In this document: positions 1 to 64,000 of the stretch, piece after piece | Layout of the letters: each line of letters starts with the position of its first letter | How positions within the stretch are numbered: the first letter of the stretch is position 1 | NCBI GenBank assembly: GCA_025355465.1 | Contig: JANXZO010000024.1 | Location: 62,001 to 126,000, forward strand | From: Bacteroidales bacterium | GTDB taxonomy: Bacteria > Bacteroidota > Bacteroidia > Bacteroidales > FEN-979 | Direction: 5' to 3' | Length of the DNA: 64,000 bases | Made by a program: the position numbers and the translations under genes | The notes under the pieces: model-generated | Told to the model about the DNA's origin: nothing | The model's database searches: none | Seen by the model: the letters and a program-made list of their open reading frames with translations, nothing else

Positions 1-336
1 AAGGGGATCTTTACCGTACCTGAAGGAAGCCTGAACCGGGATGAGTTTGAGATGGAGGTTATCGATGCCGGCGCCGAAGATATCAGTCTGGAAGATGGTA
101 TTTTTGCCATCACGACTGCCATGGAAGATTTCGGCAGTATGATGAAAAAACTGGAAGTTTTGAATGTAGAGCCGGAGAGTGCTTCCCTGCAAAGGATGCC
201 AAAAACCCTGGTCACCCTCGACGAAGATGCGACCCGCAAAGTTCTAAAGCTTATCGATATTATTGAGGATGATGATGATGTGCAGAATGTTTTTCATAAC
301 CTCAACATCACTGATGAAATGGCAGAGATGCTGTAA
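1..336 (+). CDS. YebC/TACO1-family protein, C-terminal part (5' end outside window)
   Basis: The reading frame is open from base 1 and ends in TAA at 334-336, giving the last 111 residues of a protein whose start lies outside the window. The segment KGIFTVPEGSLNRDEFEM, the acidic stretch around DAGAED, and the end with conserved SASLQRMPKTLVTL and an acidic IIEDDDDVQNVFHN tail are typical of domains 2-3 of the YebC/PmpR/TACO1 family. Members are about 240 residues and act as transcriptional regulators or as translation factors that relieve ribosome stalling. Which role applies here cannot be told from the fragment. A strong hairpin terminator follows directly. Confidence 0.9.
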   Translation, partial: KGIFTVPEGSLNRDEFEMEVIDAGAEDISLEDGIFAITTAMEDFGSMMKKLEVLNVEPESASLQRMPKTLVTLDEDATRKVLKLIDIIEDDDDVQNVFHNLNITDEMAEML

Positions 337-337
337 T

Positions 338-366
338 AAAAAAGGCGGCCAGGGCCGCCTTTTTTA
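338..366. terminator. Bidirectional Rho-independent terminator
   Basis: GGCGGC (344-349) pairs with GCCGCC (354-359), with A-tracts before and T-tracts after, so it can work in both directions. It lies between the convergent yebC-like gene (+) and the response regulator (-), which end at 336 and 374. Confidence 0.85.
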
Positions 367-373
367 TTAGGGG

Positions 374-1345
374 TTATACCTCACAGATATATTGAGTAAG
401 GTTGATTCCTTTCGGTAATTCGAGTTTTTTGCGCAGCCGGATCCTGGAAATTTCAGTACTGGGAGCCGTGATCTTCAGGATATGTGAAATCTCCTTGGTG
501 TTGAGATTCATTCTCAGTAGCGCCGAGAGTTTGTGGTCATTGGGGGTGAGCTGCGGGAATTTTTTTCGCAAACGGTCAAAAAATCCGGGGTGTATTTTCT
601 CAAAATGGGCTTTGATCCGGTACCAATCGTTGTCGAACTTGATGTTTTCGTCAATGGTCTTCAGAACTTTGGCTATTTCTGTTTTGTTGACTGATTTCTC
701 GGTTTTGAGTAACCGGTTGATATCTTTTTTTATCAGGCCGATGATCTTATTTTTCTGGGAAATGAAGATGGAGGAGGTGGCCAGTTCGCGGTTGATCAGG
801 TCAATTTCCATCTGATGTTTCTGTTTCATCAGCTGATTTACTTTTTGTTCTGCCCGGATGCGTTCCTGCAGACGCTGATTGCGTTCTTTTTCAGCTTTTT
901 TTCGTTGTTCGATCTCGGTTTTCAGCTCTGAGATAATTCGTTCATTGGTAATTTCAAGGTTACGCTGGTAGTTGGCAACTTCGATGGCGGCCCTGATCTG
1001 GTCGATATCAACCGGCTTAAAGAGGTAGGCATAGGGTTTGAGAGAGAACGATTTTGCAAAGACCTCGTTTTTATTCATTGAGGTGAGGAAGATGATCCCG
1101 CAATTATAATTTTCAGTAAGAATCCGGGCGGCTTCAATCCCATCCATTTTTCCTGCAAGCTTCACATCCATGATAACGATGTCGGGCTCTTTGTTAGCCT
1201 CCTGGAGATTTGCAATATTCTCGATTGCATTTTCTGCCTTCGTGTCGATTCCCAGAACTTCATATCCAAGTTCAATAAGTTTGGCTTTCAGGTCGTGGGC
1301 GATGATGAGTTCATCTTCAACAATATACAAACTAATGGGTGCCAT
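374..1345 (-). CDS. Response regulator: receiver, coiled coil, LuxR-like HTH
   Basis: A 323-residue two-component response regulator. Residues 1-125 form a CheY-like receiver: acidic pair E10-D11 in YIVEDE, phospho-acceptor D60 in DIVIMD, and lysine in YLFKPVD. Residues 145-225 are strongly charged and heptad-like, so probably a coiled coil. The last 60 residues (LTPNDHKLSALLRMNLNTKE, then IRLRKKL) are a LuxR-like HTH of the kind seen at the end of Bacteroidota regulators, with the spacing LTP...NLNTKEIS...LRKKL. I use the ATG at 1345; an in-frame start 60 bases upstream would run into ackA and add residues unlike the family. It begins 11 bases after ackA ends, so the two are probably co-transcribed. 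No histidine kinase adjoins it. The target genes are unknown. Confidence 0.85.
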   Translation of the reverse strand: MAPISLYIVEDELIIAHDLKAKLIELGYEVLGIDTKAENAIENIANLQEANKEPDIVIMDVKLAGKMDGIEAARILTENYNCGIIFLTSMNKNEVFAKSFSLKPYAYLFKPVDIDQIRAAIEVANYQRNLEITNERIISELKTEIEQRKKAEKERNQRLQERIRAEQKVNQLMKQKHQMEIDLINRELATSSIFISQKNKIIGLIKKDINRLLKTEKSVNKTEIAKVLKTIDENIKFDNDWYRIKAHFEKIHPGFFDRLRKKFPQLTPNDHKLSALLRMNLNTKEISHILKITAPSTEISRIRLRKKLELPKGINLTQYICEV

Positions 1346-1355
1346 AGGGTATGTT

Positions 1356-2573
1356 TTAGAATTTGAAATTCGAATTATTGACAATGTTGTAGGTATCGAC
1401 GGCAATAACCAGTTCCTCGTTGGTTGGCATCACCATGGCGACTATTTTTGATCCGGGTCTTGTAAGGATGACCTCCCTGCCACGCATATTCATATTGCGT
1501 TCGGCATCGAATTCAACACCCAGGAATTCAAATCCTTCAAGGATTTTTTTACGGGTGAGCCAGTCGTTCTCACCGATTCCTCCTGTAAGTACGATTAAAT
1601 CAACGCCACACATGGCGGCAGCATAGGCACCGATATATTTTCTTACCCTGTAGGCATACATGTCGAGGGCCAGATTTGCCCGGTTGCTTCCATTTTCAGC
1701 TGCCTGTTCAACGTCGCGCATATCAAAGGAGATGCCGGATATCCCGCAAACGCCACTTTTCTTATTGAACATATTGTTCGTATCCTTGATGCTGAGGTTC
1801 TCCTTTTCTGCGATGTAGAGCAATACCCCAAGGTCAACATCTCCGCTTCGGGTACCCATCATGAGTCCTTCAAGCGGTGTAAATCCCATGGAAGTGTCAA
1901 TCGACATACCTTTCATTATCGCAGCCACCGAACTGCCATTTCCAAGGTGGCAGGTGATGATGTTGATATTGTTAAAGTCTTTTCCCAGGTATCTGCAGGC
2001 CTTCTGTGCAACAAATTTATGGGAAGTGCCATGGAAGCCATACCGCCGTACCTTATATTTTTCGTAGTATTCGTAAGGGATGGGATACAGGTAAGAGTGA
2101 GCGGGCATTGTCTGGTGAAACGAGGTGTCGAACACTGCAACCTGTGGCACATGGGGCAAGATTGCCTGAATGGATAGTATTCCTTTCAGGTTTGCCGGAT
2201 TGTGCAATGGGGCCAACTCGCAACATTTTTCAATCTCGTCTTTGACTTCATCGGTAATTAACACACTCGCATTGAAGTTTTCGCCCCCATGAGCTACTCT
2301 GTGCCCGACCGCTACGATCTCATTTTCATTTTTTATCACCCCATGAACGGGGTCTTTAAGCGTCTTCAGTATAAGGTTGATCCCGACCTGATGATCAGGA
2401 ACCTCCTGAGTTATCTTTACTTTATCCTTTCCGGGGACCTGGTGAACAAGGTCACTTGTTTGCAGTCCGATTCGATCGAGTAGTCCTTTGGCTTTGAGAT
2501 CTGCTTCATCTGACAATTCGATAAGCTGATATTTGATAGACGAGCTGCCGCAGTTCAGAACAAGAAGTTTCAT
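1356..2573 (-). CDS. ackA: Acetate kinase
   Basis: A 405-residue acetate kinase (ASKHA fold), which interconverts acetyl phosphate + ADP and acetate + ATP. Family signatures seen in order: LVLNCGSSSIKY at residues 3-14, VAHGGENF, GFHGTSHKFV, CHLGNGSSVAAI, MGFTPLEGLMMGTRSGD and LTGGIGEN near residue 330. Length is normal for the family. The usual partner pta (phosphotransacetylase) is not next to it within this window; instead the gene is followed at 11 bases by a response regulator. Since acetyl phosphate can phosphorylate some receivers, the pairing is suggestive, but that is inference. Confidence 0.97.
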   Translation of the reverse strand: MKLLVLNCGSSSIKYQLIELSDEADLKAKGLLDRIGLQTSDLVHQVPGKDKVKITQEVPDHQVGINLILKTLKDPVHGVIKNENEIVAVGHRVAHGGENFNASVLITDEVKDEIEKCCELAPLHNPANLKGILSIQAILPHVPQVAVFDTSFHQTMPAHSYLYPIPYEYYEKYKVRRYGFHGTSHKFVAQKACRYLGKDFNNINIITCHLGNGSSVAAIMKGMSIDTSMGFTPLEGLMMGTRSGDVDLGVLLYIAEKENLSIKDTNNMFNKKSGVCGISGISFDMRDVEQAAENGSNRANLALDMYAYRVRKYIGAYAAAMCGVDLIVLTGGIGENDWLTRKKILEGFEFLGVEFDAERNMNMRGREVILTRPGSKIVAMVMPTNEELVIAVDTYNIVNNSNFKF

Positions 2574-2912
2574 TAAAAGTAGATATTTTAGTAAGCAGAA
2601 TAAGTGCCTGTAAGCGCCTGAAATTTATAAACAATGTTAGGGTATGCAAACATACGATAAAATTATGTTTTTGCATAGGCAAATATTTAATCTTTTATCG
2701 CAAAATATTAATAACATTAATTTATGGAAAAAAAGTGCATATGTCAAAATTTTCGATTCAATCTAAGGTGTTATGTTTTAAAACGCAACATGGTCATTTT
2801 GGTTGATTAAGGCATCGTTAGGGCGTTGGAAGTGTGTCGGAAAGTTTTCTCATTTGTTTTCCGTGAAGTTTTATTTAATCGTATTTTTGAAATCGAATAT
2901 TCAAAATTTCAG
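2574..2912. other. Divergent intergenic region between ackA and the GH3 gene
   Basis: About 340 AT-rich bases with no supported gene. It holds an inverted repeat (TATGCAAACATA at 2643-2654 against TATGTTTTTGCATA at 2664-2677) and one copy of the 12-mer CAATGTTAGGGT at 2632-2643, which also occurs upstream of two other minus-strand genes. It probably carries the promoters of both flanking genes. No confident -33/-7 pair was found. Confidence 0.5.
2643..2677. promoter_or_regulatory. Imperfect inverted repeat, possible operator
   Basis: TATGCAAACATA (2643-2654) and TATGTTTTTGCATA (2664-2677) are reverse complements except for two extra T in the right arm, separated by 9 bases. There is no T-tract, so an operator or promoter palindrome is more likely than a terminator. 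On the minus strand the left arm reads TATGTTTG, which fits a TAnnTTTG -7 element for ackA, but no well-spaced -33 was seen. Confidence 0.35.
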
Positions 2913-4433
2913 ATGGCACTTATCAATTCCGTTATTTCCTGGTTAATGAAAAAACGGATCCACCAGATTGACCTCTTCATGAAATATCCGCATGAGGTAC
3001 AGACTGAATGGCTCCGGAAATTACTCAATAACGCCAGGGGAACGGAATGGGGAAGGAGATTTGAATTCAAATCGATCCTTAACCCCGAACAATTCAACGA
3101 AAGGGTACCGGTTCAGGATTATGATTCACTGAAAGGTTCGATTGAACGGCTGAGAAAGGGTGAGCAGAACATTCTTTGGCCTTCGGAGATAAAATGGTTT
3201 GCAAAATCCTCCGGGACAACAAGCGACAAAAGCAAATTTATCCCTGTAAGCCAGGAGGCGCTTGAGGAGTGTCATTTCAAAGGTGGAAAAGACCTGTTGT
3301 CAATTTATTGCAACAACAATCCGGATACCTTACTGTTCGATGGCAAGGCAATTGCCATGGGTGGTTCACACCAGATCACCGAAGTGAATAATGAATGTTA
3401 TTATCAGGGCGACCTTTCTGCGATCCTGATTCAGAATCTTCCGGGATGGGTAGAATTCATGCGTACACCAAACCTGCAGATTGCTTTAATGGATGAATGG
3501 GAAAGCAAGATCGAAAAGATGGCAGAGGCAACCATTCTCCATGATGTGACAAATATATCGGGAGTCCCTTCATGGACACTTCTTTTATTTAAACGAGTTC
3601 TGGAGATTACCGGGAAGAAGCACCTGCTGGAGGTTTGGCCTAATTTTGAACTTTTTATTCATGGCGGAGTAAATTTTGCCCCTTACCGTGAGCAGTTTTT
3701 GCGAATACTTCCTTCCGATGCCGTAAATTTTCTGGAAACATACAATGCATCTGAAGGTTTTTTTGGGATTCAGGACAGGATACATGCTGATGACATGCTG
3801 CTGATGCTTGACTATGGAATTTACTATGAATTTATCCCCATGGATCAGGTTGATGAAAAATTTCCCAAGGTACTGCGGCTCGACCAGGTTGAACTTTTTA
3901 CCAATTATGCAATGGTCATTACCACCAACGCCGGATTATGGAGGTACATGATCGGCGATACCGTTCAGTTTACTTCGTGTTATCCTTACAGGATCAAAAT
4001 CACCGGACGGACCAGGAATTTTATCAATGCTTTTGGGGAGGAGCTTATTGTCGACAATGCCGAGAAAGCCATGGCCATTGCCTGTGAGCGCAGTAAGGCG
4101 GTCATAGCGGAATACACGGCAGCCCCTGTGTACCTGGAAGGGAACCGGAAAGGAGCCCATCAGTGGTTAATTGAATTTGAAAGAGCGCCCACAGATCTCG
4201 CATTTTTCACCAGCACACTGGATACCGCACTTAAATCGCTTAATTCTGATTATGAGGCCAAGCGCTATCACAACCTTTTGCTTGATGACCCTATCATCCA
4301 CATCATGCCTGAACGAACATTCTACCGGTGGCTTAAATCCAAAGGAAAACTCGGAGGGCAGCATAAAGTTCCGCGCCTGTCGAACGACCGGAAATATATC
4401 GATGAAATACTGAAATTAGTTGAACGGGATTGA
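2913..4433 (+). CDS. GH3-family acyl-adenylating (acid-amido synthetase-like) protein
   Basis: A 506-residue member of the GH3 branch of the ANL (acyl-AMP forming) superfamily. The three nucleotide-binding motifs are visible: SSGTTSDKSK at residues 99-108, ETYNASEGFFG in the middle, and LWRYMIGD about 100 residues later; LKSKGKLGGQHKVPRL lies near the C-terminus. Plant GH3 enzymes join amino acids to auxin or jasmonate. The bacterial homologues, common in Bacteroidota, have no settled substrate, so only adenylation chemistry is claimed. The ATG at 2913 (MALINSVISWLMKK) matches the start of bacterial homologues as I recall them; longer in-frame extension upstream is AT-rich and not family-like. 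No Shine-Dalgarno is seen. Confidence 0.85.
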   Translation: MALINSVISWLMKKRIHQIDLFMKYPHEVQTEWLRKLLNNARGTEWGRRFEFKSILNPEQFNERVPVQDYDSLKGSIERLRKGEQNILWPSEIKWFAKSSGTTSDKSKFIPVSQEALEECHFKGGKDLLSIYCNNNPDTLLFDGKAIAMGGSHQITEVNNECYYQGDLSAILIQNLPGWVEFMRTPNLQIALMDEWESKIEKMAEATILHDVTNISGVPSWTLLLFKRVLEITGKKHLLEVWPNFELFIHGGVNFAPYREQFLRILPSDAVNFLETYNASEGFFGIQDRIHADDMLLMLDYGIYYEFIPMDQVDEKFPKVLRLDQVELFTNYAMVITTNAGLWRYMIGDTVQFTSCYPYRIKITGRTRNFINAFGEELIVDNAEKAMAIACERSKAVIAEYTAAPVYLEGNRKGAHQWLIEFERAPTDLAFFTSTLDTALKSLNSDYEAKRYHNLLLDDPIIHIMPERTFYRWLKSKGKLGGQHKVPRLSNDRKYIDEILKLVERD

Positions 4434-4451
4434 TTCCTTTTTTTACCTTTG
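4420..4451 (+). promoter_or_regulatory. Bacteroidota-type promoter for the deoxynucleoside kinase gene
   Basis: TACCTTTG (4444-4451) fits the TAnnTTTG -7 element and TTG at 4420-4422 fits the -33 element, 21 bases apart. Transcription would start near 4458, just upstream of the ATG at 4469. It overlaps the end of the GH3 gene, so the kinase can be expressed independently. Confidence 0.5.
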
Positions 4452-4468
4452 ATTTTAAATTCTGATCT

Positions 4469-5083
4469 ATGCACATTGCCATTGCCGGGAATATAGGGTC
4501 CGGAAAAACGACCCTCACGGGCCTTCTTGCCAAACATTTCGGATGGGAGCCCCATTACGAGGATGTTGACACCAATCCTTATCTTAACAGTTTTTATGAA
4601 GATATGCAGCGCTGGTCGTTCAATCTTCAGATCTATTTTCTGAACAGCCGTTTTCGTCAGATCGTCCATATACGAAAATCGGGCAAGACCATCGTGCAGG
4701 ATCGCACCATCTATGAGGATGCCAATATTTTTGCCCCGAACCTCCATTCCATGAACCTGATGAGTACGCGTGATTTTGACAATTACAGGTCACTCTTTGA
4801 GTTGATGAGCTCATTTATTCAGGCGCCTGACCTCCTGATTTATCTCAGGGCTTCGGTGCCTGTGCTTGTCAGCCAGATTCAGAAACGCGGAAGGGAGTAT
4901 GAAAGCTCGATCCGTCTCGACTACCTGAAAAACCTGAATGAGATGTACGAAGAGTGGATCGAAAATTACACCTTGGGGAAGTTGCTCATCATCGATGTGG
5001 ATACCATCAAATTCAGTGAAAATCCCCAGGCTCTGGGCACTGTGATCGAGAAAATCACAGCAAACCTGCATGGTCTTGTTTAA
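4469..5083 (+). CDS. Deoxynucleoside kinase family protein
   Basis: 204 residues. The P-loop GNIGSGKTT is at 7-15, the catalytic-base/sensor region EDVDTNPYLNSFYEDM at about 31-46, the DR motif in QDRTIYEDANIF at 78-79, and an arginine-rich lid around KRGREYESSIRLDY. This is the dNK/dGK-dAK family that phosphorylates deoxynucleosides in the salvage pathway, using ATP. Substrate preference (dA, dG or dC) cannot be read from sequence alone. It is cytosolic, with no signal peptide. The gene is 35 bases after the GH3 gene and 25 bases before kdsB on the same strand. Confidence 0.88.
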   Translation: MHIAIAGNIGSGKTTLTGLLAKHFGWEPHYEDVDTNPYLNSFYEDMQRWSFNLQIYFLNSRFRQIVHIRKSGKTIVQDRTIYEDANIFAPNLHSMNLMSTRDFDNYRSLFELMSSFIQAPDLLIYLRASVPVLVSQIQKRGREYESSIRLDYLKNLNEMYEEWIENYTLGKLLIIDVDTIKFSENPQALGTVIEKITANLHGLV

Positions 5084-5108
5084 CGTTTCATGACCTTGTA
5101 ACGGAACC

Positions 5109-5858
5109 ATGCGCATTATAGGCATTATACCTGCACGTTATTCGTCTACCCGTTTTCCCGGCAAACCCCTCGTTGTCATTGAAGGAAAGACAATGGTACA
5201 GCGGGTTTACGAACAGGCGAAAAAATGTCCGTTGCTTGATACGGTTTTTGTCGCTACCGATAACCAGGCTATATTTAATCATGTTGCCACGTTTGGAGGC
5301 CAGGTGATGATGACCGGGGCGCATCACAAGAGCGGAACGGAAAGATGTCAGGAGGTTGTGTCCATGCTTGCAAACGAGGGTGTTTCCTTCGATGCGGTGA
5401 TAAATATTCAGGGGGATGAACCTTTCATTGATCCCGGGCAGATTGAACAGCTGGCATCCTGTTTCATCCATGGGAATGCTGAGATCGCTACCCTGATAAG
5501 AAGAATTTCTGACAACGCGGTGTTAATTGACCCCAATGTGGTTAAGGTGGTGGTTGGAGTTAACGGGAATGCACTTTATTTCAGCAGGTCAGCCATCCCC
5601 TTTACCCAGGGAGAAACGCAACAGGACTGGCTCAGCAAGACCACCTATTACCAGCATATCGGAATTTACGGATATTCCAATCAGGCCCTGGCACAGATTG
5701 TAGCCCTCACGCCCGCTGCCCTGGAAACCGCTGAATCACTAGAGCAGCTTCGCTGGCTTGAAAACGGATTTACAATTAGCACCAAACTTACTGATTACGA
5801 AAGCATAGGTGTCGATACGCCATCAGATTTATTAAAAATTACTAACAGAACCTTCTGA
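5109..5858 (+). CDS. kdsB: 3-deoxy-manno-octulosonate cytidylyltransferase (CMP-Kdo synthetase)
   Basis: 249 residues, the normal KdsB size. The N-terminus IIGIIPARYSSTRFPGKPL carries the nucleotide-binding R/K signature; VFVATDN, NIQGDEPFIDP and HIGIYGY follow in family order. It activates Kdo as CMP-Kdo for lipid A inner-core synthesis, which implies a Gram-negative outer membrane with Kdo-containing LPS. It fits with the LPS heptose gene rfaE2 elsewhere in the window, though the two are 23 kb apart. Confidence 0.96.
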   Translation: MRIIGIIPARYSSTRFPGKPLVVIEGKTMVQRVYEQAKKCPLLDTVFVATDNQAIFNHVATFGGQVMMTGAHHKSGTERCQEVVSMLANEGVSFDAVINIQGDEPFIDPGQIEQLASCFIHGNAEIATLIRRISDNAVLIDPNVVKVVVGVNGNALYFSRSAIPFTQGETQQDWLSKTTYYQHIGIYGYSNQALAQIVALTPAALETAESLEQLRWLENGFTISTKLTDYESIGVDTPSDLLKITNRTF

Positions 5859-5905
5859 CCTGGCTGATAAAACCTTATCTTAGCACTTCATTTAAAGTGC
5901 GTAAT

Positions 5906-7003
5906 ATGGACATCCGGAATTGTATTTCCGAACTGTTGGTTTTACATGACTGTGTGATCATTCCGGGGTTCGGAGGGTTTATAGGGAACTATTCTCCGGC
6001 ACGCATTGATCCGGTGCACCACGCATTTGTGCCTCCCGGGAAAAAGCTGCTCTTTAACGTCAACCTTAAACAGAATGACGGGTTGCTGGCCAATTGTGTG
6101 GCGGCAACGTTCGGTATTTCATACGTGAATGCCTGTTCCGGGATTGATGAGATAACAGCGGAGATACGGCACCTTCTCAAAGCCGGAAAATCTTTCACTA
6201 TTCCCGGTGTTGGTCACCTCACGCAGGGACGGGAAGGGAACCTTCAGTTCGAGCAGGACAAAACCGTCAACCTCCTTCCGGATGCATTCGGACTGACCTC
6301 CTTTATCTCTCCTCCGGTTGGACGAGCTACAGGTTCGGCAAAAACAGTCACTTCGGTTTTAACACCGCTGCAAAATACAGAGCTAAGACGTTACTCCGTT
6401 TCAAGAACCCTCAAATGGGCGGCTATCCTTGCAATTCCTTTAGGTGCTGCAGCCATCATCGGCATCTCTCAGTTCGATAAAATTACACCATCCGGGGTGA
6501 ACAATGCCGGGATTCTCGGGTCTGTCTTTTCACGGTTTTCTTCGGCTTCCCTGGTGGAGAAAAAGGAGGCTCCGGCGATCCCTGACGAATCTACCTACCA
6601 GCAAGACCCTGCTCCTTCTGTTTTTGACACACCTTCAACAGAATCCGCGGCAAATATTAACGAGTCCGGGCTGACTACCTCCACCTCATTGCCCGATCCG
6701 GCCGAAAACGGTGATTACAAGGCTGCCACACCCGAGCAAACCGTGCAGGAGGTTCCTGTGTCTTCGTCCAATACCAATGACCGGTTTGCTGTTATTGTGG
6801 GGGCGTTTAAATCCAAAGAGAATGCGGAAAAGTTCATTCGTGAGCTAAAGCAGAAAGGGACCGAAGCGTTGATTTTTGACCGTTCGAGGGGTGGGCTTTA
6901 CCGTGTTACCATCGGCACTTTCGCCATTCGCGAAGAGGCAGATCAGTTGCTCTCTTCCACCCGCAACAGCGAGTTCTCAGGAGCTTGGCTGTTAGCGAAA
7001 TAA
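5906..7003 (+). CDS. HU-like DNA-binding domain fused to membrane segment and SPOR domain
   Basis: 365 residues. Residues 1-130 (MDIRNCISELLVLHDCVIIP, then GFGGFIGNY) resemble the HU-CCDC81 type of bacterial HU-like domain that is common in Bacteroidota. Residues about 168-187 (TLKWAAILAIPLGAAAIIGI) form one membrane helix. A Ser/Thr/Pro/Glu-rich linker follows, and the last 75 residues (RFAVIVGAFKSKENAEKF ... YRVTIGTF) are a SPOR domain, which in other proteins binds denuded septal peptidoglycan. Predicted topology: HU part in the cytoplasm, SPOR part in the periplasm. I chose the ATG at 5906; a GTG at 5897 is also in frame. A role in linking nucleoid and division site is inference. Confidence 0.82.
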   Translation: MDIRNCISELLVLHDCVIIPGFGGFIGNYSPARIDPVHHAFVPPGKKLLFNVNLKQNDGLLANCVAATFGISYVNACSGIDEITAEIRHLLKAGKSFTIPGVGHLTQGREGNLQFEQDKTVNLLPDAFGLTSFISPPVGRATGSAKTVTSVLTPLQNTELRRYSVSRTLKWAAILAIPLGAAAIIGISQFDKITPSGVNNAGILGSVFSRFSSASLVEKKEAPAIPDESTYQQDPAPSVFDTPSTESAANINESGLTTSTSLPDPAENGDYKAATPEQTVQEVPVSSSNTNDRFAVIVGAFKSKENAEKFIRELKQKGTEALIFDRSRGGLYRVTIGTFAIREEADQLLSSTRNSEFSGAWLLAK

Positions 7004-7012
7004 TCATTCTCT

Positions 7013-7678
7013 GTGGCGAAGAAGAAACTTATCCATTTTAAGGAGAACCTGACCTTTCCGCACCTTTTTCAGCCGAAGTATCACGAGCTGCTACCGGATT
7101 TCCTGATGAAGGACAAATGGCATTCGGGATTTTTTCTGAATGATTTGCCTATTGTGGTCGAACTTGGTTGCGGGAAAGGAGAATACACCGTTGGTCTTGC
7201 CAGGGCTTACCCGGATAAAAATTTTATCGGGATCGACATGAAAGGAGCACGTTTATGGCGCGGATGTAAAACTGTCGCCGAGCAGCAATTGAAAAACGTT
7301 GCCTTCGTTCGTACACTGGTTGACAACATTGAAAGAGTCTTCGCTCCCGGTGAGATCTCAGCGATCTGGATCACATTCCCGGATCCGCAACCAAAAAGGG
7401 AACGCAAACGACTTACCTGTCCGGATTTTTTAGCTCATTACCGCAACGTCCTTAGCCCTGATGGAATCATCCACCTGAAGACGGATGATGCTGATTTTTT
7501 TCAGTATACGCTTGGTGTTGTCAATGACGGAGGACATCATCTGCTGTGGTCTACCGATGATCTTTACCATTCAGGAACCATGGAGGATGTAATTACCATC
7601 CAGACATACTATGAGAAAATATGGCTTGAGGAGAAAAAAAAGATCTGTTACGTACGATTTCAACTGGCTGAAACATGA
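7013..7678 (+). CDS. trmB: tRNA (guanine-N7-)-methyltransferase
   Basis: 221 residues, a class I SAM methyltransferase. ELGCGKGEYTVGLA near 48-61 is the SAM-binding loop, IGIDMKGARLWRG follows, and FPDPQPKRERKRLT is the TrmB signature that contacts tRNA. It makes m7G46 in tRNA. The start is a GTG at 7013 (an in-frame stop lies 12 bases upstream and no ATG is available), 9 bases after the HU/SPOR gene. Its last 4 bases overlap the next gene in ATGA form, so the two are translationally coupled. Confidence 0.95.
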   Translation: MAKKKLIHFKENLTFPHLFQPKYHELLPDFLMKDKWHSGFFLNDLPIVVELGCGKGEYTVGLARAYPDKNFIGIDMKGARLWRGCKTVAEQQLKNVAFVRTLVDNIERVFAPGEISAIWITFPDPQPKRERKRLTCPDFLAHYRNVLSPDGIIHLKTDDADFFQYTLGVVNDGGHHLLWSTDDLYHSGTMEDVITIQTYYEKIWLEEKKKICYVRFQLAET

Positions 7679-9837
7679 AACGATTGATGGTGTGCTGTGT
7701 GTTGGTGATAGCCTTATGCAAAACAGTGGCTGCAGAAGAGGGGATGTGGATACCGATGTTGATAGAACAGTTGAACATTAAGCAGATGCAGGATATCGGA
7801 CTGAAGCTCTCTGCCGAGGATATTTACAGCGTGAATCGCTCCAGTCTGAAAGATGCAATTGTTCAGTTCGGAGGAGGATGCACGGCGGAAATTATTTCAC
7901 CGGAGGGACTGATCCTTACCAATCACCACTGCGGATATGGTGCAATCCAGCGTCAGAGTTCGCTTGAGCATGACTACCTGACAAATGGGTTCTGGGCAAC
8001 CTCGCATGATGAAGAACTACCCTGCCCGGGACTTACGGTGACCTTGCTGATCAGGATGGAAGAGGTAACGGAGAAGGCGTTGCAGGGAGTAACGGGTTCC
8101 ATGAATCAGATGCAGAGAGGGCAGCTGGTAAAGCAGAATATTGAAAAAATCGAGAAGGAGGCAACGGCGGGAACCGGATATGAAGCAAAAGTGCGACCTT
8201 TCTACTATGGAAACCAGTATTATCTGTTTGTCAATGAGGTTTTCAGAGATGTCAGACTTGTGGGAGCGCCGCCCTCAAGCATAGGAAAGTTCGGCGGTGA
8301 CACCGACAACTGGATGTGGCCCCGACATACCGGCGATTTTTCCCTGTTCCGGATTTATACAGATAAGGATAATAAAGGCGCTGCGTATTCAAAAGATAAT
8401 GTTCCGTACCGCCCGAAATACTTCCTTCCGGTCTCGCTTAAAGGATACCAGAAGAAGGATTTTACTTTTGTGTTCGGATACCCCGGCACTACCCGGGAGT
8501 ACCTGACCTCCTATGCCATTGACCTCACCACGAACATAGAGAACCCCCTTAGGATCGACTTGCGTAAGAAAAAACTGGATATTATCAATGCTGCGATGGA
8601 ATCTGATCAACTGGTCAAGATTCAGTATTCAGCAAAAGCTGCAGGCATTGCCAATTTCTGGAAAAAGATGATTGGAGAAAGCCGTGGTATCAAGCGATTG
8701 AACGGGTTAGCAAAAAAGCAGGCGTTCGAACAGAAGTTCCAGTGTTGGACCGATTCCCTTTCGTTAACAATGCAACGCTATGGGGGGCTGTTGCGCTCCT
8801 TTGAAGCTACTTACCGTGAATATCGCGCCACCGATATCGCATCAATTTATCTGACCGAAGCTGGTCAGGGAATAGAGTTGGTGAGGTTTGCTGCAGGTTT
8901 TCGTGAATTGGTTAAGTATAGTAAGGCGAAGCCGATAAAACCTGATTTGGTTGCCAGCAGCATCAAGAGCCTGCAGCGTACAACCCGGGAATTTTTCCGC
9001 AATTATTCGGCGGCGGTTGATAAGCAATTGATGTCGGCGATGCTTGGAGCCATGTTGACCGGTATGGATCCAAAATCAACGCCTGATATTTTTGCCTTTA
9101 TAGCCAAGAAATATGCCGGTAACGCCGATACCTATGCTGCTTACGTTTTCGGGCACACGCTGTTGGCGGATTCCAGCACGGTGCTTGTATTTCTGGCTGA
9201 TTATAAACCCTCTATGGTAAAAAACCTTGAAAAAGATCCTGCCTTCAATCTCGCGGTCAGTATTTACCAGTGCAATGAAAACAATGTTCTGCCAAAGGCA
9301 ATGGTTTTCAACGCCGTGACCGACAGCCTTCAACGGACATACATGCAGGGACAGATGGAAATGCAAAGAGACAAGAGGTTTTATCCGGATGCTAATTCCA
9401 CCTTACGCATTGCTTATGGACAAGTCAATGATTATTGTCCGGCCGATGCCGTGACATACAATTTTTTTACCACGCTGGGAGGAGTAATTCAGAAAGAGGA
9501 CCCGGCCATTTATGACTATACTGTTGATCCGAAATTAAAATTTCTTTATTTGAACCGGGATTTTGGACCCTATTGCGACCGGGACAGCACCATGCATGTC
9601 GCCTTTACAGCAAGCAACCACACAACTGGTGGCAATTCCGGAAGTCCGGTGTTAAATGCTGAAGGTCAGCTGATCGGAATAAATTTCGACCGGAATTGGG
9701 AAGGCACTATGAGCGATATGATGTATGATCCTTCGCAATGTCGTAATATCGCCCTGGACATCAGGTATTGTCTCTTCATCATTGACAAGATGGCAGGGGC
9801 GAAGTGGCTCATCGCCGAGATGAATATCGTGCGTTAG
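7675..9837 (+). CDS. S46 family dipeptidyl-peptidase, DPP11-like (Asp/Glu specific)
   Basis: 720 residues with an N-terminal signal peptide (to about residue 20, ending TVAAEEG), so periplasmic. Trypsin-like catalytic motifs are TNHHCGYGA with His85 and GGNSGSPV with Ser655; GGDTDNWMWPRHTGDF carries the family aspartate region. The numbering coincides with Porphyromonas gingivalis DPP11 as I remember it (His85, Ser655). Residue 673 in FDRNWEG is arginine, the residue known to give Asp/Glu preference at P1 in DPP11; DPP7 has glycine there. It should remove dipeptides from peptides with acidic penultimate residues, for amino-acid catabolism. It overlaps trmB by 4 bases. A 7-base gap separates it from the convergent epimerase gene. 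Confidence 0.93.
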   Translation: MKRLMVCCVLVIALCKTVAAEEGMWIPMLIEQLNIKQMQDIGLKLSAEDIYSVNRSSLKDAIVQFGGGCTAEIISPEGLILTNHHCGYGAIQRQSSLEHDYLTNGFWATSHDEELPCPGLTVTLLIRMEEVTEKALQGVTGSMNQMQRGQLVKQNIEKIEKEATAGTGYEAKVRPFYYGNQYYLFVNEVFRDVRLVGAPPSSIGKFGGDTDNWMWPRHTGDFSLFRIYTDKDNKGAAYSKDNVPYRPKYFLPVSLKGYQKKDFTFVFGYPGTTREYLTSYAIDLTTNIENPLRIDLRKKKLDIINAAMESDQLVKIQYSAKAAGIANFWKKMIGESRGIKRLNGLAKKQAFEQKFQCWTDSLSLTMQRYGGLLRSFEATYREYRATDIASIYLTEAGQGIELVRFAAGFRELVKYSKAKPIKPDLVASSIKSLQRTTREFFRNYSAAVDKQLMSAMLGAMLTGMDPKSTPDIFAFIAKKYAGNADTYAAYVFGHTLLADSSTVLVFLADYKPSMVKNLEKDPAFNLAVSIYQCNENNVLPKAMVFNAVTDSLQRTYMQGQMEMQRDKRFYPDANSTLRIAYGQVNDYCPADAVTYNFFTTLGGVIQKEDPAIYDYTVDPKLKFLYLNRDFGPYCDRDSTMHVAFTASNHTTGGNSGSPVLNAEGQLIGINFDRNWEGTMSDMMYDPSQCRNIALDIRYCLFIIDKMAGAKWLIAEMNIVR

Positions 9838-9844
9838 GCAGCGG

Positions 9845-10711
9845 CTACCCTATTTTATAGATTCTTACCAGGGCCCCCTGAAGTGTCGGATACCTGAAGC
9901 TGAATCCTGCTTCCATCAACCTTTCCGGCAAAACCCGCTGTCCGTCGAGTAATACGGAGGCTCCTTCACCATAGATCAGTTTCAGGGCAAACGGTGGAAC
10001 CGTAAAAATCGCCGGTTGTCCGAGAACCTTTCCGAGTTTTTCGGTGAACTCCGCATTTGTAACAGGGAAGGGGCTAACTGCATTATAGACACCATTCATT
10101 TCGGGTTTCTCCATTGCATAGAAGATGGCTTCTACCATATCGGTGAGGTGTATGAAAGAGATCACCTGTGTGCCATCTCCAATTTTTCCACCCAGGCCGT
10201 GGCTGAAAGGGCCGTGCATCTTTTTCAGGGCGCCTCCATTTTCTCCTACGATCATTCCGATTCTGAATACAACAACCCGTACCGGAGCAGAAACACTGAA
10301 TGCATATTTTTCCCAATCGCGGCAAACCTCGGAGAGAAACGTATCGGCAAGGAATGTGCTCGATTCGGTATGCGTGTGAACACTGTCGTAAATTCCAATG
10401 GCAGAAGCTGAAATAAACAGCGAAGGTTTGGTTTCGGAGGCGTTGATGGCTTCCGCGATTTTCCTCGTGGTGTTTATCCTGCTGTTGAAAATCTCCCGCT
10501 TCCATTCTGCCGTCCATTTTTTTGTGACCGGAGCCCCTGCAAGGTTGATAATGATGTTTGTGCTTTCAATGAATTTTTTTCTGAACTCAGGCTCCGGCAG
10601 GCTTAATGCATCCCTGTCGATCATACGAACCTCCCACCCTTTCTCTGCTATCTTTTTAACCAGGGCATTGCCAACAAACCCGCTGGCACCACTTATCGCA
10701 ATGACTACCAT
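9845..10711 (-). CDS. TIGR01777-family NAD(P)-dependent epimerase/SDR protein
   Basis: 288 residues. The Rossmann motif ISGASGFVGNALVKK is at the N-terminus (GxxGxxG), followed by NLAGAPVTKKWTAEWK, ISASAIGIY (the catalytic Tyr region of extended SDRs) and RIGMIVGENGGALKKM, all of the YfcH/SDR39U1 type. The C-terminal block (LLDGQRVLPERLMEAGF) is the DUF1731 tail of this family. Substrate unknown. I use the ATG at 10711, because the 8 residues before it in frame (MITLRKNK) precede the Rossmann strand without family support. Confidence 0.9.
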   Translation of the reverse strand: MVVIAISGASGFVGNALVKKIAEKGWEVRMIDRDALSLPEPEFRKKFIESTNIIINLAGAPVTKKWTAEWKREIFNSRINTTRKIAEAINASETKPSLFISASAIGIYDSVHTHTESSTFLADTFLSEVCRDWEKYAFSVSAPVRVVVFRIGMIVGENGGALKKMHGPFSHGLGGKIGDGTQVISFIHLTDMVEAIFYAMEKPEMNGVYNAVSPFPVTNAEFTEKLGKVLGQPAIFTVPPFALKLIYGEGASVLLDGQRVLPERLMEAGFSFRYPTLQGALVRIYKIG

Positions 10712-10809
10712 TTTGTTTTTTCGTAAAGTTATCAAATTTTGGCATTTTCGGCGGTTGATGGTACTTTCAATTATTTTGATGATTGCACCTTAAAGAAGTA
10801 AGAATTCAT

Positions 10810-10817
10810 TAAATTTG
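10810..10817 (+). promoter_or_regulatory. Possible -7 element of the mut operon
   Basis: TAAATTTG fits TAnnTTTG and lies about 76 bases before the mutA start. No well-spaced -33 TTG was found (the nearest is 24 bases away), so this is tentative. Confidence 0.3.
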
Positions 10818-10892
10818 CTTTTAATTTTCTGAATACATCAACGTAACAACAAGGGCTACAATTACTAACGAGGGAGAAACAGCAGAAGCATC

Positions 10893-12773
10893 ATGGAAAG
10901 CAAGAACCAATCGCTCTTATTTTCAGAATTTCCACCAGTTTCAACCCAGGCCTGGGAAGATAAAATTGTTGCAGACCTCAAAGGTGCGGATTACGGGAAG
11001 CGGCTGATCTGGAAGACGGATGAAGGATTCAGTGTAAAGCCCTATTACCGTTCTGAAGATCTTGCCGGGCTTGATAACCTGTATACCTTACCCGGCAGTG
11101 TTCCTTATGTAAGGGGGAACAGAATTGAGAATAACAACTGGATTGTGAGGCAGGATATTCATGTACCGGAGATAGCGGAGGCGAACCGTCTGGCGCTGGA
11201 TGCTATTTCGAAAGGTGCGGATGCTGTGGGATTGATGGCGACGGAGGTAAATACCCATAAGCAGATGAATCAGCTCCTTGCCGGAATCGATCTGACAAAG
11301 ACAGAGGTCAATTTTATCTCCTCCCGATCTTATCCGTTAACCCTCGAATTGTTTATTTATGAAATTAACCATCGTGGGATAGGAGGAGAGAAAATTCGCG
11401 GATCATTCAACTTCGACCCGATCAGTTTTTTACTTCTCCGGGGGGATTTTTATGCAGACTGGACGAACAACATTGAAGAGGCAGAATATTTGCTTAACAC
11501 CGTTCAAAACCGGCTGCCTGAATTCAGGACCATCAATATTAACGGACACTATTTTCAGGATTCCGGCTCAACCCTTGTACAGGAGCTGGCATTCAGTCTG
11601 GCCTCAGCCAATGAATATCTTGCTGCCTTAACCGATAAAGGCTTTTCCATTGATGTCATTGCTCCACGCCTGATGTTTTCATTGGCCGTGGGGTCAAATT
11701 ACTTCATGGAAATTGCAAAACTCCGGGCGATGCGCCTGCTTTTCGCACAGATGGTTCGACAGTATAACCCCAGGGAAGCCGCCAGTATGCGTACTTTTCT
11801 TCATTCTTCAACGGCCCTGTGGAATAAAACGATTTACGATCCTTACGTAAACATGTTGCGAACCACCACTGAAGGGATGTCGGCTGCACTTGGCAACGCC
11901 GATTCGGTAAACATTAACCCGTTTGATCAGTCTTACTGTGAGCCGCAGGATTTTTCTTCAAGAATTGCCCGGAACCAGCAGCTGCTGTTAAAGGAAGAGT
12001 CCTACCTTAACAAAATTGTTGATCCCGGGGCAGGTTCCTATTATATCGAAAACCTCACACATTCCATTGCCAGTCATGCCTTGGAATTATTCAAGCAGAC
12101 AGAAGGCAAGGGCGGAATCATTGAATGTCTGAAAACCGGATCAATCCAGGAGCAGGTGAATGAAGCCCGCCGGAAGAAGGAGGCTGATATCGCCCAGCGA
12201 AGGATCATCCTTTTGGGGACAAATCAATATCCGAACACCCAGGAGTTCATGCAGGATAAAATTAGTCATTTTGAATTTAAAGAGGAGGAGCCCTCAACAT
12301 ATAAAAAACTCACTCCGTTCCGGATCTCATCAGGATTTGAAAAAATCAGGCTGGCGACAGAAACGTACATATCCAATGGGAATAAACGTCCCTCGGTATT
12401 TTTATTTACGATGGGGAACCTGGCGATGCTGCGTGCCCGTGCCGGTTTTACAGCAAATTTTTTTGGTTGTGCCGGTTATGAAATTTTTGATAATCCAGGG
12501 TTTCAAACCATCGGCGATGGGGTAATATCGGCCGTGGCTTCCAAAAGTGAAATCGTGGTGATCTGCAGTTCCGATGAAGAATATTCACAAATAGTTCCTG
12601 AAATAACAGAAAAGCTGAAAGCCGCCCGACCGGAAACATTGGTTGTTGTTGCCGGTTATCCTGAGAATATCGTGGAGTCCCTCAAAAATGCCGGTGTAGA
12701 TGATTTCATTCATACAAAAAGCAACCTTCTGGAAGTCTTGCACAAGTACCAGCAAAATTTGGGAATTCTTTAA
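10893..12773 (+). CDS. mutA: Methylmalonyl-CoA mutase small (beta) subunit
   Basis: 626 residues. Residues about 40-450 form the mutase TIM-barrel part (PYYRSEDL ... LPGSVPYVRG; DPGAGSYYIENLTHSIA). The C-terminal 130 residues have the cobalamin-binding fold (FTANFFGCAGYEIFD; VVVAGYP) but lack the DxHxxG cobalt-ligating motif, as expected for the non-catalytic small subunit. Together with MutB it interconverts succinyl-CoA and methylmalonyl-CoA, used for propionate formation or use. It is first in a run of seven plus-strand genes. Unusually, three other genes lie between it and mutB. Length agrees with heterodimer-type small subunits. Confidence 0.95.
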   Translation: MESKNQSLLFSEFPPVSTQAWEDKIVADLKGADYGKRLIWKTDEGFSVKPYYRSEDLAGLDNLYTLPGSVPYVRGNRIENNNWIVRQDIHVPEIAEANRLALDAISKGADAVGLMATEVNTHKQMNQLLAGIDLTKTEVNFISSRSYPLTLELFIYEINHRGIGGEKIRGSFNFDPISFLLLRGDFYADWTNNIEEAEYLLNTVQNRLPEFRTININGHYFQDSGSTLVQELAFSLASANEYLAALTDKGFSIDVIAPRLMFSLAVGSNYFMEIAKLRAMRLLFAQMVRQYNPREAASMRTFLHSSTALWNKTIYDPYVNMLRTTTEGMSAALGNADSVNINPFDQSYCEPQDFSSRIARNQQLLLKEESYLNKIVDPGAGSYYIENLTHSIASHALELFKQTEGKGGIIECLKTGSIQEQVNEARRKKEADIAQRRIILLGTNQYPNTQEFMQDKISHFEFKEEEPSTYKKLTPFRISSGFEKIRLATETYISNGNKRPSVFLFTMGNLAMLRARAGFTANFFGCAGYEIFDNPGFQTIGDGVISAVASKSEIVVICSSDEEYSQIVPEITEKLKAARPETLVVVAGYPENIVESLKNAGVDDFIHTKSNLLEVLHKYQQNLGIL

Positions 12774-12797
12774 ACCATATGCCTGAACCACATAACC

Positions 12798-13214
12798 ATG
12801 ACTAACAATATTCATCAAGCAGAATCAGACGGTACACGGGGAAAACTTTCCATACTCGTAGTAGAAGACAATGCGATTAATCTGCGTTTAATCACGGCTG
12901 CATTAACAAGGGCCGGACATAGCGTTGATATGGCCATGGATGGAGCGGCGGCGCTGGAGAAATTCAAACAGAACCCTTACGATGCTATCCTGATGGATAT
13001 TATGATGCCGGTCATGGATGGCATCAGTGCAACCATCGAGATACGGAAAGTGGAGGTGTTGCGAAATCCGGATAATCCCAAAAGGGTTAAAATTGTAGCC
13101 ATCACCGCCAACGCTTTTGAAGATGACAGAAGTAAATTTTTTGAGGCCGGAATGGATTATTATATGAACAAGCCCATAGAAATTGAGGAACTGCATCGTA
13201 TTCTTAATTCCTAA
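12798..13214 (+). CDS. Stand-alone receiver (CheY-like) response regulator
   Basis: 138 residues, a single receiver with a short N-terminal tail: [11 protein letters not shown] (acidic pair), D67 in ILMDIMMP as phospho-acceptor, AITANAF, and YMNKPIE with the conserved lysine. No output domain. It lies 24 bases after mutA and 5 bases before the hybrid kinase, so it is probably a phosphorelay partner of that kinase. The VEDN...[10 protein letters not shown] pattern is that of receivers that work with hybrid kinases. Confidence 0.9.
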
Positions 13215-13219
13215 GACGG

Positions 13220-15586
13220 ATGGTAAAGTTCAGGAAGGGTTATCTGCTTCGACATTTTCTTTTTCCTTTAATGATTTACCTTACGGGGGTGCTCTTTTCC
13301 ATTGGCTGGAATAGTTACACAGATTATCAGCGGATTACTCAGGAAGTAGATGGTCGGCTTTTGCATGCTACAAGGTATATAAAGTATATACTGCCAGAAG
13401 ATTTTCATAACCGTGCCGTCGCCAACCAATTGGTATCTGATTCCGAAAATCTTGTAAATATTCACAAACTCACCGACTTTGCAAAAGTTTCCGGACTAAC
13501 ATATGTCTACACTCTGGTGACCCGGGACAATCAGGTTTATTTCACCTCCTCGAGTGCCAGTGATAAAGAGTTCAAAGAGGAAAAACTTCCGCCTTACTGG
13601 GAGGTCTATCCGGAGGCAACCCTTGCATTAAAGAGTACATTTTCCAGTTCCAGCGTTACCTATGAATCCGCCAAAGATCGCTGGGGCACTTTCCGGAGTG
13701 CCATCATTTGCGAAACTTCTCCCGATGGCAATAAATATCTGGTTGGTGCAGATATGGATGTTTCCTTTATTCGTGAAGAAGTTATCAGGAGGGTTCCATT
13801 TACCTTGCTTCGCTCAATGTTTTTTCTGATTATCGTCATCCCCATTTTTGTTGCAACAAGAAAATTTTACAAAAAAAGCACCCTTAAGCTGCAGAATGAA
13901 ATCAGTGAAAGGATACAGGCGGAGAAGGAGCTGGAGCAATACAAATCCAACCTCGAAGGAATCGTAAAATCGAGGACCACTCAATTGGAGAAACAGATTT
14001 CAGAGCGGAATATTATTGAGGATGAATTACAGAAGGCCAAGGAATTGGCGGTAAGGGAAAGCCGGGCAAAATCTATTTTCCTGGCAAATATGAGCCATGA
14101 GATCAGAACACCCATGAATGGGGTGATCGGAATGACGAATATTCTCAAGGATACCAGTCTGAATGAGGAGCAGCGGGAATATCTTGAGATAATCGAAGTA
14201 TCGGGTAATAATCTGCTTACCATCATCAACGATATACTTGACTTTTCAAAGATCGAAGCGGGCCAGGTTGAACTTGAAAGCATTCCGTTTAATCTTCCGC
14301 AACAGGTGGAGGAGGTGATCAAAATACTTCATCTTAAAGCAGAAGGTAAAGGGTTGAAGCTCTTCTTTAGTATTTCTGCAGCGCTTCCCGATAATATTAA
14401 AGGAGACCCTGTAAGACTCAAACAGATCATTCTGAACCTTACCAACAATGCTATCAAATTCACCAATGACGGCAGCATCACCATCGCCATCGAACAAGTA
14501 TGGGAGAAAAGTGATAACCTGATGATCCGTTGTAATGTAAAGGATACCGGAATAGGTATTTCCGAGCAGGGGAAAGAAAAACTTTTCAAGGAATTTTCAC
14601 AAACAGACTCCGCAACCTCGAGGAAATACGGCGGCACCGGACTGGGACTTAAAATTTCAAAAGACCTTGCACACCTGATGGGAGGCGAGATTGGGGTGGA
14701 CAGTGAAGAGGGAAAAGGTTCCACTTTCTGGTTCACTGCCATTTTCGACAAGGTTGTTCAATCTGAATCAGACAAAGTAGACGCAGAAAGTAAGAAGCAC
14801 CTTTCAAAATCATTTTCCCTGCTTCTGGTTGAGGATAATTACATTAGTCAGAAAGTTGCCAAAACTTCACTGGAAAGAGATGGTTACAGTAACCTGGACA
14901 TTGCGGAAAATGGCCGGGTGGCAGTAAAATTATGTGCGGTAAAGGAATATCAGATCATACTGATGGATATCCGGATGCCGCTAATGGATGGATTGGAGGC
15001 TACAGAAAAAATCAGGGAACTTGAGCGGACCATGCCCGACCGGCGACCCGCTTACATCGTAGCGTTTACCGCCTATGCTGTTGAGGGTGACCGGGAGCGA
15101 TTCCTGGAGGCAGGAATGGATGATTATATTGCCAAGCCATTTCAGCCTGAGGAACTAATTCGAGTAATCGAGAAATATGCCTTTAAAGTGAGATTTCGTT
15201 CACATAAGAGCATGATAATACTGCTGGCCGAGGACAATAAGATCAATCAGAAAGTAGCTGTTAAGACGCTGGAATCCTTCGGGCATAAGGTTGATATGGT
15301 TGAAAATGGATTGGAAGCAGTTGAAAAATATGGGGTACAGGATTATGATCTTATTCTGATGGATCTTGAAATGCCGGAAATGGATGGTATCGATGCAACA
15401 CGTGCAATCAGGAAAATGGAAAGAGAATTTTTCATCCGGGGGGAGCATCGTAAAAAGATCAAGATTGTAGCGCTGACAGCTCATTCAACAACTGACGACA
15501 AGGAGCGGTGCCTGGCTGCCGGCATGGATGATTATATAAGTAAACCGTTCCGGCCGTCGGAACTTGCCCGGGCATTGAATCTATAG
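13220..15586 (+). CDS. Hybrid sensor histidine kinase with two receiver domains
   Basis: 788 residues. Transmembrane segment 1 is at about 12-30. A periplasmic sensor of about 160 residues follows (Tyr/Ser rich; [18 protein letters not shown] resembles Cache/PDC-type sensors). Transmembrane segment 2 is at about 196-214, then a coiled-coil linker. The dimerization domain has His293 in [13 protein letters not shown]. The ATPase domain has DTGIGIS and [10 protein letters not shown]. Receiver 1 has phospho-acceptor Asp583 in ILMDIRMP and receiver 2 Asp715 in ILMDLEMP. With the separate receiver just upstream there are three receivers in a row. No DNA-binding output is encoded nearby. The ligand is unknown; its place between mutA and mutB suggests a link to propionate/succinate metabolism or to the adjoining outer-membrane gene (inference). 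Confidence 0.92.
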
Positions 15587-15595
15587 GCTTGGATC

Positions 15596-16420
15596 ATGAA
15601 AAAACCGTTACTGCTGGCATGTTTGATACTCTTCCTGGTCTATGAGGTGGGGAATGCGCAGGAAGAGAAGGCCCTTGCCGAATCGGAACTATCATCCAGA
15701 GAAGGAGAAGCAACCCTCAACTTCGGAGCAGACCTGGTAAGCCGCTATATCTGGAGAGGGATGGACTTTGGGAATTCGCCTGCCATACAGCCTGCCATCT
15801 CCTTCTCCTGGAAAGGATTGTCGATTGGTTGCTGGGGTTCGTATGCATTCGCCAAACACAGCATTGCGCTGAACGATAGCACCGTGGTAGATGCCGGTAA
15901 TTATTCCGAGATTGATCTTTATGTTTCCTACACTTACAAATGGTTTACCCTGATGTTTTTTGACTATTTTGTTGTGAACGGACTTAACCCGAATGACGGA
16001 AACAGGTACTTTAATTTTAACAACAAAACAACGGGACACACTTTTGAATTGTGCTTTACATTCAATGGCCCTGAAAAATTCCCCGTTCAGTTTACGGCCA
16101 GCACCCTGGTTTACGGTGACGATAAAAACAAGGATACAAGTGGTGTATATGGCATGGGGAATAAGAACAACTACTCAACCTATTTCGAAATTGGCTATAA
16201 CCTGCATTTCAAAAAAATCGACGTCGATCTGAAACCGTTTGTCGGAGGGATACCTTTTGGAAGCAGTTGGTACAGTCCGTATGCCAGCATAACAAATGTT
16301 GGAATTAACGCCCGGAAGGAGATCCCTGTCACCCAGCAATATTCGCTGCCTGTGCAGGTTTCTCTTATTACAAATCCTCAGGCGCAGAGTTTGTTTCTTG
16401 TATTTGGAATATCATTGTAA
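15596..16420 (+). CDS. TorF-like putative outer-membrane protein (copy 1)
   Basis: 274 residues with a signal peptide (to about residue 22, LVYEVGNAQ). Starting at about residue 42, [20 protein letters not shown] matches the opening strand-turn of the TorF/TIGR02001 (gcw_chp) family. The body is rich in alternating aromatic and polar strands, and it ends LFLVFGISL with a terminal hydrophobic residue, as in outer-membrane barrels. A second copy in this window (33201-34022) is roughly half identical by eye over the whole length. Function is unproven; porin-like uptake is a family guess. It is 9 bases after the hybrid kinase and 23 bases before mutB, clearly in the same transcription unit. Confidence 0.8.
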
Positions 16421-16443
16421 AGGATATTAACTATAAAATACTG

Positions 16444-18594
16444 ATGAGACCTGATTTTAAAAATGTTGACCTGAAAATGGAATCCGACGGTCACCGATTT
16501 GCAGAATGGGAGAAGGAGGAGGGTTTGATAAAAGACTGGATGACACCAGAGCAGATACCTCTGAAACCCGTTTATGGTGAAAACGACCTTGAGGGTTTGG
16601 AGCATATTAATTATGCAGCCGGCTTGCCGCCATTTCTGCGTGGGCCGTATTCCACCATGTATGTGATGAGTCCCTGGACGATCCGTCAATATGCCGGTTT
16701 TTCGACAGCTGAAGAGTCGAACGCATTTTATCGCCGTAACCTGAAGGCGGGTCAGAAAGGGTTATCTGTAGCCTTCGACCTGGCGACTCACCGCGGTTAT
16801 GATTCCGATCATGAGCGTGTGGTGGGAGATGTTGGGAAAGCCGGCGTTGCCATCGACTCCATCCTCGATATGAAGATCCTGTTTGACCAGATCCCGTTAG
16901 ATAAAATGTCTGTTTCAATGACCATGAACGGGGCCGTTCTTCCGGTACTCGCATTTTACATTGTAGCAGCGGAAGAACAGGGGGTTTCGATGGATAAGCT
17001 TACGGGAACCATCCAGAATGACATCCTTAAAGAGTTCATGGTAAGGAACACCTACATATACCCTCCCTCTCCTTCGATGCGCATCATTGCTGATATTTTT
17101 GAATTCACGGCGAAAAACATGCCCAGGTTCAACTCCATCAGTATTTCAGGATACCATATGCAGGAAGCAGGAGCTACCTGCGATATTGAGCTGGCTTATA
17201 CCCTGGCCGACGGGCTCGAATATCTCAGGGCAGGAATAAATGCCGGGATGGATATCGATTCCTTTGCGCCCAGGCTCTCCTTTTTCTGGGGTGCAGGGAT
17301 GAACCATTTTATGGAGATCGCAAAGATGCGTGCCGCACGCCTTCTGTGGGCAAAGATTGTGAAGCGGTTCAATCCGAAGAATGACAAGTCGATGGCATTG
17401 AGAACCCATACGCAGACATCCGGCTGGAGCCTGACAGCACAAGATCCGTTTAACAACGTTGCCCGAACCTGCGTTGAAGCCCTTGCTGCCGCCTTGGGAC
17501 ACACCCAGTCGCTTCATACTAATTCGCTGGATGAAGCCATTGCGCTGCCTACCGATTTTTCAGCCAGGATAGCCAGGAACACACAACTTTATCTGCAGGA
17601 GGAGACACAGATTTGCAGGTCTGTTGACCCCTGGGCAGGCTCCTACTATGTTGAGTCTCTCACAAATGAAATAGCCCGGCGTGCCTGGGAACTTATTGAG
17701 GAGGTTGAAGCGTTGGGAGGTATGGCCAAAGCCATTGAAACCGGAATCCCAAAAATGAGAATTGAGGAGGCTTCAGCAAGAAAACAGGCACGGATCGATT
17801 CCGGCAAAGATCATATCGTCGGAGTGAACATAAACCGTCTTGAAAAGGAGGATCCGATCGAAATTCTTGATGTCGATAATGCTGCAGTTCGTGAATCGCA
17901 GATTGCCCGACTTGAAGAGTTGCGCGCCGGACGAAACAATACTGAGGTTCAGGAGATTCTCGACGAACTCACCCAGGCAGCATCGTCTGGTGAAGGAAAC
18001 CTGCTTGCCATTGCTGTTGTGGCAGCCAGGAAGCGGGCGTCGCTCGGAGAAATTTCCTTTGCACTGGAAAAAGTTTACGGGAGGTATAAAGCTGTGATCA
18101 GAAGTATCTCGGGAGTCTACTCCTCGGAATCGAAAGATAATGACCAGTTCCGCAAGGCGCGTGAAATGGCCGACAAATTCGCAGAGATGGAAGGCCGTCG
18201 TCCGCGGATCATGATTGCCAAAATGGGACAGGACGGACATGACCGTGGCGCCAAAGTAGTTGCTACCGGCTATGCCGATATCGGATTCGACGTAGATGTT
18301 GGTCCCCTTTTCCAGACTCCTGCCGAATCGGCGAAACAGGCAGTGGAAAACGACGTACATATCCTTGGTGTGTCAAGCCTTGCCGGTGGGCACAAAACCC
18401 TGGTTCCACAGGTGATTGAAGCGCTGAAGACCTTAGGGAGAGAGGATATTATGGTGATTGTAGGTGGTGTGATCCCTCCGCAGGATTACGATTTTCTCTA
18501 CAAATCCGGTGCAATTGCAATTTTTGGTCCGGGTACCGTCATCTCTGAAGCAGGGATCAGGCTTCTTGAAATCCTGATCGAAAGCCGGAAATAG
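16444..18594 (+). CDS. mutB: Methylmalonyl-CoA mutase large (alpha) subunit
   Basis: 716 residues, the catalytic subunit. The barrel part runs to about 560 ([47 protein letters not shown]). The cobalamin domain follows with DGHDRG at 597-602, where His599 should be the lower ligand of B12, then GPLFQTPAE and [12 protein letters not shown]. It converts methylmalonyl-CoA to and from succinyl-CoA with MutA. No meaB chaperone or epimerase gene lies in the window. The M16 protease gene follows after 3 bases. Confidence 0.97.
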
Positions 18595-18597
18595 CGA

Positions 18598-19821
18598 ATG
18601 GAGCTGCATCAATTCACATTGCCCAATGGGATCAGGTTAGTGCACCAATGCGTTTCAAGTCCTGTATCGCATTGCGGAATATTTGTAGGTGCCGGTTCTC
18701 GTGATGAAACCGAACGGGAACATGGAATGGCCCATTTCATAGAACACACCATTTTCAAAGGGACACAAAAACGAAATGTCTACCAGGTACTGAATCGCCT
18801 TGAAAACATCGGAGCTGATCTGAATGCCTTTACCACCAAGGAAGATACCTGTATTCATGCCTCCTTTCTTACACAATACTACGAACGGACCCTGGAATTA
18901 TTTCAGGACATCCTCTTTCATTCCACCTTTCCGGAGAAGGAGCTTGCCAAGGAAAAACTGGTGGTGATCGACGAGATCCGAGCATGCCAGGACACCCCTG
19001 CTGAACAGATTTTTGATGATTTTGAGGATCTGTTGTTTGCGGGCCATCCTTTGGGAAAGAACATTCTCGGAACAGCCGCAAGTCTGAAAAAGTTCTCGCA
19101 CGAGGATGTCAAAAGGTTCATTCAGCGTAATTACCAGCCTGACCAGGTAGTAATTGCTTCTGTCGGGAATATTTCTTCCGAAAAACTCCGGAAACTTGTA
19201 ACGAAATACTTCAGTGAAATACCCGGAAGAACCAATACAAACCCAAGGAAGCCATTCACCCCTGGTTTGCCGGTAACCAAATCGACCCGGAAAAAAATCA
19301 GTCAGGTACATTGCCTTCTGGGAACAACCGCCTATCCGTTTACGGATGAACGAAAAATACCGCTGGCGCTACTGAACAACATGCTTGGCGGTCCTGTAAT
19401 GAATTCACGTCTTTCTCTGGCATTGCGCGAACGGAACGGACTTACCTATCATAACGAATCAAACTACAGCACCTTCTCCGACACGGGAATTGTTACCATC
19501 TATTTTGGCACGGAACCTGCGCGGTATGAACCAGCTCTGGCAATTGTTTACCAGGAGCTCAGGCGTATCCGCGAAGAGAAGTTAAGCGGTGCCCGGCTTC
19601 ACACCATTCAAAAGCAACTCACCGGGCAACTTGCGATTGCACGGGAATCAAACCTGTCGTCCATGCTTGCCATTGGCAAAAGCTTTCTCATGCAGGATCG
19701 GTATGAGTCAACAGTCACGATCCAGCAGAAGATAGCCTCAGTTTCATCGGCGCAGTTGCTTGAAATCGCGAACGAAATATTCGCAGTAGAGAACCTTAGT
19801 ATGCTAACCTTCAAAACATAG
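18598..19821 (+). CDS. M16 family zinc metallopeptidase
   Basis: 407 residues. The inverted zinc motif HxxEH is at residues 46-50 (AHFIEHTIFKGT), with the distal glutamate in KLVVIDEIRA about 75 residues later; GGPVMNSRLSLALRERNGL is the C-terminal half-domain arginine/tyrosine motif. Single-unit processing-peptidase size. There is no signal peptide, so it is probably cytoplasmic. It begins 3 bases after mutB and belongs to the same run. Role in this operon unknown; a link to the neighbours cannot be shown. Confidence 0.92.
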   Translation: MELHQFTLPNGIRLVHQCVSSPVSHCGIFVGAGSRDETEREHGMAHFIEHTIFKGTQKRNVYQVLNRLENIGADLNAFTTKEDTCIHASFLTQYYERTLELFQDILFHSTFPEKELAKEKLVVIDEIRACQDTPAEQIFDDFEDLLFAGHPLGKNILGTAASLKKFSHEDVKRFIQRNYQPDQVVIASVGNISSEKLRKLVTKYFSEIPGRTNTNPRKPFTPGLPVTKSTRKKISQVHCLLGTTAYPFTDERKIPLALLNNMLGGPVMNSRLSLALRERNGLTYHNESNYSTFSDTGIVTIYFGTEPARYEPALAIVYQELRRIREEKLSGARLHTIQKQLTGQLAIARESNLSSMLAIGKSFLMQDRYESTVTIQQKIASVSSAQLLEIANEIFAVENLSMLTFKT

Positions 19822-19827
19822 AATAAG

Positions 19828-20463
19828 ATGATATCGGATGCACTATTGGAATATGCTGCAAGCCATTCTTCCCCGGAGTTGCCCATCCTGGAGAAGCTGA
19901 ATCATGAAACCCATCTTTCCCAGGTTTATCCTCAGATGCTTGCAGGTTCGACGCAAGGAACCTTTCTTCGGTTTGTAAGTGAAATGATGAAGCCGGAACG
20001 TGTGCTTGAAATCGGGACTTTTACCGGTTATTCCGCCATTTGCCTGGCTTCGGGGATGCCACCATCCGGAGTTCTTCACACCTTGGAGGTGAATCCGGAA
20101 CAGGAAGAGATCATCCGCAGATACATCTGGGAATCGGGGATGGAGAAGCAGATATTTTTACATCTCGGCGAGGCAAAAACCATCATCCCAACGTTTAATG
20201 AGGTTTGGGACCTGGTGTATATTGATGCAGATAAACCCAATTACCTCGACTACTACAATCTGGTTTTCGATCAGGTGCGGCCGGGTGGATTTATTCTCGC
20301 AGATAATGCATTATGGGATGGGAAAGTGGTAAAAAGCCTTGCTAACCCGGATAGGGACACGCTTGGCATCATACAATTCAACGAATTTGTGCAACGGGAT
20401 GTGCGTGTTGACAACCTTCTGCTCCCGTTCCGTGATGGGATGATGGTGGTGCAGAAACGTTAA
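19828..20463 (+). CDS. O-methyltransferase (class I SAM, COMT-like family 3)
   Basis: 211 residues. MLAGSTQGTFLRFVS precedes the SAM-binding loop VLEIGTFTGYSAICLA; LVYIDADKPNYLDYY carries the metal-binding aspartates, and GGFILADNALWDGKV follows. This is the bivalent-metal dependent catechol/caffeoyl-CoA type. The substrate in bacteria of this kind is unknown. It begins 6 bases after the M16 gene. Its stop codon overlaps that of convergent purE by 4 bases (shared TTAA). Confidence 0.9.
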   Translation: MISDALLEYAASHSSPELPILEKLNHETHLSQVYPQMLAGSTQGTFLRFVSEMMKPERVLEIGTFTGYSAICLASGMPPSGVLHTLEVNPEQEEIIRRYIWESGMEKQIFLHLGEAKTIIPTFNEVWDLVYIDADKPNYLDYYNLVFDQVRPGGFILADNALWDGKVVKSLANPDRDTLGIIQFNEFVQRDVRVDNLLLPFRDGMMVVQKR

Positions 20464-20963
20464 ACCTTAAATTCGTATTTCACGCCAGCCAGCTCTTCGT
20501 TTGCCTTGATCACCTTTTTCTTCAGCTCTTCTTTGAAGATCAACATTTTTTCATGCAACTGATCATCGCCTGTTGCCAAAATCTCAGCAGCCAGGATTGC
20601 CGCATTCTGGGCTCCGTTGATCCCAACCGTTGCCACAGGAATTCCCGGGGGCATCTGCACGATGGCCAGAAGGGAATCAAGTCCGTCGAGTGATGCTTTA
20701 ATGGGGACTCCGATTACCGGCAGCGTTGTCATGGCAGCGATAACGCCAGGCAAATGTGCTGCCATGCCGGCGGCTGCAATGATTACCCGGATGCCACGTT
20801 GCCTTGCTCCCCGGGCAAATTCCTCCACTTTTTCCGGGGTACGGTGGGCCGACAAAGCGTTCATTTCGAATGGGATTTTCATTTCGTTGAGAAACTTAGC
20901 GGCGGCTTCCATAACGGGGAGGTCGGAAGTGCTGCCCATGATGATGCTGACTTTGGGGATCAT
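20460..20963 (-). CDS. purE: N5-carboxyaminoimidazole ribonucleotide mutase
   Basis: 167 residues, class I PurE: GSTSDLPVMEAAAKFL, ALSAHRTPEKV and AAAGMAAHLPGVIAA are the substrate-binding loops. It converts N5-CAIR to CAIR in purine synthesis. No purK is adjacent. The start at 20963 (MIPKVSIIMGSTSD) is well placed. The gene is divergent from hpt, another purine gene, so shared regulation is possible, but no purine riboswitch was recognised. Confidence 0.96.
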   Translation of the reverse strand: MIPKVSIIMGSTSDLPVMEAAAKFLNEMKIPFEMNALSAHRTPEKVEEFARGARQRGIRVIIAAAGMAAHLPGVIAAMTTLPVIGVPIKASLDGLDSLLAIVQMPPGIPVATVGINGAQNAAILAAEILATGDDQLHEKMLIFKEELKKKVIKANEELAGVKYEFKV

Positions 20964-20988
20964 GCGTTTGCTGATTTCTGATTCACAG

Positions 20989-21017
20989 CAAAAGTAGTGA
21001 ATAATTAACTACCTTTG
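20989..21017. promoter_or_regulatory. Divergent -7 elements for purE (-) and hpt (+)
   Basis: On the minus strand TACTTTTG (20996-20989) precedes purE; on the plus strand TACCTTTG (21010-21017) precedes hpt. Both fit TAnnTTTG. The -33 parts are not clear. The two elements are only 13 bases apart, so the promoters would face each other back to back. Confidence 0.4.
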
Positions 21018-21040
21018 CCTAAAGCAAACATCAACAGGGG

Positions 21041-21577
21041 ATGACGAAAGTACAGGTAAAGGATTTAACCTTCGAAAAATCAATTACAAGCGCAGAGATC
21101 GATGACGCTATTTCTGGCATTGCGGGAAGGATCAACAAGGATTATGAAGGTAAAAACCCACTTTTTCTGGCCATTCTCAACGGGGCATTTATTTTTGCAG
21201 CTGATCTGCTGCGCAAGATTACAATCCCTTGTGAAATATCGTTTGTAAAGTACGCATCATATTCCGGAACGCTGACAACCAGCAAGGTAAAGGAGCTCAT
21301 TGGCGTTGGAGAGGAGTTAAAGGGCAGGCATATCATTGTGGTGGAAGATATCGTAGATACTGGAATTACCATGGATAAACTACTCATTGATATCCGTGAA
21401 AAAAATCCGGAAAGTGTGAAATTGGCCTGTTTTTGTTTTAAACCGGAGGCTTTCCAGAAATCGTTCGAAATTGATTACCTTGGACTGACCATTCCGACGG
21501 AATTTATTGTTGGCTATGGACTCGATTACGATGGGTATGGCCGGAACCTGCCTGAGATTTATAAACTGGTGAAGTAA
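21041..21577 (+). CDS. hpt: Hypoxanthine phosphoribosyltransferase
   Basis: 178 residues. The PRPP-binding loop HIIVVEDIVDTGITM is near 97-111, LFLAILNGAFIFAADL is upstream, and FIVGYGLDYDGYGRNLPEI is the C-terminal base-binding part. It salvages hypoxanthine (and perhaps guanine) to the nucleotide. It lies 10 bases before adk on the same strand, forming a nucleotide-metabolism pair. Confidence 0.95.
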   Translation: MTKVQVKDLTFEKSITSAEIDDAISGIAGRINKDYEGKNPLFLAILNGAFIFAADLLRKITIPCEISFVKYASYSGTLTTSKVKELIGVGEELKGRHIIVVEDIVDTGITMDKLLIDIREKNPESVKLACFCFKPEAFQKSFEIDYLGLTIPTEFIVGYGLDYDGYGRNLPEIYKLVK

Positions 21578-21587
21578 TACCGCGATT

Positions 21588-22154
21588 ATGTTCAATCTGA
21601 TTTTGTTCGGTCCGCCGGGGGCAGGAAAGGGAACCCAGGCAGTAAAAATCGCCAAAGAGTACAATTGGAAGCATATTTCGACCGGAGACATCCTGCGGGC
21701 TGAGGTCAGCGGATACACCCCGCTTGGCCTAAAGGTCAAAGCCATGATGGAAGCCGGTCACCTTGTGCCAGATGAACTGCTTATCGAAATCATGGAATCC
21801 GTTTTTCTGAAGCACCAAAATGCCGACGGATTCGTACTGGATGGTTTTCCTCGTACCCTGAACCAGGCAGAGGAATTAGACAGGATGCTATTAAAAATTG
21901 GCCAGAAAGTTGACCTTGTCCTGGCACTTGAAGTTGAGGTTGATGAACTTGCTGCAAGGCTTGTGAACAGGGCCCTTGAGCAGGGAAGGAAGGATGACAC
22001 CGAAGAGGTAATAAAGCACCGCCTGGTGCAATACCTTCATCATACAAAGCCCCTGGTTGATTACTACAAGGAGAAGGGCACTTACCGGGAGGTTTACGGA
22101 GTGGGTACCATCGATAATATTTTCAACCAGCTTTGCTCTGTCATCAAATCCTGA
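21588..22154 (+). CDS. adk: Adenylate kinase, short form
   Basis: 188 residues. The P-loop [10 protein letters not shown] is at 8-17, [10 protein letters not shown] is the AMP-binding part, and [15 protein letters not shown] is typical. The LID is short ([17 protein letters not shown]) and lacks the zinc-finger insertion of long forms. It catalyses ATP + AMP to 2 ADP. The obgE start follows after a 46-base spacer filled with tandem 8-mers. Confidence 0.96.
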
Positions 22155-22161
22155 CAAACCC

Positions 22162-22201
22162 ATTTCGCTATTTCACCATTTCGCTATTTCACTATTTCAC
22201 A
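22162..22201 (+). repeat. Tandem 8-mer tract (ATTTCRCY type) before obgE
   Basis: Five consecutive units with an 8-base period: ATTTCGCT (22162), ATTTCACC (22170), ATTTCGCT (22178), ATTTCACT (22186) and ATTTCACA (22194), the last base being the A of the obgE ATG. Similar tracts occur at 33175-33198 and 54130-54153. Confidence 0.85.
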
Positions 22202-23217
22202 TGTCCGATTCAAATTTTGTAGATTACGTCAAAATATTTTGTGCTTCCGGTAACGGGGGGGCTGGATCAAGACATTTTTTACGTACCCGGACAAATGCTC
22301 ATGGCGGTCCCGACGGAGGTGACGGAGGCAGGGGAGGCCATGTTATCTTACAGGGAAACAGTCAGCTGTGGACACTTCTTCATCTGAAATTTACGAAGCA
22401 CCTGCGGGCCGAGCATGGAGAATGTGGATCGAAACAGTTGATGCACGGAGCCAATGGAAAGGATATCATCATTGAAGTACCATTGGGTACGATTGCCCGG
22501 GATGCTGAAACCGGAGAATTTGAATGCGAAATTACCGAAGATGGACAAACTCATGTGATCGTGCCGGGTGGACGAGGCGGCCTCGGGAATGACCATTTTA
22601 AAACACCAACACGACAGGCACCCAAATTTGCTCAGCCGGGGGAGCCCGGCATTGAAAGCTGGAAGATCCTCGAACTCAAAATGCTGGCCGACGTAGGTCT
22701 TGTTGGCTTTCCGAATGCCGGCAAATCAACACTGCTTTCTGTTATCTCAGCTGCCAAACCCCAAATTGCCGATTACCCGTTTACTACGCTTGTTCCAAAC
22801 CTTGGGATCGTAAAATATCATGACCAGCGTTCGTTTGTAATGGCCGACATCCCCGGTATCATTGAGGGAGCACATGAAGGCAAGGGATTGGGATTCAGGT
22901 TTCTTCGCCACATTGAACGCAACTCGATCCTGCTCTTTATGGTGCCTGCAGACAGTAAGGATATCAGGAAAGAGTACCAGATACTTCTCCGTGAACTGGA
23001 ACAGTATAACCCGGAATTACTGGATAAAACACGTGTGCTTGCCATCAGTAAATGCGACCTGGCAGATCAGGAGATTACGGATGAACTGAAGAAGGACCTG
23101 CCAGAAATTCCCTGCATTTTTATTTCATCCCATAAAAAAACCGGCCTCGATAAATTAAAGGAGATCCTCTGGGATGAATTGAACAAACAGTCGGCGGACC
23201 AAACGCCCGAAGCATAA
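22201..23217 (+). CDS. obgE: Obg family GTPase
   Basis: 338 residues. The glycine-rich Obg domain is at 1-160 ([28 protein letters not shown]). The G domain starts with [12 protein letters not shown] (G1), then [16 protein letters not shown] (G3 and switch) and ISKCDLAD (G4). It acts in large-subunit ribosome assembly and stress control. The ATG at 22201 matches the family start ([12 protein letters not shown]); an upstream in-frame start at 22057 lies inside adk and was not used. The C-terminal OCT extension of some Obg proteins is absent. Confidence 0.96.
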
Positions 23218-23237
23218 TACAAAACCCCTGTAAACCC

Positions 23238-23810
23238 GTGATAGAATACCTCATGCATATTGATCAGCGTGTCTTACTTTTCCTGAACGGATTGCATTGG
23301 GACTTCCTGGACCCTTTAATGTACGCAGCAACCAGGATGCTGATTTGGTTGCCATTATTTGTTCTTCTGCTTTACCTTACCATCCGCACCTACCGTTGGA
23401 AATCGGTAACGGTTATTCTGACGCTTGCATTAACCATCACGCTGTCTGATCAGGGTTCAAACATAGCAAAAGCTTCCTTCCACCGATTGCGACCCAGCAA
23501 TGATCCAACACTGGCCGAAAAGGTTCATATTGTAAATGGTTACCGGGGTGGACAGTTAGGGTTTTATTCAGCACATGCCTCCAACTGTATGGCCGTTGCC
23601 ATTTTCCTAATCCTCCTGCTGAAAAGCAGTTACTGCTGGCTCCCCGCGGTTATGTTGCCCTGGGCCCTCCTGATGGCATACACCAGGATTTACCTCGGTG
23701 TGCATTACCCGGGAGATATTCTGGCCGGTCTGTTTGCCGGTGGAATCATCGGCTGGATCGGAGCGCAGATTTGCGGTTACCTCCTTAGTTTTCAAACACA
23801 GAAAAGATAA
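23238..23810 (+). CDS. PAP2-family phosphatase
   Basis: 190 residues, integral membrane, with about five hydrophobic segments. The three acid-phosphatase motifs are visible: KASFHRLRPS, YSAHASN (SxHA variant of PSGH), and RIYLGVHYPGDIL with the catalytic histidine. It probably dephosphorylates lipid phosphates such as undecaprenyl pyrophosphate or phosphatidylglycerol phosphate. The GTG at 23238 (VIEYLMHIDQ) is chosen because homologues begin with MIE.LL.ID; an ATG at 23253 would cut this. It is 20 bases after obgE. Confidence 0.88.
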   Translation: MIEYLMHIDQRVLLFLNGLHWDFLDPLMYAATRMLIWLPLFVLLLYLTIRTYRWKSVTVILTLALTITLSDQGSNIAKASFHRLRPSNDPTLAEKVHIVNGYRGGQLGFYSAHASNCMAVAIFLILLLKSSYCWLPAVMLPWALLMAYTRIYLGVHYPGDILAGLFAGGIIGWIGAQICGYLLSFQTQKR

Positions 23811-23833
23811 CCCGCAATTCCCGGGCATTTGCA

Positions 23834-24406
23834 TCATTTCATTTTATAGATGATACCGATGTTGGCGTAGGTAGAATTATAACCAAACTCAGCGTTTACC
23901 CCAAAGTTCCTGTTAAAGAAATAGGAAGCACCGAAAAATATTCCAACGTAAGGATAAACCGGAAAATAGTCCGAATAACCGGGATTGTCGGCATGAGAAT
24001 AGGCGGTGAATCCAATTCCCAGGGGAATGCCACCGTAAGTATCTAAACCGCGTACATTCCAGCCATAGTGATAAGCACTTCTTGCTCCAAAGATAAAGTT
24101 CATCCAGGCTTCGCGGTAATCGTTCTCATAACGGTGACCAAAGAAGGAAAATGTTGCTTCAGCGCCCAGGGTAATTACTCCGGGACCCACCTGCCACATG
24201 CCCTTTTCAAAAGTAAATTTAAGGGCAGGACCGAAACCGTCGCCGTTGCCCCAAACAGGGGTTCCCGGACCGATGCTCAGTCCGATGGTCATATCGTCAA
24301 CACTCATGGGATCCATCGGACCTTTATTTTGTGCACTGATTTTATTTCCGGAAAGGATGCCTGTCAGCAAGGTGACAAGGCATACAACAATGATTTTTTT
24401 CATCAT
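23834..24406 (-). CDS. Predicted outer-membrane beta-barrel protein, unknown function
   Basis: 190 residues, signal peptide to about residue 26 (LSGNKISAQ). The rest alternates aromatic and small residues in strand-like stretches (PYVGIFFGASYFFNRNFGVN) and ends NIGIIYKMK, consistent with a small barrel. Not assigned to a named family. It lies downstream of ndh on the minus strand, 117 bases away, so it may be expressed independently. Confidence 0.7.
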   Translation of the reverse strand: MMKKIIVVCLVTLLTGILSGNKISAQNKGPMDPMSVDDMTIGLSIGPGTPVWGNGDGFGPALKFTFEKGMWQVGPGVITLGAEATFSFFGHRYENDYREAWMNFIFGARSAYHYGWNVRGLDTYGGIPLGIGFTAYSHADNPGYSDYFPVYPYVGIFFGASYFFNRNFGVNAEFGYNSTYANIGIIYKMK

Positions 24407-24523
24407 TTGAGATTTTCAGTTATTGTAGTTTTAAACGGGCTTCACCCGGGATTATTGCAAAAAATTACAATAGCTTCATGGCAGAACCGGGTCCTGGCAA
24501 TACAATATGCTGGTAATGAAAAC

Positions 24524-25801
24524 TCAGTGGATCTCCGGATATGGTTTATTTTTACAGGAGGGACGTGAGATGATCCTGTAGGAAAAAGCGTAGGTGAAAT
24601 AGTTCCACATCCAGTCGGAGAGGGCGTTGAGTCGGTTACGGAACCCAGTGATCCGCAGCAGGTGAAGCCCCATCCACAGGAACCAGGCAATGAACCCCTG
24701 GGTTTTCAGGAATGGAAGGTCTGCTACGGCTTTGTGACGACCCACTGTGGCCAGGGATCCGAGGTCGAGGTAACGGAATTTTTGCGGGGATTCATTCCTG
24801 AGCAGACGAAGTAGATTCTTCGCCACATTTGTCCCTTGCTGCATCGCCGGAAACGCAAGCATCGGATGGCCTTTCGGCATCTCCGGGGTGATCATGGCGG
24901 CCACATCCCCAATGGCATATATGTTTTCAAGACCTGAAACCTTATTGTATTCGTCAACAAGGATTCGTCCATACCGGGTTGAATCATCGGGGATGCCCGG
25001 AATAAGACTTCCTTTTACGCCTGCCGACCAGATGAAGAAGGCAGATCTGAGAATTGTCTGGTCTGTGAGGGTAACATTTACACCATCGTAATTTTTCACG
25101 GTAGTTGAGAGCCAGACCTTGACTCCCATGCTTGTCAGAAATTCAGCGGCTTTTGCAGAAGCCCCGTCCGACATCGCCGGCAGGAGCCGGTTTCCAGCTT
25201 CAATTAGGTGGATATTCATCAATGAAGGATCAATTTCAGGATAATCCTTCGGGATAATATGTTTTTTGAATTCTGCCAGGGCACCCGCCAGTTCGACGCC
25301 GGTAGCTCCGCCCCCGATAATGACAAAGTTGAGGATGATCTTCTTCTCCTCCGGCTGTTCAAACTCAGTGGCGATCTCAAACTGTTCAAGCAGGGTATTC
25401 CTTATGGTGAGCGCGTCATCCAGCGATTTCATGACAAGGCTGTGGCGGGCCATCATTTCGTTATTGAAGAAATTGGTTTCCGATCCGGTGGCGATTACCA
25501 GGTGATCGAACATGAAAGTTCCGATATCGGTTTCCACCGTATTGCCTTCCGTGTTGATCTTCTGAACCTCGGCCAGGTGAAAGGTAAAATTTTTATATCC
25601 CTTAAACATTCGCCTGAACGGTGAGGCAATAGAAGAAGCAGATAATCCGCAGGTAGCAACCTGGTAAAGCAGTGGCTGAAAATTATGATGATTGTGACGA
25701 TCAACCAGGATAACATCAACAGGTTTGTTCTTCAGTTTCTGGATCAGCATGATGCCGCCAAAGCCGCCACCGATGACGATTACCCTGGGCCGGATTTTCA
25801 T
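24524..25801 (-). CDS. ndh: Type II NADH dehydrogenase (NAD(P)/FAD-dependent oxidoreductase)
   Basis: 425 residues. The FAD-binding [10 protein letters not shown] is at 7-16, [15 protein letters not shown] is characteristic of NDH-2, [18 protein letters not shown] near 165 binds NAD(H), and YAIGDVAAM closes the FAD site. The C-terminal part ([12 protein letters not shown]) is hydrophobic and amphipathic, fitting peripheral attachment to the inner membrane. It passes electrons from NADH to quinone without pumping protons. Its start overlaps the end of the DnaJ-like gene by 4 bases (ATGA). Confidence 0.9.
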
Positions 25802-26712
25802 GGCCTGAGTGAGGCTAATTTTGCGAAAAGCTCCTTTTCAGCCAGCGTAAGACGGGTGGGAATATCAACGATTATTTTCACGTAAAGCGCTCCGGGCTCG
25901 ACCTTTTTCTGGTAGACAGGCATTCCCAGACCTTTGAGCCTTAGTGTTTTTCCCGTTTGGGTCTCGGCAGGAATTTTAATATTGAAGTTTCCTTTCAGGG
26001 TATTGATGGTGAGTTCTCCGCCCAGTACTGCGGTGTAAAGGGGAACGTGCACATCACAATAAAGGTCGTTGTTCTGACGGTCGAAGCGGTCATCCGGATC
26101 CACCGCAACATGAAGGTAAAGGTGCCCGCTTTCACCTCCGCGTCGTCCGGTTCCGCCTTTACCCTTTACCCGCAGAACCTGCTCATCCTGCACGCCGGGG
26201 GGAATGGTGATCTTTATTTTCTCCTCCCCGAGTGAGATCATCCGTTCAACCCCATGAAATGCCTCCTCGAGGGAGATCGCAATGGTTGCTTCATAATCCT
26301 GTCCTTTCTGCGGCGAATTTTCCGTGCGTCTGCCACGTCCACCACCACCGAAGAAGGAGTTGAAGAAGTCGGAAAAATCGCCGCCCATATCCTCTTCGCT
26401 GTAAGTTCTGGATTGCCGCCCCCGGCCTCCCTGCTGCTGCGCCCATTGCGAAAAATCAGCACCACCCTGCGGTCCCGACTGTTCGTATTGCTTCCAGTTT
26501 GACCCTAACCGGTCATATTTTTTGCGTTTTGACGGATCACTCAGAACCTCATAGGCTTCACCGAGGTCCTTAAAACGGTCCTCTGCCTGCTTGTTTCCCT
26601 GGTTTTTATCCGGATGGTATTTTATTGCAAGCTTTCTGTATTGTTTTTTTATCTCCTCCTGCGTTGCATCTTTGGCAACACCCAGTACACTATAATAATC
26701 TTTGTATTCCAT
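25798..26712 (-). CDS. cbpA: DnaJ-like cochaperone without zinc finger (CbpA type)
   Basis: 304 residues. The J domain (1-70) has the HPD motif at 33-35. A Gly/Phe/Gln-rich linker follows ([23 protein letters not shown]), then directly the C-terminal substrate-binding domain; the CxxCxGxG zinc repeats of DnaJ are absent, as in CbpA/DjlA-like type II proteins. It should stimulate DnaK, which is encoded 28 kb away in this window. The overlap with ndh suggests coupling. Confidence 0.88.
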
Positions 26713-26765
26713 ATGATTTTTTATCCCCGCTTGGCGGTTTATTTAACATTGTTGTCAACGCCCGA

Positions 26766-26796
26766 TTGTAAATTTACGAAATCCTGCCTATTTTTG
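26766..26796 (+). promoter_or_regulatory. Promoter of ppnP (Bacteroidota -33/-7)
   Basis: TTG at 26766-26768 and TATTTTTG at 26789-26796 (TAnnTTTG) are separated by 20 bases, as expected for the main Bacteroidota sigma factor. Transcription would start near 26803, a few bases before the ATG at 26811, giving an almost leaderless message. Confidence 0.6.
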
Positions 26797-26810
26797 CCAA
26801 AAACAATTCC

Positions 26811-27092
26811 ATGTTCAAAACAAACGAATACTTCGACGGCAAAGTAAAATCTATGGCCTTCACTACACCCGACGGTCCAGCCACGCTTGGTGTTATGGCC
26901 CCCGGCGAATATGAATTCGGTACTTCAACTGTTGAATACATGACCGTAGTGTACGGCCATATGACAGTTCTGTTGCCAGGAGAGACCGAATGGGAGCATT
27001 TTGAGTCGTTCGATACCTTTATGGTCGAGAAGGATGCTAAATTCAGGTTGAAAATTGAACAGGATTCCGCATACGTTTGTCTTTATAAGTGA
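26811..27092 (+). CDS. ppnP: Pyrimidine/purine nucleoside phosphorylase
   Basis: 93 residues, full length for the PpnP (YaiE, DUF1255) cupin family. KSMAFTTPDGPATLGVMAPG, EYEFGTSTVEYM and PGETEWEHFESFDTFMV are family hallmarks. It splits nucleosides with phosphate into base and ribose-1-phosphate. It is monocistronic, between the divergent cbpA and the convergent flavoprotein gene. Confidence 0.93.
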   Translation: MFKTNEYFDGKVKSMAFTTPDGPATLGVMAPGEYEFGTSTVEYMTVVYGHMTVLLPGETEWEHFESFDTFMVEKDAKFRLKIEQDSAYVCLYK

Positions 27093-27130
27093 GGGGTGAA
27101 AGGCAGCAATGAGCTGTTGACCGGAGGTTC

Positions 27131-27592
27131 TCAATATCCGTATGCCCTGCCTTCGAACCGTGCCACCTTTATGCGCAAAACGCTGACCTCTCGAATGGAA
27201 GGATGATTGTATGTGAATTCCCGGTTGGTATATTGTGCCATGACAACGTTCATGCCCTTCATCTTTTCGACAGGGTCTTCCACAAATTCGACCGTGCCGT
27301 AGCAGAGAACCGAGCGATATTTCATGCTCCATGAGCAGGCCACCTGTTCGCTCTGGTAACGCAGCTCCTGATCGATGCTGAAGTTGATGCAGACGGCAGG
27401 ATTATTCCTCAGAATCCCGATTTTTTTTCCTTCTGCAGCACCATGAATGTAGATGGTGTCATCAATGAAGCCGAAATTCATCGGGATCACATAAGGTTTA
27501 TTTTCAGCATCGACCATTGCGACATGGCACCACTGGCAACGGCGGAGAACGTCGAGAATGTCTTGTTTTGAAGTAATGGGGCGGTTGCGCAT
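27131..27592 (-). CDS. Pyridoxamine 5'-phosphate oxidase-like FMN protein (NimA-like)
   Basis: 153 residues with a split-barrel flavin fold: WCHVAMVDAENKPYVIPMNF at the N-terminus, IYIHGAAEGKKIGILRNNP, then CFSxEY-like sequence around YRSVLCYGTVEFVED. This layout is that of the NimA/YwrO-like group of FMN or F420-type reductases; some relatives reduce 5-nitroimidazoles. Native function unknown. It is 13 bases downstream of radA on the minus strand. Confidence 0.82.
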   Translation of the reverse strand: MRNRPITSKQDILDVLRRCQWCHVAMVDAENKPYVIPMNFGFIDDTIYIHGAAEGKKIGILRNNPAVCINFSIDQELRYQSEQVACSWSMKYRSVLCYGTVEFVEDPVEKMKGMNVVMAQYTNREFTYNHPSIREVSVLRIKVARFEGRAYGY

Positions 27593-27605
27593 GGATTAGT
27601 TTTCG

Positions 27606-28973
27606 TTACCCGAAGAGCCTTTTATAAATATCTTCAATCTTGCCGAAAGGCAGAACCTGGATGGTATATCTTTTGAAATCGACACCTCTTGTGTTGTATT
27701 TCGAGATGAATATACGTTCGAATCCCAGCTTGTCTGCTTCCGAGATACGTTGTTCAACCCGATTAATGGGCCGGATCTCCCCGCTGAGGCCTACTTCGGC
27801 GGCAAAGCAGGTTTTGGAATCGATAGGAGAGTCCTGGTTGGATGACAGAACCGCTGCAACCACGGCGAGGTCGATGGCCGGATCGTCAACTTTGATACCG
27901 CCGGCAATGTTCAGAAAGACATCTTTATGCCCAAGCCGGAAGCCGCTGCGTTTTTCGAGAACGGCAAGCAGCATGTTAAGACGGCGTACATCAAACCCGG
28001 TGGCGGACCTTTGGGGTGTGCCATAAACGGCCGAGCTGACAAGCGCCTGGGTTTCGATCAGCATGGGCCGCATTCCCTCCACCATGGCAGCTATGGCAAT
28101 TCCGCTCACATTCTCGTCGCGCTGGCTGAGCAGTATTTCCGATGGGTTGGAGACTTCCCGCAGGCCGCTGTCGTTCATTTCATAAATGCCCAGTTCGGAT
28201 GTTGACCCGAACCGGTTTTTCAGGGATCTTAAAATGCGGTAACCATAATTTCGGTCGCCTTCAAATTGAAGCACTGTATCGACCATGTGCTCCAGCACCT
28301 TGGGCCCTGCCAGCGATCCGTCCTTGGTGATATGACCAATCAGGAAAACCGGAGTATTGGTGATCTTTGAATATTTCTGCATCTCGGCAGCACACTCCTT
28401 GATCTGCGAAACACTTCCGGAGGAGGATTCAATGAGGTCGGTTTGCAGGGTCTGAATCGAGTCGGCTATGATAATTCCCGGCTTCACATTTTCCAAGTGC
28501 TGGAATATCTTCTGGGTATTGGTCTCGGTGAGGATGAAGCAGTTTTCGTTTTTGATCCCGACCCGCTCTGCCCGCATCCGGATCTGTTGTTCACTCTCTT
28601 CCCCACTGATGTAAAGCACTTTTTGATCGGGGCATTTCAGCGCCACCTGGAGCATGAGTGTTGATTTGCCTATGCCCGGCTCACCGCCAATAAGGGTTAA
28701 GGACCCGGGAACGAGTCCGCCTCCCAGCACCCGGTTGAGTTCCTGGTCGTGGGTATTTATCCTGGCCTCATGGCTGAAGGTAACATCAGAAATTTTAATG
28801 GGAATAACCGATCGGGGATCGCGGATTGAGGATGCCAGAGATCCCTTTTCCTCCCGTTGTATGACCTCCTCCACAAAAGTATTCCACTGTCCGCAGGCAT
28901 TGCATTTGCCCATCCATTTTGGTGACTGTGCCCCGCAATTCTGACAAAAGAATGCGGTTTTTACCTTTGACAT
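27606..28973 (-). CDS. radA: DNA repair protein RadA
   Basis: 455 residues. The C4 zinc finger uses Cys10, Cys13, Cys24 and Cys27; Walker A GGEPGIGKST is near 95; Walker B is IIIADSIQTL; the RadA-specific KNRFG motif is present; and a Lon-protease-like C-terminal domain follows (GFDVRRLNMLLAVLEKR; AEVGLSGEIRPI). It is a DnaB-type helicase that helps branch migration in recombination. It is the last or next-to-last gene of a minus-strand string from panC. Confidence 0.97.
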   Translation of the reverse strand: MSKVKTAFFCQNCGAQSPKWMGKCNACGQWNTFVEEVIQREEKGSLASSIRDPRSVIPIKISDVTFSHEARINTHDQELNRVLGGGLVPGSLTLIGGEPGIGKSTLMLQVALKCPDQKVLYISGEESEQQIRMRAERVGIKNENCFILTETNTQKIFQHLENVKPGIIIADSIQTLQTDLIESSSGSVSQIKECAAEMQKYSKITNTPVFLIGHITKDGSLAGPKVLEHMVDTVLQFEGDRNYGYRILRSLKNRFGSTSELGIYEMNDSGLREVSNPSEILLSQRDENVSGIAIAAMVEGMRPMLIETQALVSSAVYGTPQRSATGFDVRRLNMLLAVLEKRSGFRLGHKDVFLNIAGGIKVDDPAIDLAVVAAVLSSNQDSPIDSKTCFAAEVGLSGEIRPINRVEQRISEADKLGFERIFISKYNTRGVDFKRYTIQVLPFGKIEDIYKRLFG

Positions 28974-28987
28974 GGGAAGGTGTTTTG

Positions 28988-29485
28988 TTACATGTGAATT
29001 TTATGTGTTTTTTCTATGGTATGGGTAGTTGAATAGCCTTTTACCAGGTCGATGGTAACAACTTCGCCACCCCGTGCTTTTACAATATCAGCACCCACGA
29101 TCTCCTTTTCATCATAATCTTTGCCTTTAACCAGCACATCGGGCTGAATGACCTGGATCAGGTTGAAAGGGGTGTCTTCAGAAAACACAACCACCCCGTC
29201 AACAAAACTAAAGGCTGCCAACGTTATCTCCCGGGCAGACTCCTTGTTGACCGGCCGGTGAGGGCCTTTAATCCGGTGAACAGATTCATCGGAGTTCAGT
29301 CCGACGATCAGAATATGGCCAAGGTCGCGCGCCTGGGCAAGGTACTCAACATGTCCAAGATGAATAATGTCAAAACATCCGTTGGTAAATACGATCTTTT
29401 TTTCCTTAAAACGCCAGATAGCGATCTGCTTTTGAATTTGCTCGATCGTGAATATTTTACTTTTTATGACCTTGAGATTTTCCAT
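28988..29485 (-). CDS. rfaE2: Heptose 1-phosphate adenylyltransferase (RfaE2, HldE C-terminal type)
   Basis: 165 residues, a stand-alone nucleotidyltransferase: TNGCFDIIHLGHVEYL contains the HxGH site (His42 and His45), GLNSDESVHRIKGPHRPVN follows, and VKGKDYDEKEIVGAD is the ISSTT-equivalent part. It activates D-glycero-beta-D-manno-heptose 1-phosphate with ATP for LPS or S-layer/glycan heptose. The kinase half (HldA/RfaE1) is not nearby. The start overlaps the end of the flippase gene by 29 bases. Confidence 0.92.
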   Translation of the reverse strand: MENLKVIKSKIFTIEQIQKQIAIWRFKEKKIVFTNGCFDIIHLGHVEYLAQARDLGHILIVGLNSDESVHRIKGPHRPVNKESAREITLAAFSFVDGVVVFSEDTPFNLIQVIQPDVLVKGKDYDEKEIVGADIVKARGGEVVTIDLVKGYSTTHTIEKTHKIHM

Positions 29486-30515
29486 TATATTGCTTATTGA
29501 AGGATAAAAGGATTAAAGAGGCTCCGCCGATGATCAGGATCATGGCCGTTTGGGCAGTCCATACAATCCAGCCAAGTGCAAGTCCGGTTGTTTTAGCAAT
29601 TCCATAAAGCAGCAGCGTCTCCTGCACAATGGCAGGATATAGTCCGATGCCGCCCGGCGTGATCATGATGCCGATGCTGCCGAGTACAAGGGCCGAAAGG
29701 CCTGCCCCTGGTGAAATGGCAGATGTTTCAGCAAAGCAAAAGAAACAAACGTAAAGCATTAAATAATACAAGGCCCAGATGGCCACCGAATAAAAGATGA
29801 AAAGTCCGGGTTTGCTGATCTGGCTTAGTGATTTTAATCCCTCCCAGAAACCGTGGGCAAGGTTCAGGACTTTACCGAAAAAGGCGGAGGATGCTATCTT
29901 CTTTCTTGAGAGGAACACAAAAACCGCAACCCCTGCAATGACGATGGCTGCGATAAGGAAGAACATCCGGTTGAAGATCGGATTGGCGAACTTTGCAGCA
30001 ACTTTCGGATAGATATTTGCATCAAGATACCTGTCGATGGTTCCAACCTGGGTAAAGATCATCATTACAAAGAGGGCAAGAAAAAGGAACATATCAATAG
30101 CCCGTTCGGTAATTACGGTGCCGAAGGATTTATTAAAAGGGATCTTCTCGTATTTTGCAAGAATTCCGCAACGGGTAACCTCACCCAATCTTGGAAATGC
30201 CATGTTTGCAAAATAACCGACCATTACGGCAAAAAAAGTTGTTTTAAATGAAGGCTTGTACCCCATCGGCTCGAAAAACAACATCCATCTGAGCGAACGA
30301 AGAACGTGACTCAGGATCCCCAGTACGATAGCCAGGATGACCCAATTGTAATTTGCAGTCTGGAATGAGTTTAGGATCTGTTTCCGTTCTTCCGGGCTTA
30401 ATCCGCGAAGCGATAACCAGATGATGACGAGTCCGAGTCCGAGAAACAGCACAAATTTAATGATCGTAGAACCCCAATTTTTACGGGGAGTCTGGCCGGC
30501 TACAAACTCAGTCAT
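29457..30515 (-). CDS. Flippase-like membrane protein (LPG synthase TM region, UPF0104)
   Basis: 352 residues with about eight hydrophobic segments, beginning after a short charged N-terminus (TIIKFVLFLGLGLVIIWLSL). LRSLRWMLFFEPMGYKPSF and PRLGEVTRCGILAKYEKIPF are the conserved cytoplasmic patches of the YbhN/AglD/MprF-like domain, and GSIGIMITPGGIGLYP is the late glycine-rich motif. No aminoacyl-transfer domain is attached. The family moves or modifies lipids; substrate unknown. It is 5 bases downstream of panD. Confidence 0.85.
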   Translation of the reverse strand: MTEFVAGQTPRKNWGSTIIKFVLFLGLGLVIIWLSLRGLSPEERKQILNSFQTANYNWVILAIVLGILSHVLRSLRWMLFFEPMGYKPSFKTTFFAVMVGYFANMAFPRLGEVTRCGILAKYEKIPFNKSFGTVITERAIDMFLFLALFVMMIFTQVGTIDRYLDANIYPKVAAKFANPIFNRMFFLIAAIVIAGVAVFVFLSRKKIASSAFFGKVLNLAHGFWEGLKSLSQISKPGLFIFYSVAIWALYYLMLYVCFFCFAETSAISPGAGLSALVLGSIGIMITPGGIGLYPAIVQETLLLYGIAKTTGLALGWIVWTAQTAMILIIGGASLILLSFNKQYNGKSQGHKK

Positions 30516-30520
30516 TCAGA

Positions 30521-30880
30521 TTACTTTTTACCCTTAGGAAGTTTATTCTCAGAATCAGGAAATGCAATTGCAGGTTTGAATTTCTTCGCAGCTTCAAACT
30601 CCATGCCGGCATAGGAAACAATAATTACGATGTCGCCGGGTAAAAATTTTCTTGCAGCAGCACCGTTCAGACAGATTGTGCCGCTCCTTTTTTTTCCTTT
30701 GATGACATACGTCTCAATCCGTTCTCCGTTATTGATATTCAGCACCTGTACCTTTTCAAATTCAATCAGATTGGCGGTATTCATCAGGTCCTCGTCAATG
30801 GTAATACTGCCAACATAATTGATGTTGGCGTCGGTGACGGTAGCACGATGAATCTTCGATTTTAATACTTGAATATGCAT
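30521..30880 (-). CDS. panD: Aspartate 1-decarboxylase proenzyme
   Basis: 119 residues from the ATG at 30880. The self-cleavage site Gly24-Ser25 (NYVGSITID) falls at the same positions as in E. coli PanD, which supports this start over the ATG one codon upstream. [18 protein letters not shown] is the second conserved block. The pyruvoyl enzyme makes beta-alanine for pantothenate. It lies just 12 bases after panC, the enzyme that uses its product. Confidence 0.96.
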
Positions 30881-30892
30881 CATGCTGCAAAA

Positions 30893-31744
30893 TTACGAAA
30901 AAAGTTCAATATTGTCGATCAGTCGCACCTCGCCAAGTTTAACAGCCACAAATGCTACTGCACGATCTTTTGCGCCAGCCTGCTGTATGGGGAGAAGCGT
31001 CTCTTGGTCGCTGATCTCAAAATATTCCACCGATAAACCAGCGACCTCTTCAATGCTTCTTGTGGCCCAGATCTTCACCTCGGCAACTGATTTTCTATCC
31101 AATTCATCCTTTACCTTACTGAGCACCTCGTAAATTCTGGGCGCAATAAGCCGTTCGGAGGCACTTAGCCGCATGTTTCTTGAGCTCATAGCGAGACCGT
31201 CGGGCTCCCTCACGGTGTTGCACGGGACAATCGTTACCGGCATCGATAATGACTTCACCAGGTGCTGAATAATAGCCAGCTGCTGGAAATCTTTTTTACC
31301 GAAATAGGCCCGATCCGGGGCGACAATTTCAAAAAGTTTCTTTACGACCACGGCAACCCCTTTAAAATGCCCCGGCCTGTACTTTCCCTCCATCACTTTA
31401 TCCAGCATTCCAAAGTCGATGTCAAGGTCATCTGCCTGGTTGTCAGGGTACATCTCATCGGTACCGGGTACAAAAATAAGGTCACAACCCGCTCCATCCA
31501 GCAATTTTTCATCCCGATCAAGGGTTCGTGGATATTTTTTCAGATCTTCAGGGTTGTTAAACTGAATGGGATTCACAAAAATGCTGCACACGGTAAAGTC
31601 ATTCTCGGCACAGGACCTCCGGATCAGCTGCAAATGTCCTTCATGCAGCGCCCCCATGGTAGGAACAAAGCCTATGCTGGCGCCCCGGGACTTCTTGTTC
31701 CTGATCAGGAGCTTCGCCTCTGTGATGGTGGTTACAAGATTCAT
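30893..31744 (-). CDS. panC: Pantothenate synthetase
   Basis: 283 residues. FVPTMGALHEGHLQLI near the N-terminus contains the HIGH-type site (HEGH); YRPGHFKGVAVVVKKLF, GKKDFQQLAII and MSSRNMRLS are the pantoate and ATP sites. It joins pantoate and beta-alanine. The ATG at 31744 (MNLVTTITEAK) gives the family N-terminus; 16 residues upstream in frame are not used. First gene of panC-panD-flippase-rfaE2-radA. panB, which completes the pathway, is 20 kb away in another run. Confidence 0.96.
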   Translation of the reverse strand: MNLVTTITEAKLLIRNKKSRGASIGFVPTMGALHEGHLQLIRRSCAENDFTVCSIFVNPIQFNNPEDLKKYPRTLDRDEKLLDGAGCDLIFVPGTDEMYPDNQADDLDIDFGMLDKVMEGKYRPGHFKGVAVVVKKLFEIVAPDRAYFGKKDFQQLAIIQHLVKSLSMPVTIVPCNTVREPDGLAMSSRNMRLSASERLIAPRIYEVLSKVKDELDRKSVAEVKIWATRSIEEVAGLSVEYFEISDQETLLPIQQAGAKDRAVAFVAVKLGEVRLIDNIELFS

Positions 31745-31781
31745 CGGTATCGCGGGATTTTTTTGAAAATGAACAAGTGTG

Positions 31782-31789
31782 CAAAAGTA
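31782..31789 (-). promoter_or_regulatory. -7 element of panC
   Basis: TACTTTTG on the minus strand fits TAnnTTTG, about 38 bases before the panC start and directly beyond the amtB terminator. No clear -33 seen. Confidence 0.35.
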
Positions 31790-31792
31790 CAA

Positions 31793-31821
31793 AGAAAAAG
31801 GTCCCGGAGAACCGGGACCTT
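31793..31821 (-). terminator. Rho-independent terminator of amt
   Basis: AAGGTCCCGG (31798-31807) pairs perfectly with CCGGGACCTT (31812-31821) around an AGAA loop; reading the minus strand, a T-rich run follows at 31800-31793. It lies 32 bases past the amt stop codon. Confidence 0.85.
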
Positions 31822-31852
31822 AAAACTACAAGATCAGAATGTTGAAGACGAA

Positions 31853-33082
31853 TTAGAGGGAGCCTTCGTCATAGGCAGATTCTCCATGCAGGGCGACATC
31901 CAGGCCAAGTTTTTCATGTTCCTCATCCACTCTTACCTTTGTGATCAGGTTGATCAGCGCAAGCATTATATAGGTAAAAATGAATGCATATGCTGCTGAC
32001 GCAATCACCACGATAAGCTGTTTGAAAAAGAAAGTGCTCTCTCCAAACCATAAACCCTCGGCAGCAACAGCAGGGTTAATCGCTTTAGTCGCAAAAACCC
32101 CAAGCAAAATTGTACCCAGAACGCCGCCGACGCCGTGTACTCCCCACACATCCAGGGCATCATCCCATTTCATTTTGTTTTTTAGCATGACAGCAAGGTA
32201 GCAGCAAATTCCTGCAGCTACCCCGATTATAGGTGCTGACCACATGGGTACGAACCCCGCACAGGGTGTTATGGTTGCCAATCCTGCGATCGAACCGGTG
32301 AGTAATCCGATCAGTTTGGGCTTTCGTTCCCGGGTCCATTCGATGGCTACCCAGGCTGCTGTTGCGAAAGAGGCAGCCACATCGGTGTTGATAAACGCAA
32401 GCGCCGTGATTTTATCGACCTGGAGTTCGCTGCCGGCATTGAACCCGTACCAGCCAAACCATAAGAGTCCGCTTCCGATGGCAACCAGCGGTATACTGTT
32501 GGGTGTTGAATTTTTATCGCTCCGCGCACCCACAAAAAAGACCGCGGCGAGGGCTGCAAAACCAGCTGTTGCATGAACCACAATGCCTCCTGCAAAATCA
32601 AGGATTCCCCATTGGGCAAGTAAACCACCACCCCAGATCATATGTACGAACGGGTAGTAAACGAGGATCTGCCAAACAGTCAGGAAGATCATGTAGGCAC
32701 TGAATCGTACGCGATTTACAAACGCTCCGGTGATCAGGGCAGGTGTAATAATGGCAAACATCATCTGATATACGATAAAGACGATCTCCGGTATCTTACC
32801 GTTGCCGGTATATAATGTATCAATGGAGATGCCGTGCAGAAAGGCTTTGTCAAAATTTCCAAAGAATCCGCCTTCTCCACCACTGAAACAGAGTGAATAC
32901 CCGAAAGTAACCCAGAGAACTGTTGTCCAGCCAAGGGATGCAAAACTCTGGATCATGATTCCGAGGATGTTTCGCTTGGTGGCCAATCCGCCATAAAAGA
33001 ACGCCAGTGCAGGCGTCATTAACATAACCAGGCTGGCCGACAGCAGCATAAACCCGGTTGAACCAACATCGATTGTACCCAT
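31853..33082 (-). CDS. amt: Ammonium transporter, Amt family
   Basis: 409 residues, 11 transmembrane segments expected. The phenylalanine/tryptophan gate region and the twin-histidine pore are visible: GGIVVHATAGFAALAA (first His) and DVWGVHGVGGVLGTIL (second His); ITPCAGFVPMWSAPIIG is another family block. It moves ammonium or ammonia across the inner membrane. No glnK-type regulator adjoins it. A TorF-like gene lies upstream on the same strand, separated by 118 bases with 8-mer repeats. Confidence 0.95.
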   Translation of the reverse strand: MGTIDVGSTGFMLLSASLVMLMTPALAFFYGGLATKRNILGIMIQSFASLGWTTVLWVTFGYSLCFSGGEGGFFGNFDKAFLHGISIDTLYTGNGKIPEIVFIVYQMMFAIITPALITGAFVNRVRFSAYMIFLTVWQILVYYPFVHMIWGGGLLAQWGILDFAGGIVVHATAGFAALAAVFFVGARSDKNSTPNSIPLVAIGSGLLWFGWYGFNAGSELQVDKITALAFINTDVAASFATAAWVAIEWTRERKPKLIGLLTGSIAGLATITPCAGFVPMWSAPIIGVAAGICCYLAVMLKNKMKWDDALDVWGVHGVGGVLGTILLGVFATKAINPAVAAEGLWFGESTFFFKQLIVVIASAAYAFIFTYIMLALINLITKVRVDEEHEKLGLDVALHGESAYDEGSL

Positions 33083-33132
33083 AATTACGATTTTAGATTT
33101 GACGATTTCGATTTACGATTGAAGTATTTTTT

Positions 33133-33172
33133 AAGTCACAAAGTCACAGAGTAACAGCGTCACAGCGTCAAT
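33133..33172 (+). repeat. Tandem 8-mer tract (AAGTCACA type)
   Basis: Five units with an 8-base period: AAGTCACA (33133), AAGTCACA (33141), GAGTAACA (33149), GCGTCACA (33157) and GCGTCAAT (33165). It lies between the TorF-like gene and amt. Confidence 0.8.
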
Positions 33173-33174
33173 TG

Positions 33175-33198
33175 TTTTCGCTATTTCACCATTTCGCC
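33175..33198 (+). repeat. Tandem 8-mer tract (ATTTCRCY type)
   Basis: Units TTTTCGCT (33175), ATTTCACC (33183) and ATTTCGCC (33191), the same sequence class as the tracts before obgE and before dnaK. It ends 3 bases from the stop codon of the TorF-like gene. Confidence 0.75.
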
Positions 33199-33200
33199 AT

Positions 33201-34022
33201 TTACAAGGTAATCCCCACAACAAGGAATACACTTTCCGCCTGCGGATTGGTGATGGCGGAAACATAAATTGGCAGAGAAAATTTCTCCGTGATGGGAATT
33301 GTTTTTGAAGCGGTGAGCCCGCAATTGACAAACCCGGCATAATCTCCATACCAGGCTGATCCGAATGCGATGGCTGCTGCGAATGGCTTCAGATCAACCC
33401 CTATCTTTTTGAGTTTAAAAATATAGGCAGCCTCAATGTAAGTTGAGTAGTTGTTCGTTGATCCGGCTCCATAAATCCCCAGGCTGTCCTTGCCCTTATC
33501 GGCTCCGTAAAAGAATGTCGAAACACACAACTGCAACGGAAATTTTTCCGGACCGGCAAACATGAGGCATCCTTCCAGGGTATGTCCGGTTGTCGCATTC
33601 TTGTAATTATAATATTTATTGCCGTCGTTGGCATTGAGGGGGTTGGGAAAGAAAAAATCGGTTACCTGAAGGGTAAACCATTTGTAAGTATAACAAACGT
33701 AGAGGTCAAGTTCGGCATAGTGCCCCATGTTTACCAGGGTTGTATCGTTGATCTTTTTGGTAGACTGTGCCAGCCCGTAGCTTCCCCAGGCGCCGATTTT
33801 GAAACCCGCTACTGAAAACGAAATGTTGGGTTGAACAGAAGGAGAGTTTCCGTAATCGCGGCCCCGCCAGATATACCGGCTCACGAGATCAGCTCCCAGA
33901 TTGAATTGAGCAGGAGCTTTAACTGTTTCATAGGGCTCGGAGGATTCCTGGGCGACACCCAAATTGGCCTGCATGATGATTAACAGGACGACCAGGAAAA
34001 GAAAGGTAAATGTGTTCTTCAT
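33201..34022 (-). CDS. TorF-like putative outer-membrane protein (copy 2)
   Basis: 273 residues, signal peptide to about residue 24 (MQANLGVAQ). [20 protein letters not shown] opens the barrel, [19 protein letters not shown] and GPEKFPLQLCVSTFFYG follow, and it ends VFLVVGITL. It aligns without large gaps to the copy at 15596-16420 (for example both have NPQAxSxFLVxGI at the end). TorF-type genes next to ammonium transporters are known to me as a recurring arrangement, which would point to nitrogen compounds, but no substrate is established. Upstream of it is a NarX/NarL-type pair. Confidence 0.8.
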   Translation of the reverse strand: MKNTFTFLFLVVLLIIMQANLGVAQESSEPYETVKAPAQFNLGADLVSRYIWRGRDYGNSPSVQPNISFSVAGFKIGAWGSYGLAQSTKKINDTTLVNMGHYAELDLYVCYTYKWFTLQVTDFFFPNPLNANDGNKYYNYKNATTGHTLEGCLMFAGPEKFPLQLCVSTFFYGADKGKDSLGIYGAGSTNNYSTYIEAAYIFKLKKIGVDLKPFAAAIAFGSAWYGDYAGFVNCGLTASKTIPITEKFSLPIYVSAITNPQAESVFLVVGITL

Positions 34023-34055
34023 TGCTGTGAATTTTTCTGTTCATGTTTTCACATG

Positions 34056-34087
34056 CAATGTTAGGGTGATCGGCTCTCACCTGCAAT
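34056..34087 (-). promoter_or_regulatory. Possible promoter of the TorF-like/amt unit
   Basis: On the minus strand ATTG (34087-34084) and TAACATTG (34063-34056, one mismatch to TAnnTTTG) are 20 bases apart. The -7 part is inside the 12-mer CAATGTTAGGGT shared with two other upstream regions. Confidence 0.4.
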
Positions 34088-34202
34088 CCTGTAAACTACT
34101 GAAATTTAGGGCAGTGTATTCCCCGTTGACCATGCGTAAATCACGTATTGTCAACGAAAGAAATACTTATTATTCAGATTTGCTGAAATTATTAACCACT
34201 GC

Positions 34203-34862
34203 CTAAATCTCCACAAACTTGTTTTTGATGGCAAACTTGATGAGCTCAACCGTACTCTTCAGTTCAAGTTTTTTCATGATGTGGTTCTTGTGGGTTTCAA
34301 CAGTCCGGATGCTGATATCGAGTTTATCGCTGATCTCCTTGTTGATATATCCTTCGGCAAAAAGTTTCAGGATTTCGATCTCACGCAAGGTAAGCTGAAC
34401 CGCAGGGCGACTGGGTGCAGAGTCATCCTCTTTGGCTTTGCGGACATAACTCCGCAGCATGATCTTTGAGATGGAGTCGGAGAAAAACTCTTCCCCCTTA
34501 AAAATTGCGTGAATGGCATTCAGAAGTTCTTCGCGGGAAGTATTCTTTGGAAGGTAACCTCTTGCCCCTGCCTTTACCGAGTTGAAGATAAAATCCTCGT
34601 TGGTATACATTGACAGGATCAATACATGCATGTCAGGATATTCAACGGTTATCCGCTTCGTGATCTCAATCCCGGTTGTATCCGGAAGGGAGATATCCAG
34701 AATAAGGATATCGGGCGGGTTCGTTGCGATCTTTTCAAAGCACTCTTTGCCTGTTGATGCCTCTCCGATAATATCGAGGTTCGCAGCACCCATTAATAAG
34801 GCCTTAATCCCGTCTCTCACCAGCTGGTGATCATCCACGAGGAAAATCCTGATTGCCGACAT
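34203..34862 (-). CDS. NarL/FixJ-type response regulator
   Basis: 219 residues. Receiver at 1-120: D10-D11, phospho-acceptor Asp56 in ILILDISLP, and the lysine in GYLPKNTS. The C-terminal LuxR HTH is clear (LTLREIEILKLFAEGYINKE, SIRTVETHKNHIMKKLE). I use the ATG at 34862 (MSAIRIFLVDDHQ), which overlaps the end of the kinase gene by 32 bases; the frame continues 7 codons upstream. Its partner is surely the kinase at 34831-36672. Targets unknown; the neighbouring TorF-like/amt genes are candidates. Confidence 0.92.
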   Translation of the reverse strand: MSAIRIFLVDDHQLVRDGIKALLMGAANLDIIGEASTGKECFEKIATNPPDILILDISLPDTTGIEITKRITVEYPDMHVLILSMYTNEDFIFNSVKAGARGYLPKNTSREELLNAIHAIFKGEEFFSDSISKIMLRSYVRKAKEDDSAPSRPAVQLTLREIEILKLFAEGYINKEISDKLDISIRTVETHKNHIMKKLELKSTVELIKFAIKNKFVEI

Positions 34863-36672
34863 AAGGTATGGTAATTGGAACAATAACTGTTATGATGGTC
34901 CCCTTTCCGGGTGTTGATTTGATCTCGATAGTGCCTTGCAGCAGACTTGCTCGTTCATTCATGTTATGGATCCCGTTTCCACCTTCCTTCCCGGCATTTT
35001 CAAGTGAAAATCCCTTCCCGTTATCGCGGATCACCAGGGTCAACTTTTCAAATTCACGGACCAGCGTAACATGTACCTCCCCGGCTTCGGCATGTTTTAC
35101 AATATTGCTGAGGGCCTCCTGGGTAAGTCTGTAAATATAGGTCTTGGTCTTTTTATCGAGATCTTCAAAACTACCTTTCGAGACAAACTGGATACGAAGA
35201 CCACTGAGTTCTTCGGTATCTGCAAAGAGATTACGGAATGCGATGGTGATTCCGAAGGCTTCAAGGACGGAGGGCATCAGGTTGTTGGATATCCGGCGGA
35301 CTTCATCGATTATGGTGTCGAAATATTTTTTCAACTCCTGGATCGAATTCTTGATTTCCCTCGCATCCTGGTAAAGTAAGCCTTCGAGCCGCAGTTTAAT
35401 CGCAATCAGCAACTGCCCTATCCCGTCGTGGAGTTCGCGCGACAACCGCTGACGTTCCATCTCCTCTCCGTCAATTACGCTCCGCAATCGACCAAAGCGT
35501 TCCTGCTGCAGGTCCGTTGTTTTTTCTTTGATCTGCCTTGCCATGATGTTAAATGCCTCGGTAAGGGCGCCGATTTCATCGCGGGTCTCGATCGGAAGGT
35601 CAATATCATAGCGCCCATGTCCGACATTAATCGCAGCATCTTTCAACCGGATCAAAGGTTTCGTGATCTGACGTGAAATGAAGAAAACGAATCCAAAGAA
35701 GATCGAAACAATGAGAATACTCAGAAACAGTATCCGGGTCCTTAGTTCGAAAACAGGAACCATGGCCTCCTTTATATCTATCTCGGCAAGAATTATCCAA
35801 TCGAGTCCTTTAATATTTATTCTGCTGAAGGAGGAGAGGACCGGAATACCCCGGTAATCGTTCGTAATAATGCAACCTTCGGATCCGGAATAGGCCTCGA
35901 TGGCGGGTTTCGTTTTCACCTCGGTACGAAGAATGGAACCGGAGATGAACCGCGATGCAGAGCGCATCTTGTAGTCAGGGCCCACCAGATATGTCTCTCC
36001 CGACAGTCCGAGTCCGCTTGCCGGATTATTGTTTAGCATGATGAAATTGATGGCATCGGCCGAGAGTTCAAGGAAGAGTGTGCCCAGGTTTATTTGCTTC
36101 CCGTCTTTTGTCCCGGTTATCATTGTGGCCATGAACATGACTGTTTTTCCGCTGAGCGAATCAGTCAATTCATCCGAGATCATAACCTCTCCGGGACCAC
36201 ATTTTTTATTAAAATTTTCCGGATCGGGAAGTGAAGGATCGGACCTGTTTATCCGCGACTCATTTTCGGCAAAGTTGCCATTAACCATTGAACCATCTGC
36301 CCTCACGATATGAAATGCGGGAAAATAACTGCCCAGCGACTGGTATTTATGCAGGTACTCTTTTACAGAAGAGAGCGGTGGCTTTTTATCCGGGTCACCG
36401 TTCTGCTGTGTGAGTAATTGTGTTTCGGAGGCCCCGGCAAGGAAGAGTAGATCATACCGGCGGTCACTGAAAAACTGTTCAATCTGGTTTTTCTTGACTA
36501 TTCGGAGCGAAGTCAGCTGGTCGAAAGTTCTGTTAAGAAGTGCCGTTTTGGCGCTGTAGTAGGAGAAAACGCTGAGTAGCGCAATTGCACCTATACCAAG
36601 TAGCAGGAAGTAGAGGATGAGTTTCTCTTTAAGAGAGATTATCTTCACAGGAAAGTTGTACTTTTGGTTCAC
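34831..36672 (-). CDS. NarX-type sensor histidine kinase
   Basis: 613 residues. Transmembrane helix 1 is at about 19-37 (LYFLLLGIGAIALLSVFSYY). A large periplasmic domain of about 270 residues (dCache-like: SGETYLVGPDYKMRSASRF) comes next, then helix 2 at about 313-333 and HAMP. The HisKA_3 site has His415 in SRELHDGIGQ, and the ATPase domain ends IRDNGKGFSLENAGKEGG, NGIHNMNERAS. Start is GTG at 36672; no ATG precedes it. Together with the overlapping NarL-type gene it forms a classic two-component pair. Confidence 0.92.
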   Translation of the reverse strand: MNQKYNFPVKIISLKEKLILYFLLLGIGAIALLSVFSYYSAKTALLNRTFDQLTSLRIVKKNQIEQFFSDRRYDLLFLAGASETQLLTQQNGDPDKKPPLSSVKEYLHKYQSLGSYFPAFHIVRADGSMVNGNFAENESRINRSDPSLPDPENFNKKCGPGEVMISDELTDSLSGKTVMFMATMITGTKDGKQINLGTLFLELSADAINFIMLNNNPASGLGLSGETYLVGPDYKMRSASRFISGSILRTEVKTKPAIEAYSGSEGCIITNDYRGIPVLSSFSRINIKGLDWIILAEIDIKEAMVPVFELRTRILFLSILIVSIFFGFVFFISRQITKPLIRLKDAAINVGHGRYDIDLPIETRDEIGALTEAFNIMARQIKEKTTDLQQERFGRLRSVIDGEEMERQRLSRELHDGIGQLLIAIKLRLEGLLYQDAREIKNSIQELKKYFDTIIDEVRRISNNLMPSVLEAFGITIAFRNLFADTEELSGLRIQFVSKGSFEDLDKKTKTYIYRLTQEALSNIVKHAEAGEVHVTLVREFEKLTLVIRDNGKGFSLENAGKEGGNGIHNMNERASLLQGTIEIKSTPGKGTIITVIVPITIPYVGNQDFPRG

Positions 36673-36676
36673 TTTG

Positions 36677-36703
36677 CGCGTCAGTTATGCCAATTCGCGT
36701 CAG
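36677..36703. repeat. Pair of direct repeats CGCGTCAG between divergent genes
   Basis: CGCGTCAG at 36677-36684 and again at 36696-36703, 19 bases start to start (about two helical turns), in the 55-base gap between the divergent kinase and M1 peptidase genes. The spacing fits a dimer-binding site. Confidence 0.4.
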
Positions 36704-36727
36704 CAAACTTACTAAAATTTCAGTTTC

Positions 36728-39067
36728 ATGCCGAATCCCGTTAAAGCAATACACCGCCGGTTATTTTGTTTCCTGACAATGATTTTATTCCTTACCCTCC
36801 ATGTCGCTTTCGCGCAGGAGAAAACCGTCACCTACTATGCCGATCCCGCTGCCGTTCCTCCCGATCTTATGGTCACCCTGAAGCATATAAAAGCTTCGGT
36901 AGCATTTAAGCCGGAAGAGAACAAGGTCATGGCAAGTGCTGAATTTACCTTCATCCCTAACCGGTACACCACCGATTCCATCGTGTTTAATTGCCCCGAT
37001 TTTATCGTTTCCTCCGTTTCCCTGGAAGGTGCTTCTGTAGCTTTTGAACAATCGCAAAACAACCTGATCATCCGGCCCCTGGGGTTCCCACTTGAAAAGG
37101 GGAAAGAGGCCCGTCTAAAGATTGCCTATGAAGCCACACCCAAAGCGGGACCTATCTATTTCATCGGGTGGAAGCCCGAAGAGGAGGGCAAGAGAAAATC
37201 GATCTGGGCTCACCGTGCAAGTGGCTGGCTGCCTTATATGGATGCCAGGATTACGATGGATCTTTATGTCACTTTCGATAACAGGTTCAAGGTTTTTTCC
37301 AACGGTGAAAGGCTGGAGATCACCGACAACAGAAATGGTACCCTTACCTGGCACTATGCCATGAAAAGAGACCATCCGTTTTTCTCCACCTCCCTGGTAA
37401 TCGGTGATTATGATTTCAAAACGTCCAAAACGGCACGCGGGGTGCCGCTCGAATACTGGTACTACGCCGGTATGTCCGACCGGGTGGCTACTACCTATAA
37501 GTATACCGAACAGATGTTCGGTTTTTTCGAAAAGGAGATGGGGGTAAATTACCCCTATCCGGTTTACCGGGAAGCTCCTGTGATCGATTATATGTATGGT
37601 GCCATGGAGACCACCACGAGCACTGTTTTCGGCGACTTCATGCTGATTGAACCCCGTGCCTGGTGGCAACGTAATTATGTAAATGTAAATGCCCATGAAC
37701 TGGCCCACCAGTGGTTTGGGAATTATATCGGTCATTTTGTAAACAGGGATGTTTGGCTTACAGAGAGTTTTGGAACCTATTATGCCAAGTTATTTGAGCG
37801 GAGCATTTTCGGTGAAGATTATTACCAGAATATCAGGAACGATGAGGCGATTCAATCGTTCGATGCAGCCCGGAAGAATAACTTCCCGGTTGGCGGTACG
37901 CAGGGAGGTGTGCAGCGGATCTATCAGAAAGGCTCACTGGTACTTGATATGCTCAGGTATGTGATGGGAGAGAAGGAGTTCAGGGATGCCGTTAAACACT
38001 ACCTTGAGGAGTATGGGTTCAACTATGCCGAGACCGATGATTTTATTCGTTGCGTATATGATGTGACAGGAAAACCGTACAACTGGTTTTTCGATGAATG
38101 GGTGCTTCGCGGTGGAGAACCGGCCTATAAAGTAAATTACAATGTTACAAATGACACCACTGGCCTGAGAAATACGCACATTCAGGTATGGCAGATACAC
38201 GAAACAAATGATCTGGTTGGGTTGTTTAAAATGCCTGTCAAATTTGAGGTTCACTATAAGGATGGAACATCGGCGAAGGCAACAGCATGGGTTGAAAATA
38301 AATATACCGAGCTGATCATTCCAAACCCTTCCAGGAAATCCCTCGACTTCATCCTCTTTGATCCAAACCGTCAGATTTTGAAAAAGGTCACCTTCGACCG
38401 CAGTTTTGAGGAGCTTTCTGCCCAGGTCATGAAGGCTGACAACATGATCGACAGGTACGATGCTTTGCTCGCAATAAAAACGTTCCCGCAGGATAAAAAG
38501 CGTGCACTCCTCGTCAAGTCCTATGACCAGGAGAGATTCTGGCTCATCAGGGCAGAGATTTTGGATCAGCTAACCGGCGATGCGAATGATTCATGCATAC
38601 AGATTTTCGAAAAGGCGCTCACCTCGACGGATGCCAACGTACGGAAGTCGGCACTGAAAGGATTGAATCCTGTCCCGGCAGTCCTGCAATCTGCTGTGGA
38701 GGGATGCCTCAGCGATTCTTCCTGGCTCAATATCGAAATTGCCTTGAATGCCCTGTGTCACTCTTTCCCTGAAAAGGCAGGAGTCTACCTGCAACAAACC
38801 AGGAACCTGGAAGGCTGGCGAGGCAAAAACATACACATGAAGTGGCTCGAAATTTCAATTGCCATGGGCGAAAATTCACTTCTGCCTGAATTGATCTCGT
38901 ACACTGGCACCAAATTCGAATTCGAAACCCGGATCAATGCATTTAATACGTTAAAAAAATTGCGTTATACAGATCCAGAAACTCAAAGAAATGCAAGGTC
39001 CGCAAGCCAGCACTGGAATAATAAACTCAGTGCCGCCGCAAAAGAATATTTAACTTACTTTAACTGA
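36728..39067 (+). CDS. M1 family metallopeptidase (aminopeptidase N-like)
   Basis: 779 residues, signal peptide to about residue 30 (LTLHVAFAQ). Zinc site HELAH at 323-327, with the third ligand Glu346 in DVWLTESFG. The exopeptidase motif usually written GAMEN appears as GAMET (YGAMETTTSTVFG). The C-terminal half holds HEAT-like repeats. Probably periplasmic or surface-bound peptide trimming, in line with the S46 enzyme. It is divergent from the sensor kinase and followed after 17 bases by an MFS gene. Confidence 0.9.
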   Translation: MPNPVKAIHRRLFCFLTMILFLTLHVAFAQEKTVTYYADPAAVPPDLMVTLKHIKASVAFKPEENKVMASAEFTFIPNRYTTDSIVFNCPDFIVSSVSLEGASVAFEQSQNNLIIRPLGFPLEKGKEARLKIAYEATPKAGPIYFIGWKPEEEGKRKSIWAHRASGWLPYMDARITMDLYVTFDNRFKVFSNGERLEITDNRNGTLTWHYAMKRDHPFFSTSLVIGDYDFKTSKTARGVPLEYWYYAGMSDRVATTYKYTEQMFGFFEKEMGVNYPYPVYREAPVIDYMYGAMETTTSTVFGDFMLIEPRAWWQRNYVNVNAHELAHQWFGNYIGHFVNRDVWLTESFGTYYAKLFERSIFGEDYYQNIRNDEAIQSFDAARKNNFPVGGTQGGVQRIYQKGSLVLDMLRYVMGEKEFRDAVKHYLEEYGFNYAETDDFIRCVYDVTGKPYNWFFDEWVLRGGEPAYKVNYNVTNDTTGLRNTHIQVWQIHETNDLVGLFKMPVKFEVHYKDGTSAKATAWVENKYTELIIPNPSRKSLDFILFDPNRQILKKVTFDRSFEELSAQVMKADNMIDRYDALLAIKTFPQDKKRALLVKSYDQERFWLIRAEILDQLTGDANDSCIQIFEKALTSTDANVRKSALKGLNPVPAVLQSAVEGCLSDSSWLNIEIALNALCHSFPEKAGVYLQQTRNLEGWRGKNIHMKWLEISIAMGENSLLPELISYTGTKFEFETRINAFNTLKKLRYTDPETQRNARSASQHWNNKLSAAAKEYLTYFN

Positions 39068-39084
39068 TTTTTCGACGTTTCGCC

Positions 39085-40284
39085 ATGACCTCTTTCCAAC
39101 GACGCATCCTTACCCGCACTATTATCCTCGTATCATTCGTGAGCTTGTTTACCGACATTGCCAGCGAGATGCTTTATCCCATTATACCCGTGTACCTTAA
39201 ATCGATTGGATTCTCGGTGCTGCTTATCGGAATTCTCGAAGGTTTTGCTGAAGCTACAGCCGGGTTAAGTAAAGGGTACTTCGGACACCTCTCTGATTTG
39301 ATGGGAAAGCGCGTGCCGTTTGTTCGTGGAGGATATTTGCTGAGTGCTATTTCCAAACCCATGATGGCGATCCTGACTTTTCCGCTGTGGATCTTTTTTG
39401 CCCGAACGCTTGACCGGCTTGGGAAGGGTATCCGGACCAGTGCCCGCGATGCCATCCTGAGCGATGAAACAACCAAAGAGCACAAAGGGAAAGTATTCGG
39501 ATTTCACCGTGCCATGGACACTCTTGGGGCCTCCATCGGCCCGGTTGTTGCCCTGATCTTTCTATGGTTTTTCCCGGGTCAGTATAAATGGCTGTTTTTC
39601 ATTGCTTTTATTCCGGGTCTTATGGCAATCGGACTTACCTTCATGTTGCATGATAAGGTCACCGAGTCGAACCTTCCCACCGGATCACCATCCAGCGGTG
39701 TTGGTTTCTTTTCCTACCTGAAATATTGGAGGAGGGCAACACCGGCCTTCAGGTACCTGGTTGCCGGCCTTTTGGTGTTCACCCTGTTCAACAGTTCTGA
39801 TGCCTTTCTGCTGCTCTCACTCAAAGAACATAATTTATCCGATACCATGATGATAGGGGTTTACATTTTTTACAACCTCATCTATGCCCTTTTTTCATAT
39901 CCGGTGGGTGTTCTGGCCGATAGGATCGGTTTGAAAACGATGCTGATTTCAGGTTTGATCCTCTTTTCTATCGTTTATTCCGGAATCGGGTTTGCCTCCT
40001 CAATCATCATGTTTGGCTCATTGTTCTTTCTTTATGGCATCTATGCTGCCTGCACCGAAGGGATTTCAAAGGCGCTGATCTCAAATATGGCCGAAAAAAA
40101 GGAGACGGCAACAGCCCTTGGCTTCTACAATAGCTTTGCCAGTATATCCACGCTTCTTGCAAGTACCCTGGCCGGAATCCTGTGGTATACGGTTGGCTCT
40201 CAGGTCCTGTTTGTGATATCGGGAGTTGGGGTTTTCTGTGTGGCCTGTTACCTGATTGTTTTTTTTCGGTTTTCGAAAGTATAG
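39085..40284 (+). CDS. Major facilitator superfamily transporter
   Basis: 399 residues with 12 hydrophobic segments. SDLMGKRVPFVRGGYLLSA is the loop 2-3 signature (GhxxDRxGRR-like) and LDRLGKGIRTSARDAILSDE is a characteristic block in a group of MFS proteins often annotated as drug or sugar efflux. ADRIGLKTMLISGLI repeats the signature in the second half. Substrate unknown. It is 17 bases downstream of the M1 peptidase, so possibly uptake of its products (inference). Confidence 0.85.
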   Translation: MTSFQRRILTRTIILVSFVSLFTDIASEMLYPIIPVYLKSIGFSVLLIGILEGFAEATAGLSKGYFGHLSDLMGKRVPFVRGGYLLSAISKPMMAILTFPLWIFFARTLDRLGKGIRTSARDAILSDETTKEHKGKVFGFHRAMDTLGASIGPVVALIFLWFFPGQYKWLFFIAFIPGLMAIGLTFMLHDKVTESNLPTGSPSSGVGFFSYLKYWRRATPAFRYLVAGLLVFTLFNSSDAFLLLSLKEHNLSDTMMIGVYIFYNLIYALFSYPVGVLADRIGLKTMLISGLILFSIVYSGIGFASSIIMFGSLFFLYGIYAACTEGISKALISNMAEKKETATALGFYNSFASISTLLASTLAGILWYTVGSQVLFVISGVGVFCVACYLIVFFRFSKV

Positions 40285-40300
40285 CTTGGAACCCCGTAGC

Positions 40301-42595
40301 TTATTTGCCGCCAGGAATGGTGTATATCTGTGAAGGATCTCTGTATCCTGAAAGGTTTTTATACCAGTCGGGATATTGCACTCCACCAGATTCTGCCCAG
40401 GTCCCAAACTTCAGATGTCCGAATACGACCTCCACAGTCTCCCATGTATAATCAAACTTCTGCGGGGTAATGATTCCCCAGGGGAGTCCGGTCTGGGACT
40501 TATAATAACGTCCGGTTGCTGGATCAGAACTGTCATCTCCGGTGCCAAAATATGTAGGATCGGCCAGTGAAGTAGGCAGGTGATCGGGCATGTGAATTTC
40601 GATGCCCCTGTTCAGACCTCTTATCAGAAAAGGGTTATAAGGCGGTGTCCCGACATCGGATTGCGTTTGCGGAGTGGCAAAATGGAGGTTGATGAAAACT
40701 GTATCCGACAAGCCATAATATCCATTGTTGATCGTGTTGTACATGGAACCTCCGGCCCTGTGGATCACATTCTCGTAATTGTCGAAAGGTATGATCACGG
40801 CTTTTGCCTGATTTGCCTCCACGCCATTGGCGGCCACCGTAATGTAGTTATATCGTAAGGTGTTTGCCGGAGCGATCTGGACTGATTGAACGGCAGCCGG
40901 CAATACACCATCCAACTGAAAACCAAAGGCGTTTTGCAGGGTTGCTCCGGCTGCCCGGGCATAAAATTTTGGTTTGATATCCACAACTTTATTCTGGGCG
41001 TTGGTAATATACCAGTAGTTGCAGTCCAGTACCAGATCATTCATGTCGTAATCTCCCATTGAAGGCCAAAGATCCTCGAAAGCAAGGGTGGCAAACTGGT
41101 TCTTACCCGGAAAGTAGTTATTGTATGCGCGGGTGGCATCATTCGGATAATCATCCAGGGTATCGGGTACACCATCGCCGTCGGTGTCAGTAACCACCGG
41201 CATACCGCTTCCTTCCGGGTTACAGGTACTTGTCGGGATGTAGTTATTCATGTTTGCCCAGCTAACCAGGGTGGCCCCATTCACAAAATTAGCAGCGCTT
41301 CCGTTGCTGATTGTTCCGTTCTGCGTGGCGAATTCAATGGGTCCTGTAACCTGCGCCCCATTGATGGTAGAAGTTGTGGTCTTAACCGTACTGCGACTAC
41401 CCGTTCCCTGCAAACTTGAGTTAAGGGTCATGGTCTGAGCCGAAACCTGCGATTGGTTCATCAGCTTGAATACCCCGCTGTTTAAATTAATACCCAGGTA
41501 AACTTTCAGATATCCGTTGTTCATTGTAAATGTTCCGGGATTTACATTTAAGCTTCCGTGAACAATGAATTTGCAATCGTTCTCTACAATGCTGCTGCTG
41601 TTCAGGTTGGCTGACCCCTGAACTTCGATGGTCCCGGTGTTGGTCATATCGTGGTTCGTTTGAAGAGAACCACTGATATTTAAGGTTCCCTGGTTGTTCA
41701 GGATCCCGTTGCCATTGATATTGTAATCACCGGTAACCCCAAGCGTGCCGTAATTCAGCACCGTTCCATTGGGAGAGAAAGCCTGACCAATGGTCATGCC
41801 GGATGAGTAGTTCGTTAGATGGGTGCCAGACTGATTCATGTTGATGCCACCGTTAAAATGAGCATTGGCCGTAGGGTAAACCGTGATGGCCGAATTGCCA
41901 TCCATAGAAAATGAATTGGTTACATTCAGGGTTCCTCCCGCAGTTACAACAATGGAACAATTTGTTCCTCCGAGGCTATTGATGCTGCTGATATTGGCAT
42001 TCGAACAAATTTTAAGAGTCCCTCCGCCATTCCAGAATTCGAAATTGACCGTGCCGGTAAATGCAGAGGTGATGCAATAGGTCTTGCCGTTTTTAACAGT
42101 CACTGAATTGCCTGTTACGGTAACATCGCAGCCACTGGAACAATCCGGTTCCCCAATTGTAATAATTTCTTTCAGGCTGTTTTGGTTTAGCGTAAAGGTG
42201 TACTGAATGTCGGAGGTGATATTTACCACGGCAATCCGGCTAAAACCGTCTGCGGTTTTCAACTCAAGGTATAATTGTTTGAGGGCTGTCGGGATTCTGA
42301 GGTCACTGGTAAACGGGAAATTGTAACCGGCCGATCCGTTGAGCAACACAATGCCGTTCTCAAGCGGGTTTCCGTCGTAGATATTAATCCGGGAAAGTAA
42401 TCCGATGCTGCCCGGCAAATCAACGGCCAGGGTAAGACTTACCTGATGCGTACTCTCCCAGTTGAAGCTTGGGGGTATAATCAGGTCTTTCATTTGCTTC
42501 GGACCGGTGGGTGTATCCGAAGAATTTTTATGACAGGAGGTAAGTGAAACCAGGATGATACCGGTTAGCAGAATAAGTCTTTTATAGATTGTCAT
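40301..42595 (-). CDS. LruC domain-containing lipoprotein
   Basis: 764 residues. Lipoprotein signal with lipobox LTSC (Cys21), so lipidated and probably outer-membrane/surface. Residues 180-430 are made of short Asn/Ser/Gly-rich units (NINGNGILNNQGTLNISG, NLNSSSIVENDCKFIV), likely a right-handed beta-helix-like fold. A calcium-binding DTDGDGVPDTLDDYPND motif near 475 leads into the LruC domain (FEDLWPSMGDYDMNDLVLDC; GFQLDG). LruC proteins are known in Bacteroidota and some Leptospira/Vibrio; their role is not settled. Convergent to the MFS gene at 16 bases. Confidence 0.85.
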   Translation of the reverse strand: MTIYKRLILLTGIILVSLTSCHKNSSDTPTGPKQMKDLIIPPSFNWESTHQVSLTLAVDLPGSIGLLSRINIYDGNPLENGIVLLNGSAGYNFPFTSDLRIPTALKQLYLELKTADGFSRIAVVNITSDIQYTFTLNQNSLKEIITIGEPDCSSGCDVTVTGNSVTVKNGKTYCITSAFTGTVNFEFWNGGGTLKICSNANISSINSLGGTNCSIVVTAGGTLNVTNSFSMDGNSAITVYPTANAHFNGGINMNQSGTHLTNYSSGMTIGQAFSPNGTVLNYGTLGVTGDYNINGNGILNNQGTLNISGSLQTNHDMTNTGTIEVQGSANLNSSSIVENDCKFIVHGSLNVNPGTFTMNNGYLKVYLGINLNSGVFKLMNQSQVSAQTMTLNSSLQGTGSRSTVKTTTSTINGAQVTGPIEFATQNGTISNGSAANFVNGATLVSWANMNNYIPTSTCNPEGSGMPVVTDTDGDGVPDTLDDYPNDATRAYNNYFPGKNQFATLAFEDLWPSMGDYDMNDLVLDCNYWYITNAQNKVVDIKPKFYARAAGATLQNAFGFQLDGVLPAAVQSVQIAPANTLRYNYITVAANGVEANQAKAVIIPFDNYENVIHRAGGSMYNTINNGYYGLSDTVFINLHFATPQTQSDVGTPPYNPFLIRGLNRGIEIHMPDHLPTSLADPTYFGTGDDSSDPATGRYYKSQTGLPWGIITPQKFDYTWETVEVVFGHLKFGTWAESGGVQYPDWYKNLSGYRDPSQIYTIPGGK

Positions 42596-42745
42596 AGCAT
42601 GAGGGTTTTGATTTGCATCTGTTAGTCAACAAAAAAATGGCAGGGTTAAAGATAAGGAGGTTTGATAATTAAAAAAATATTATTCTGCAACTTAACACAT
42701 CCGGTTCCGTTAAGACCCTGAAAATGGTTCAAATAAAATAATCGC

Positions 42746-42753
42746 TAACTTTG
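42746..42753 (+). promoter_or_regulatory. -7 element of mnmA
   Basis: TAACTTTG fits TAnnTTTG. Transcription would begin near 42760, about 32 bases before the TTG start. No convincing -33. Confidence 0.4.
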
Positions 42754-42791
42754 CACACAATTTTCTGAAGTCTAACTATACATTATATATT

Positions 42792-43877
42792 TTGTCAAAG
42801 AAATCAACCGTTATTGTGGGATTAAGCGGGGGCGTTGATTCTTCGGTGGCTGCATACCTGCTCAAGCAGCAGGGGTACAACGTAATAGGCGTAACCATGG
42901 CAATTTGGGACGGCCGGTACAAATCCACCGGAAAACATGCCTGCTATGGTTCAGATGAAGAGGAGGAGATTCGTGAAGCAAAAGAAATTGCAGCTGTTGT
43001 CGGGATTCCCCATTATGTTTTCGATTGTTCTGCTGAATATAAGGATTCGGTTCTCCAATATTTCAAATCTGAATACCTTGCAGGCCGTACGCCCAACCCT
43101 TGCATCAAATGCAACCAGCTGATCAAATTCGGATTGCTCCCAGCCATGACGGCAAAAGCTGGCATTGAATTCGATTATTTTGCCACCGGGCACTATGCAC
43201 GAATGGATTGGAGCGACGAACGAAAGCGTTTTATTCTGATGAAAGGGGTGGATATGAAGAAGGATCAGACCTATTTTATCTACCGGTTAAATCAGGAGCA
43301 ATTATCCCGGGTGATGCTTCCGTTAGGAGGTTATAACAAAACGGAGATCAAGGAGATTGCCAGGAATGCCGGGATCCCGGGATATGACAAGGAGGAAAGC
43401 CAGGATTTTTATAGTGGTGACTACAAGGATTTGTTGGATGTGCCGGAAAATCCTGGAAATATCGTTGATACGCAGGGTAATATTCTCGGTCAGCATCTGG
43501 GAATCTGGAATTATACCATAGGCCAGCGTAAAGGTCTTGGTATTGCGCATGCAGAGCCTTTGTACGTGATCCGCCTGGATTTGGAGGCCAACCATGTTGT
43601 GGTTGGAACCCGTGTTGAAACTTTTAATGCATCATTTTTGGTAAACGACCTTAACTGGATCTCTGTTTCGTCCGTGGAAAACGCCTTGGCGTGTACCGCA
43701 AAGATCCGTTCTGCGCAAACGGAGCGGGAAGCATTGATAGAACCTGCCGGAACCGGGGAGGTTAAGGTCACCTTCTTTCACCCCAATGATGCTATTACAC
43801 CCGGACAGAGTGCCGTTTTCTACGATGGAGACCTGGTTCTCGGGGGTGGAATTATTAAGTCGTTGATTTCGGTATAA
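42792..43877 (+). CDS. mnmA: tRNA 2-thiouridine(34) synthase MnmA, variant catalytic site
   Basis: 361 residues. PP-loop GLSGGVDSSVAAYLL at 10-24; FATGHYARMDW and NYTIGQRKGLGI are family blocks. The first catalytic cysteine lies in NPCIKCNQLIKFG (Cys104, Cys107, a CxxC). The region that normally holds the second catalytic cysteine (GICFIG type) reads SQDFYSGDYKDLL at 203-215 without cysteine. The start must be TTG at 42792 (LSKKSTVIVGLSGG): the first ATG is after the PP-loop. It makes s2U34 in tRNA Lys, Glu and Gln; Bacteroidota often carry more than one MnmA, and this may be the paralogous type. Confidence 0.88.
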   Translation: MSKKSTVIVGLSGGVDSSVAAYLLKQQGYNVIGVTMAIWDGRYKSTGKHACYGSDEEEEIREAKEIAAVVGIPHYVFDCSAEYKDSVLQYFKSEYLAGRTPNPCIKCNQLIKFGLLPAMTAKAGIEFDYFATGHYARMDWSDERKRFILMKGVDMKKDQTYFIYRLNQEQLSRVMLPLGGYNKTEIKEIARNAGIPGYDKEESQDFYSGDYKDLLDVPENPGNIVDTQGNILGQHLGIWNYTIGQRKGLGIAHAEPLYVIRLDLEANHVVVGTRVETFNASFLVNDLNWISVSSVENALACTAKIRSAQTEREALIEPAGTGEVKVTFFHPNDAITPGQSAVFYDGDLVLGGGIIKSLISV

Positions 43878-43899
43878 TTCGTAATTAATAAAAGCTATT

Positions 43900-45684
43900 A
43901 TGTATATTCTCAGAGCCATTGCCATTTCAACCCTGTTGATGCTCACGTTGCGTGCAGGGTCTCAAACAACTGATATTTCAGCGAAAGACCTTCAGACCTA
44001 TGTTCGCTTTCTTGCTTCGGATTCGCTGAAGGGAAGGAAACCGGGAACACCCGAGATCGGGGTTGCAGCATCCTATATTCGTGACCATTTCAAATCCGAT
44101 GGGTTAAAGCTGATGTTTGAAAATGGATTTCAGTATTTTGAGATCGTGACCGATGTAAAGCTTGGTGAAAAGAATAAATTGGCGTTCGATGGGTTTGAAG
44201 GTGTGTTGAAGAAGGATTTTATTCCGCTCTCGTTTTCATCCAATGGCAATTTCAATGCACCCGTAGTTTTTGTTGGATATGGTTTTGATATTGAAACAGA
44301 TAGTCTTAAGTGGAGTGACTATAAAGGGCTCGATGTCAAAGGTAAATGGGTGCTCCTTTTTCGTGCCGATCCCGACCTTGAGAATTCCGACAGTAAGTTT
44401 ATTCCTTACAGCGATGTCAGAAGCAAAGTTTTAACCGCCAAAGATGAGGGTGCGGCCGGAATTCTGATGGTTACTCCGTCCGGTATGGAAAAGGAGGATA
44501 AACTGATGCCGCTTGCGGTCGAAAATAATGAGGTGACCAGTGGGATCCCGATATTGAACATTACGCGTGAAGTGGCCGACCGGATGTTAAAGTCTGCCGG
44601 GGTCACCTGCGATAGTCTTGAACGCTCCATGGTCAGAGCCAAAGCCCCAAAGAGTTTCCTTACCGGAATTACTGTGAATGGAATCACCGAGGTAATTCAG
44701 AAGCGCGAAAAAACGGCTAACGTGGTAGCCTTGCTGGAAGGCAGCGACCCTGTCCGCAAAAATGATTACATCGTGATTGGCGCTCACTACGATCATCTTG
44801 GATTTGGTGGACCCGGCTCAGGATCAAGGATGCCCGATACCGTTGCAGTGCATAATGGTGCCGACGACAATGCTTCCGGAACAGCCATGGTGATGGAACT
44901 AGCGCAGAAATTGGGCGCATTGAAGGCAAAGCCGGAACGTAGCATTATTTTCGTCGCCTTCAGTTCGGAAGAGATCGGTTTGCTGGGTTCGAAGTATTTC
45001 GTAAATCATCCGCCGGTTGAGATAAAAAAAATCCGTACCATGTTCAATTTTGATATGGTGGGGAGGTTTGATAAAGAAAAAAATGCCATTTCCGTGGGTG
45101 GAACCGGAACTTCCGTCGAGGCAGATTCCCTGCTGCGTTTATTTGAGAAAAGCTTACCATTTACGGTTACCCATGCACCCGATGGATATGGACCTTCCGA
45201 CCATGCAGCATTTTACGGAGCCGGTATCCCGGTGTTTTATTTCAACTCCGGGGTTCATTCCGATTACCATACTCCCTTCGATGATGCCGACAAACTCGAT
45301 TATGATAACGAAAAAATCATTGGTGATTTTGCCTTTAATGTCATCATGGCAGTAAGCAACCTCCCGGCTTCACTCGTTTTTAAAGAATCGGGGAAAAAGG
45401 AGAGCGCCGGCCGCAGCGGACGCCGTCTTAAGGTAACGCTTGGGATCATGCCCGACTTTGCAGGAACCGAGAAGAAGGGTCTTCGGATTGACGGTGTCAC
45501 AAAGGATGGTCCTGCCGACAAGGGAGGAATGAAGAAAGGCGACATCATTACAGGTATCAACGGTATGCAGGTTGGTAATATCTATGAGTATATGTCCAGG
45601 CTCCAGAAGCTTAAACACGGAATGACAGTAAACGTGGAGGTGATACGCGATGGCAAAAACGAAGTGCTGATAATTTTACTCTGA
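43900..45684 (+). CDS. M28 family metallopeptidase with PA and PDZ domains
   Basis: 594 residues, signal peptide to about 20. The N-terminal part includes a PA-like insert (PVVFVGYGFDIETD, EGAAGILMVTPSG). The M28 catalytic part has VIGAHYDHLGFGG with His296, GADDNASGTA with Asp322, SSEEIGLLGSKYF, NFDMVGR and HSDYHTPFDDADKLDY as zinc ligands and base. The last 100 residues (GLRIDGVTKDGPADKGGMKKG) are a PDZ domain. Secreted or periplasmic aminopeptidase. It is 22 bases after mnmA, unrelated in function. Confidence 0.92.
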   Translation: MYILRAIAISTLLMLTLRAGSQTTDISAKDLQTYVRFLASDSLKGRKPGTPEIGVAASYIRDHFKSDGLKLMFENGFQYFEIVTDVKLGEKNKLAFDGFEGVLKKDFIPLSFSSNGNFNAPVVFVGYGFDIETDSLKWSDYKGLDVKGKWVLLFRADPDLENSDSKFIPYSDVRSKVLTAKDEGAAGILMVTPSGMEKEDKLMPLAVENNEVTSGIPILNITREVADRMLKSAGVTCDSLERSMVRAKAPKSFLTGITVNGITEVIQKREKTANVVALLEGSDPVRKNDYIVIGAHYDHLGFGGPGSGSRMPDTVAVHNGADDNASGTAMVMELAQKLGALKAKPERSIIFVAFSSEEIGLLGSKYFVNHPPVEIKKIRTMFNFDMVGRFDKEKNAISVGGTGTSVEADSLLRLFEKSLPFTVTHAPDGYGPSDHAAFYGAGIPVFYFNSGVHSDYHTPFDDADKLDYDNEKIIGDFAFNVIMAVSNLPASLVFKESGKKESAGRSGRRLKVTLGIMPDFAGTEKKGLRIDGVTKDGPADKGGMKKGDIITGINGMQVGNIYEYMSRLQKLKHGMTVNVEVIRDGKNEVLIILL

Positions 45685-45686
45685 CA

Positions 45687-46088
45687 ATGGAGCCGCAATC
45701 CTTTTTTACCGAAGCTTTTTTCTTAAAGTTTATTAAGTTTTCAATCGTCGGCTTTTCCGGAGTCTTTGTGGATTTTGGCATCACGTTTCTGGCCAAAGAG
45801 TATTTCAATGTCCAGAAATATGTTGCAAATGCCATGGGATTTGCCCTTGCGGCCACCACAAATTATATGATGAACCGTATTTGGACTTTTCAAAGCCACA
45901 ACCCGAACGTAATGCTTGAATTTTCCAGGTTTTTTGTTATTGCATTGATCGGACTGGGAATAAACATGCTCATCGTTTGGGCCATGAACGGGAAGTTCAA
46001 GGTCAATTTTTACGTCTCCAAACTGATGGCAACTTTGCTTGTTACCTTGTGGAATTTTTTAATCAATGCCTACTACACTTTTGTTTAA
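45687..46088 (+). CDS. GtrA family membrane protein
   Basis: 133 residues with four hydrophobic segments; IKFSIVGFSGVFVDFGITF and NAMGFALAATTNYMMNRIWTF are GtrA signatures. The family helps move polyprenyl-linked sugars or works with glycosyltransferases. It begins 2 bases after the M28 stop codon. No glycosyltransferase adjoins it. Confidence 0.9.
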   Translation: MEPQSFFTEAFFLKFIKFSIVGFSGVFVDFGITFLAKEYFNVQKYVANAMGFALAATTNYMMNRIWTFQSHNPNVMLEFSRFFVIALIGLGINMLIVWAMNGKFKVNFYVSKLMATLLVTLWNFLINAYYTFV

Positions 46089-46147
46089 CCCATCAGGGAA
46101 ATTCCCTCTTTTCGCTGCCGGCGAGCAGGTGAGGTGAATCTTCATGG

Positions 46148-47038
46148 TTATTGGGTTTTGGTCATTGAAGCAGGAATCACAATGATGAAATCGGCCTTAC
46201 CGACATCCTCCTTCGCAAGGGTATCAACACACTCCTGTTCCACGCAGGAGATGGTCATTATCTTCAGATTATAGTTTGTTTTCTTGAGGTTTTCATTGAT
46301 GTACCATACAATTCCCTGGAAGTTGTCGCTGTGGTAGGATCCATTGAAATGAAGGAATGTGGTCTGGTCAACCACCCCGTTTTTTTGAATGAAATGTGCC
46401 ATGGTTGCATCCTTGATGGCCTGGGCTTTGCCGAGATTCTGTGCAGTGTGCTCAGGCATACCTTCTCCGGCTGCTTTCATGATTGATTTATAACATTCCA
46501 GCGTATCGAAATATTTAATTGGCAGGGTGGCGATCATACCACGTTCACGTGCATTGATGCTGTCCAGCCCTTCAAATCCTTTCAGGTTCACCAGCGCTGC
46601 AAATCTCCGGGGTATGCTTGTTGCAATAAACCTGATCCCCTTTTCCCGCGCGAAATCAACCATCGGTGCATAATTTGATCTGTAGCCAGGCCATAGCTTT
46701 GCTTCCGATTCAAAATCCTTTTTCCGGATCATTTTCGACAGGTATTCATCAACCAACAACTGGTTGTCGTTTTCAAGCATCTCGGCGCCCAATACGAGAT
46801 TGGCTCCCTTGTCTTCATAAAGGTCCTTCGTGAGTTCCAATTCCAGCCAATGGCAGATAGGATTGTTGTGAAGTTCTCCAAAAAAGATAATGTCGGCTTT
46901 TTTTGCAGCTTTCAGGATATCTGCATAATCAGCAGACCGGCCTTTCAGGTTGTAAACCTTATATGCATTCTTGTCACCGCTCATCGAAGTGAGAAGGAAA
47001 AATACCAGGATGAAAAACAGGGGTAAAGATTTGGACAT
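46148..47038 (-). CDS. ChaN family (haem-binding-like) secreted protein
   Basis: 296 residues, signal peptide to about 20 (FFLLTSMSGDKNAYK) with no lipobox cysteine. DIIFFGELHNNPICHWLELEL is the ChaN/DUF399 signature, and FLHFNGSYHSDNFQGI the second conserved histidine block. Campylobacter ChaN binds haem and is iron regulated; whether that holds here is inference, although hemD lies in the same minus-strand run. It is the last gene of that run, 12 bases after cdd. Confidence 0.85.
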   Translation of the reverse strand: MSKSLPLFFILVFFLLTSMSGDKNAYKVYNLKGRSADYADILKAAKKADIIFFGELHNNPICHWLELELTKDLYEDKGANLVLGAEMLENDNQLLVDEYLSKMIRKKDFESEAKLWPGYRSNYAPMVDFAREKGIRFIATSIPRRFAALVNLKGFEGLDSINARERGMIATLPIKYFDTLECYKSIMKAAGEGMPEHTAQNLGKAQAIKDATMAHFIQKNGVVDQTTFLHFNGSYHSDNFQGIVWYINENLKKTNYNLKIMTISCVEQECVDTLAKEDVGKADFIIVIPASMTKTQ

Positions 47039-47050
47039 GGATGTTTGGGT

Positions 47051-47545
47051 TTATTTGGATTTTTGTAATCCCTTTTCGAGAAAAGTCAATGGGAGCAGGG
47101 TCGACATGCCATTAACAACGAATACTTTCCCTGATTCACCTGCGAGGATGATCCGGATTTTGTTGCCGAATTTGATTTCATATTCCACTACCGACTGACG
47201 ACACATGCCGCAGGGAGGTACAGGCTCTGTTACGGGAAATGCATCGGATCGTGCACTGATGGCAAGGCTGGCAACAGGGCTATCTGGAAACGCAGCAGTG
47301 GCGGTATAAACAGCTACCCGTTCCGCACAAAGGCCGGCCGGGAAAGACATATTCTCCTGGTTGCTCCCTGTGAATAATTTACCGTTCGCAAGTTTTACTG
47401 CGGCTCCAACATGATATCGGGAGTAGGGAGCGTGTGCGGTTGAAGTGGCGGCCCTGGCCTGGTCGAGAAGGAGCCGGTCTTCCGGTGGCAACTCCATCGA
47501 AGATGCGAACTCCTGGTAATCAAAAGAACTTGTTATTTTTCTCAT
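47051..47545 (-). CDS. cdd: Cytidine deaminase
   Basis: 164 residues, the small tetrameric type. Zinc and catalysis: GLCAERVAVYTA (CxE) and PPCGMCRQSVVEY (PCxxC). YHVGAAVKLANGKLFTGSNQEN is the substrate-binding N-terminal block. It deaminates cytidine and deoxycytidine for pyrimidine salvage. It is 7 bases downstream of the S41 protease gene. Confidence 0.95.
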   Translation of the reverse strand: MRKITSSFDYQEFASSMELPPEDRLLLDQARAATSTAHAPYSRYHVGAAVKLANGKLFTGSNQENMSFPAGLCAERVAVYTATAAFPDSPVASLAISARSDAFPVTEPVPPCGMCRQSVVEYEIKFGNKIRIILAGESGKVFVVNGMSTLLPLTFLEKGLQKSK

Positions 47546-47552
47546 GGGGGTC

Positions 47553-49277
47553 CTAATCTAAAGGTCCGTCGTCGATATCCTCTGTTTTTACGGGAATTTC
47601 GGGCTTCGGTTGCACAAACTTTCCTGCCAGGATGGCTGCATATTTCTCATTGTCTTTCAAACATGTTTTCGCCTCTTCCAGTTGGGGATCATTTTTCAGC
47701 GCTGCTTCTACCTTTCCCTTCTGGTAATAGTAACGGGTTACGATCTCCATTTTCAGCAGCTCTTTGATCTGATCCTTGTATTTATTCATATCTTCTTTCT
47801 TGTCATTTTCCATCCGTTTCATCAGGTGGGCATATTCCTCCTGAATGGCATCGAAATATTTCTCTTTTGTAGCTTCTGTTTTTAATGCCAGGAGCGCCCG
47901 TTCACTTTTCGTGGAATAACTGTAGTCCTTTCCTGAAATGTAAGTAAGGAAATCATTATAAAGTGTATCGCTGATTGCAAAAACAGCGGCTGGCGGGATA
48001 GTCGGATGTTCATAAGCGTATTTAGTGGCAAAGTCGAACAGGTAGTATTTTCCATACAGCGTCATGGCGATGTTGCTGAATTTTCTTGGCTCCGAAACGA
48101 GGTCAGGGTTGATCCCGCCGCCATCATAGACTGTGCGTCCGTTACGGGTTTTAAATGCCCTGATCAGGGAGTCCGGAATTTTTGCAAAGCCTCCGTCTTT
48201 CGCCTTGTGTGTGTAGTCAATGGCCTGTATGCACCGGCCACTCGGGATGTAATATTTGGCAACCGTGATCTTGAGTTGAGCGTTGTAACTTAACGGAACG
48301 ACGTTCTGGACCAGCCCTTTTCCAAAAGTCCGCTGACCCAGGATCACCCCTCGGTCGAGGTCCTGAATAGATCCGGCAAGGATTTCACTTGCTGAGGCGC
48401 TCTGCCTGTCAACAAGTATGATTATCGGAATGTTAACATCCACCGGCGGGTTGCTGGTGAGGTGCGATCGGTTCTTGTCTGCCTTTTTTCCCTTTGTGCT
48501 TACAATTTCCTGCCCGCGGTCAACAAAAATGTTGGCGATGTCCACAGCCTCATTGAGTAATCCTCCTCCATTGCCACGTAAATCAATGATGATCCCACGC
48601 AGATCGTTGCCGTCTTTCAGTTTAAGAAATGCCTGGCGAACCTCCCGGGCTGCATTCTGCGTAAATCCCGTTAACTTAATATATCCGGTGGTTTTATCAA
48701 CCATGCCAAAATAGGGGATGTTGTCAATTTTAATTATTTCACGGGTAATGGTCTTCTCGATGGGTTTCTCCTCCCCGTCGCGAAGCAGCAATAATGTTAA
48801 GGAAGTGCCGGCTTGTCCTTTGAGGATGGTGCTTACCTCATCGTATGACTTGCCTTTCGCCTTCTGTCCGTTGATTTCAAGAATTTTATCTCCTGCCCTG
48901 ATCCCCGATTTCTGGGCAGGCGACCCTTCATAAGGTTCAGAAATAACAACATAGTCGCCCTGCTGATGGATCAGGGATCCAATCCCGCCATATTGACCGG
49001 TAGTGATAAATTTATAGTCTTCAACCTGTGATTCCGGGATGAAATTGGTATATGGATCAAGCGATTCAAGCATGGATTCGATACCTTTTTCGGTAAGTTC
49101 GCCCGGGTTGATTTCATCCACATAATCCTGATTCAGCTCTTTGATCAGCGTGGCGTAGATATCAAGGTTCTTCATGATCTCAAACCCCTGCTGATTCGGT
49201 GCCTGTGCCCGCAGTCCTGTTAATGTGAAGCTAAATATGCAGATCAGGAAAAAATATTTTACACTGCTTTTCATCAT
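47553..49277 (-). CDS. ctpA: S41 C-terminal processing protease
   Basis: 574 residues, signal peptide to about 24. PDZ domain at about 80-165 (GGIGSLIHQQGDYVVISEPY; SGIRAGDKILEING). The protease core has LRGNGGGLLNEAVDIANIF, the nucleophile in SASASEILAGSIQD and the lysine in RTFGKGLVQNVVPL. Residues beyond 430 form a Bacteroidota-type C-terminal extension rich in Lys/Glu helices. Periplasmic protein processing or turnover. Located between yidD (51 bases) and cdd (7 bases). Confidence 0.93.
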   Translation of the reverse strand: MMKSSVKYFFLICIFSFTLTGLRAQAPNQQGFEIMKNLDIYATLIKELNQDYVDEINPGELTEKGIESMLESLDPYTNFIPESQVEDYKFITTGQYGGIGSLIHQQGDYVVISEPYEGSPAQKSGIRAGDKILEINGQKAKGKSYDEVSTILKGQAGTSLTLLLLRDGEEKPIEKTITREIIKIDNIPYFGMVDKTTGYIKLTGFTQNAAREVRQAFLKLKDGNDLRGIIIDLRGNGGGLLNEAVDIANIFVDRGQEIVSTKGKKADKNRSHLTSNPPVDVNIPIIILVDRQSASASEILAGSIQDLDRGVILGQRTFGKGLVQNVVPLSYNAQLKITVAKYYIPSGRCIQAIDYTHKAKDGGFAKIPDSLIRAFKTRNGRTVYDGGGINPDLVSEPRKFSNIAMTLYGKYYLFDFATKYAYEHPTIPPAAVFAISDTLYNDFLTYISGKDYSYSTKSERALLALKTEATKEKYFDAIQEEYAHLMKRMENDKKEDMNKYKDQIKELLKMEIVTRYYYQKGKVEAALKNDPQLEEAKTCLKDNEKYAAILAGKFVQPKPEIPVKTEDIDDGPLD

Positions 49278-49328
49278 CTTTATGGTTCTTTATTTCTGAT
49301 TTTGTTACCTCGTTTTTTGCCGGTTATT

Positions 49329-49550
49329 TCAGGGTACGGGGTCATAACCACTACCTCCCCAGGGCTGGCAACGCCCGATCCGTTTTAACGCAAGCCATAG
49401 ACCTTTCGGTACACCATGCTTTTGAATCGCCTCAATTCCGTAAGCGGAGCAACTTGGGGTATACCGGCACGAAGGCATCAGATAAGGGGATATGGCACCC
49501 TGGTAAAAACGGATCATCAAAATGAAAAACTTAGCGGGTAACCTTTTCAC
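49329..49550 (-). CDS. yidD: Membrane protein insertion efficiency factor YidD
   Basis: 73 residues, full length: [32 protein letters not shown] and [18 protein letters not shown] are diagnostic. It supports YidC-mediated insertion at the inner membrane. The start is GTG at 49550 ([12 protein letters not shown]), overlapping the end of rnpA by 20 bases, the usual rnpA-yidD order. Confidence 0.95.
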
Positions 49551-49920
49551 TTTCTTTCATTAAACGGTGTAAAAGTACGATTATTTTATCCGTGATCTGG
49601 TCGAACGAAAGTATTTCAGGCGAGGTATAGGTAAGGCACACCAGCAATTGCTCGTTATTTGATTTCAGCTCCTCGTAAAGCATCTGTTTGTTTCTTCGGT
49701 AAGCCTCCCGCATGCGCCGGCGAACAAGATTCCGGTCAACGGCCTTTCGCAGGAAACGCTTTGGAACACTGAGTAAAACCTGGGTTTGGGAGGGTAATTC
49801 GCAGGACGGTTTCAGGAAGGTAACACGGAATGGAGGAATGTTAAAAACAGTGCCGTCCTTAAACAACGACCTGATCAACCCGAACCCGGAAAGCCGTTCC
49901 TCTTTTCTGAAAGTTTGCAA
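49531..49920 (-). CDS. rnpA: Ribonuclease P protein component
   Basis: 129 residues. [20 protein letters not shown] opens the protein as in other RnpA, and [20 protein letters not shown] is the RNR signature that contacts pre-tRNA and RNase P RNA. The only sensible start is TTG at 49920, which follows the hemD stop codon with no spacer and in the same frame. rpmH, the common upstream neighbour, is absent; hemD takes its place. Confidence 0.94.
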
Positions 49921-50673
49921 CTATTTTCTTTTTGCCTCGCATTGGAGGAATAACTCGATGGCCATTGTCATCGAAGGTGCCGCCTGGGTGGGTGCTTCAA
50001 TATTCAAAATCAGGCCTGCGTCTTTAATGGCCTTGTGTGTGGTCGGCCCAAATGCTCCAAGAACTGTCTCTTCCTGTTTGAAATCAGGGTAATTTTTAAA
50101 AAGGGATTTAATCCCTGACGGACTAAAGAAAACCAGCATGTCGAACTTCGTAATGTCAATATCAGAAAGGTCGGCTGCAAGAGTACGGTAAATTGTGGCT
50201 TTCTTGTAATTTATTTTGTTGTCCTCGAGCATCTTGGGAATTTCATTCTTGTGGATGTCCGAACAGGGGAACAGAAATTTCTCCGTTTTGTGTTTTTTGA
50301 TCAGGTCGATGAGGTTTGCAGCATTCTCCTTGCTGTGAAAAATCTTCCTTTTTCTGAACTGAACATATTTCTGAAGGTAATAGGCGGTGGATTCTGAAAT
50401 GCTGAAGTACTTCATTGTTTCCGGAACCTCCACCCGCATCTCTTTGCACATCCTGAAATAATGGTCCACCGCATTGCGTGAAGTGAAAATCACAGCCGTA
50501 TAATCCAGAATATTTATCCGATCCTTTCTGAAGTCTTTTGCAGGGATACCTTCAATTTTAAAAAATTTACGAAAAGTAATATTGACGTTGAACTTCCGGG
50601 CAATTTCTCCGTAAGGAGATTTCTCAAAATCGGTAGGCTGAGGTTGTGATACAAGGATGTTCTTTACTTTCAA
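49921..50673 (-). CDS. hemD: Uroporphyrinogen-III synthase
   Basis: 250 residues. KNILVSQPQPTDFEKSPYGE at the N-terminus, NILDYTAVIFTSRNAVDHYF, and SPSGIKSLFKNYPDF, VLGAFGPTTHKAIKDAG are the Bacteroidota HemD pattern. It closes hydroxymethylbilane to uroporphyrinogen III for haem or B12. The start is TTG at 50673: an in-frame stop lies 12 bases upstream and the next methionine is far inside. It follows the DUF4271 gene by 36 bases. Confidence 0.9.
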   Translation of the reverse strand: MKVKNILVSQPQPTDFEKSPYGEIARKFNVNITFRKFFKIEGIPAKDFRKDRINILDYTAVIFTSRNAVDHYFRMCKEMRVEVPETMKYFSISESTAYYLQKYVQFRKRKIFHSKENAANLIDLIKKHKTEKFLFPCSDIHKNEIPKMLEDNKINYKKATIYRTLAADLSDIDITKFDMLVFFSPSGIKSLFKNYPDFKQEETVLGAFGPTTHKAIKDAGLILNIEAPTQAAPSMTMAIELFLQCEAKRK

Positions 50674-50709
50674 GGTCGGTCTGTATTAGGGTTCACGAAC
50701 ACGGAAATC

Positions 50710-51504
50710 CTAGAGTGCTGTGGAGTGCATGTAATTCAGCAACATTTTTGCAAGGATCAGCAGAGGTAGAATTTCGAGGCTGCAAAGATATACAATTAAA
50801 AATATATATGAAAATTTCGTCAGGTTTATCCCGATGAAAAAACCTCTCACCAGCCTGAAAAAGAAAAACAATACGATGATCGACAAACAACAATAGAGCA
50901 GAACAACAGACTTCAGGTATATTGCAAAGATCAAAATTGGTAATAGGATGAGTCCCGAAACCAGACTGAAAATGAGGATATTGGTCAGGTATTCCCGCGT
51001 TGTGTTGCGGGTCTTAAAAACAGATCCAAGGAATTGAATGGCGAAAACTTTGATAATCCAGAACAGGGTGAAGAGGATGGTGATTATGATAAACTGGTGA
51101 AATCCATGGAATCCCTGTACCGGCACTTTCAGCACCATCGTGTTGAACTGAAAAATCAGCAATGAAAAGGTCAAAACATATACAATGCCAATGGAGACGG
51201 ACACACGTTCTTTAAACAAGTTACCGTCGCGCGTCAGTTGGTTGAGAAACCGCTTCGACAGCGGCGCTTTCAGTATCTGCTTTACCCGCTTGAAATAGTA
51301 AACCTGGGTCCATGCCAACAGTACCAGAAAACCGATAAGTAATCCGGCAATCCAGTCGGGTTGATATTTATCCACAGTTTTGAACGTGCGGTAATCTGGC
51401 TGGAGCTGGTGCCCGAGGAATGGAGACGGACAATAAACCTTTGCCGGCATGACAAGGCTTTGTTGGGGGAAAGTGGTGTCCGGTGAGGCATGCAGAAGCT
51501 TCAT
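50710..51504 (-). CDS. DUF4271 domain-containing membrane protein
   Basis: 264 residues. After a 50-residue N-terminal part come six to seven hydrophobic segments (LLIGFLVLLAWTQVYYF, ILIFSLVSGLILLPILIFAI, and FIGINLTKFSYIFLIVYLCS with a tail). Length and the conserved position beside hemD fit DUF4271, a Bacteroidota family without known function. Its ATG overlaps the stop of rluA (ATGA at 51504-51501). Confidence 0.8.
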   Translation of the reverse strand: MKLLHASPDTTFPQQSLVMPAKVYCPSPFLGHQLQPDYRTFKTVDKYQPDWIAGLLIGFLVLLAWTQVYYFKRVKQILKAPLSKRFLNQLTRDGNLFKERVSVSIGIVYVLTFSLLIFQFNTMVLKVPVQGFHGFHQFIIITILFTLFWIIKVFAIQFLGSVFKTRNTTREYLTNILIFSLVSGLILLPILIFAIYLKSVVLLYCCLSIIVLFFFFRLVRGFFIGINLTKFSYIFLIVYLCSLEILPLLILAKMLLNYMHSTAL

Positions 51505-52220
51505 TCAGCCTGGTTTTTTCCTGACTTTTGCTGGTCGGTAAAGTGATCCCAGAGAGGCTCCCGCGGTGGATCAGCATCAATGCGGATTTTTGTTTTACTT
51601 ACCGGATGAACAAATTCCAGGGTTCTGGCATGCAGATGAATAGATCCCCCGGGGTTTGAACGGGGATATCCGTATTTCAGATCACCTTTTATCGGACAAC
51701 CGATATCTGAAAGCTGGGCCCTGATCTGGTGGTGGCGTCCGGTTAACAGGTTTACCTCCAGCAAATGATACGACTCACTGCTGCCGATAAGCTTGTAGAT
51801 CAGCTCTGCTTTTTGTGTGTTATCGGCTGGCCTTGCAAAAACAAACGTTTTGTTCTTCTCTTCGTTCCTTCGGAGATAACCTGTCAGATGTGCTTCCGGC
51901 TCCGGTGGCGGATTTTTGACCACAGCCCAATATGTTTTTCGGATTTCTCCCCGCTGAAGCATGGCATTAAGCCGGGTGAGCGCTTTTGAAGTTTTGGCAA
52001 AAATCAGTGCACCACTAACAGGACGGTCGAGCCGATGCACCACACCGAGGAAAACATTCCCTGGTTTTTCATACCGGACCTTTAAATATTCCTTCAGGGT
52101 TTCACTCAGGGGTTCATCACCTGTTTTATCGCCCTGTACAATGGCAGAGGGTTGTTTGTTCAGGATGAGGAGATGGTTGTCTTCGTATAAAATATCCTTA
52201 TCAATACTGCTCTTTTTCAT
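51501..52220 (-). CDS. RluA-family pseudouridine synthase
   Basis: 239 residues. [20 protein letters not shown] carries the catalytic aspartate (HRLD motif); [14 protein letters not shown] is the RluA family block; [12 protein letters not shown] is near the end. It converts uridine to pseudouridine in rRNA or tRNA; the site cannot be told. There is no S4 domain. ATG at 52220 chosen (a TTG 12 bases further up is in frame), overlapping panB by 20 bases. Confidence 0.92.
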
Positions 52221-53025
52221 TCGGGAAGTCAAGGGATTTTACATCATTGATGTAAGTGTTTACCGCTCCGTGAACCTCTTCCGACAGATTATGGTACCTG
52301 CGCAGAAACCGGGGGGAGAATTCAAGCGTGATCCCGAGCATGTCGTGCAGAACCAGTACCTGTCCGTCAACCTCTTTACCCGCCCCGATACCGATCAAAG
52401 GGATCATTAGTTCCGTCGCAACCTGCCCGCCCAGCTTGGCGGGTATCTTCTCAAGTACAATGGCAAAACAACCAGCCTTTTCAAGCAGATGGGCATCATC
52501 AACCAGTTTGGCAGCCTCTTCCTCGGTGGTGGCGCGCACTACATAGGTGCCAAACTTGTGAATCGACTGTGGCGTGAGTCCGAGGTGCCCCATAACCGGG
52601 ATTCCGGCAGAAAGAATCCGGTCTACAGATTCCAGGATCTCTTTTCCCCCTTCAAGTTTTACGGCATCGGCACCACTCTCTTTCATGATCCGTATCGCGG
52701 AATTGAGGGCTTCCTTCGAATTTCCCTGGTAGGTTCCGAATGGGAGATCAACCACAACAAGTGCTCTTCGTACGGCACGTACCACCGAGGAGGCATGGTA
52801 GATCATCTGGTCGAGCGTGATTGGCAGGGTAGAGGTGTGACCGGCCATTACATTCGAAGCAGAATCTCCGACCAGGATAACATCGATCCCGGTATTATCT
52901 AGGATCCGGGCGAAAGAATAATCGTATGCAGTAAGCATGGCGATCTTCTCCTTTTTGAGCTTCATCTCTTGAAGTACATGGGTGGTGACTTTAATCACAT
53001 TCCTGAAGGAAACGGGTGCCGGCAT
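52201..53025 (-). CDS. panB: 3-methyl-2-oxobutanoate hydroxymethyltransferase
   Basis: 274 residues. [33 protein letters not shown] with the metal-binding aspartate, [21 protein letters not shown] and [19 protein letters not shown] are the family blocks. It is the first step of pantothenate synthesis. Starts: ATG at 53034 and 53025 are both possible; the -7 element at 53051-53044 would start transcription close to 53037, so 53025 leaves a leader of about 12 bases and is preferred. First gene of the nine-gene minus-strand run. Confidence 0.94.
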
Positions 53026-53043
53026 AATTATCATTTTACTGAG

Positions 53044-53072
53044 CAAAGTTACGATAATTTATTGTAGATTTG
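53044..53072. promoter_or_regulatory. Divergent -7 elements: panB (-) and lipoprotein gene (+)
   Basis: Minus strand TAACTTTG (53051-53044) fits TAnnTTTG for panB. Plus strand TAGATTTG (53065-53072) fits the same element for the lipoprotein gene, about 24 bases before its ATG. The -33 elements are not clear. Confidence 0.4.
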
Positions 53073-53095
53073 CCATATTCAAAATTCCTGCCGGC

Positions 53096-54121
53096 ATGCG
53101 CTACTTTCGTCTACTTTTCCTGCTGCTTCTCACCTCATCCGTTTTCATCTCCTGCAACAAAGAACTGAATGTTAATGCAGGTTGGAAGGATATAACCGTT
53201 GTTTACGGACTGCTAGACCAGACCGACTCCATACATTATATAAAAATCACGAAAGCATTTTTGGGTGAAGGAAATGCCCTGCAGTTTGCCAAAATTGCCG
53301 ATTCCAGCAATTATCCCGACAAACTTGAAGTAACTATTGGTGAATACTATGTGAATGTTTCCAAAGACTCCATTCTGAAGAATACCTTTCCGTGCGATAC
53401 CGTTATGATCCATGACAAAGAGAAGGGAGATTCCATTTTTTACTACCCGGATCAGCTGATGTATTACTTTATTGGCAATATTGAGCATTCCAAAGACTCC
53501 AATTTCTTTTACAAGCTAAATATCCGGGAAAAGAAAACCAACAAAGTGATCAGGTCGAGTTCAGGCCTTGTCGATAATAAATTCTCCGTGGAAAAACCTC
53601 CCAACAACATTCCCATGTTCCAGGTTAACTTTCTTCCCGGAGCCAAGACTCAGCTAAAGTGGACCTCTGCAAGAAATGGCCGGCGGTACCAGGTTTCCAT
53701 GCGGCTTTTATATATGGAAACCGGTCCATCGGGCAAGGATTCAACCTGGATTAGCTGGGTTGTTCTCAACAATATGCAAACCGACGACGACAAAGGCGGG
53801 AAAATAATGGAGTACTATTTCCTGAACGATGGCTTTTACGGGATGATTCATGCCCAGATAAAGTTCAATCCCAATGTAACCAGGGCTGTACGTAAGATTG
53901 AATATGTATTCTCGGTTGGGTCCGACAACCTGAATACCTACATGGAAGTGACTGAACCATCCAACAGCATTGTACAGGAACGGCCTGCTTTCTCAAACAT
54001 CGACAACGGCATCGGACTGTTTGCCAGCCGCACCAACAAGGTAATCGGTCCGTTCCGGCTCGGTCTGGAAACCGTGAATCAGCTTCGAACCAATCCCCTT
54101 ACCAAGGACCTCGGCTTCTGA
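53096..54121 (+). CDS. Lipoprotein of unknown function
   Basis: 341 residues. Signal peptide with lipobox FISC (Cys20) followed by NKELN, so lipidated. After it, NAGWKDITVVYGLLDQTDS and HYIKITKAFLGEGNALQF look like an Ig-like or DUF4249-type strand pattern common in Bacteroidota hypothetical lipoproteins, but I cannot name the family with confidence. The remainder is strand-rich with no enzyme motif. The ATG at 53096 is used; in-frame codons upstream lie within the panB region. Confidence 0.8.
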   Translation: MRYFRLLFLLLLTSSVFISCNKELNVNAGWKDITVVYGLLDQTDSIHYIKITKAFLGEGNALQFAKIADSSNYPDKLEVTIGEYYVNVSKDSILKNTFPCDTVMIHDKEKGDSIFYYPDQLMYYFIGNIEHSKDSNFFYKLNIREKKTNKVIRSSSGLVDNKFSVEKPPNNIPMFQVNFLPGAKTQLKWTSARNGRRYQVSMRLLYMETGPSGKDSTWISWVVLNNMQTDDDKGGKIMEYYFLNDGFYGMIHAQIKFNPNVTRAVRKIEYVFSVGSDNLNTYMEVTEPSNSIVQERPAFSNIDNGIGLFASRTNKVIGPFRLGLETVNQLRTNPLTKDLGF

Positions 54122-54129
54122 TTTATTTC

Positions 54130-54153
54130 ATTTCACCATTTCACCATTTCACC
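54130..54153 (+). repeat. Tandem 8-mer tract (ATTTCACC)
   Basis: Three identical units ATTTCACC at 54130, 54138 and 54146, preceded by a partial ATTTC and followed by ATTTTTCA. It begins 8 bases after the lipoprotein stop codon. Same class as the tracts at 22162 and 33175. Confidence 0.85.
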
Positions 54154-54200
54154 ATTTTTCAGTTCTGTCTTTTTGTCACCTGGCTGACAGAAAAGGTGCT

Positions 54201-54216
54201 TTGGCACAAAGATTGA
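54201..54216 (+). promoter_or_regulatory. Possible sigma-54-like promoter of dnaK
   Basis: TTGGCAC then 5 bases then TTGA resembles the -24/-12 consensus TGGCAC-N5-TTGC, with an A in place of the -12 C. Transcription would start near 54228, 44 bases before dnaK. The -12 mismatch makes this tentative. Confidence 0.3.
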
Positions 54217-54255
54217 CAAATACCGGTCAAATTCTGATTAAACTATTATTATTTT

Positions 54256-54262
54256 AAAGGAG
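54256..54262 (+). promoter_or_regulatory. Strong ribosome binding site of dnaK
   Basis: AAAGGAG, 9 bases before the ATG at 54272. Clear Shine-Dalgarno sequences are rare among the genes in this window, which marks dnaK as highly translated. Confidence 0.6.
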
Positions 54263-54271
54263 ATTTATATC

Positions 54272-56206
54272 ATGGGAAAAATTATTGGCATTGATCTTGG
54301 AACCACCAACTCCTGCGTGGCTGTAATGGAAGGGAACGAGCCCGTCGTTATCCCCAACAGCGAAGGGAGACGCACCACACCCTCTGTTGTCGGGTTTACC
54401 GATAATGGTGAACGGAAAGTTGGTGACCCTGCAAAACGTCAGGCGATCACCAATCCAAAAAATACAGTGTTCTCCATCAAGCGTTTTATGGGAGAAAATT
54501 TCGATCAGGTTCAGACTGAAATAAAACGGGTTCCGTATCATGTTACCAAGGGAGATAACAATACCCCCCGGGTTGACATATCAGGGAAATTATATTCACC
54601 GCAGGAAATCTCTGCCATGGTGCTTCAGAAAATGAAGAAAACGGCAGAAGATTATCTTGGACAGGAAGTGAAGGAGGCAGTCATCACGGTTCCTGCTTAT
54701 TTTAGTGATTCTCAGCGGCAGGCAACCAAAGAGGCCGGAGAGATTGCCGGTTTAACGGTAAAACGTATTATCAATGAACCTACTGCTGCAGCCCTTGCCT
54801 ACGGACTTGATAAAAAGCACAAAGATATCAAGGTTGCTGTTTTTGACCTGGGTGGCGGAACATTCGATATCTCCATCCTGGAATTGGGAGATGGCGTGTT
54901 CGAAGTGAAATCAACCAACGGAAATACGCACCTTGGCGGCGACGATTTTGACCAGTTAATCATTGACTGGCTCGCCGAAGAATTCAAAAAAGATGAAGGA
55001 CTCGATCTGAAACGTGATCCCATGGCCTTGCAACGGCTTAAAGAGGCTGCTGAAAAGGCCAAAATTGAGCTCTCGAGCTCCTCGGAAACAGAGATCAATC
55101 TGCCTTACATCATGCCGGTTGACGGAGTCCCCAAGCATCTGGTAAAGAAACTTTCCCGCGCAAAATTTGAACAGCTTGCTGACGGACTGATGCAATCGAC
55201 CATTCCACCCTGTCAGAAAGCGTTGCAGGATGCCGGCCTCAAAGCGACAGACATCAACGAAGTGATCCTTGTAGGCGGTTCAACCCGCATCCCTGCCGTG
55301 CAAACACTGGTTCGTGAATTTTTTGGGAAAGAGCCATCCAAAGGGGTTAATCCCGACGAAGTCGTGGCTATCGGAGCTGCGATCCAGGGTGGTGTGCTTA
55401 CCGGAGAGGTGAAGGATGTACTTTTGCTCGACGTAACTCCGCTTTCACTGGGAATTGAAACCCTCGGCGGTGTAATGACCAGGCTGATCGAGTCGAATAC
55501 GACCATTCCTACCAGGAAGTCGGAGACTTTCTCCACCGCAGCCGACAGCCAGACCTCAGTAGAGATCCATGTGCTGCAGGGCGAGCGTCCGATGGCCAAT
55601 CAGAACAAAAGCATTGGCAGGTTCCATCTTGATGGCATACCTCCTGCACCGCGTGGTATCCCGCAGGTTGAAGTTACCTTCGACATCGACGCCAACGGCA
55701 TTCTGAATGTGGCAGCCAAGGACAAGGCAACCGGTAAATCGCAGCAGATACGAATTGAAGCCTCTTCGGGACTCTCCGATGATGATATCAAACGGATGAA
55801 GGATGAAGCTCAGGCCAATGCCGATTCTGATAAGAGAATGAAGGAGGAGGTGGAAAAACTTAACCAGGCCGATACGCTTGTATTCCAGACGGAAAAACAG
55901 CTTAAAGAGTTTGGCGATAAGATCCCGGCCGACAAAAAGGCACCCATCGAAAAAGCGGTGGAAGACCTGAAGACGGCCCATAAAAACCACGATTTTGCCG
56001 GCATCGACAGCGCCATGGCCTCCCTTAATGCCATGTGGCAGTCGGCCAGTGAAGAGATGTACAAGAATTCATCGCAGCCCGGACAGCAGGGTGATCCCGG
56101 ACAGGGACCCGGCAATGCTTCAGCGCAGGATGCAGGCGGAGCCAAAGGAAAAGGTGGCAATGATGAAGTTACTGACGTTGATTTCGAAGAAGTGAAGGAC
56201 AAATAA
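54272..56206 (+). CDS. dnaK: Chaperone protein DnaK (Hsp70)
   Basis: 644 residues, full length. [18 protein letters not shown] at the N-terminus, [14 protein letters not shown] and [13 protein letters not shown] in the ATPase domain (to about 385), substrate domain from about 390 ([14 protein letters not shown]), and the C-terminal end [13 protein letters not shown]. It folds and protects proteins with DnaJ and GrpE, neither of which is adjacent; a CbpA-like cochaperone is encoded at 25798. Followed by a terminator, so transcribed alone. Confidence 0.98.
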
Positions 56207-56247
56207 TCCTTTTGCTCATATAATTAGCCCGGTTTTCACGGGTGTAA

Positions 56248-56288
56248 ATAACAGGCTGGCCGTTTTTCGACCAGCCTGTTATTTTATT
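56248..56288 (+). terminator. Rho-independent terminator of dnaK
   Basis: ATAACAGGCTGG (56248-56259) pairs with CCAGCCTGTTAT (56271-56282) over an 11-base loop, followed by a T-rich stretch. It lies 42 bases after the dnaK stop. Confidence 0.8.
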
Positions 56289-56406
56289 AACTATTTGTTA
56301 ATAAGTCGTCGAATAACTTTTGGGATTTATTCGCATATTTGTAAAGCTAAAAATGCGGAAGCCTGACTTCTCTTACTACAACAGTTTTTATTAAACCCAA
56401 TCGTCT

Positions 56407-59400
56407 ATGAAAAAATTTACGCTTAAAGCAACCTTGTTACTGGCTTTATCTCTGGTATTTCAGGTTATTGGATACGGCCAGTTGCTGCTTGATGAGAATT
56501 TCTCTTATCCGGCAGGCGACTTAATTACAAACTATGGTTGGACTGCCCATTCCGGAGGTGGATCACAACCGATCACCGTCAGCCCATCCGGACTTACCTA
56601 CACCGGCTATGTTAATTCCGGAATCGGAAATGCTGCGCTTGTCGATAATAATGGAGAAGATGATAATAAAACATTTGCGCTGCAATCTACCGGCAGTGTT
56701 TATGTCTCCTTCATGGTGAATGTCACGACCACTTCCGCCGGATATTTTTTTCACCTCGGCTCGAATCCGATCGGAACTACATTCAGAGGCAAGGTCTACA
56801 TGGATGCCACCAACCACTTTGGAGTATCTGTGGGAAGCAACACAGGAACTTTTGCGGCTACCACTTATACACCCGGTACGACATATCTGCTCGTTCTCAA
56901 ATATGAAATCGTAGCCGGTGCCACCAACGACAAAGTCAGTTTGTTCATTTTCAACAGTGGAATGCCGGCAACAGAACCGGGAACCCCTGCGATCGGACCA
57001 CTGATTGATGCCACACAGCCAGATATTAATCCGGGCGCTGTAGCGCTGCGTCAGTATTCAGCTACACAGAATCTGACCGTTGATGGTATCCGGGTTGGAA
57101 CTACCTGGTCATCCATCTATGCCAACGTGATTTATCCTCCTCCTACCAACTACCCTACCGCCTTTGCATCTACAGCAGTGCCCTTTGGCGTCAACCTGAG
57201 CTGGACCGATGCAGTTGGTGGTCAGTTACCAAGTGGCTACCTTATTCTGGCAAGTAATGCAAACAATATTGTTGCGCCTGTGAATGGAACGCCTGTTGCC
57301 AATAATCCCAACCTCGCAGCCGGAAGCGGTGCATTGAACGTGATTCCTGGCGTTCAGAGCGGAGGATTTTCCAACCTGCTTAGCAGCACTACTTATTATT
57401 TTAAGATTTTCCCGTATACCAATACCGGCGCCAATATTGCTTACAAAACTGATGGAACGCCTCCGGAAACATCGGTCACGACGGATGCCTATTTTATGAT
57501 CAACCAAAAGGATTTTGAAGATCAGTTGTTTGACCCCTGGGATACCATCTCTGTCGCCAGCAATAAAGGATGGATCATTCAGCCAACTCCACCGGCTACA
57601 AACTACTATTCCTACATCAATGGATTTGGCGGAACAGCCGCCTGCGATGATTGGCTCATCTCTCCTTCAATGGATTTTAATGCTTACCAGAACGAGACCT
57701 TCACCTTCAAAACCGCCTCGAATTTCACCGGACCCGTCCTTGAAGTGAAAATTTCAACGGACTATGTCACCGGGGCCAATCCGAATACCGGAACCTGGAC
57801 TCCGCTTACAGCCACACTATCTCCGGGCGGATATGTCTGGACTCCGTCCGGAACGATCGACCTGTCAATGTTTAGTGGCGATAATATTCATGTGGCTTAT
57901 AGGTATATTTCGACTTCCCCCACCGTGGCGGCTTTATGGGAAGTGGATGATATCCGCATTTTTGGGAAGATGAGCCTCCTCTCTACCGTTACGACCAGCT
58001 CAACGGTGACCAACATCACGCCATTCGCTGCAACAGTGGGAGGTGATGTGAGCAACGATGGCGGCGCTTTAATCACCGCACGCGGAATCTGTTATTCCAC
58101 TACAGCCAATCCAACAACCGCCGGTCCCAAAGTTATTGTAACCGGAACCCTCGGCTCTTTCAACACGAATCTTACCAGCCTTTTACCCAACACGACCTAC
58201 CACATCAGGGCTTTTGCCACCAACGTAAATGGCACCGCTTATGGAGCCGACGTGACTTTTGCGACGCTCTGCGAACAGCTGCCTCCGGTATCAAATTTCT
58301 GGGCAAGTAAAATCAATCTGGTGATCGGCGAAGCGATCAATTTCTTCGACTCTTCACTCTATTGCCCCGGTACCTACAACTGGTCATTTGTTGGCGGTGA
58401 ACCCATGACCTCCAATGTGCAGAATCCTACCGGCATCACCTACCATTATATTGGTGATTACAACGTGTGTCTTACGGTAACCAACGCATTCGGAGTACAA
58501 ACCAAATGCAAAATGGGTTATATCCACGTAAGTGGTCCTACCAATGCCAATATTGTAATGACGGAAATCATGTACAACCCACCTGAAGTTGGTGTCGATT
58601 CCCTTGAATTCATTGAAGTTTACAACAATGATGCAATTCCCTGGGACCTTCAGAATTTCTATTTCAGCAAGGGGGTCGATTATGTTTTCCCAAGCACCGT
58701 TCTTAATCCCGGCGACCGTAAAGTTATTGGTGTAAATGCAGCGGCATTATCTCATACTTTCGGAATCAGCGCACTTCAATGGACAAGCGGGTCGTTAAGC
58801 AACCAGGGTGAACCCATCGTCCTGAAAGATAATTATGGCTATGTAGTCGATTCGGTTTTTTATAAGCCCAGTCTGCCATGGGATACTCTCGCCAATGGAA
58901 AAGGTCCGTCGCTGGAGTTATGCAATCCGGCTTCGAACAATTCTGATCCTGCCAACTGGCGTCACGCGGTTGAGTTTGCGAATACGCTTTCAACCGGTGA
59001 TACGATATGGGCTTCTCCGATGGCCGGGTGTTCATACCCACCAGTGGTTGCCGGTTTTGTTGCCAATGACAGTACCATCCTCGCCGGTCAGTCTGTACTC
59101 TTTACAGACCTTTCCTCTGCCGATGCCACTTCCTGGATATGGATGTTTCCCGGAGGTACCCCGGAAACCTTCGTCGGGAAAAACCCTCCGTCAATACTTT
59201 ACAGCGAGGTCGGTTTATTCGATGTAATTCTAAAGGCCGGAAACAACGCGGGATACACCACCAAAATAAAACAAAACTATATCCAGGTGGCACCCACGGG
59301 CATTGCGGATAATTCAAATCCTGAAAGCTTTACTATTTTCCCCAACCCGAGTAACGGTAAATTTACTGTTATTCTTGATCAGCAGATCCCGGGAACACTT

Positions 59401-59559
59401 AGTGTGATCGATCAGTTAGGAACTGTCGTCCTGGAGAAAAAGGTAACGCAAAAAGAGAATACTTTTGAGCATACCAGCCTTACTTCAGGAATATATCTCG
59501 TAAGATTTACTGCGGAAAGCACAGGAAAAATCAAAACACAAAAATTAGTTATTAAATAA
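56407..59559 (+). CDS. T9SS cargo protein with FnIII-like, choice-of-anchor J, PKD and lamin-tail domains
   Basis: 1050 residues, signal peptide to about 25 (LVFQVIGYGQ). Order of parts by eye: a lectin-like N-terminal domain (30-240); a fibronectin III-like domain (about 245-360, GVNLSWTDAVGGQLPSGYLI); a choice-of-anchor J/MAM-like domain (365-520, CDDWLISPSMDFNAY); an FnIII-like repeat (525-620); a PKD domain (635-715); a lamin-tail domain (715-860, NIVMTEIMYNPPEVGVDSLE); a second PKD (880-960); and a C-terminal T9SS type A sorting domain (FTIFPNPSNGKFTVI to QKLVIK). Exported over the outer membrane. No catalytic motif seen. The FnIII and anchor-J parts are closely matched in the next gene. 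Confidence 0.88.
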   Translation: MKKFTLKATLLLALSLVFQVIGYGQLLLDENFSYPAGDLITNYGWTAHSGGGSQPITVSPSGLTYTGYVNSGIGNAALVDNNGEDDNKTFALQSTGSVYVSFMVNVTTTSAGYFFHLGSNPIGTTFRGKVYMDATNHFGVSVGSNTGTFAATTYTPGTTYLLVLKYEIVAGATNDKVSLFIFNSGMPATEPGTPAIGPLIDATQPDINPGAVALRQYSATQNLTVDGIRVGTTWSSIYANVIYPPPTNYPTAFASTAVPFGVNLSWTDAVGGQLPSGYLILASNANNIVAPVNGTPVANNPNLAAGSGALNVIPGVQSGGFSNLLSSTTYYFKIFPYTNTGANIAYKTDGTPPETSVTTDAYFMINQKDFEDQLFDPWDTISVASNKGWIIQPTPPATNYYSYINGFGGTAACDDWLISPSMDFNAYQNETFTFKTASNFTGPVLEVKISTDYVTGANPNTGTWTPLTATLSPGGYVWTPSGTIDLSMFSGDNIHVAYRYISTSPTVAALWEVDDIRIFGKMSLLSTVTTSSTVTNITPFAATVGGDVSNDGGALITARGICYSTTANPTTAGPKVIVTGTLGSFNTNLTSLLPNTTYHIRAFATNVNGTAYGADVTFATLCEQLPPVSNFWASKINLVIGEAINFFDSSLYCPGTYNWSFVGGEPMTSNVQNPTGITYHYIGDYNVCLTVTNAFGVQTKCKMGYIHVSGPTNANIVMTEIMYNPPEVGVDSLEFIEVYNNDAIPWDLQNFYFSKGVDYVFPSTVLNPGDRKVIGVNAAALSHTFGISALQWTSGSLSNQGEPIVLKDNYGYVVDSVFYKPSLPWDTLANGKGPSLELCNPASNNSDPANWRHAVEFANTLSTGDTIWASPMAGCSYPPVVAGFVANDSTILAGQSVLFTDLSSADATSWIWMFPGGTPETFVGKNPPSILYSEVGLFDVILKAGNNAGYTTKIKQNYIQVAPTGIADNSNPESFTIFPNPSNGKFTVILDQQIPGTLSVIDQLGTVVLEKKVTQKENTFEHTSLTSGIYLVRFTAESTGKIKTQKLVIK

Positions 59560-59578
59560 TTAACAAAATATTAATCAT

Positions 59579-61186
59579 ATGAAAAACACTTATTTAACCC
59601 TGATATTTGTCGCATTGTTTGGTCTGATTTCCCAGGGACAGGGCCTGGAAAATTTTGCCAATTTCCCTGGTACTGGTAATACCTACCAGGATGGAACTTT
59701 CCCGGGACAGGATGGTTCGACATGGAGCTTTTTTCAGTGCCGCGGGGATATGACAATCACGGCGCCAACGCCATGTCTCGGAAAGGCACGTACCCCATCG
59801 GCAGAAATTACCTCCGGTACCATTCAGAATGGTTGCGGAACACTCAGTTTTGACTATATGCAGGCGTTTTCTACCAATGTGAGCCTGGATGTATATGTAA
59901 ATGGATTATTGGTCGGAAATGTAACGAGCAATGGTGAAACAGGCATCGTGAAAAATTCAGGATCAATCACTGTCAATACACCGGGAGCTTTTACTTTCGA
60001 TTTCAAGCAAAACAGTGCATCTGCGGGACAGGTAAGTATCGATAATATTACCTGGACTGGCTATTCTTCTGCTCCCTTGCCTGAACCTACAAACTATCCA
60101 ACCAGTTTCACTGCTACAACAGTGCCCTACCGGATCAACCTGAGTTGGGTTGACGCTACGGGTGCGCAATTGCCTACAGCCTATATCGTTTTGGCCAGCA
60201 GTCAGAACAATATTGCCGCCCCGGTGGATGGAGTGCCTGTTGTCAATGATCCGAACCTTGCTGATGGAACAGGAGCTATGAATGTTCTCCAGGGTAGTCA
60301 GGGTTGTTTCTTTGAAAACCTGCCAAGCAACACTCCGTATTTTTTCAAAATTTTTCCCTATACAAACTCAGGGGTGAACATCAACTATAAAACCGATGGA
60401 ACAGCTCCTGCAGCAACGATTACCACACCCAATACGGTAACCCTGAGTAATCAGAATTTCAGCAGTTATTCGTTAGCTCCATGGGTGGCCTATAACGTTG
60501 TGGGAGCCCAGGTTTGGATGATCGATTCGATCCATGGCGTAGGGGGGTCGCCTTGTGCAAAGATGAGTGGATATGCCGGTGGTAACTTCGAAAATGAAGA
60601 CTGGCTTATTTCACCGCCGATGAATTTCAGCCTTTATATCAACGAATCGATGACTTTCCAGTCTGCCTACAAATATGCCGGACCGGCATTGGAAGTTATG
60701 ATTTCCAACGATTACAACGGTACCGGCGATCCGACGCTTTATAACTGGACACCGCTCACGGCTACATGGTCGGCCGGAAACTGGCTCTGGACACCTTCAG
60801 GAAACATCAATTTGTCAGGAGTTAACGGCAGCGCTGTTTATGTAGGATTCCGTTATATGTCTAACACCACAGAAGGCTCCACATGGGAGCTTGATGATAT
60901 TGTCATCACGGGAGATGTGCCGGTCGGTATTGCCAACCCGGAGGAGGCCCTTGCACCTCAGGTTTTCCCCAATCCCGCCTCGGATAAAGTTGCCCTAAAC
61001 TATGGTGATAACCAGCAGAAAGAGATCAGAATTCTCTCTCTTCTCGGATCACAGGTCTTTGGAACCACTACCAATGCCAATTCATGCAGTGTTGACGTGT
61101 CTGCCTTTGCCAAAGGAGTATATTTTGTCAGAACATTCTATCCGGAATCGGGCAAAAACGTTGTTACTAAGCTGATCGTCAGGTAA
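59579..61186 (+). CDS. T9SS cargo protein with FnIII-like and choice-of-anchor J domains
   Basis: 535 residues, signal peptide to about 20 (LFGLISQGQG). A different N-terminal domain (20-160, with FANFPGTGNTYQDGTFPGQD), then FnIII-like (170-280, RINLSWVDATGAQLPTAYIV) and choice-of-anchor J (290-445, NEDWLISPPMNFSLYIN) that parallel the previous gene, and the sorting domain (VFPNPASDKVALNYGDN to TKLIVR). It begins 19 bases after the previous stop. It looks like a shortened or re-assorted paralogue. Probably a surface adhesin or carrier of a nuclease-associated N-terminal domain; not certain. Confidence 0.86.
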   Translation: MKNTYLTLIFVALFGLISQGQGLENFANFPGTGNTYQDGTFPGQDGSTWSFFQCRGDMTITAPTPCLGKARTPSAEITSGTIQNGCGTLSFDYMQAFSTNVSLDVYVNGLLVGNVTSNGETGIVKNSGSITVNTPGAFTFDFKQNSASAGQVSIDNITWTGYSSAPLPEPTNYPTSFTATTVPYRINLSWVDATGAQLPTAYIVLASSQNNIAAPVDGVPVVNDPNLADGTGAMNVLQGSQGCFFENLPSNTPYFFKIFPYTNSGVNINYKTDGTAPAATITTPNTVTLSNQNFSSYSLAPWVAYNVVGAQVWMIDSIHGVGGSPCAKMSGYAGGNFENEDWLISPPMNFSLYINESMTFQSAYKYAGPALEVMISNDYNGTGDPTLYNWTPLTATWSAGNWLWTPSGNINLSGVNGSAVYVGFRYMSNTTEGSTWELDDIVITGDVPVGIANPEEALAPQVFPNPASDKVALNYGDNQQKEIRILSLLGSQVFGTTTNANSCSVDVSAFAKGVYFVRTFYPESGKNVVTKLIVR

Positions 61187-61231
61187 TAAACACAATATTT
61201 CGGATTCGATACGTTGCCATCAGCAACTCTT

Positions 61232-61262
61232 AAACCCCGGGGAAACCCGGGGTTTATTTTTT
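61232..61262 (+). terminator. Rho-independent terminator of the T9SS cargo pair
   Basis: AAACCCCGGG (61232-61241) pairs perfectly with CCCGGGGTTT (61246-61255) around a GAAA loop, followed by ATTTTTT. It ends the two-gene unit. Confidence 0.9.
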
Positions 61263-61265
61263 CCA

Positions 61266-61273
61266 TACCTTTG
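61266..61273 (+). promoter_or_regulatory. -7 element of the 61293 gene
   Basis: TACCTTTG fits TAnnTTTG, 19 bases before the ATG and directly beyond the terminator. No clear -33 seen. Confidence 0.35.
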
Positions 61274-61292
61274 GATCTTCATTTAACACGCC

Positions 61293-62858
61293 ATGAAAGT
61301 CACAGTTCAGTTACTTCTTCTACTGATTCTTATACCGACCCAGCTCTTTTCACAGAAAAAAAACGCAGTGATTGACCAGGATCAGCCGCTTCGGATTGAG
61401 ATCCCGGCGAAAACAGACCAGGAAACCTACCGGGTAATCCCGTGCGGATCTGATGGCGTAATGGTTTTTTTTCGCAGTCTGGAGATGGTAGATGCAGTAA
61501 AATCAAAATGGTATTTCACCTGGTATGATAACAATCTGCAACAGGTTTGGGTGAAAAGCGTGGCGCTGCTTTCTGACCAGGAATTTCGCTTTCAGGATTC
61601 AAACAAGGACACCTTATCAATCCTCTTTGTTCATGCAGGAAAGTCCAAAGCTGCCCTGGTCGACTTTCAGGTTTTGCAGGTGCTTCTGAAAAAAGGCACA
61701 TTTATTCTGAATACCGGAAAAATTCAGGAGAACCAGCAGTTCGTATCATTTTCAGTATTCCGTAACCTGGCCTGGATCGGGATCAATTCTCCGCAGGGAA
61801 TGGGGCAGTTTCTGTTTTTGGATATTGCTAACGGGAAATCCCGTTCCTTTCCGCTTGGACAAGGTACGGATATATCCATTCGCTGGGCTCAGCCGGATAC
61901 CGTTCGTTCCGGCATCAATGCGATTGTAACCCGGCAGGTTAGCAAAAAACTGTCTGAGCATTATCTGGTTCGCTATGATACCGCTGGTACTATACGCAAT
62001 GAGTCACTTTTAAGTACAAATTCACAAGGCAGGGAATTTACGCATTTTAGATGCATTGCCCTTTCTGAAGGGTCATTTCTGGTCCTTGGTGGTTATGGCC
62101 AGGGTACCGGCGCCAGCCGGAAAAAGGAGGAGGAACTGGTTTCTACGGGATTCTTCTCCTGTAGGGTGTCTGGTGGCGCTCAAACCCAAATTAACTTCTA
62201 CAATTTCCTTGAATTTAAAAATGTTAACTCCCTGATGGGGGAGAAGGATGTGATGGCACTCAGGAAGAAGTCCTTGAAGAAGGGCCGCTCACTGGGGGAG
62301 TATTCTGTAGATTTCCCACTGATGTTCCAGGATATTCTCAGGAATGGGAATCAATATGTCCTGGTGGCAGAAGTGTACACTCCCCAATACCGCACCGAGA
62401 GTTTTACTGATTTTGATTTTTACGGACGACCCTATACCAACAGTTATTCCGTCTTTGACGGATTTCGCTTCCAAAATGCCATTGTTTCAGGCTTCGATGG
62501 CGATGGCAAGATTTTATGGGATAATGTGCTGGAAACCAGAAATCTGATTTCCTTTGAGCCCACCCCCAAAGCGTTATTTCATGCCATGGGCGACGATATA
62601 GTACTTTCTTTTGTGAATGATGGTAAAATAGGATACAAAATTATTCAGGAAAGCAAGGTGCTGGAGAAACTGGATTATGTTCAGTTGGACCTTTTACATT
62701 CTGAGGATAAACTGGTTACGGAATCAAGAAGCAGAATGGTCTATTGGTATGACAACTATTTTCTCTGCTACGGCTATCAGGAAATTAAAAACATTGCGCT
62801 GGATGGGAACAACAAACGTCTGGTTTTTTATATCAACAAGGTAAGGTTTGAAAAATAG
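61293..62858 (+). CDS. Secreted protein of unknown function
   Basis: 521 residues with a signal peptide to about 20 (LILIPTQLFSQ). The rest is strand-rich with repeated short aromatic turns (SKWYFTWYDNNLQQVW, VYWYDNYFLCYGY) and may form a beta-propeller. No sorting domain, lipobox or catalytic motif was found, so it may stay in the periplasm. I do not recognise the family. Neighbours are T9SS cargo genes and a small lipoprotein. Confidence 0.78.
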   Translation: MKVTVQLLLLLILIPTQLFSQKKNAVIDQDQPLRIEIPAKTDQETYRVIPCGSDGVMVFFRSLEMVDAVKSKWYFTWYDNNLQQVWVKSVALLSDQEFRFQDSNKDTLSILFVHAGKSKAALVDFQVLQVLLKKGTFILNTGKIQENQQFVSFSVFRNLAWIGINSPQGMGQFLFLDIANGKSRSFPLGQGTDISIRWAQPDTVRSGINAIVTRQVSKKLSEHYLVRYDTAGTIRNESLLSTNSQGREFTHFRCIALSEGSFLVLGGYGQGTGASRKKEEELVSTGFFSCRVSGGAQTQINFYNFLEFKNVNSLMGEKDVMALRKKSLKKGRSLGEYSVDFPLMFQDILRNGNQYVLVAEVYTPQYRTESFTDFDFYGRPYTNSYSVFDGFRFQNAIVSGFDGDGKILWDNVLETRNLISFEPTPKALFHAMGDDIVLSFVNDGKIGYKIIQESKVLEKLDYVQLDLLHSEDKLVTESRSRMVYWYDNYFLCYGYQEIKNIALDGNNKRLVFYINKVRFEK

Positions 62859-62881
62859 CTAATCTCACTTGAGACCCTTTC

Positions 62882-63202
62882 CTAGTATTTTTTGACAATG
62901 TAAAGTTTATTATCACAGGGAAGGATCATGATCGTGGTATCTTTCTGATAGCTTGGGCCGTAAATCTTTATCTTGTAAGGGTTATTGCCAAGCAGGGTAA
63001 AGGGTTTTGTGTAGTCCTTTGCCAGGGTTACGGTTGTGCGGGCTTCAACAATATTAACTGTAATTGCAGAATCAAGTTTATTCTCAACATTGAGCACCCC
63101 GTTCCCATCGCAAGGCTTTTGTTCTTTAGCTTTCGAACAACTAAGGATGAAGGCGATCGTGCCCAGTGAAAAGATCGCGAAGAAAAGAAAATACTTTTTC
63201 AT
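62882..63202 (-). CDS. Small lipoprotein of unknown function
   Basis: 106 residues. Lipobox FILSC (Cys22). A short strand-rich domain follows (GNGVLNVENKLDSAITVNIV) with two cysteines (in KPCDGNG and LPCDNK) that may form a disulfide. It is convergent to the secreted-protein gene at 23 bases. The 12-mer variant CATTGTTAGGGT lies 85 bases upstream of its start. Confidence 0.72.
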   Translation of the reverse strand: MKKYFLFFAIFSLGTIAFILSCSKAKEQKPCDGNGVLNVENKLDSAITVNIVEARTTVTLAKDYTKPFTLLGNNPYKIKIYGPSYQKDTTIMILPCDNKLYIVKKY

Positions 63203-63310
63203 GGAAGGTTAGTTTGACATATGCAAAAGTAACAGCTTTCTTTCAATAACAAAGAATTCCCGCTTTTATTATAATTTTTCAAAATACATTGTTAGGGTTT
63301 GTACTGTTAT

Positions 63311-63341
63311 GTTGAATTTAATCAAATAATTGTTAATTTTG
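63311..63341 (+). promoter_or_regulatory. Promoter of the truncated gene at 63471
   Basis: GTTG at 63311-63314 and TAATTTTG at 63334-63341 (TAnnTTTG) are 19 bases apart. Transcription would start near 63348, leaving an untranslated leader of about 120 bases, long for this window. Confidence 0.5.
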
Positions 63342-63470
63342 TTGATTCAGGGAGACTGTACTAAATTTTATCCATGGAATTCGACCTTACAGGCAACCTT
63401 GAGGATGTAACTTTTGTCCTATAGTAACGTATAGAATTCTTACAGAGTAACCTCTTATAATCATAACCCT

Positions 63471-64000
63471 ATGTTCCATCGAGTTATACGCCCTCTTTTT
63501 CTTTCGGCTTTCTTCCTCGCGACCAGGATTACCTCTGCCCAATGTCCTGACACCAAACCAAAAATAACCGGTCCTGATGAGGTGGGAGCCAATGCCTCCA
63601 ACGCGGTATCCTACGTCACACCTCCTGTTCCCGGACATACCTACTCCTGGGTGGTAAAACAATTGCCCGGAAATACGGTTATTGGCACGTCGACAAGTAA
63701 TGTCCTGAGCCAGACCTGGTCAGCCCCTGGTGATTATCTGATCGAGCTTTCCGAAGGGATCTCGGGAAACATCTGCACTCCTGTGGCGGCTGTTCCGATG
63801 AATGTTTCTGTAAAGCCAATGCTTACCGCCTATTTTTATTATGAATTTGATGCTACTCACGGCTGTTTTTACAATGTTGTCACTTTTGTCGGCACCGGTG
63901 AAGGAGTTTATCCTCCGGTAGATCCATCCATTACCTATGAATGGAAGTGGAGGGTATTCAGCCCCCCCGGCGCATGGAGCGCAGTTACCACCGGAAATAC
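63471..64000 (+). CDS. Secreted protein with PKD-like repeats, N-terminal part (cut by window end)
   Basis: The frame from the ATG at 63471 is open to the last base, giving 176 residues of a longer protein. Signal peptide to about 22 (FFLATRITSAQ). Cys23 and the segments TYSWVVKQLPG, YLIELSEG and YEWKWRVFSPP follow PKD/SprB-type Ig-like repeats found in large T9SS-linked surface proteins of Bacteroidota. Full domain content lies outside the window. It follows the T9SS cargo genes. Confidence 0.75.
   Translation, partial: MFHRVIRPLFLSAFFLATRITSAQCPDTKPKITGPDEVGANASNAVSYVTPPVPGHTYSWVVKQLPGNTVIGTSTSNVLSQTWSAPGDYLIELSEGISGNICTPVAAVPMNVSVKPMLTAYFYYEFDATHGCFYNVVTFVGTGEGVYPPVDPSITYEWKWRVFSPPGAWSAVTTGN

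Follow-up and report, generated by a model that had tools for sequence, protein, structure and literature searches.

A SPOR-Domain Protein With a Predicted Cytoplasmic HU-Fold Module as a Candidate FtsN-Like Septal Protein of Bacteroidota

Introduction

The link between the Z-ring and the building of the septal wall in Bacteroidota is, to our knowledge, poorly known. The present analysis concerns a protein that carries an HU-like module at one end, a SPOR domain at the other and a membrane helix in between, and that is encoded by one gene in a 64,000-nucleotide stretch of a Bacteroidales genome (contig JANXZO010000024.1, hereafter the window). A computational paper by Burroughs and colleagues from 2017 is said to deal with the CCDC81-type HU clade, and a role as chromosome tether or sensor was reportedly predicted there for the bacterial members. 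The literature search, which had most subscription papers outside its reach, found, among the papers listed, no experimental one on the protein itself. Here, we favor a different reading, to which we assign a probability of roughly 0.48, namely that the protein is bitopic, sits in the inner membrane at the septum and acts in the manner of FtsN, with an HU-fold module for docking on a protein partner rather than on DNA. The gene is widespread and is a candidate for the FtsN position in Bacteroidota.

Domain Architecture and Predicted Topology

The features of the gene and its direct neighbors are collected in Table 1. The sequence-only reading had proposed an HU-CCDC81 domain and a SPOR domain with a single membrane helix between them, and this layout with its coordinates is borne out by an AlphaFold2 model and by Pfam scores above the cut-offs, namely 75.3 bits for PF18174 (HU-CCDC81_bac_1; curated cut-off 26), 58.8 bits for PF18175 (HU-CCDC81_bac_2; curated cut-off 35) and 55 bits for PF05036 (SPOR; cut-off 21). 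The layout is thus well beyond chance, and homologues begin at about the same position as the 365-residue frame. Judged by these matches, the protein belongs to known Pfam families, whose existing names agree with the earlier comment that fusions of this kind had already been seen in sequences. Its architecture is ordinary for its class. Scanning the window for tRNA genes and Rfam families gave no hits.

Table 1. Coordinates of the gene, its domains and its neighbors in the window
Feature	Position	Strand	Basis
Upstream neighbor, cytidylyltransferase	5109..5858	+	Pfam CTP_transf_3, E 1.2e-53
Whole gene, 365 aa	5906..7003	+	ATG at 5906, stop at 7003
HU-CCDC81_bac_1 half, residues 3-58	5912..6079	+	Pfam E 3.6e-21; model
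HU-CCDC81_bac_2 half, residues 59-128	6080..6289	+	Pfam E 5e-16; model
Membrane helix, residues 168-187, basic N side	6407..6466	+	Hydrophobicity; AlphaFold2
Periplasmic linker, residues 188-291	6467..6778	+	AlphaFold2; low conservation
SPOR domain, residues 292-361	6779..6988	+	Pfam E 1.1e-14; phmmer 1x60 E 3.4e-7
Downstream neighbor, methyltransferase	7013..7678	+	Pfam Methyltransf_4, E 2.5e-30

In the full-length model (21 sequences), the blocks of the module reach pLDDT values of 90-98 up to residue 120 and the SPOR domain 90-97, the membrane helix reaches only about 50, and the linkers are mostly below 50 and mostly disordered, with a short helix (residues 203-212) predicted at low confidence in the periplasmic part. 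The module modeled alone (49 sequences) has a mean pLDDT of 91.6. Its first half is modeled with an HU-like α2 and β-saddle and lacks the first helix of HU, and its second half is HU-like with a five-residue turn in place of the HU arm.

Conservation and topology were assessed on 108 sequences, comprising the target, 78 of at least 591 relatives in named genomes and 29 from a phylum sample. A membrane segment, defined as a hydrophobic 19-mer (Kyte-Doolittle ≥ 1.2) beyond residue 110, is present in 103 of the 108, and Lys/Arg are commoner on its N side in 101, hence the prediction of a cytoplasmic module and a periplasmic SPOR domain, as the N-in topology of the earlier reading had it. In its own genome, which has four SPOR matches and one PF18174 match, the target is the only SPOR protein with an internal membrane helix (score 1.97) and thereby the only one with an FtsN-like layout. 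In the other three, the best hydrophobic stretch starts at frame residue 7-23, with nothing later above 0.93, and one of them looks amidase-like by eye. The genome encodes FtsA, and frames that by eye are FtsZ-like and FtsQ-like adjoin the ftsA gene. SPOR domains bind denuded glycan, which is enriched at the septum (PMC6895207).

Conservation and Charge of the Module

Conservation peaks in the first HU half (2.71 bits per column), which suggests that this half has a constrained partner, followed by the second half (2.11), the SPOR domain (2.0), the membrane helix (1.52), the cytoplasmic linker (1.33), the juxtamembrane periplasmic part (0.94) and the linker (0.72). V17, P20, G23, F50, N51, G59, G103, and G129 are kept in all 108 sequences. 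Past the membrane helix, short clade-specific motifs occur in flavobacterial homologues such as L011, L015, and L025 and in Bacteroidales homologues such as L072, L089, and L095, with KIQEATF and PLPAVTLSV in one group and NPLVTAEFE in another, and these may be periplasmic interaction sites.

The module has lost HU-type DNA-binding features, namely the arm motif and the basic charge. Its pI is 6.2 in the target, with a median of 5.8 and values above 8.5 in only 4/108 sequences, as against 10.8, 10.0, and 10.3 for the three HU proteins of the same genome. Its median net charge is -2 (range -12 to +6), compared with +17, +10, and +11 for the HU frames as read. Over 23 residues past the first β-turn, Lys/Arg number 6-8 in the genome's HUs and at most 5 (median 3) in the modules. 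A loose HU-type arm motif, which was derived from the three HU sequences themselves, is found in all three and in none of the 108 modules. A stricter RxGxNP-type pattern is likewise missing from all modules and was dropped as the sole test, being present in just one of the three HUs; it was replaced by the looser motif and by charge counts over equal lengths.

These results bear directly on the main rival of protein docking, a nucleoid tether or sensor at the septum, whose HU-like module would touch the chromosome there and so tie segregation to the closing of the wall. The septal part of the earlier proposal stands by prediction through the SPOR domain, whereas its other part, a module for holding or sensing DNA, is weakened, because the module is acidic, the HU-type arm motif is absent and only one column of the module is basic in at least 70% of the sequences. 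The arm itself is replaced by the turn in the second half, and close to the arm tip the target has a proline that is shared, in the aligned column, by just 18/108 sequences. Tethering does draw support from the invariant basic residue at position 46 (Lys or Arg in 108/108), from a median net charge of +2 in the HU1 hairpin, from the predicted cytoplasmic location and from the HU fold itself, which is considered next. On balance we regard a DNA tether as possible yet rather unlikely.

Structural Relatives

At the level of sequence profiles, a search of the PDB returned HU/IHF matches only (best E 9.7e-5), with no microtubule proteins among them. PF00216 (HU/IHF) has no match in the target at E ≤ 1 in Pfam, and some distant relatives do match it. 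When the module model was searched with Foldseek, the top rank went to the HU chain 1huu_C (E 5.4e-4) and the next to 8snb_1K (E 1.7e-3, 147 columns), from an entry on the doublet microtubule of sea urchin sperm, and the full model gave the same order.

Re-alignment of 997 of Foldseek's top 1000 chains with VIA-align, in which the absence of a family excludes no family, placed 8v3l_A (Z 9.0, 113 residues) and then 8snb_1K (Z 8.0, 122 residues) at the top, a Z of 8-9 being near the level of 7-8 that is common as the best value for models with no clear match. Further alignments over both halves were obtained with 9e2g_2N (Z 6.2), 8g2z_0T (Z 5.8), and 9io5_T. At Z ≥ 5, the natural PDB chains that align across both halves come from four microtubule-doublet entries, to which 8v3l_A, 8snb_1K, 9e2g_2N, and 8g2z_0T were assigned by entry alone, and from one mycoplasma gliding motor. 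Two engineered single-chain IHF entries also span the module (89 residues), and a few unrelated chains span more of it at Z 3.0-3.5 only. Natural HU/IHF chains align at residues 55-126, apart from two aligned ranges beginning at residue 13. HU chains match the second half at Z ~7 over residues 56-125 (some 70 residues), which identifies this half as an HU fold.

The ciliary chains would offer a precedent for the use of such a module on proteins. IJ34 is a CCDC81 homologue that stabilizes CFAP52, as stated in the accessible portion of the study that lists 8G2Z as its model (PMC10105768), and its globular domain anchors to the A-tubule, as described in the accessible portion of another (PMC11961760). 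From its length and aligned range, 8g2z_0T is probably IJ34. A similar tandem arrangement would thus serve protein contacts on tubulin in cilia, and by analogy the bacterial module might act alike. The gliding-motor chain of Mycoplasma mobile (9io5_T, residues 153-276) aligns over both module halves with Z 7.8 and 6% identity, and the available part of the paper on this motor (PMC11864180) uses none of the terms "HU protein," "histone-like," and "DNA-binding."

Distribution and Variants

With a profile built from 49 modules, matches at E ≤ 0.001 were obtained in 248 of the 295 class genomes, of which ten matches, weaker than E 1e-6 by eye, may be ordinary HU. In the phylum sample, PF18174 is matched at E ≤ 0.01 in 74/296 genomes, with 60/73 in the class and 14/223 outside. 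Eleven of these 14 are encoded by frames of only 73-182 residues and may again be ordinary HU. The frames of the other three (L135, L158, and L159) are 339-412 residues long and have a hydrophobic segment further on, L135 being assigned PF00216 and SPOR by Pfam and L158 and L159 being read by eye. L135 and L158 have a full-length HU first half (PF00216 E 3.3e-8 in L135), a second HU-like half, a helix and SPOR, a form that may show the ancestral state.

Among the 47 class genomes that escaped the profile, nine were searched for SPOR. Three of them (G348, G296, and G349; loci L144, L152, and L156) have a protein with a by-eye divergent HU-like N-terminus, a membrane helix and a SPOR match, a fourth (G076; L143) has helix and SPOR with the HU part invisible, and in the other five only secreted-looking SPOR proteins, or none, were seen. 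Two relatives from fecal "UNVERIFIED: Bacteriophage sp." records (L160/L161; MT835920.1 and MT836993.1) encode the module in frames that by eye continue through a membrane helix to a SPOR-like C-terminus. Their neighboring frames look UDP-glucose dehydrogenase-like, rfbC-like and like a LuxR-type regulator, so that both records have by eye the appearance of Bacteroidota chromosome pieces; a phage origin was dismissed and they were taken as mislabeled bacterial DNA.

Variants were sought in 16 stretches around weaker PF18174 matches, from which eight proteins were scanned with Pfam. SPOR was not detected at E ≤ 0.05 in seven of them (L120, L121, L122, L123, L130, L132, and L124), and by eye the tail of L124 looks SPOR-like. 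All of them retain a hydrophobic segment (1.66-2.79) and an HU-CCDC81 match, even if a weak one. L121 and L122 terminate at most one residue past this segment, and the other four variants with no SPOR-like tail 19-74 residues past it. By eye L128 resembles L120, and the remaining unscanned stretches have SPOR-like ends, save for an 87-residue frame (L134). What varies less is thus the module together with its membrane anchor, in keeping with a role in anchoring or docking. Since these variants keep both and show no SPOR match (6/8 of the scanned relatives), a universal FtsN-like activation cannot be claimed, and a periplasmic activator function of the FtsN type is not universal in the family.

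Gene Neighborhood

The scan of named genomes yielded at least 591 relatives among at least 594 stretches, of which 80 were retained. The gene was recovered by the ORF caller in 78 of these, and the other two (L058 and L091) were left out of the neighborhood and conservation counts; neighbor families were named from one or two members. In the window, the gene lies between a cytidylyltransferase gene, which we take to be KdsB-like, and a methyltransferase gene, presumably TrmB-like. The cytidylyltransferase family is found directly upstream on the same strand in 18/78 loci and the TrmB-like gene directly downstream in 8/78, and in 40/78 a thioesterase gene lies downstream in the same orientation, no more than 400 bp away. 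An M23 peptidase is present in 27/78 loci and metG in 13/78, and no division gene is a constant neighbor in the 78. The neighborhood was rejected as a functional clue, as there are several contexts (cytidylyltransferase with the TrmB-like gene, DprA with thioesterase, MetG) and none is explanatory. The gene dprA occurs somewhere in 42/78 loci, and divergently within 600 bp in 31/78, for no apparent functional reason. At 2826-4433 of the window, two genes upstream of the cytidylyltransferase gene, a GH3-family protein is encoded with N-terminal, central and C-terminal Pfam domains; the GH3 family is best known for plant hormone conjugation.

Proposed Mechanism and Alternatives

In the mechanism that we favor, the periplasmic SPOR domain would bind denuded septal glycan, the flexible linker would span the periplasm and a single helix would cross the inner membrane. 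The tandem HU-fold module would dock from the cytoplasm onto a protein partner, most likely a part of the FtsZ/FtsA ring, and its docking would couple this ring to the remodeling of the septal wall. The septal location, the docking on protein and the choice of partner are each deduced, and they are suggested by the internal-helix SPOR protein in a genome with FtsA, by the conserved first half, by the loss of HU features and by the microtubule and gliding-motor matches. The modest Z-scores, the SPOR-less variants, the varying neighborhood and the absence of the R/KDY motif from the target speak against it.

Ranked behind both this FtsN-like docking protein and the DNA tether is a less specific role in the envelope, which we consider unlikely. 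The protein would then be a membrane-anchored scaffold for wall or outer-membrane building outside the divisome, and SPOR would add septal enrichment only in some lineages. The relatives that lack a detectable SPOR domain and keep the helix are what this role would lead one to expect, and the upstream neighbor in the clade of the window resembles a gene of the LPS pathway. However, SPOR is retained in most close homologues studied, and its reported affinity for denuded septal glycan points to the septum. A further-reaching version of the preferred docking reading, which we deem improbable, is that the module is an ancient cytoskeleton-docking device that couples the FtsZ ring to the membrane and the septal wall in Bacteroidota, while its eukaryotic relatives kept its use on tubulin on becoming microtubule inner proteins. 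If so, the HU fold switched from DNA to the binding of tubulin-family filaments in bacteria, before cilia arose. Docking of the module on FtsZ, if true, would also suggest a bacterial origin for a module of microtubule inner proteins.

Comparison With Known Systems

The target does not differ in any essential way from the HU-CCDC81_bac and SPOR architecture (PF18174, PF18175), as it has both halves followed by a membrane helix and SPOR. With HU and IHF it shares the fold of its second half, yet its module is acidic, in tandem within one chain and devoid of the arm motif. The likeness to FtsN lies in the predicted N-in orientation with a single helix, a periplasmic linker and a C-terminal SPOR domain, and FtsN (1uta) is among the SPOR matches of the target in the PDB. 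In contrast to FtsN, which has a cytoplasmic tail of ~32 residues, the target has a folded cytoplasmic module of 130 residues. It scores 27.4 bits with the FtsN model TIGR02223, matched via SPOR alone, against a cut-off of 107.65, and hence is not filed as FtsN. FtsN also has an essential activating helix in the periplasm; in the periplasmic part of the target, the only predicted helix is the low-confidence one at residues 203-212. The R/KDY motif, which in the cytoplasmic tail of proteobacterial FtsN binds FtsA, as given in the accessible part of PMC7613929, is absent from residues 1-167 of the target and present in 2/108 homologues, the motif being a proteobacterial one. The eukaryotic CCDC81 models of Pfam have no match in the target at E ≤ 1 and weak matches below the cut-off in three distant relatives. 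To the CCDC81-type microtubule inner proteins (IJ34, CCDC81b), the target may be linked by the tandem arrangement, which aligns over both halves to chains of doublet-microtubule entries at 12-18% identity, with the difference that these proteins are bound to microtubules and not to a membrane.
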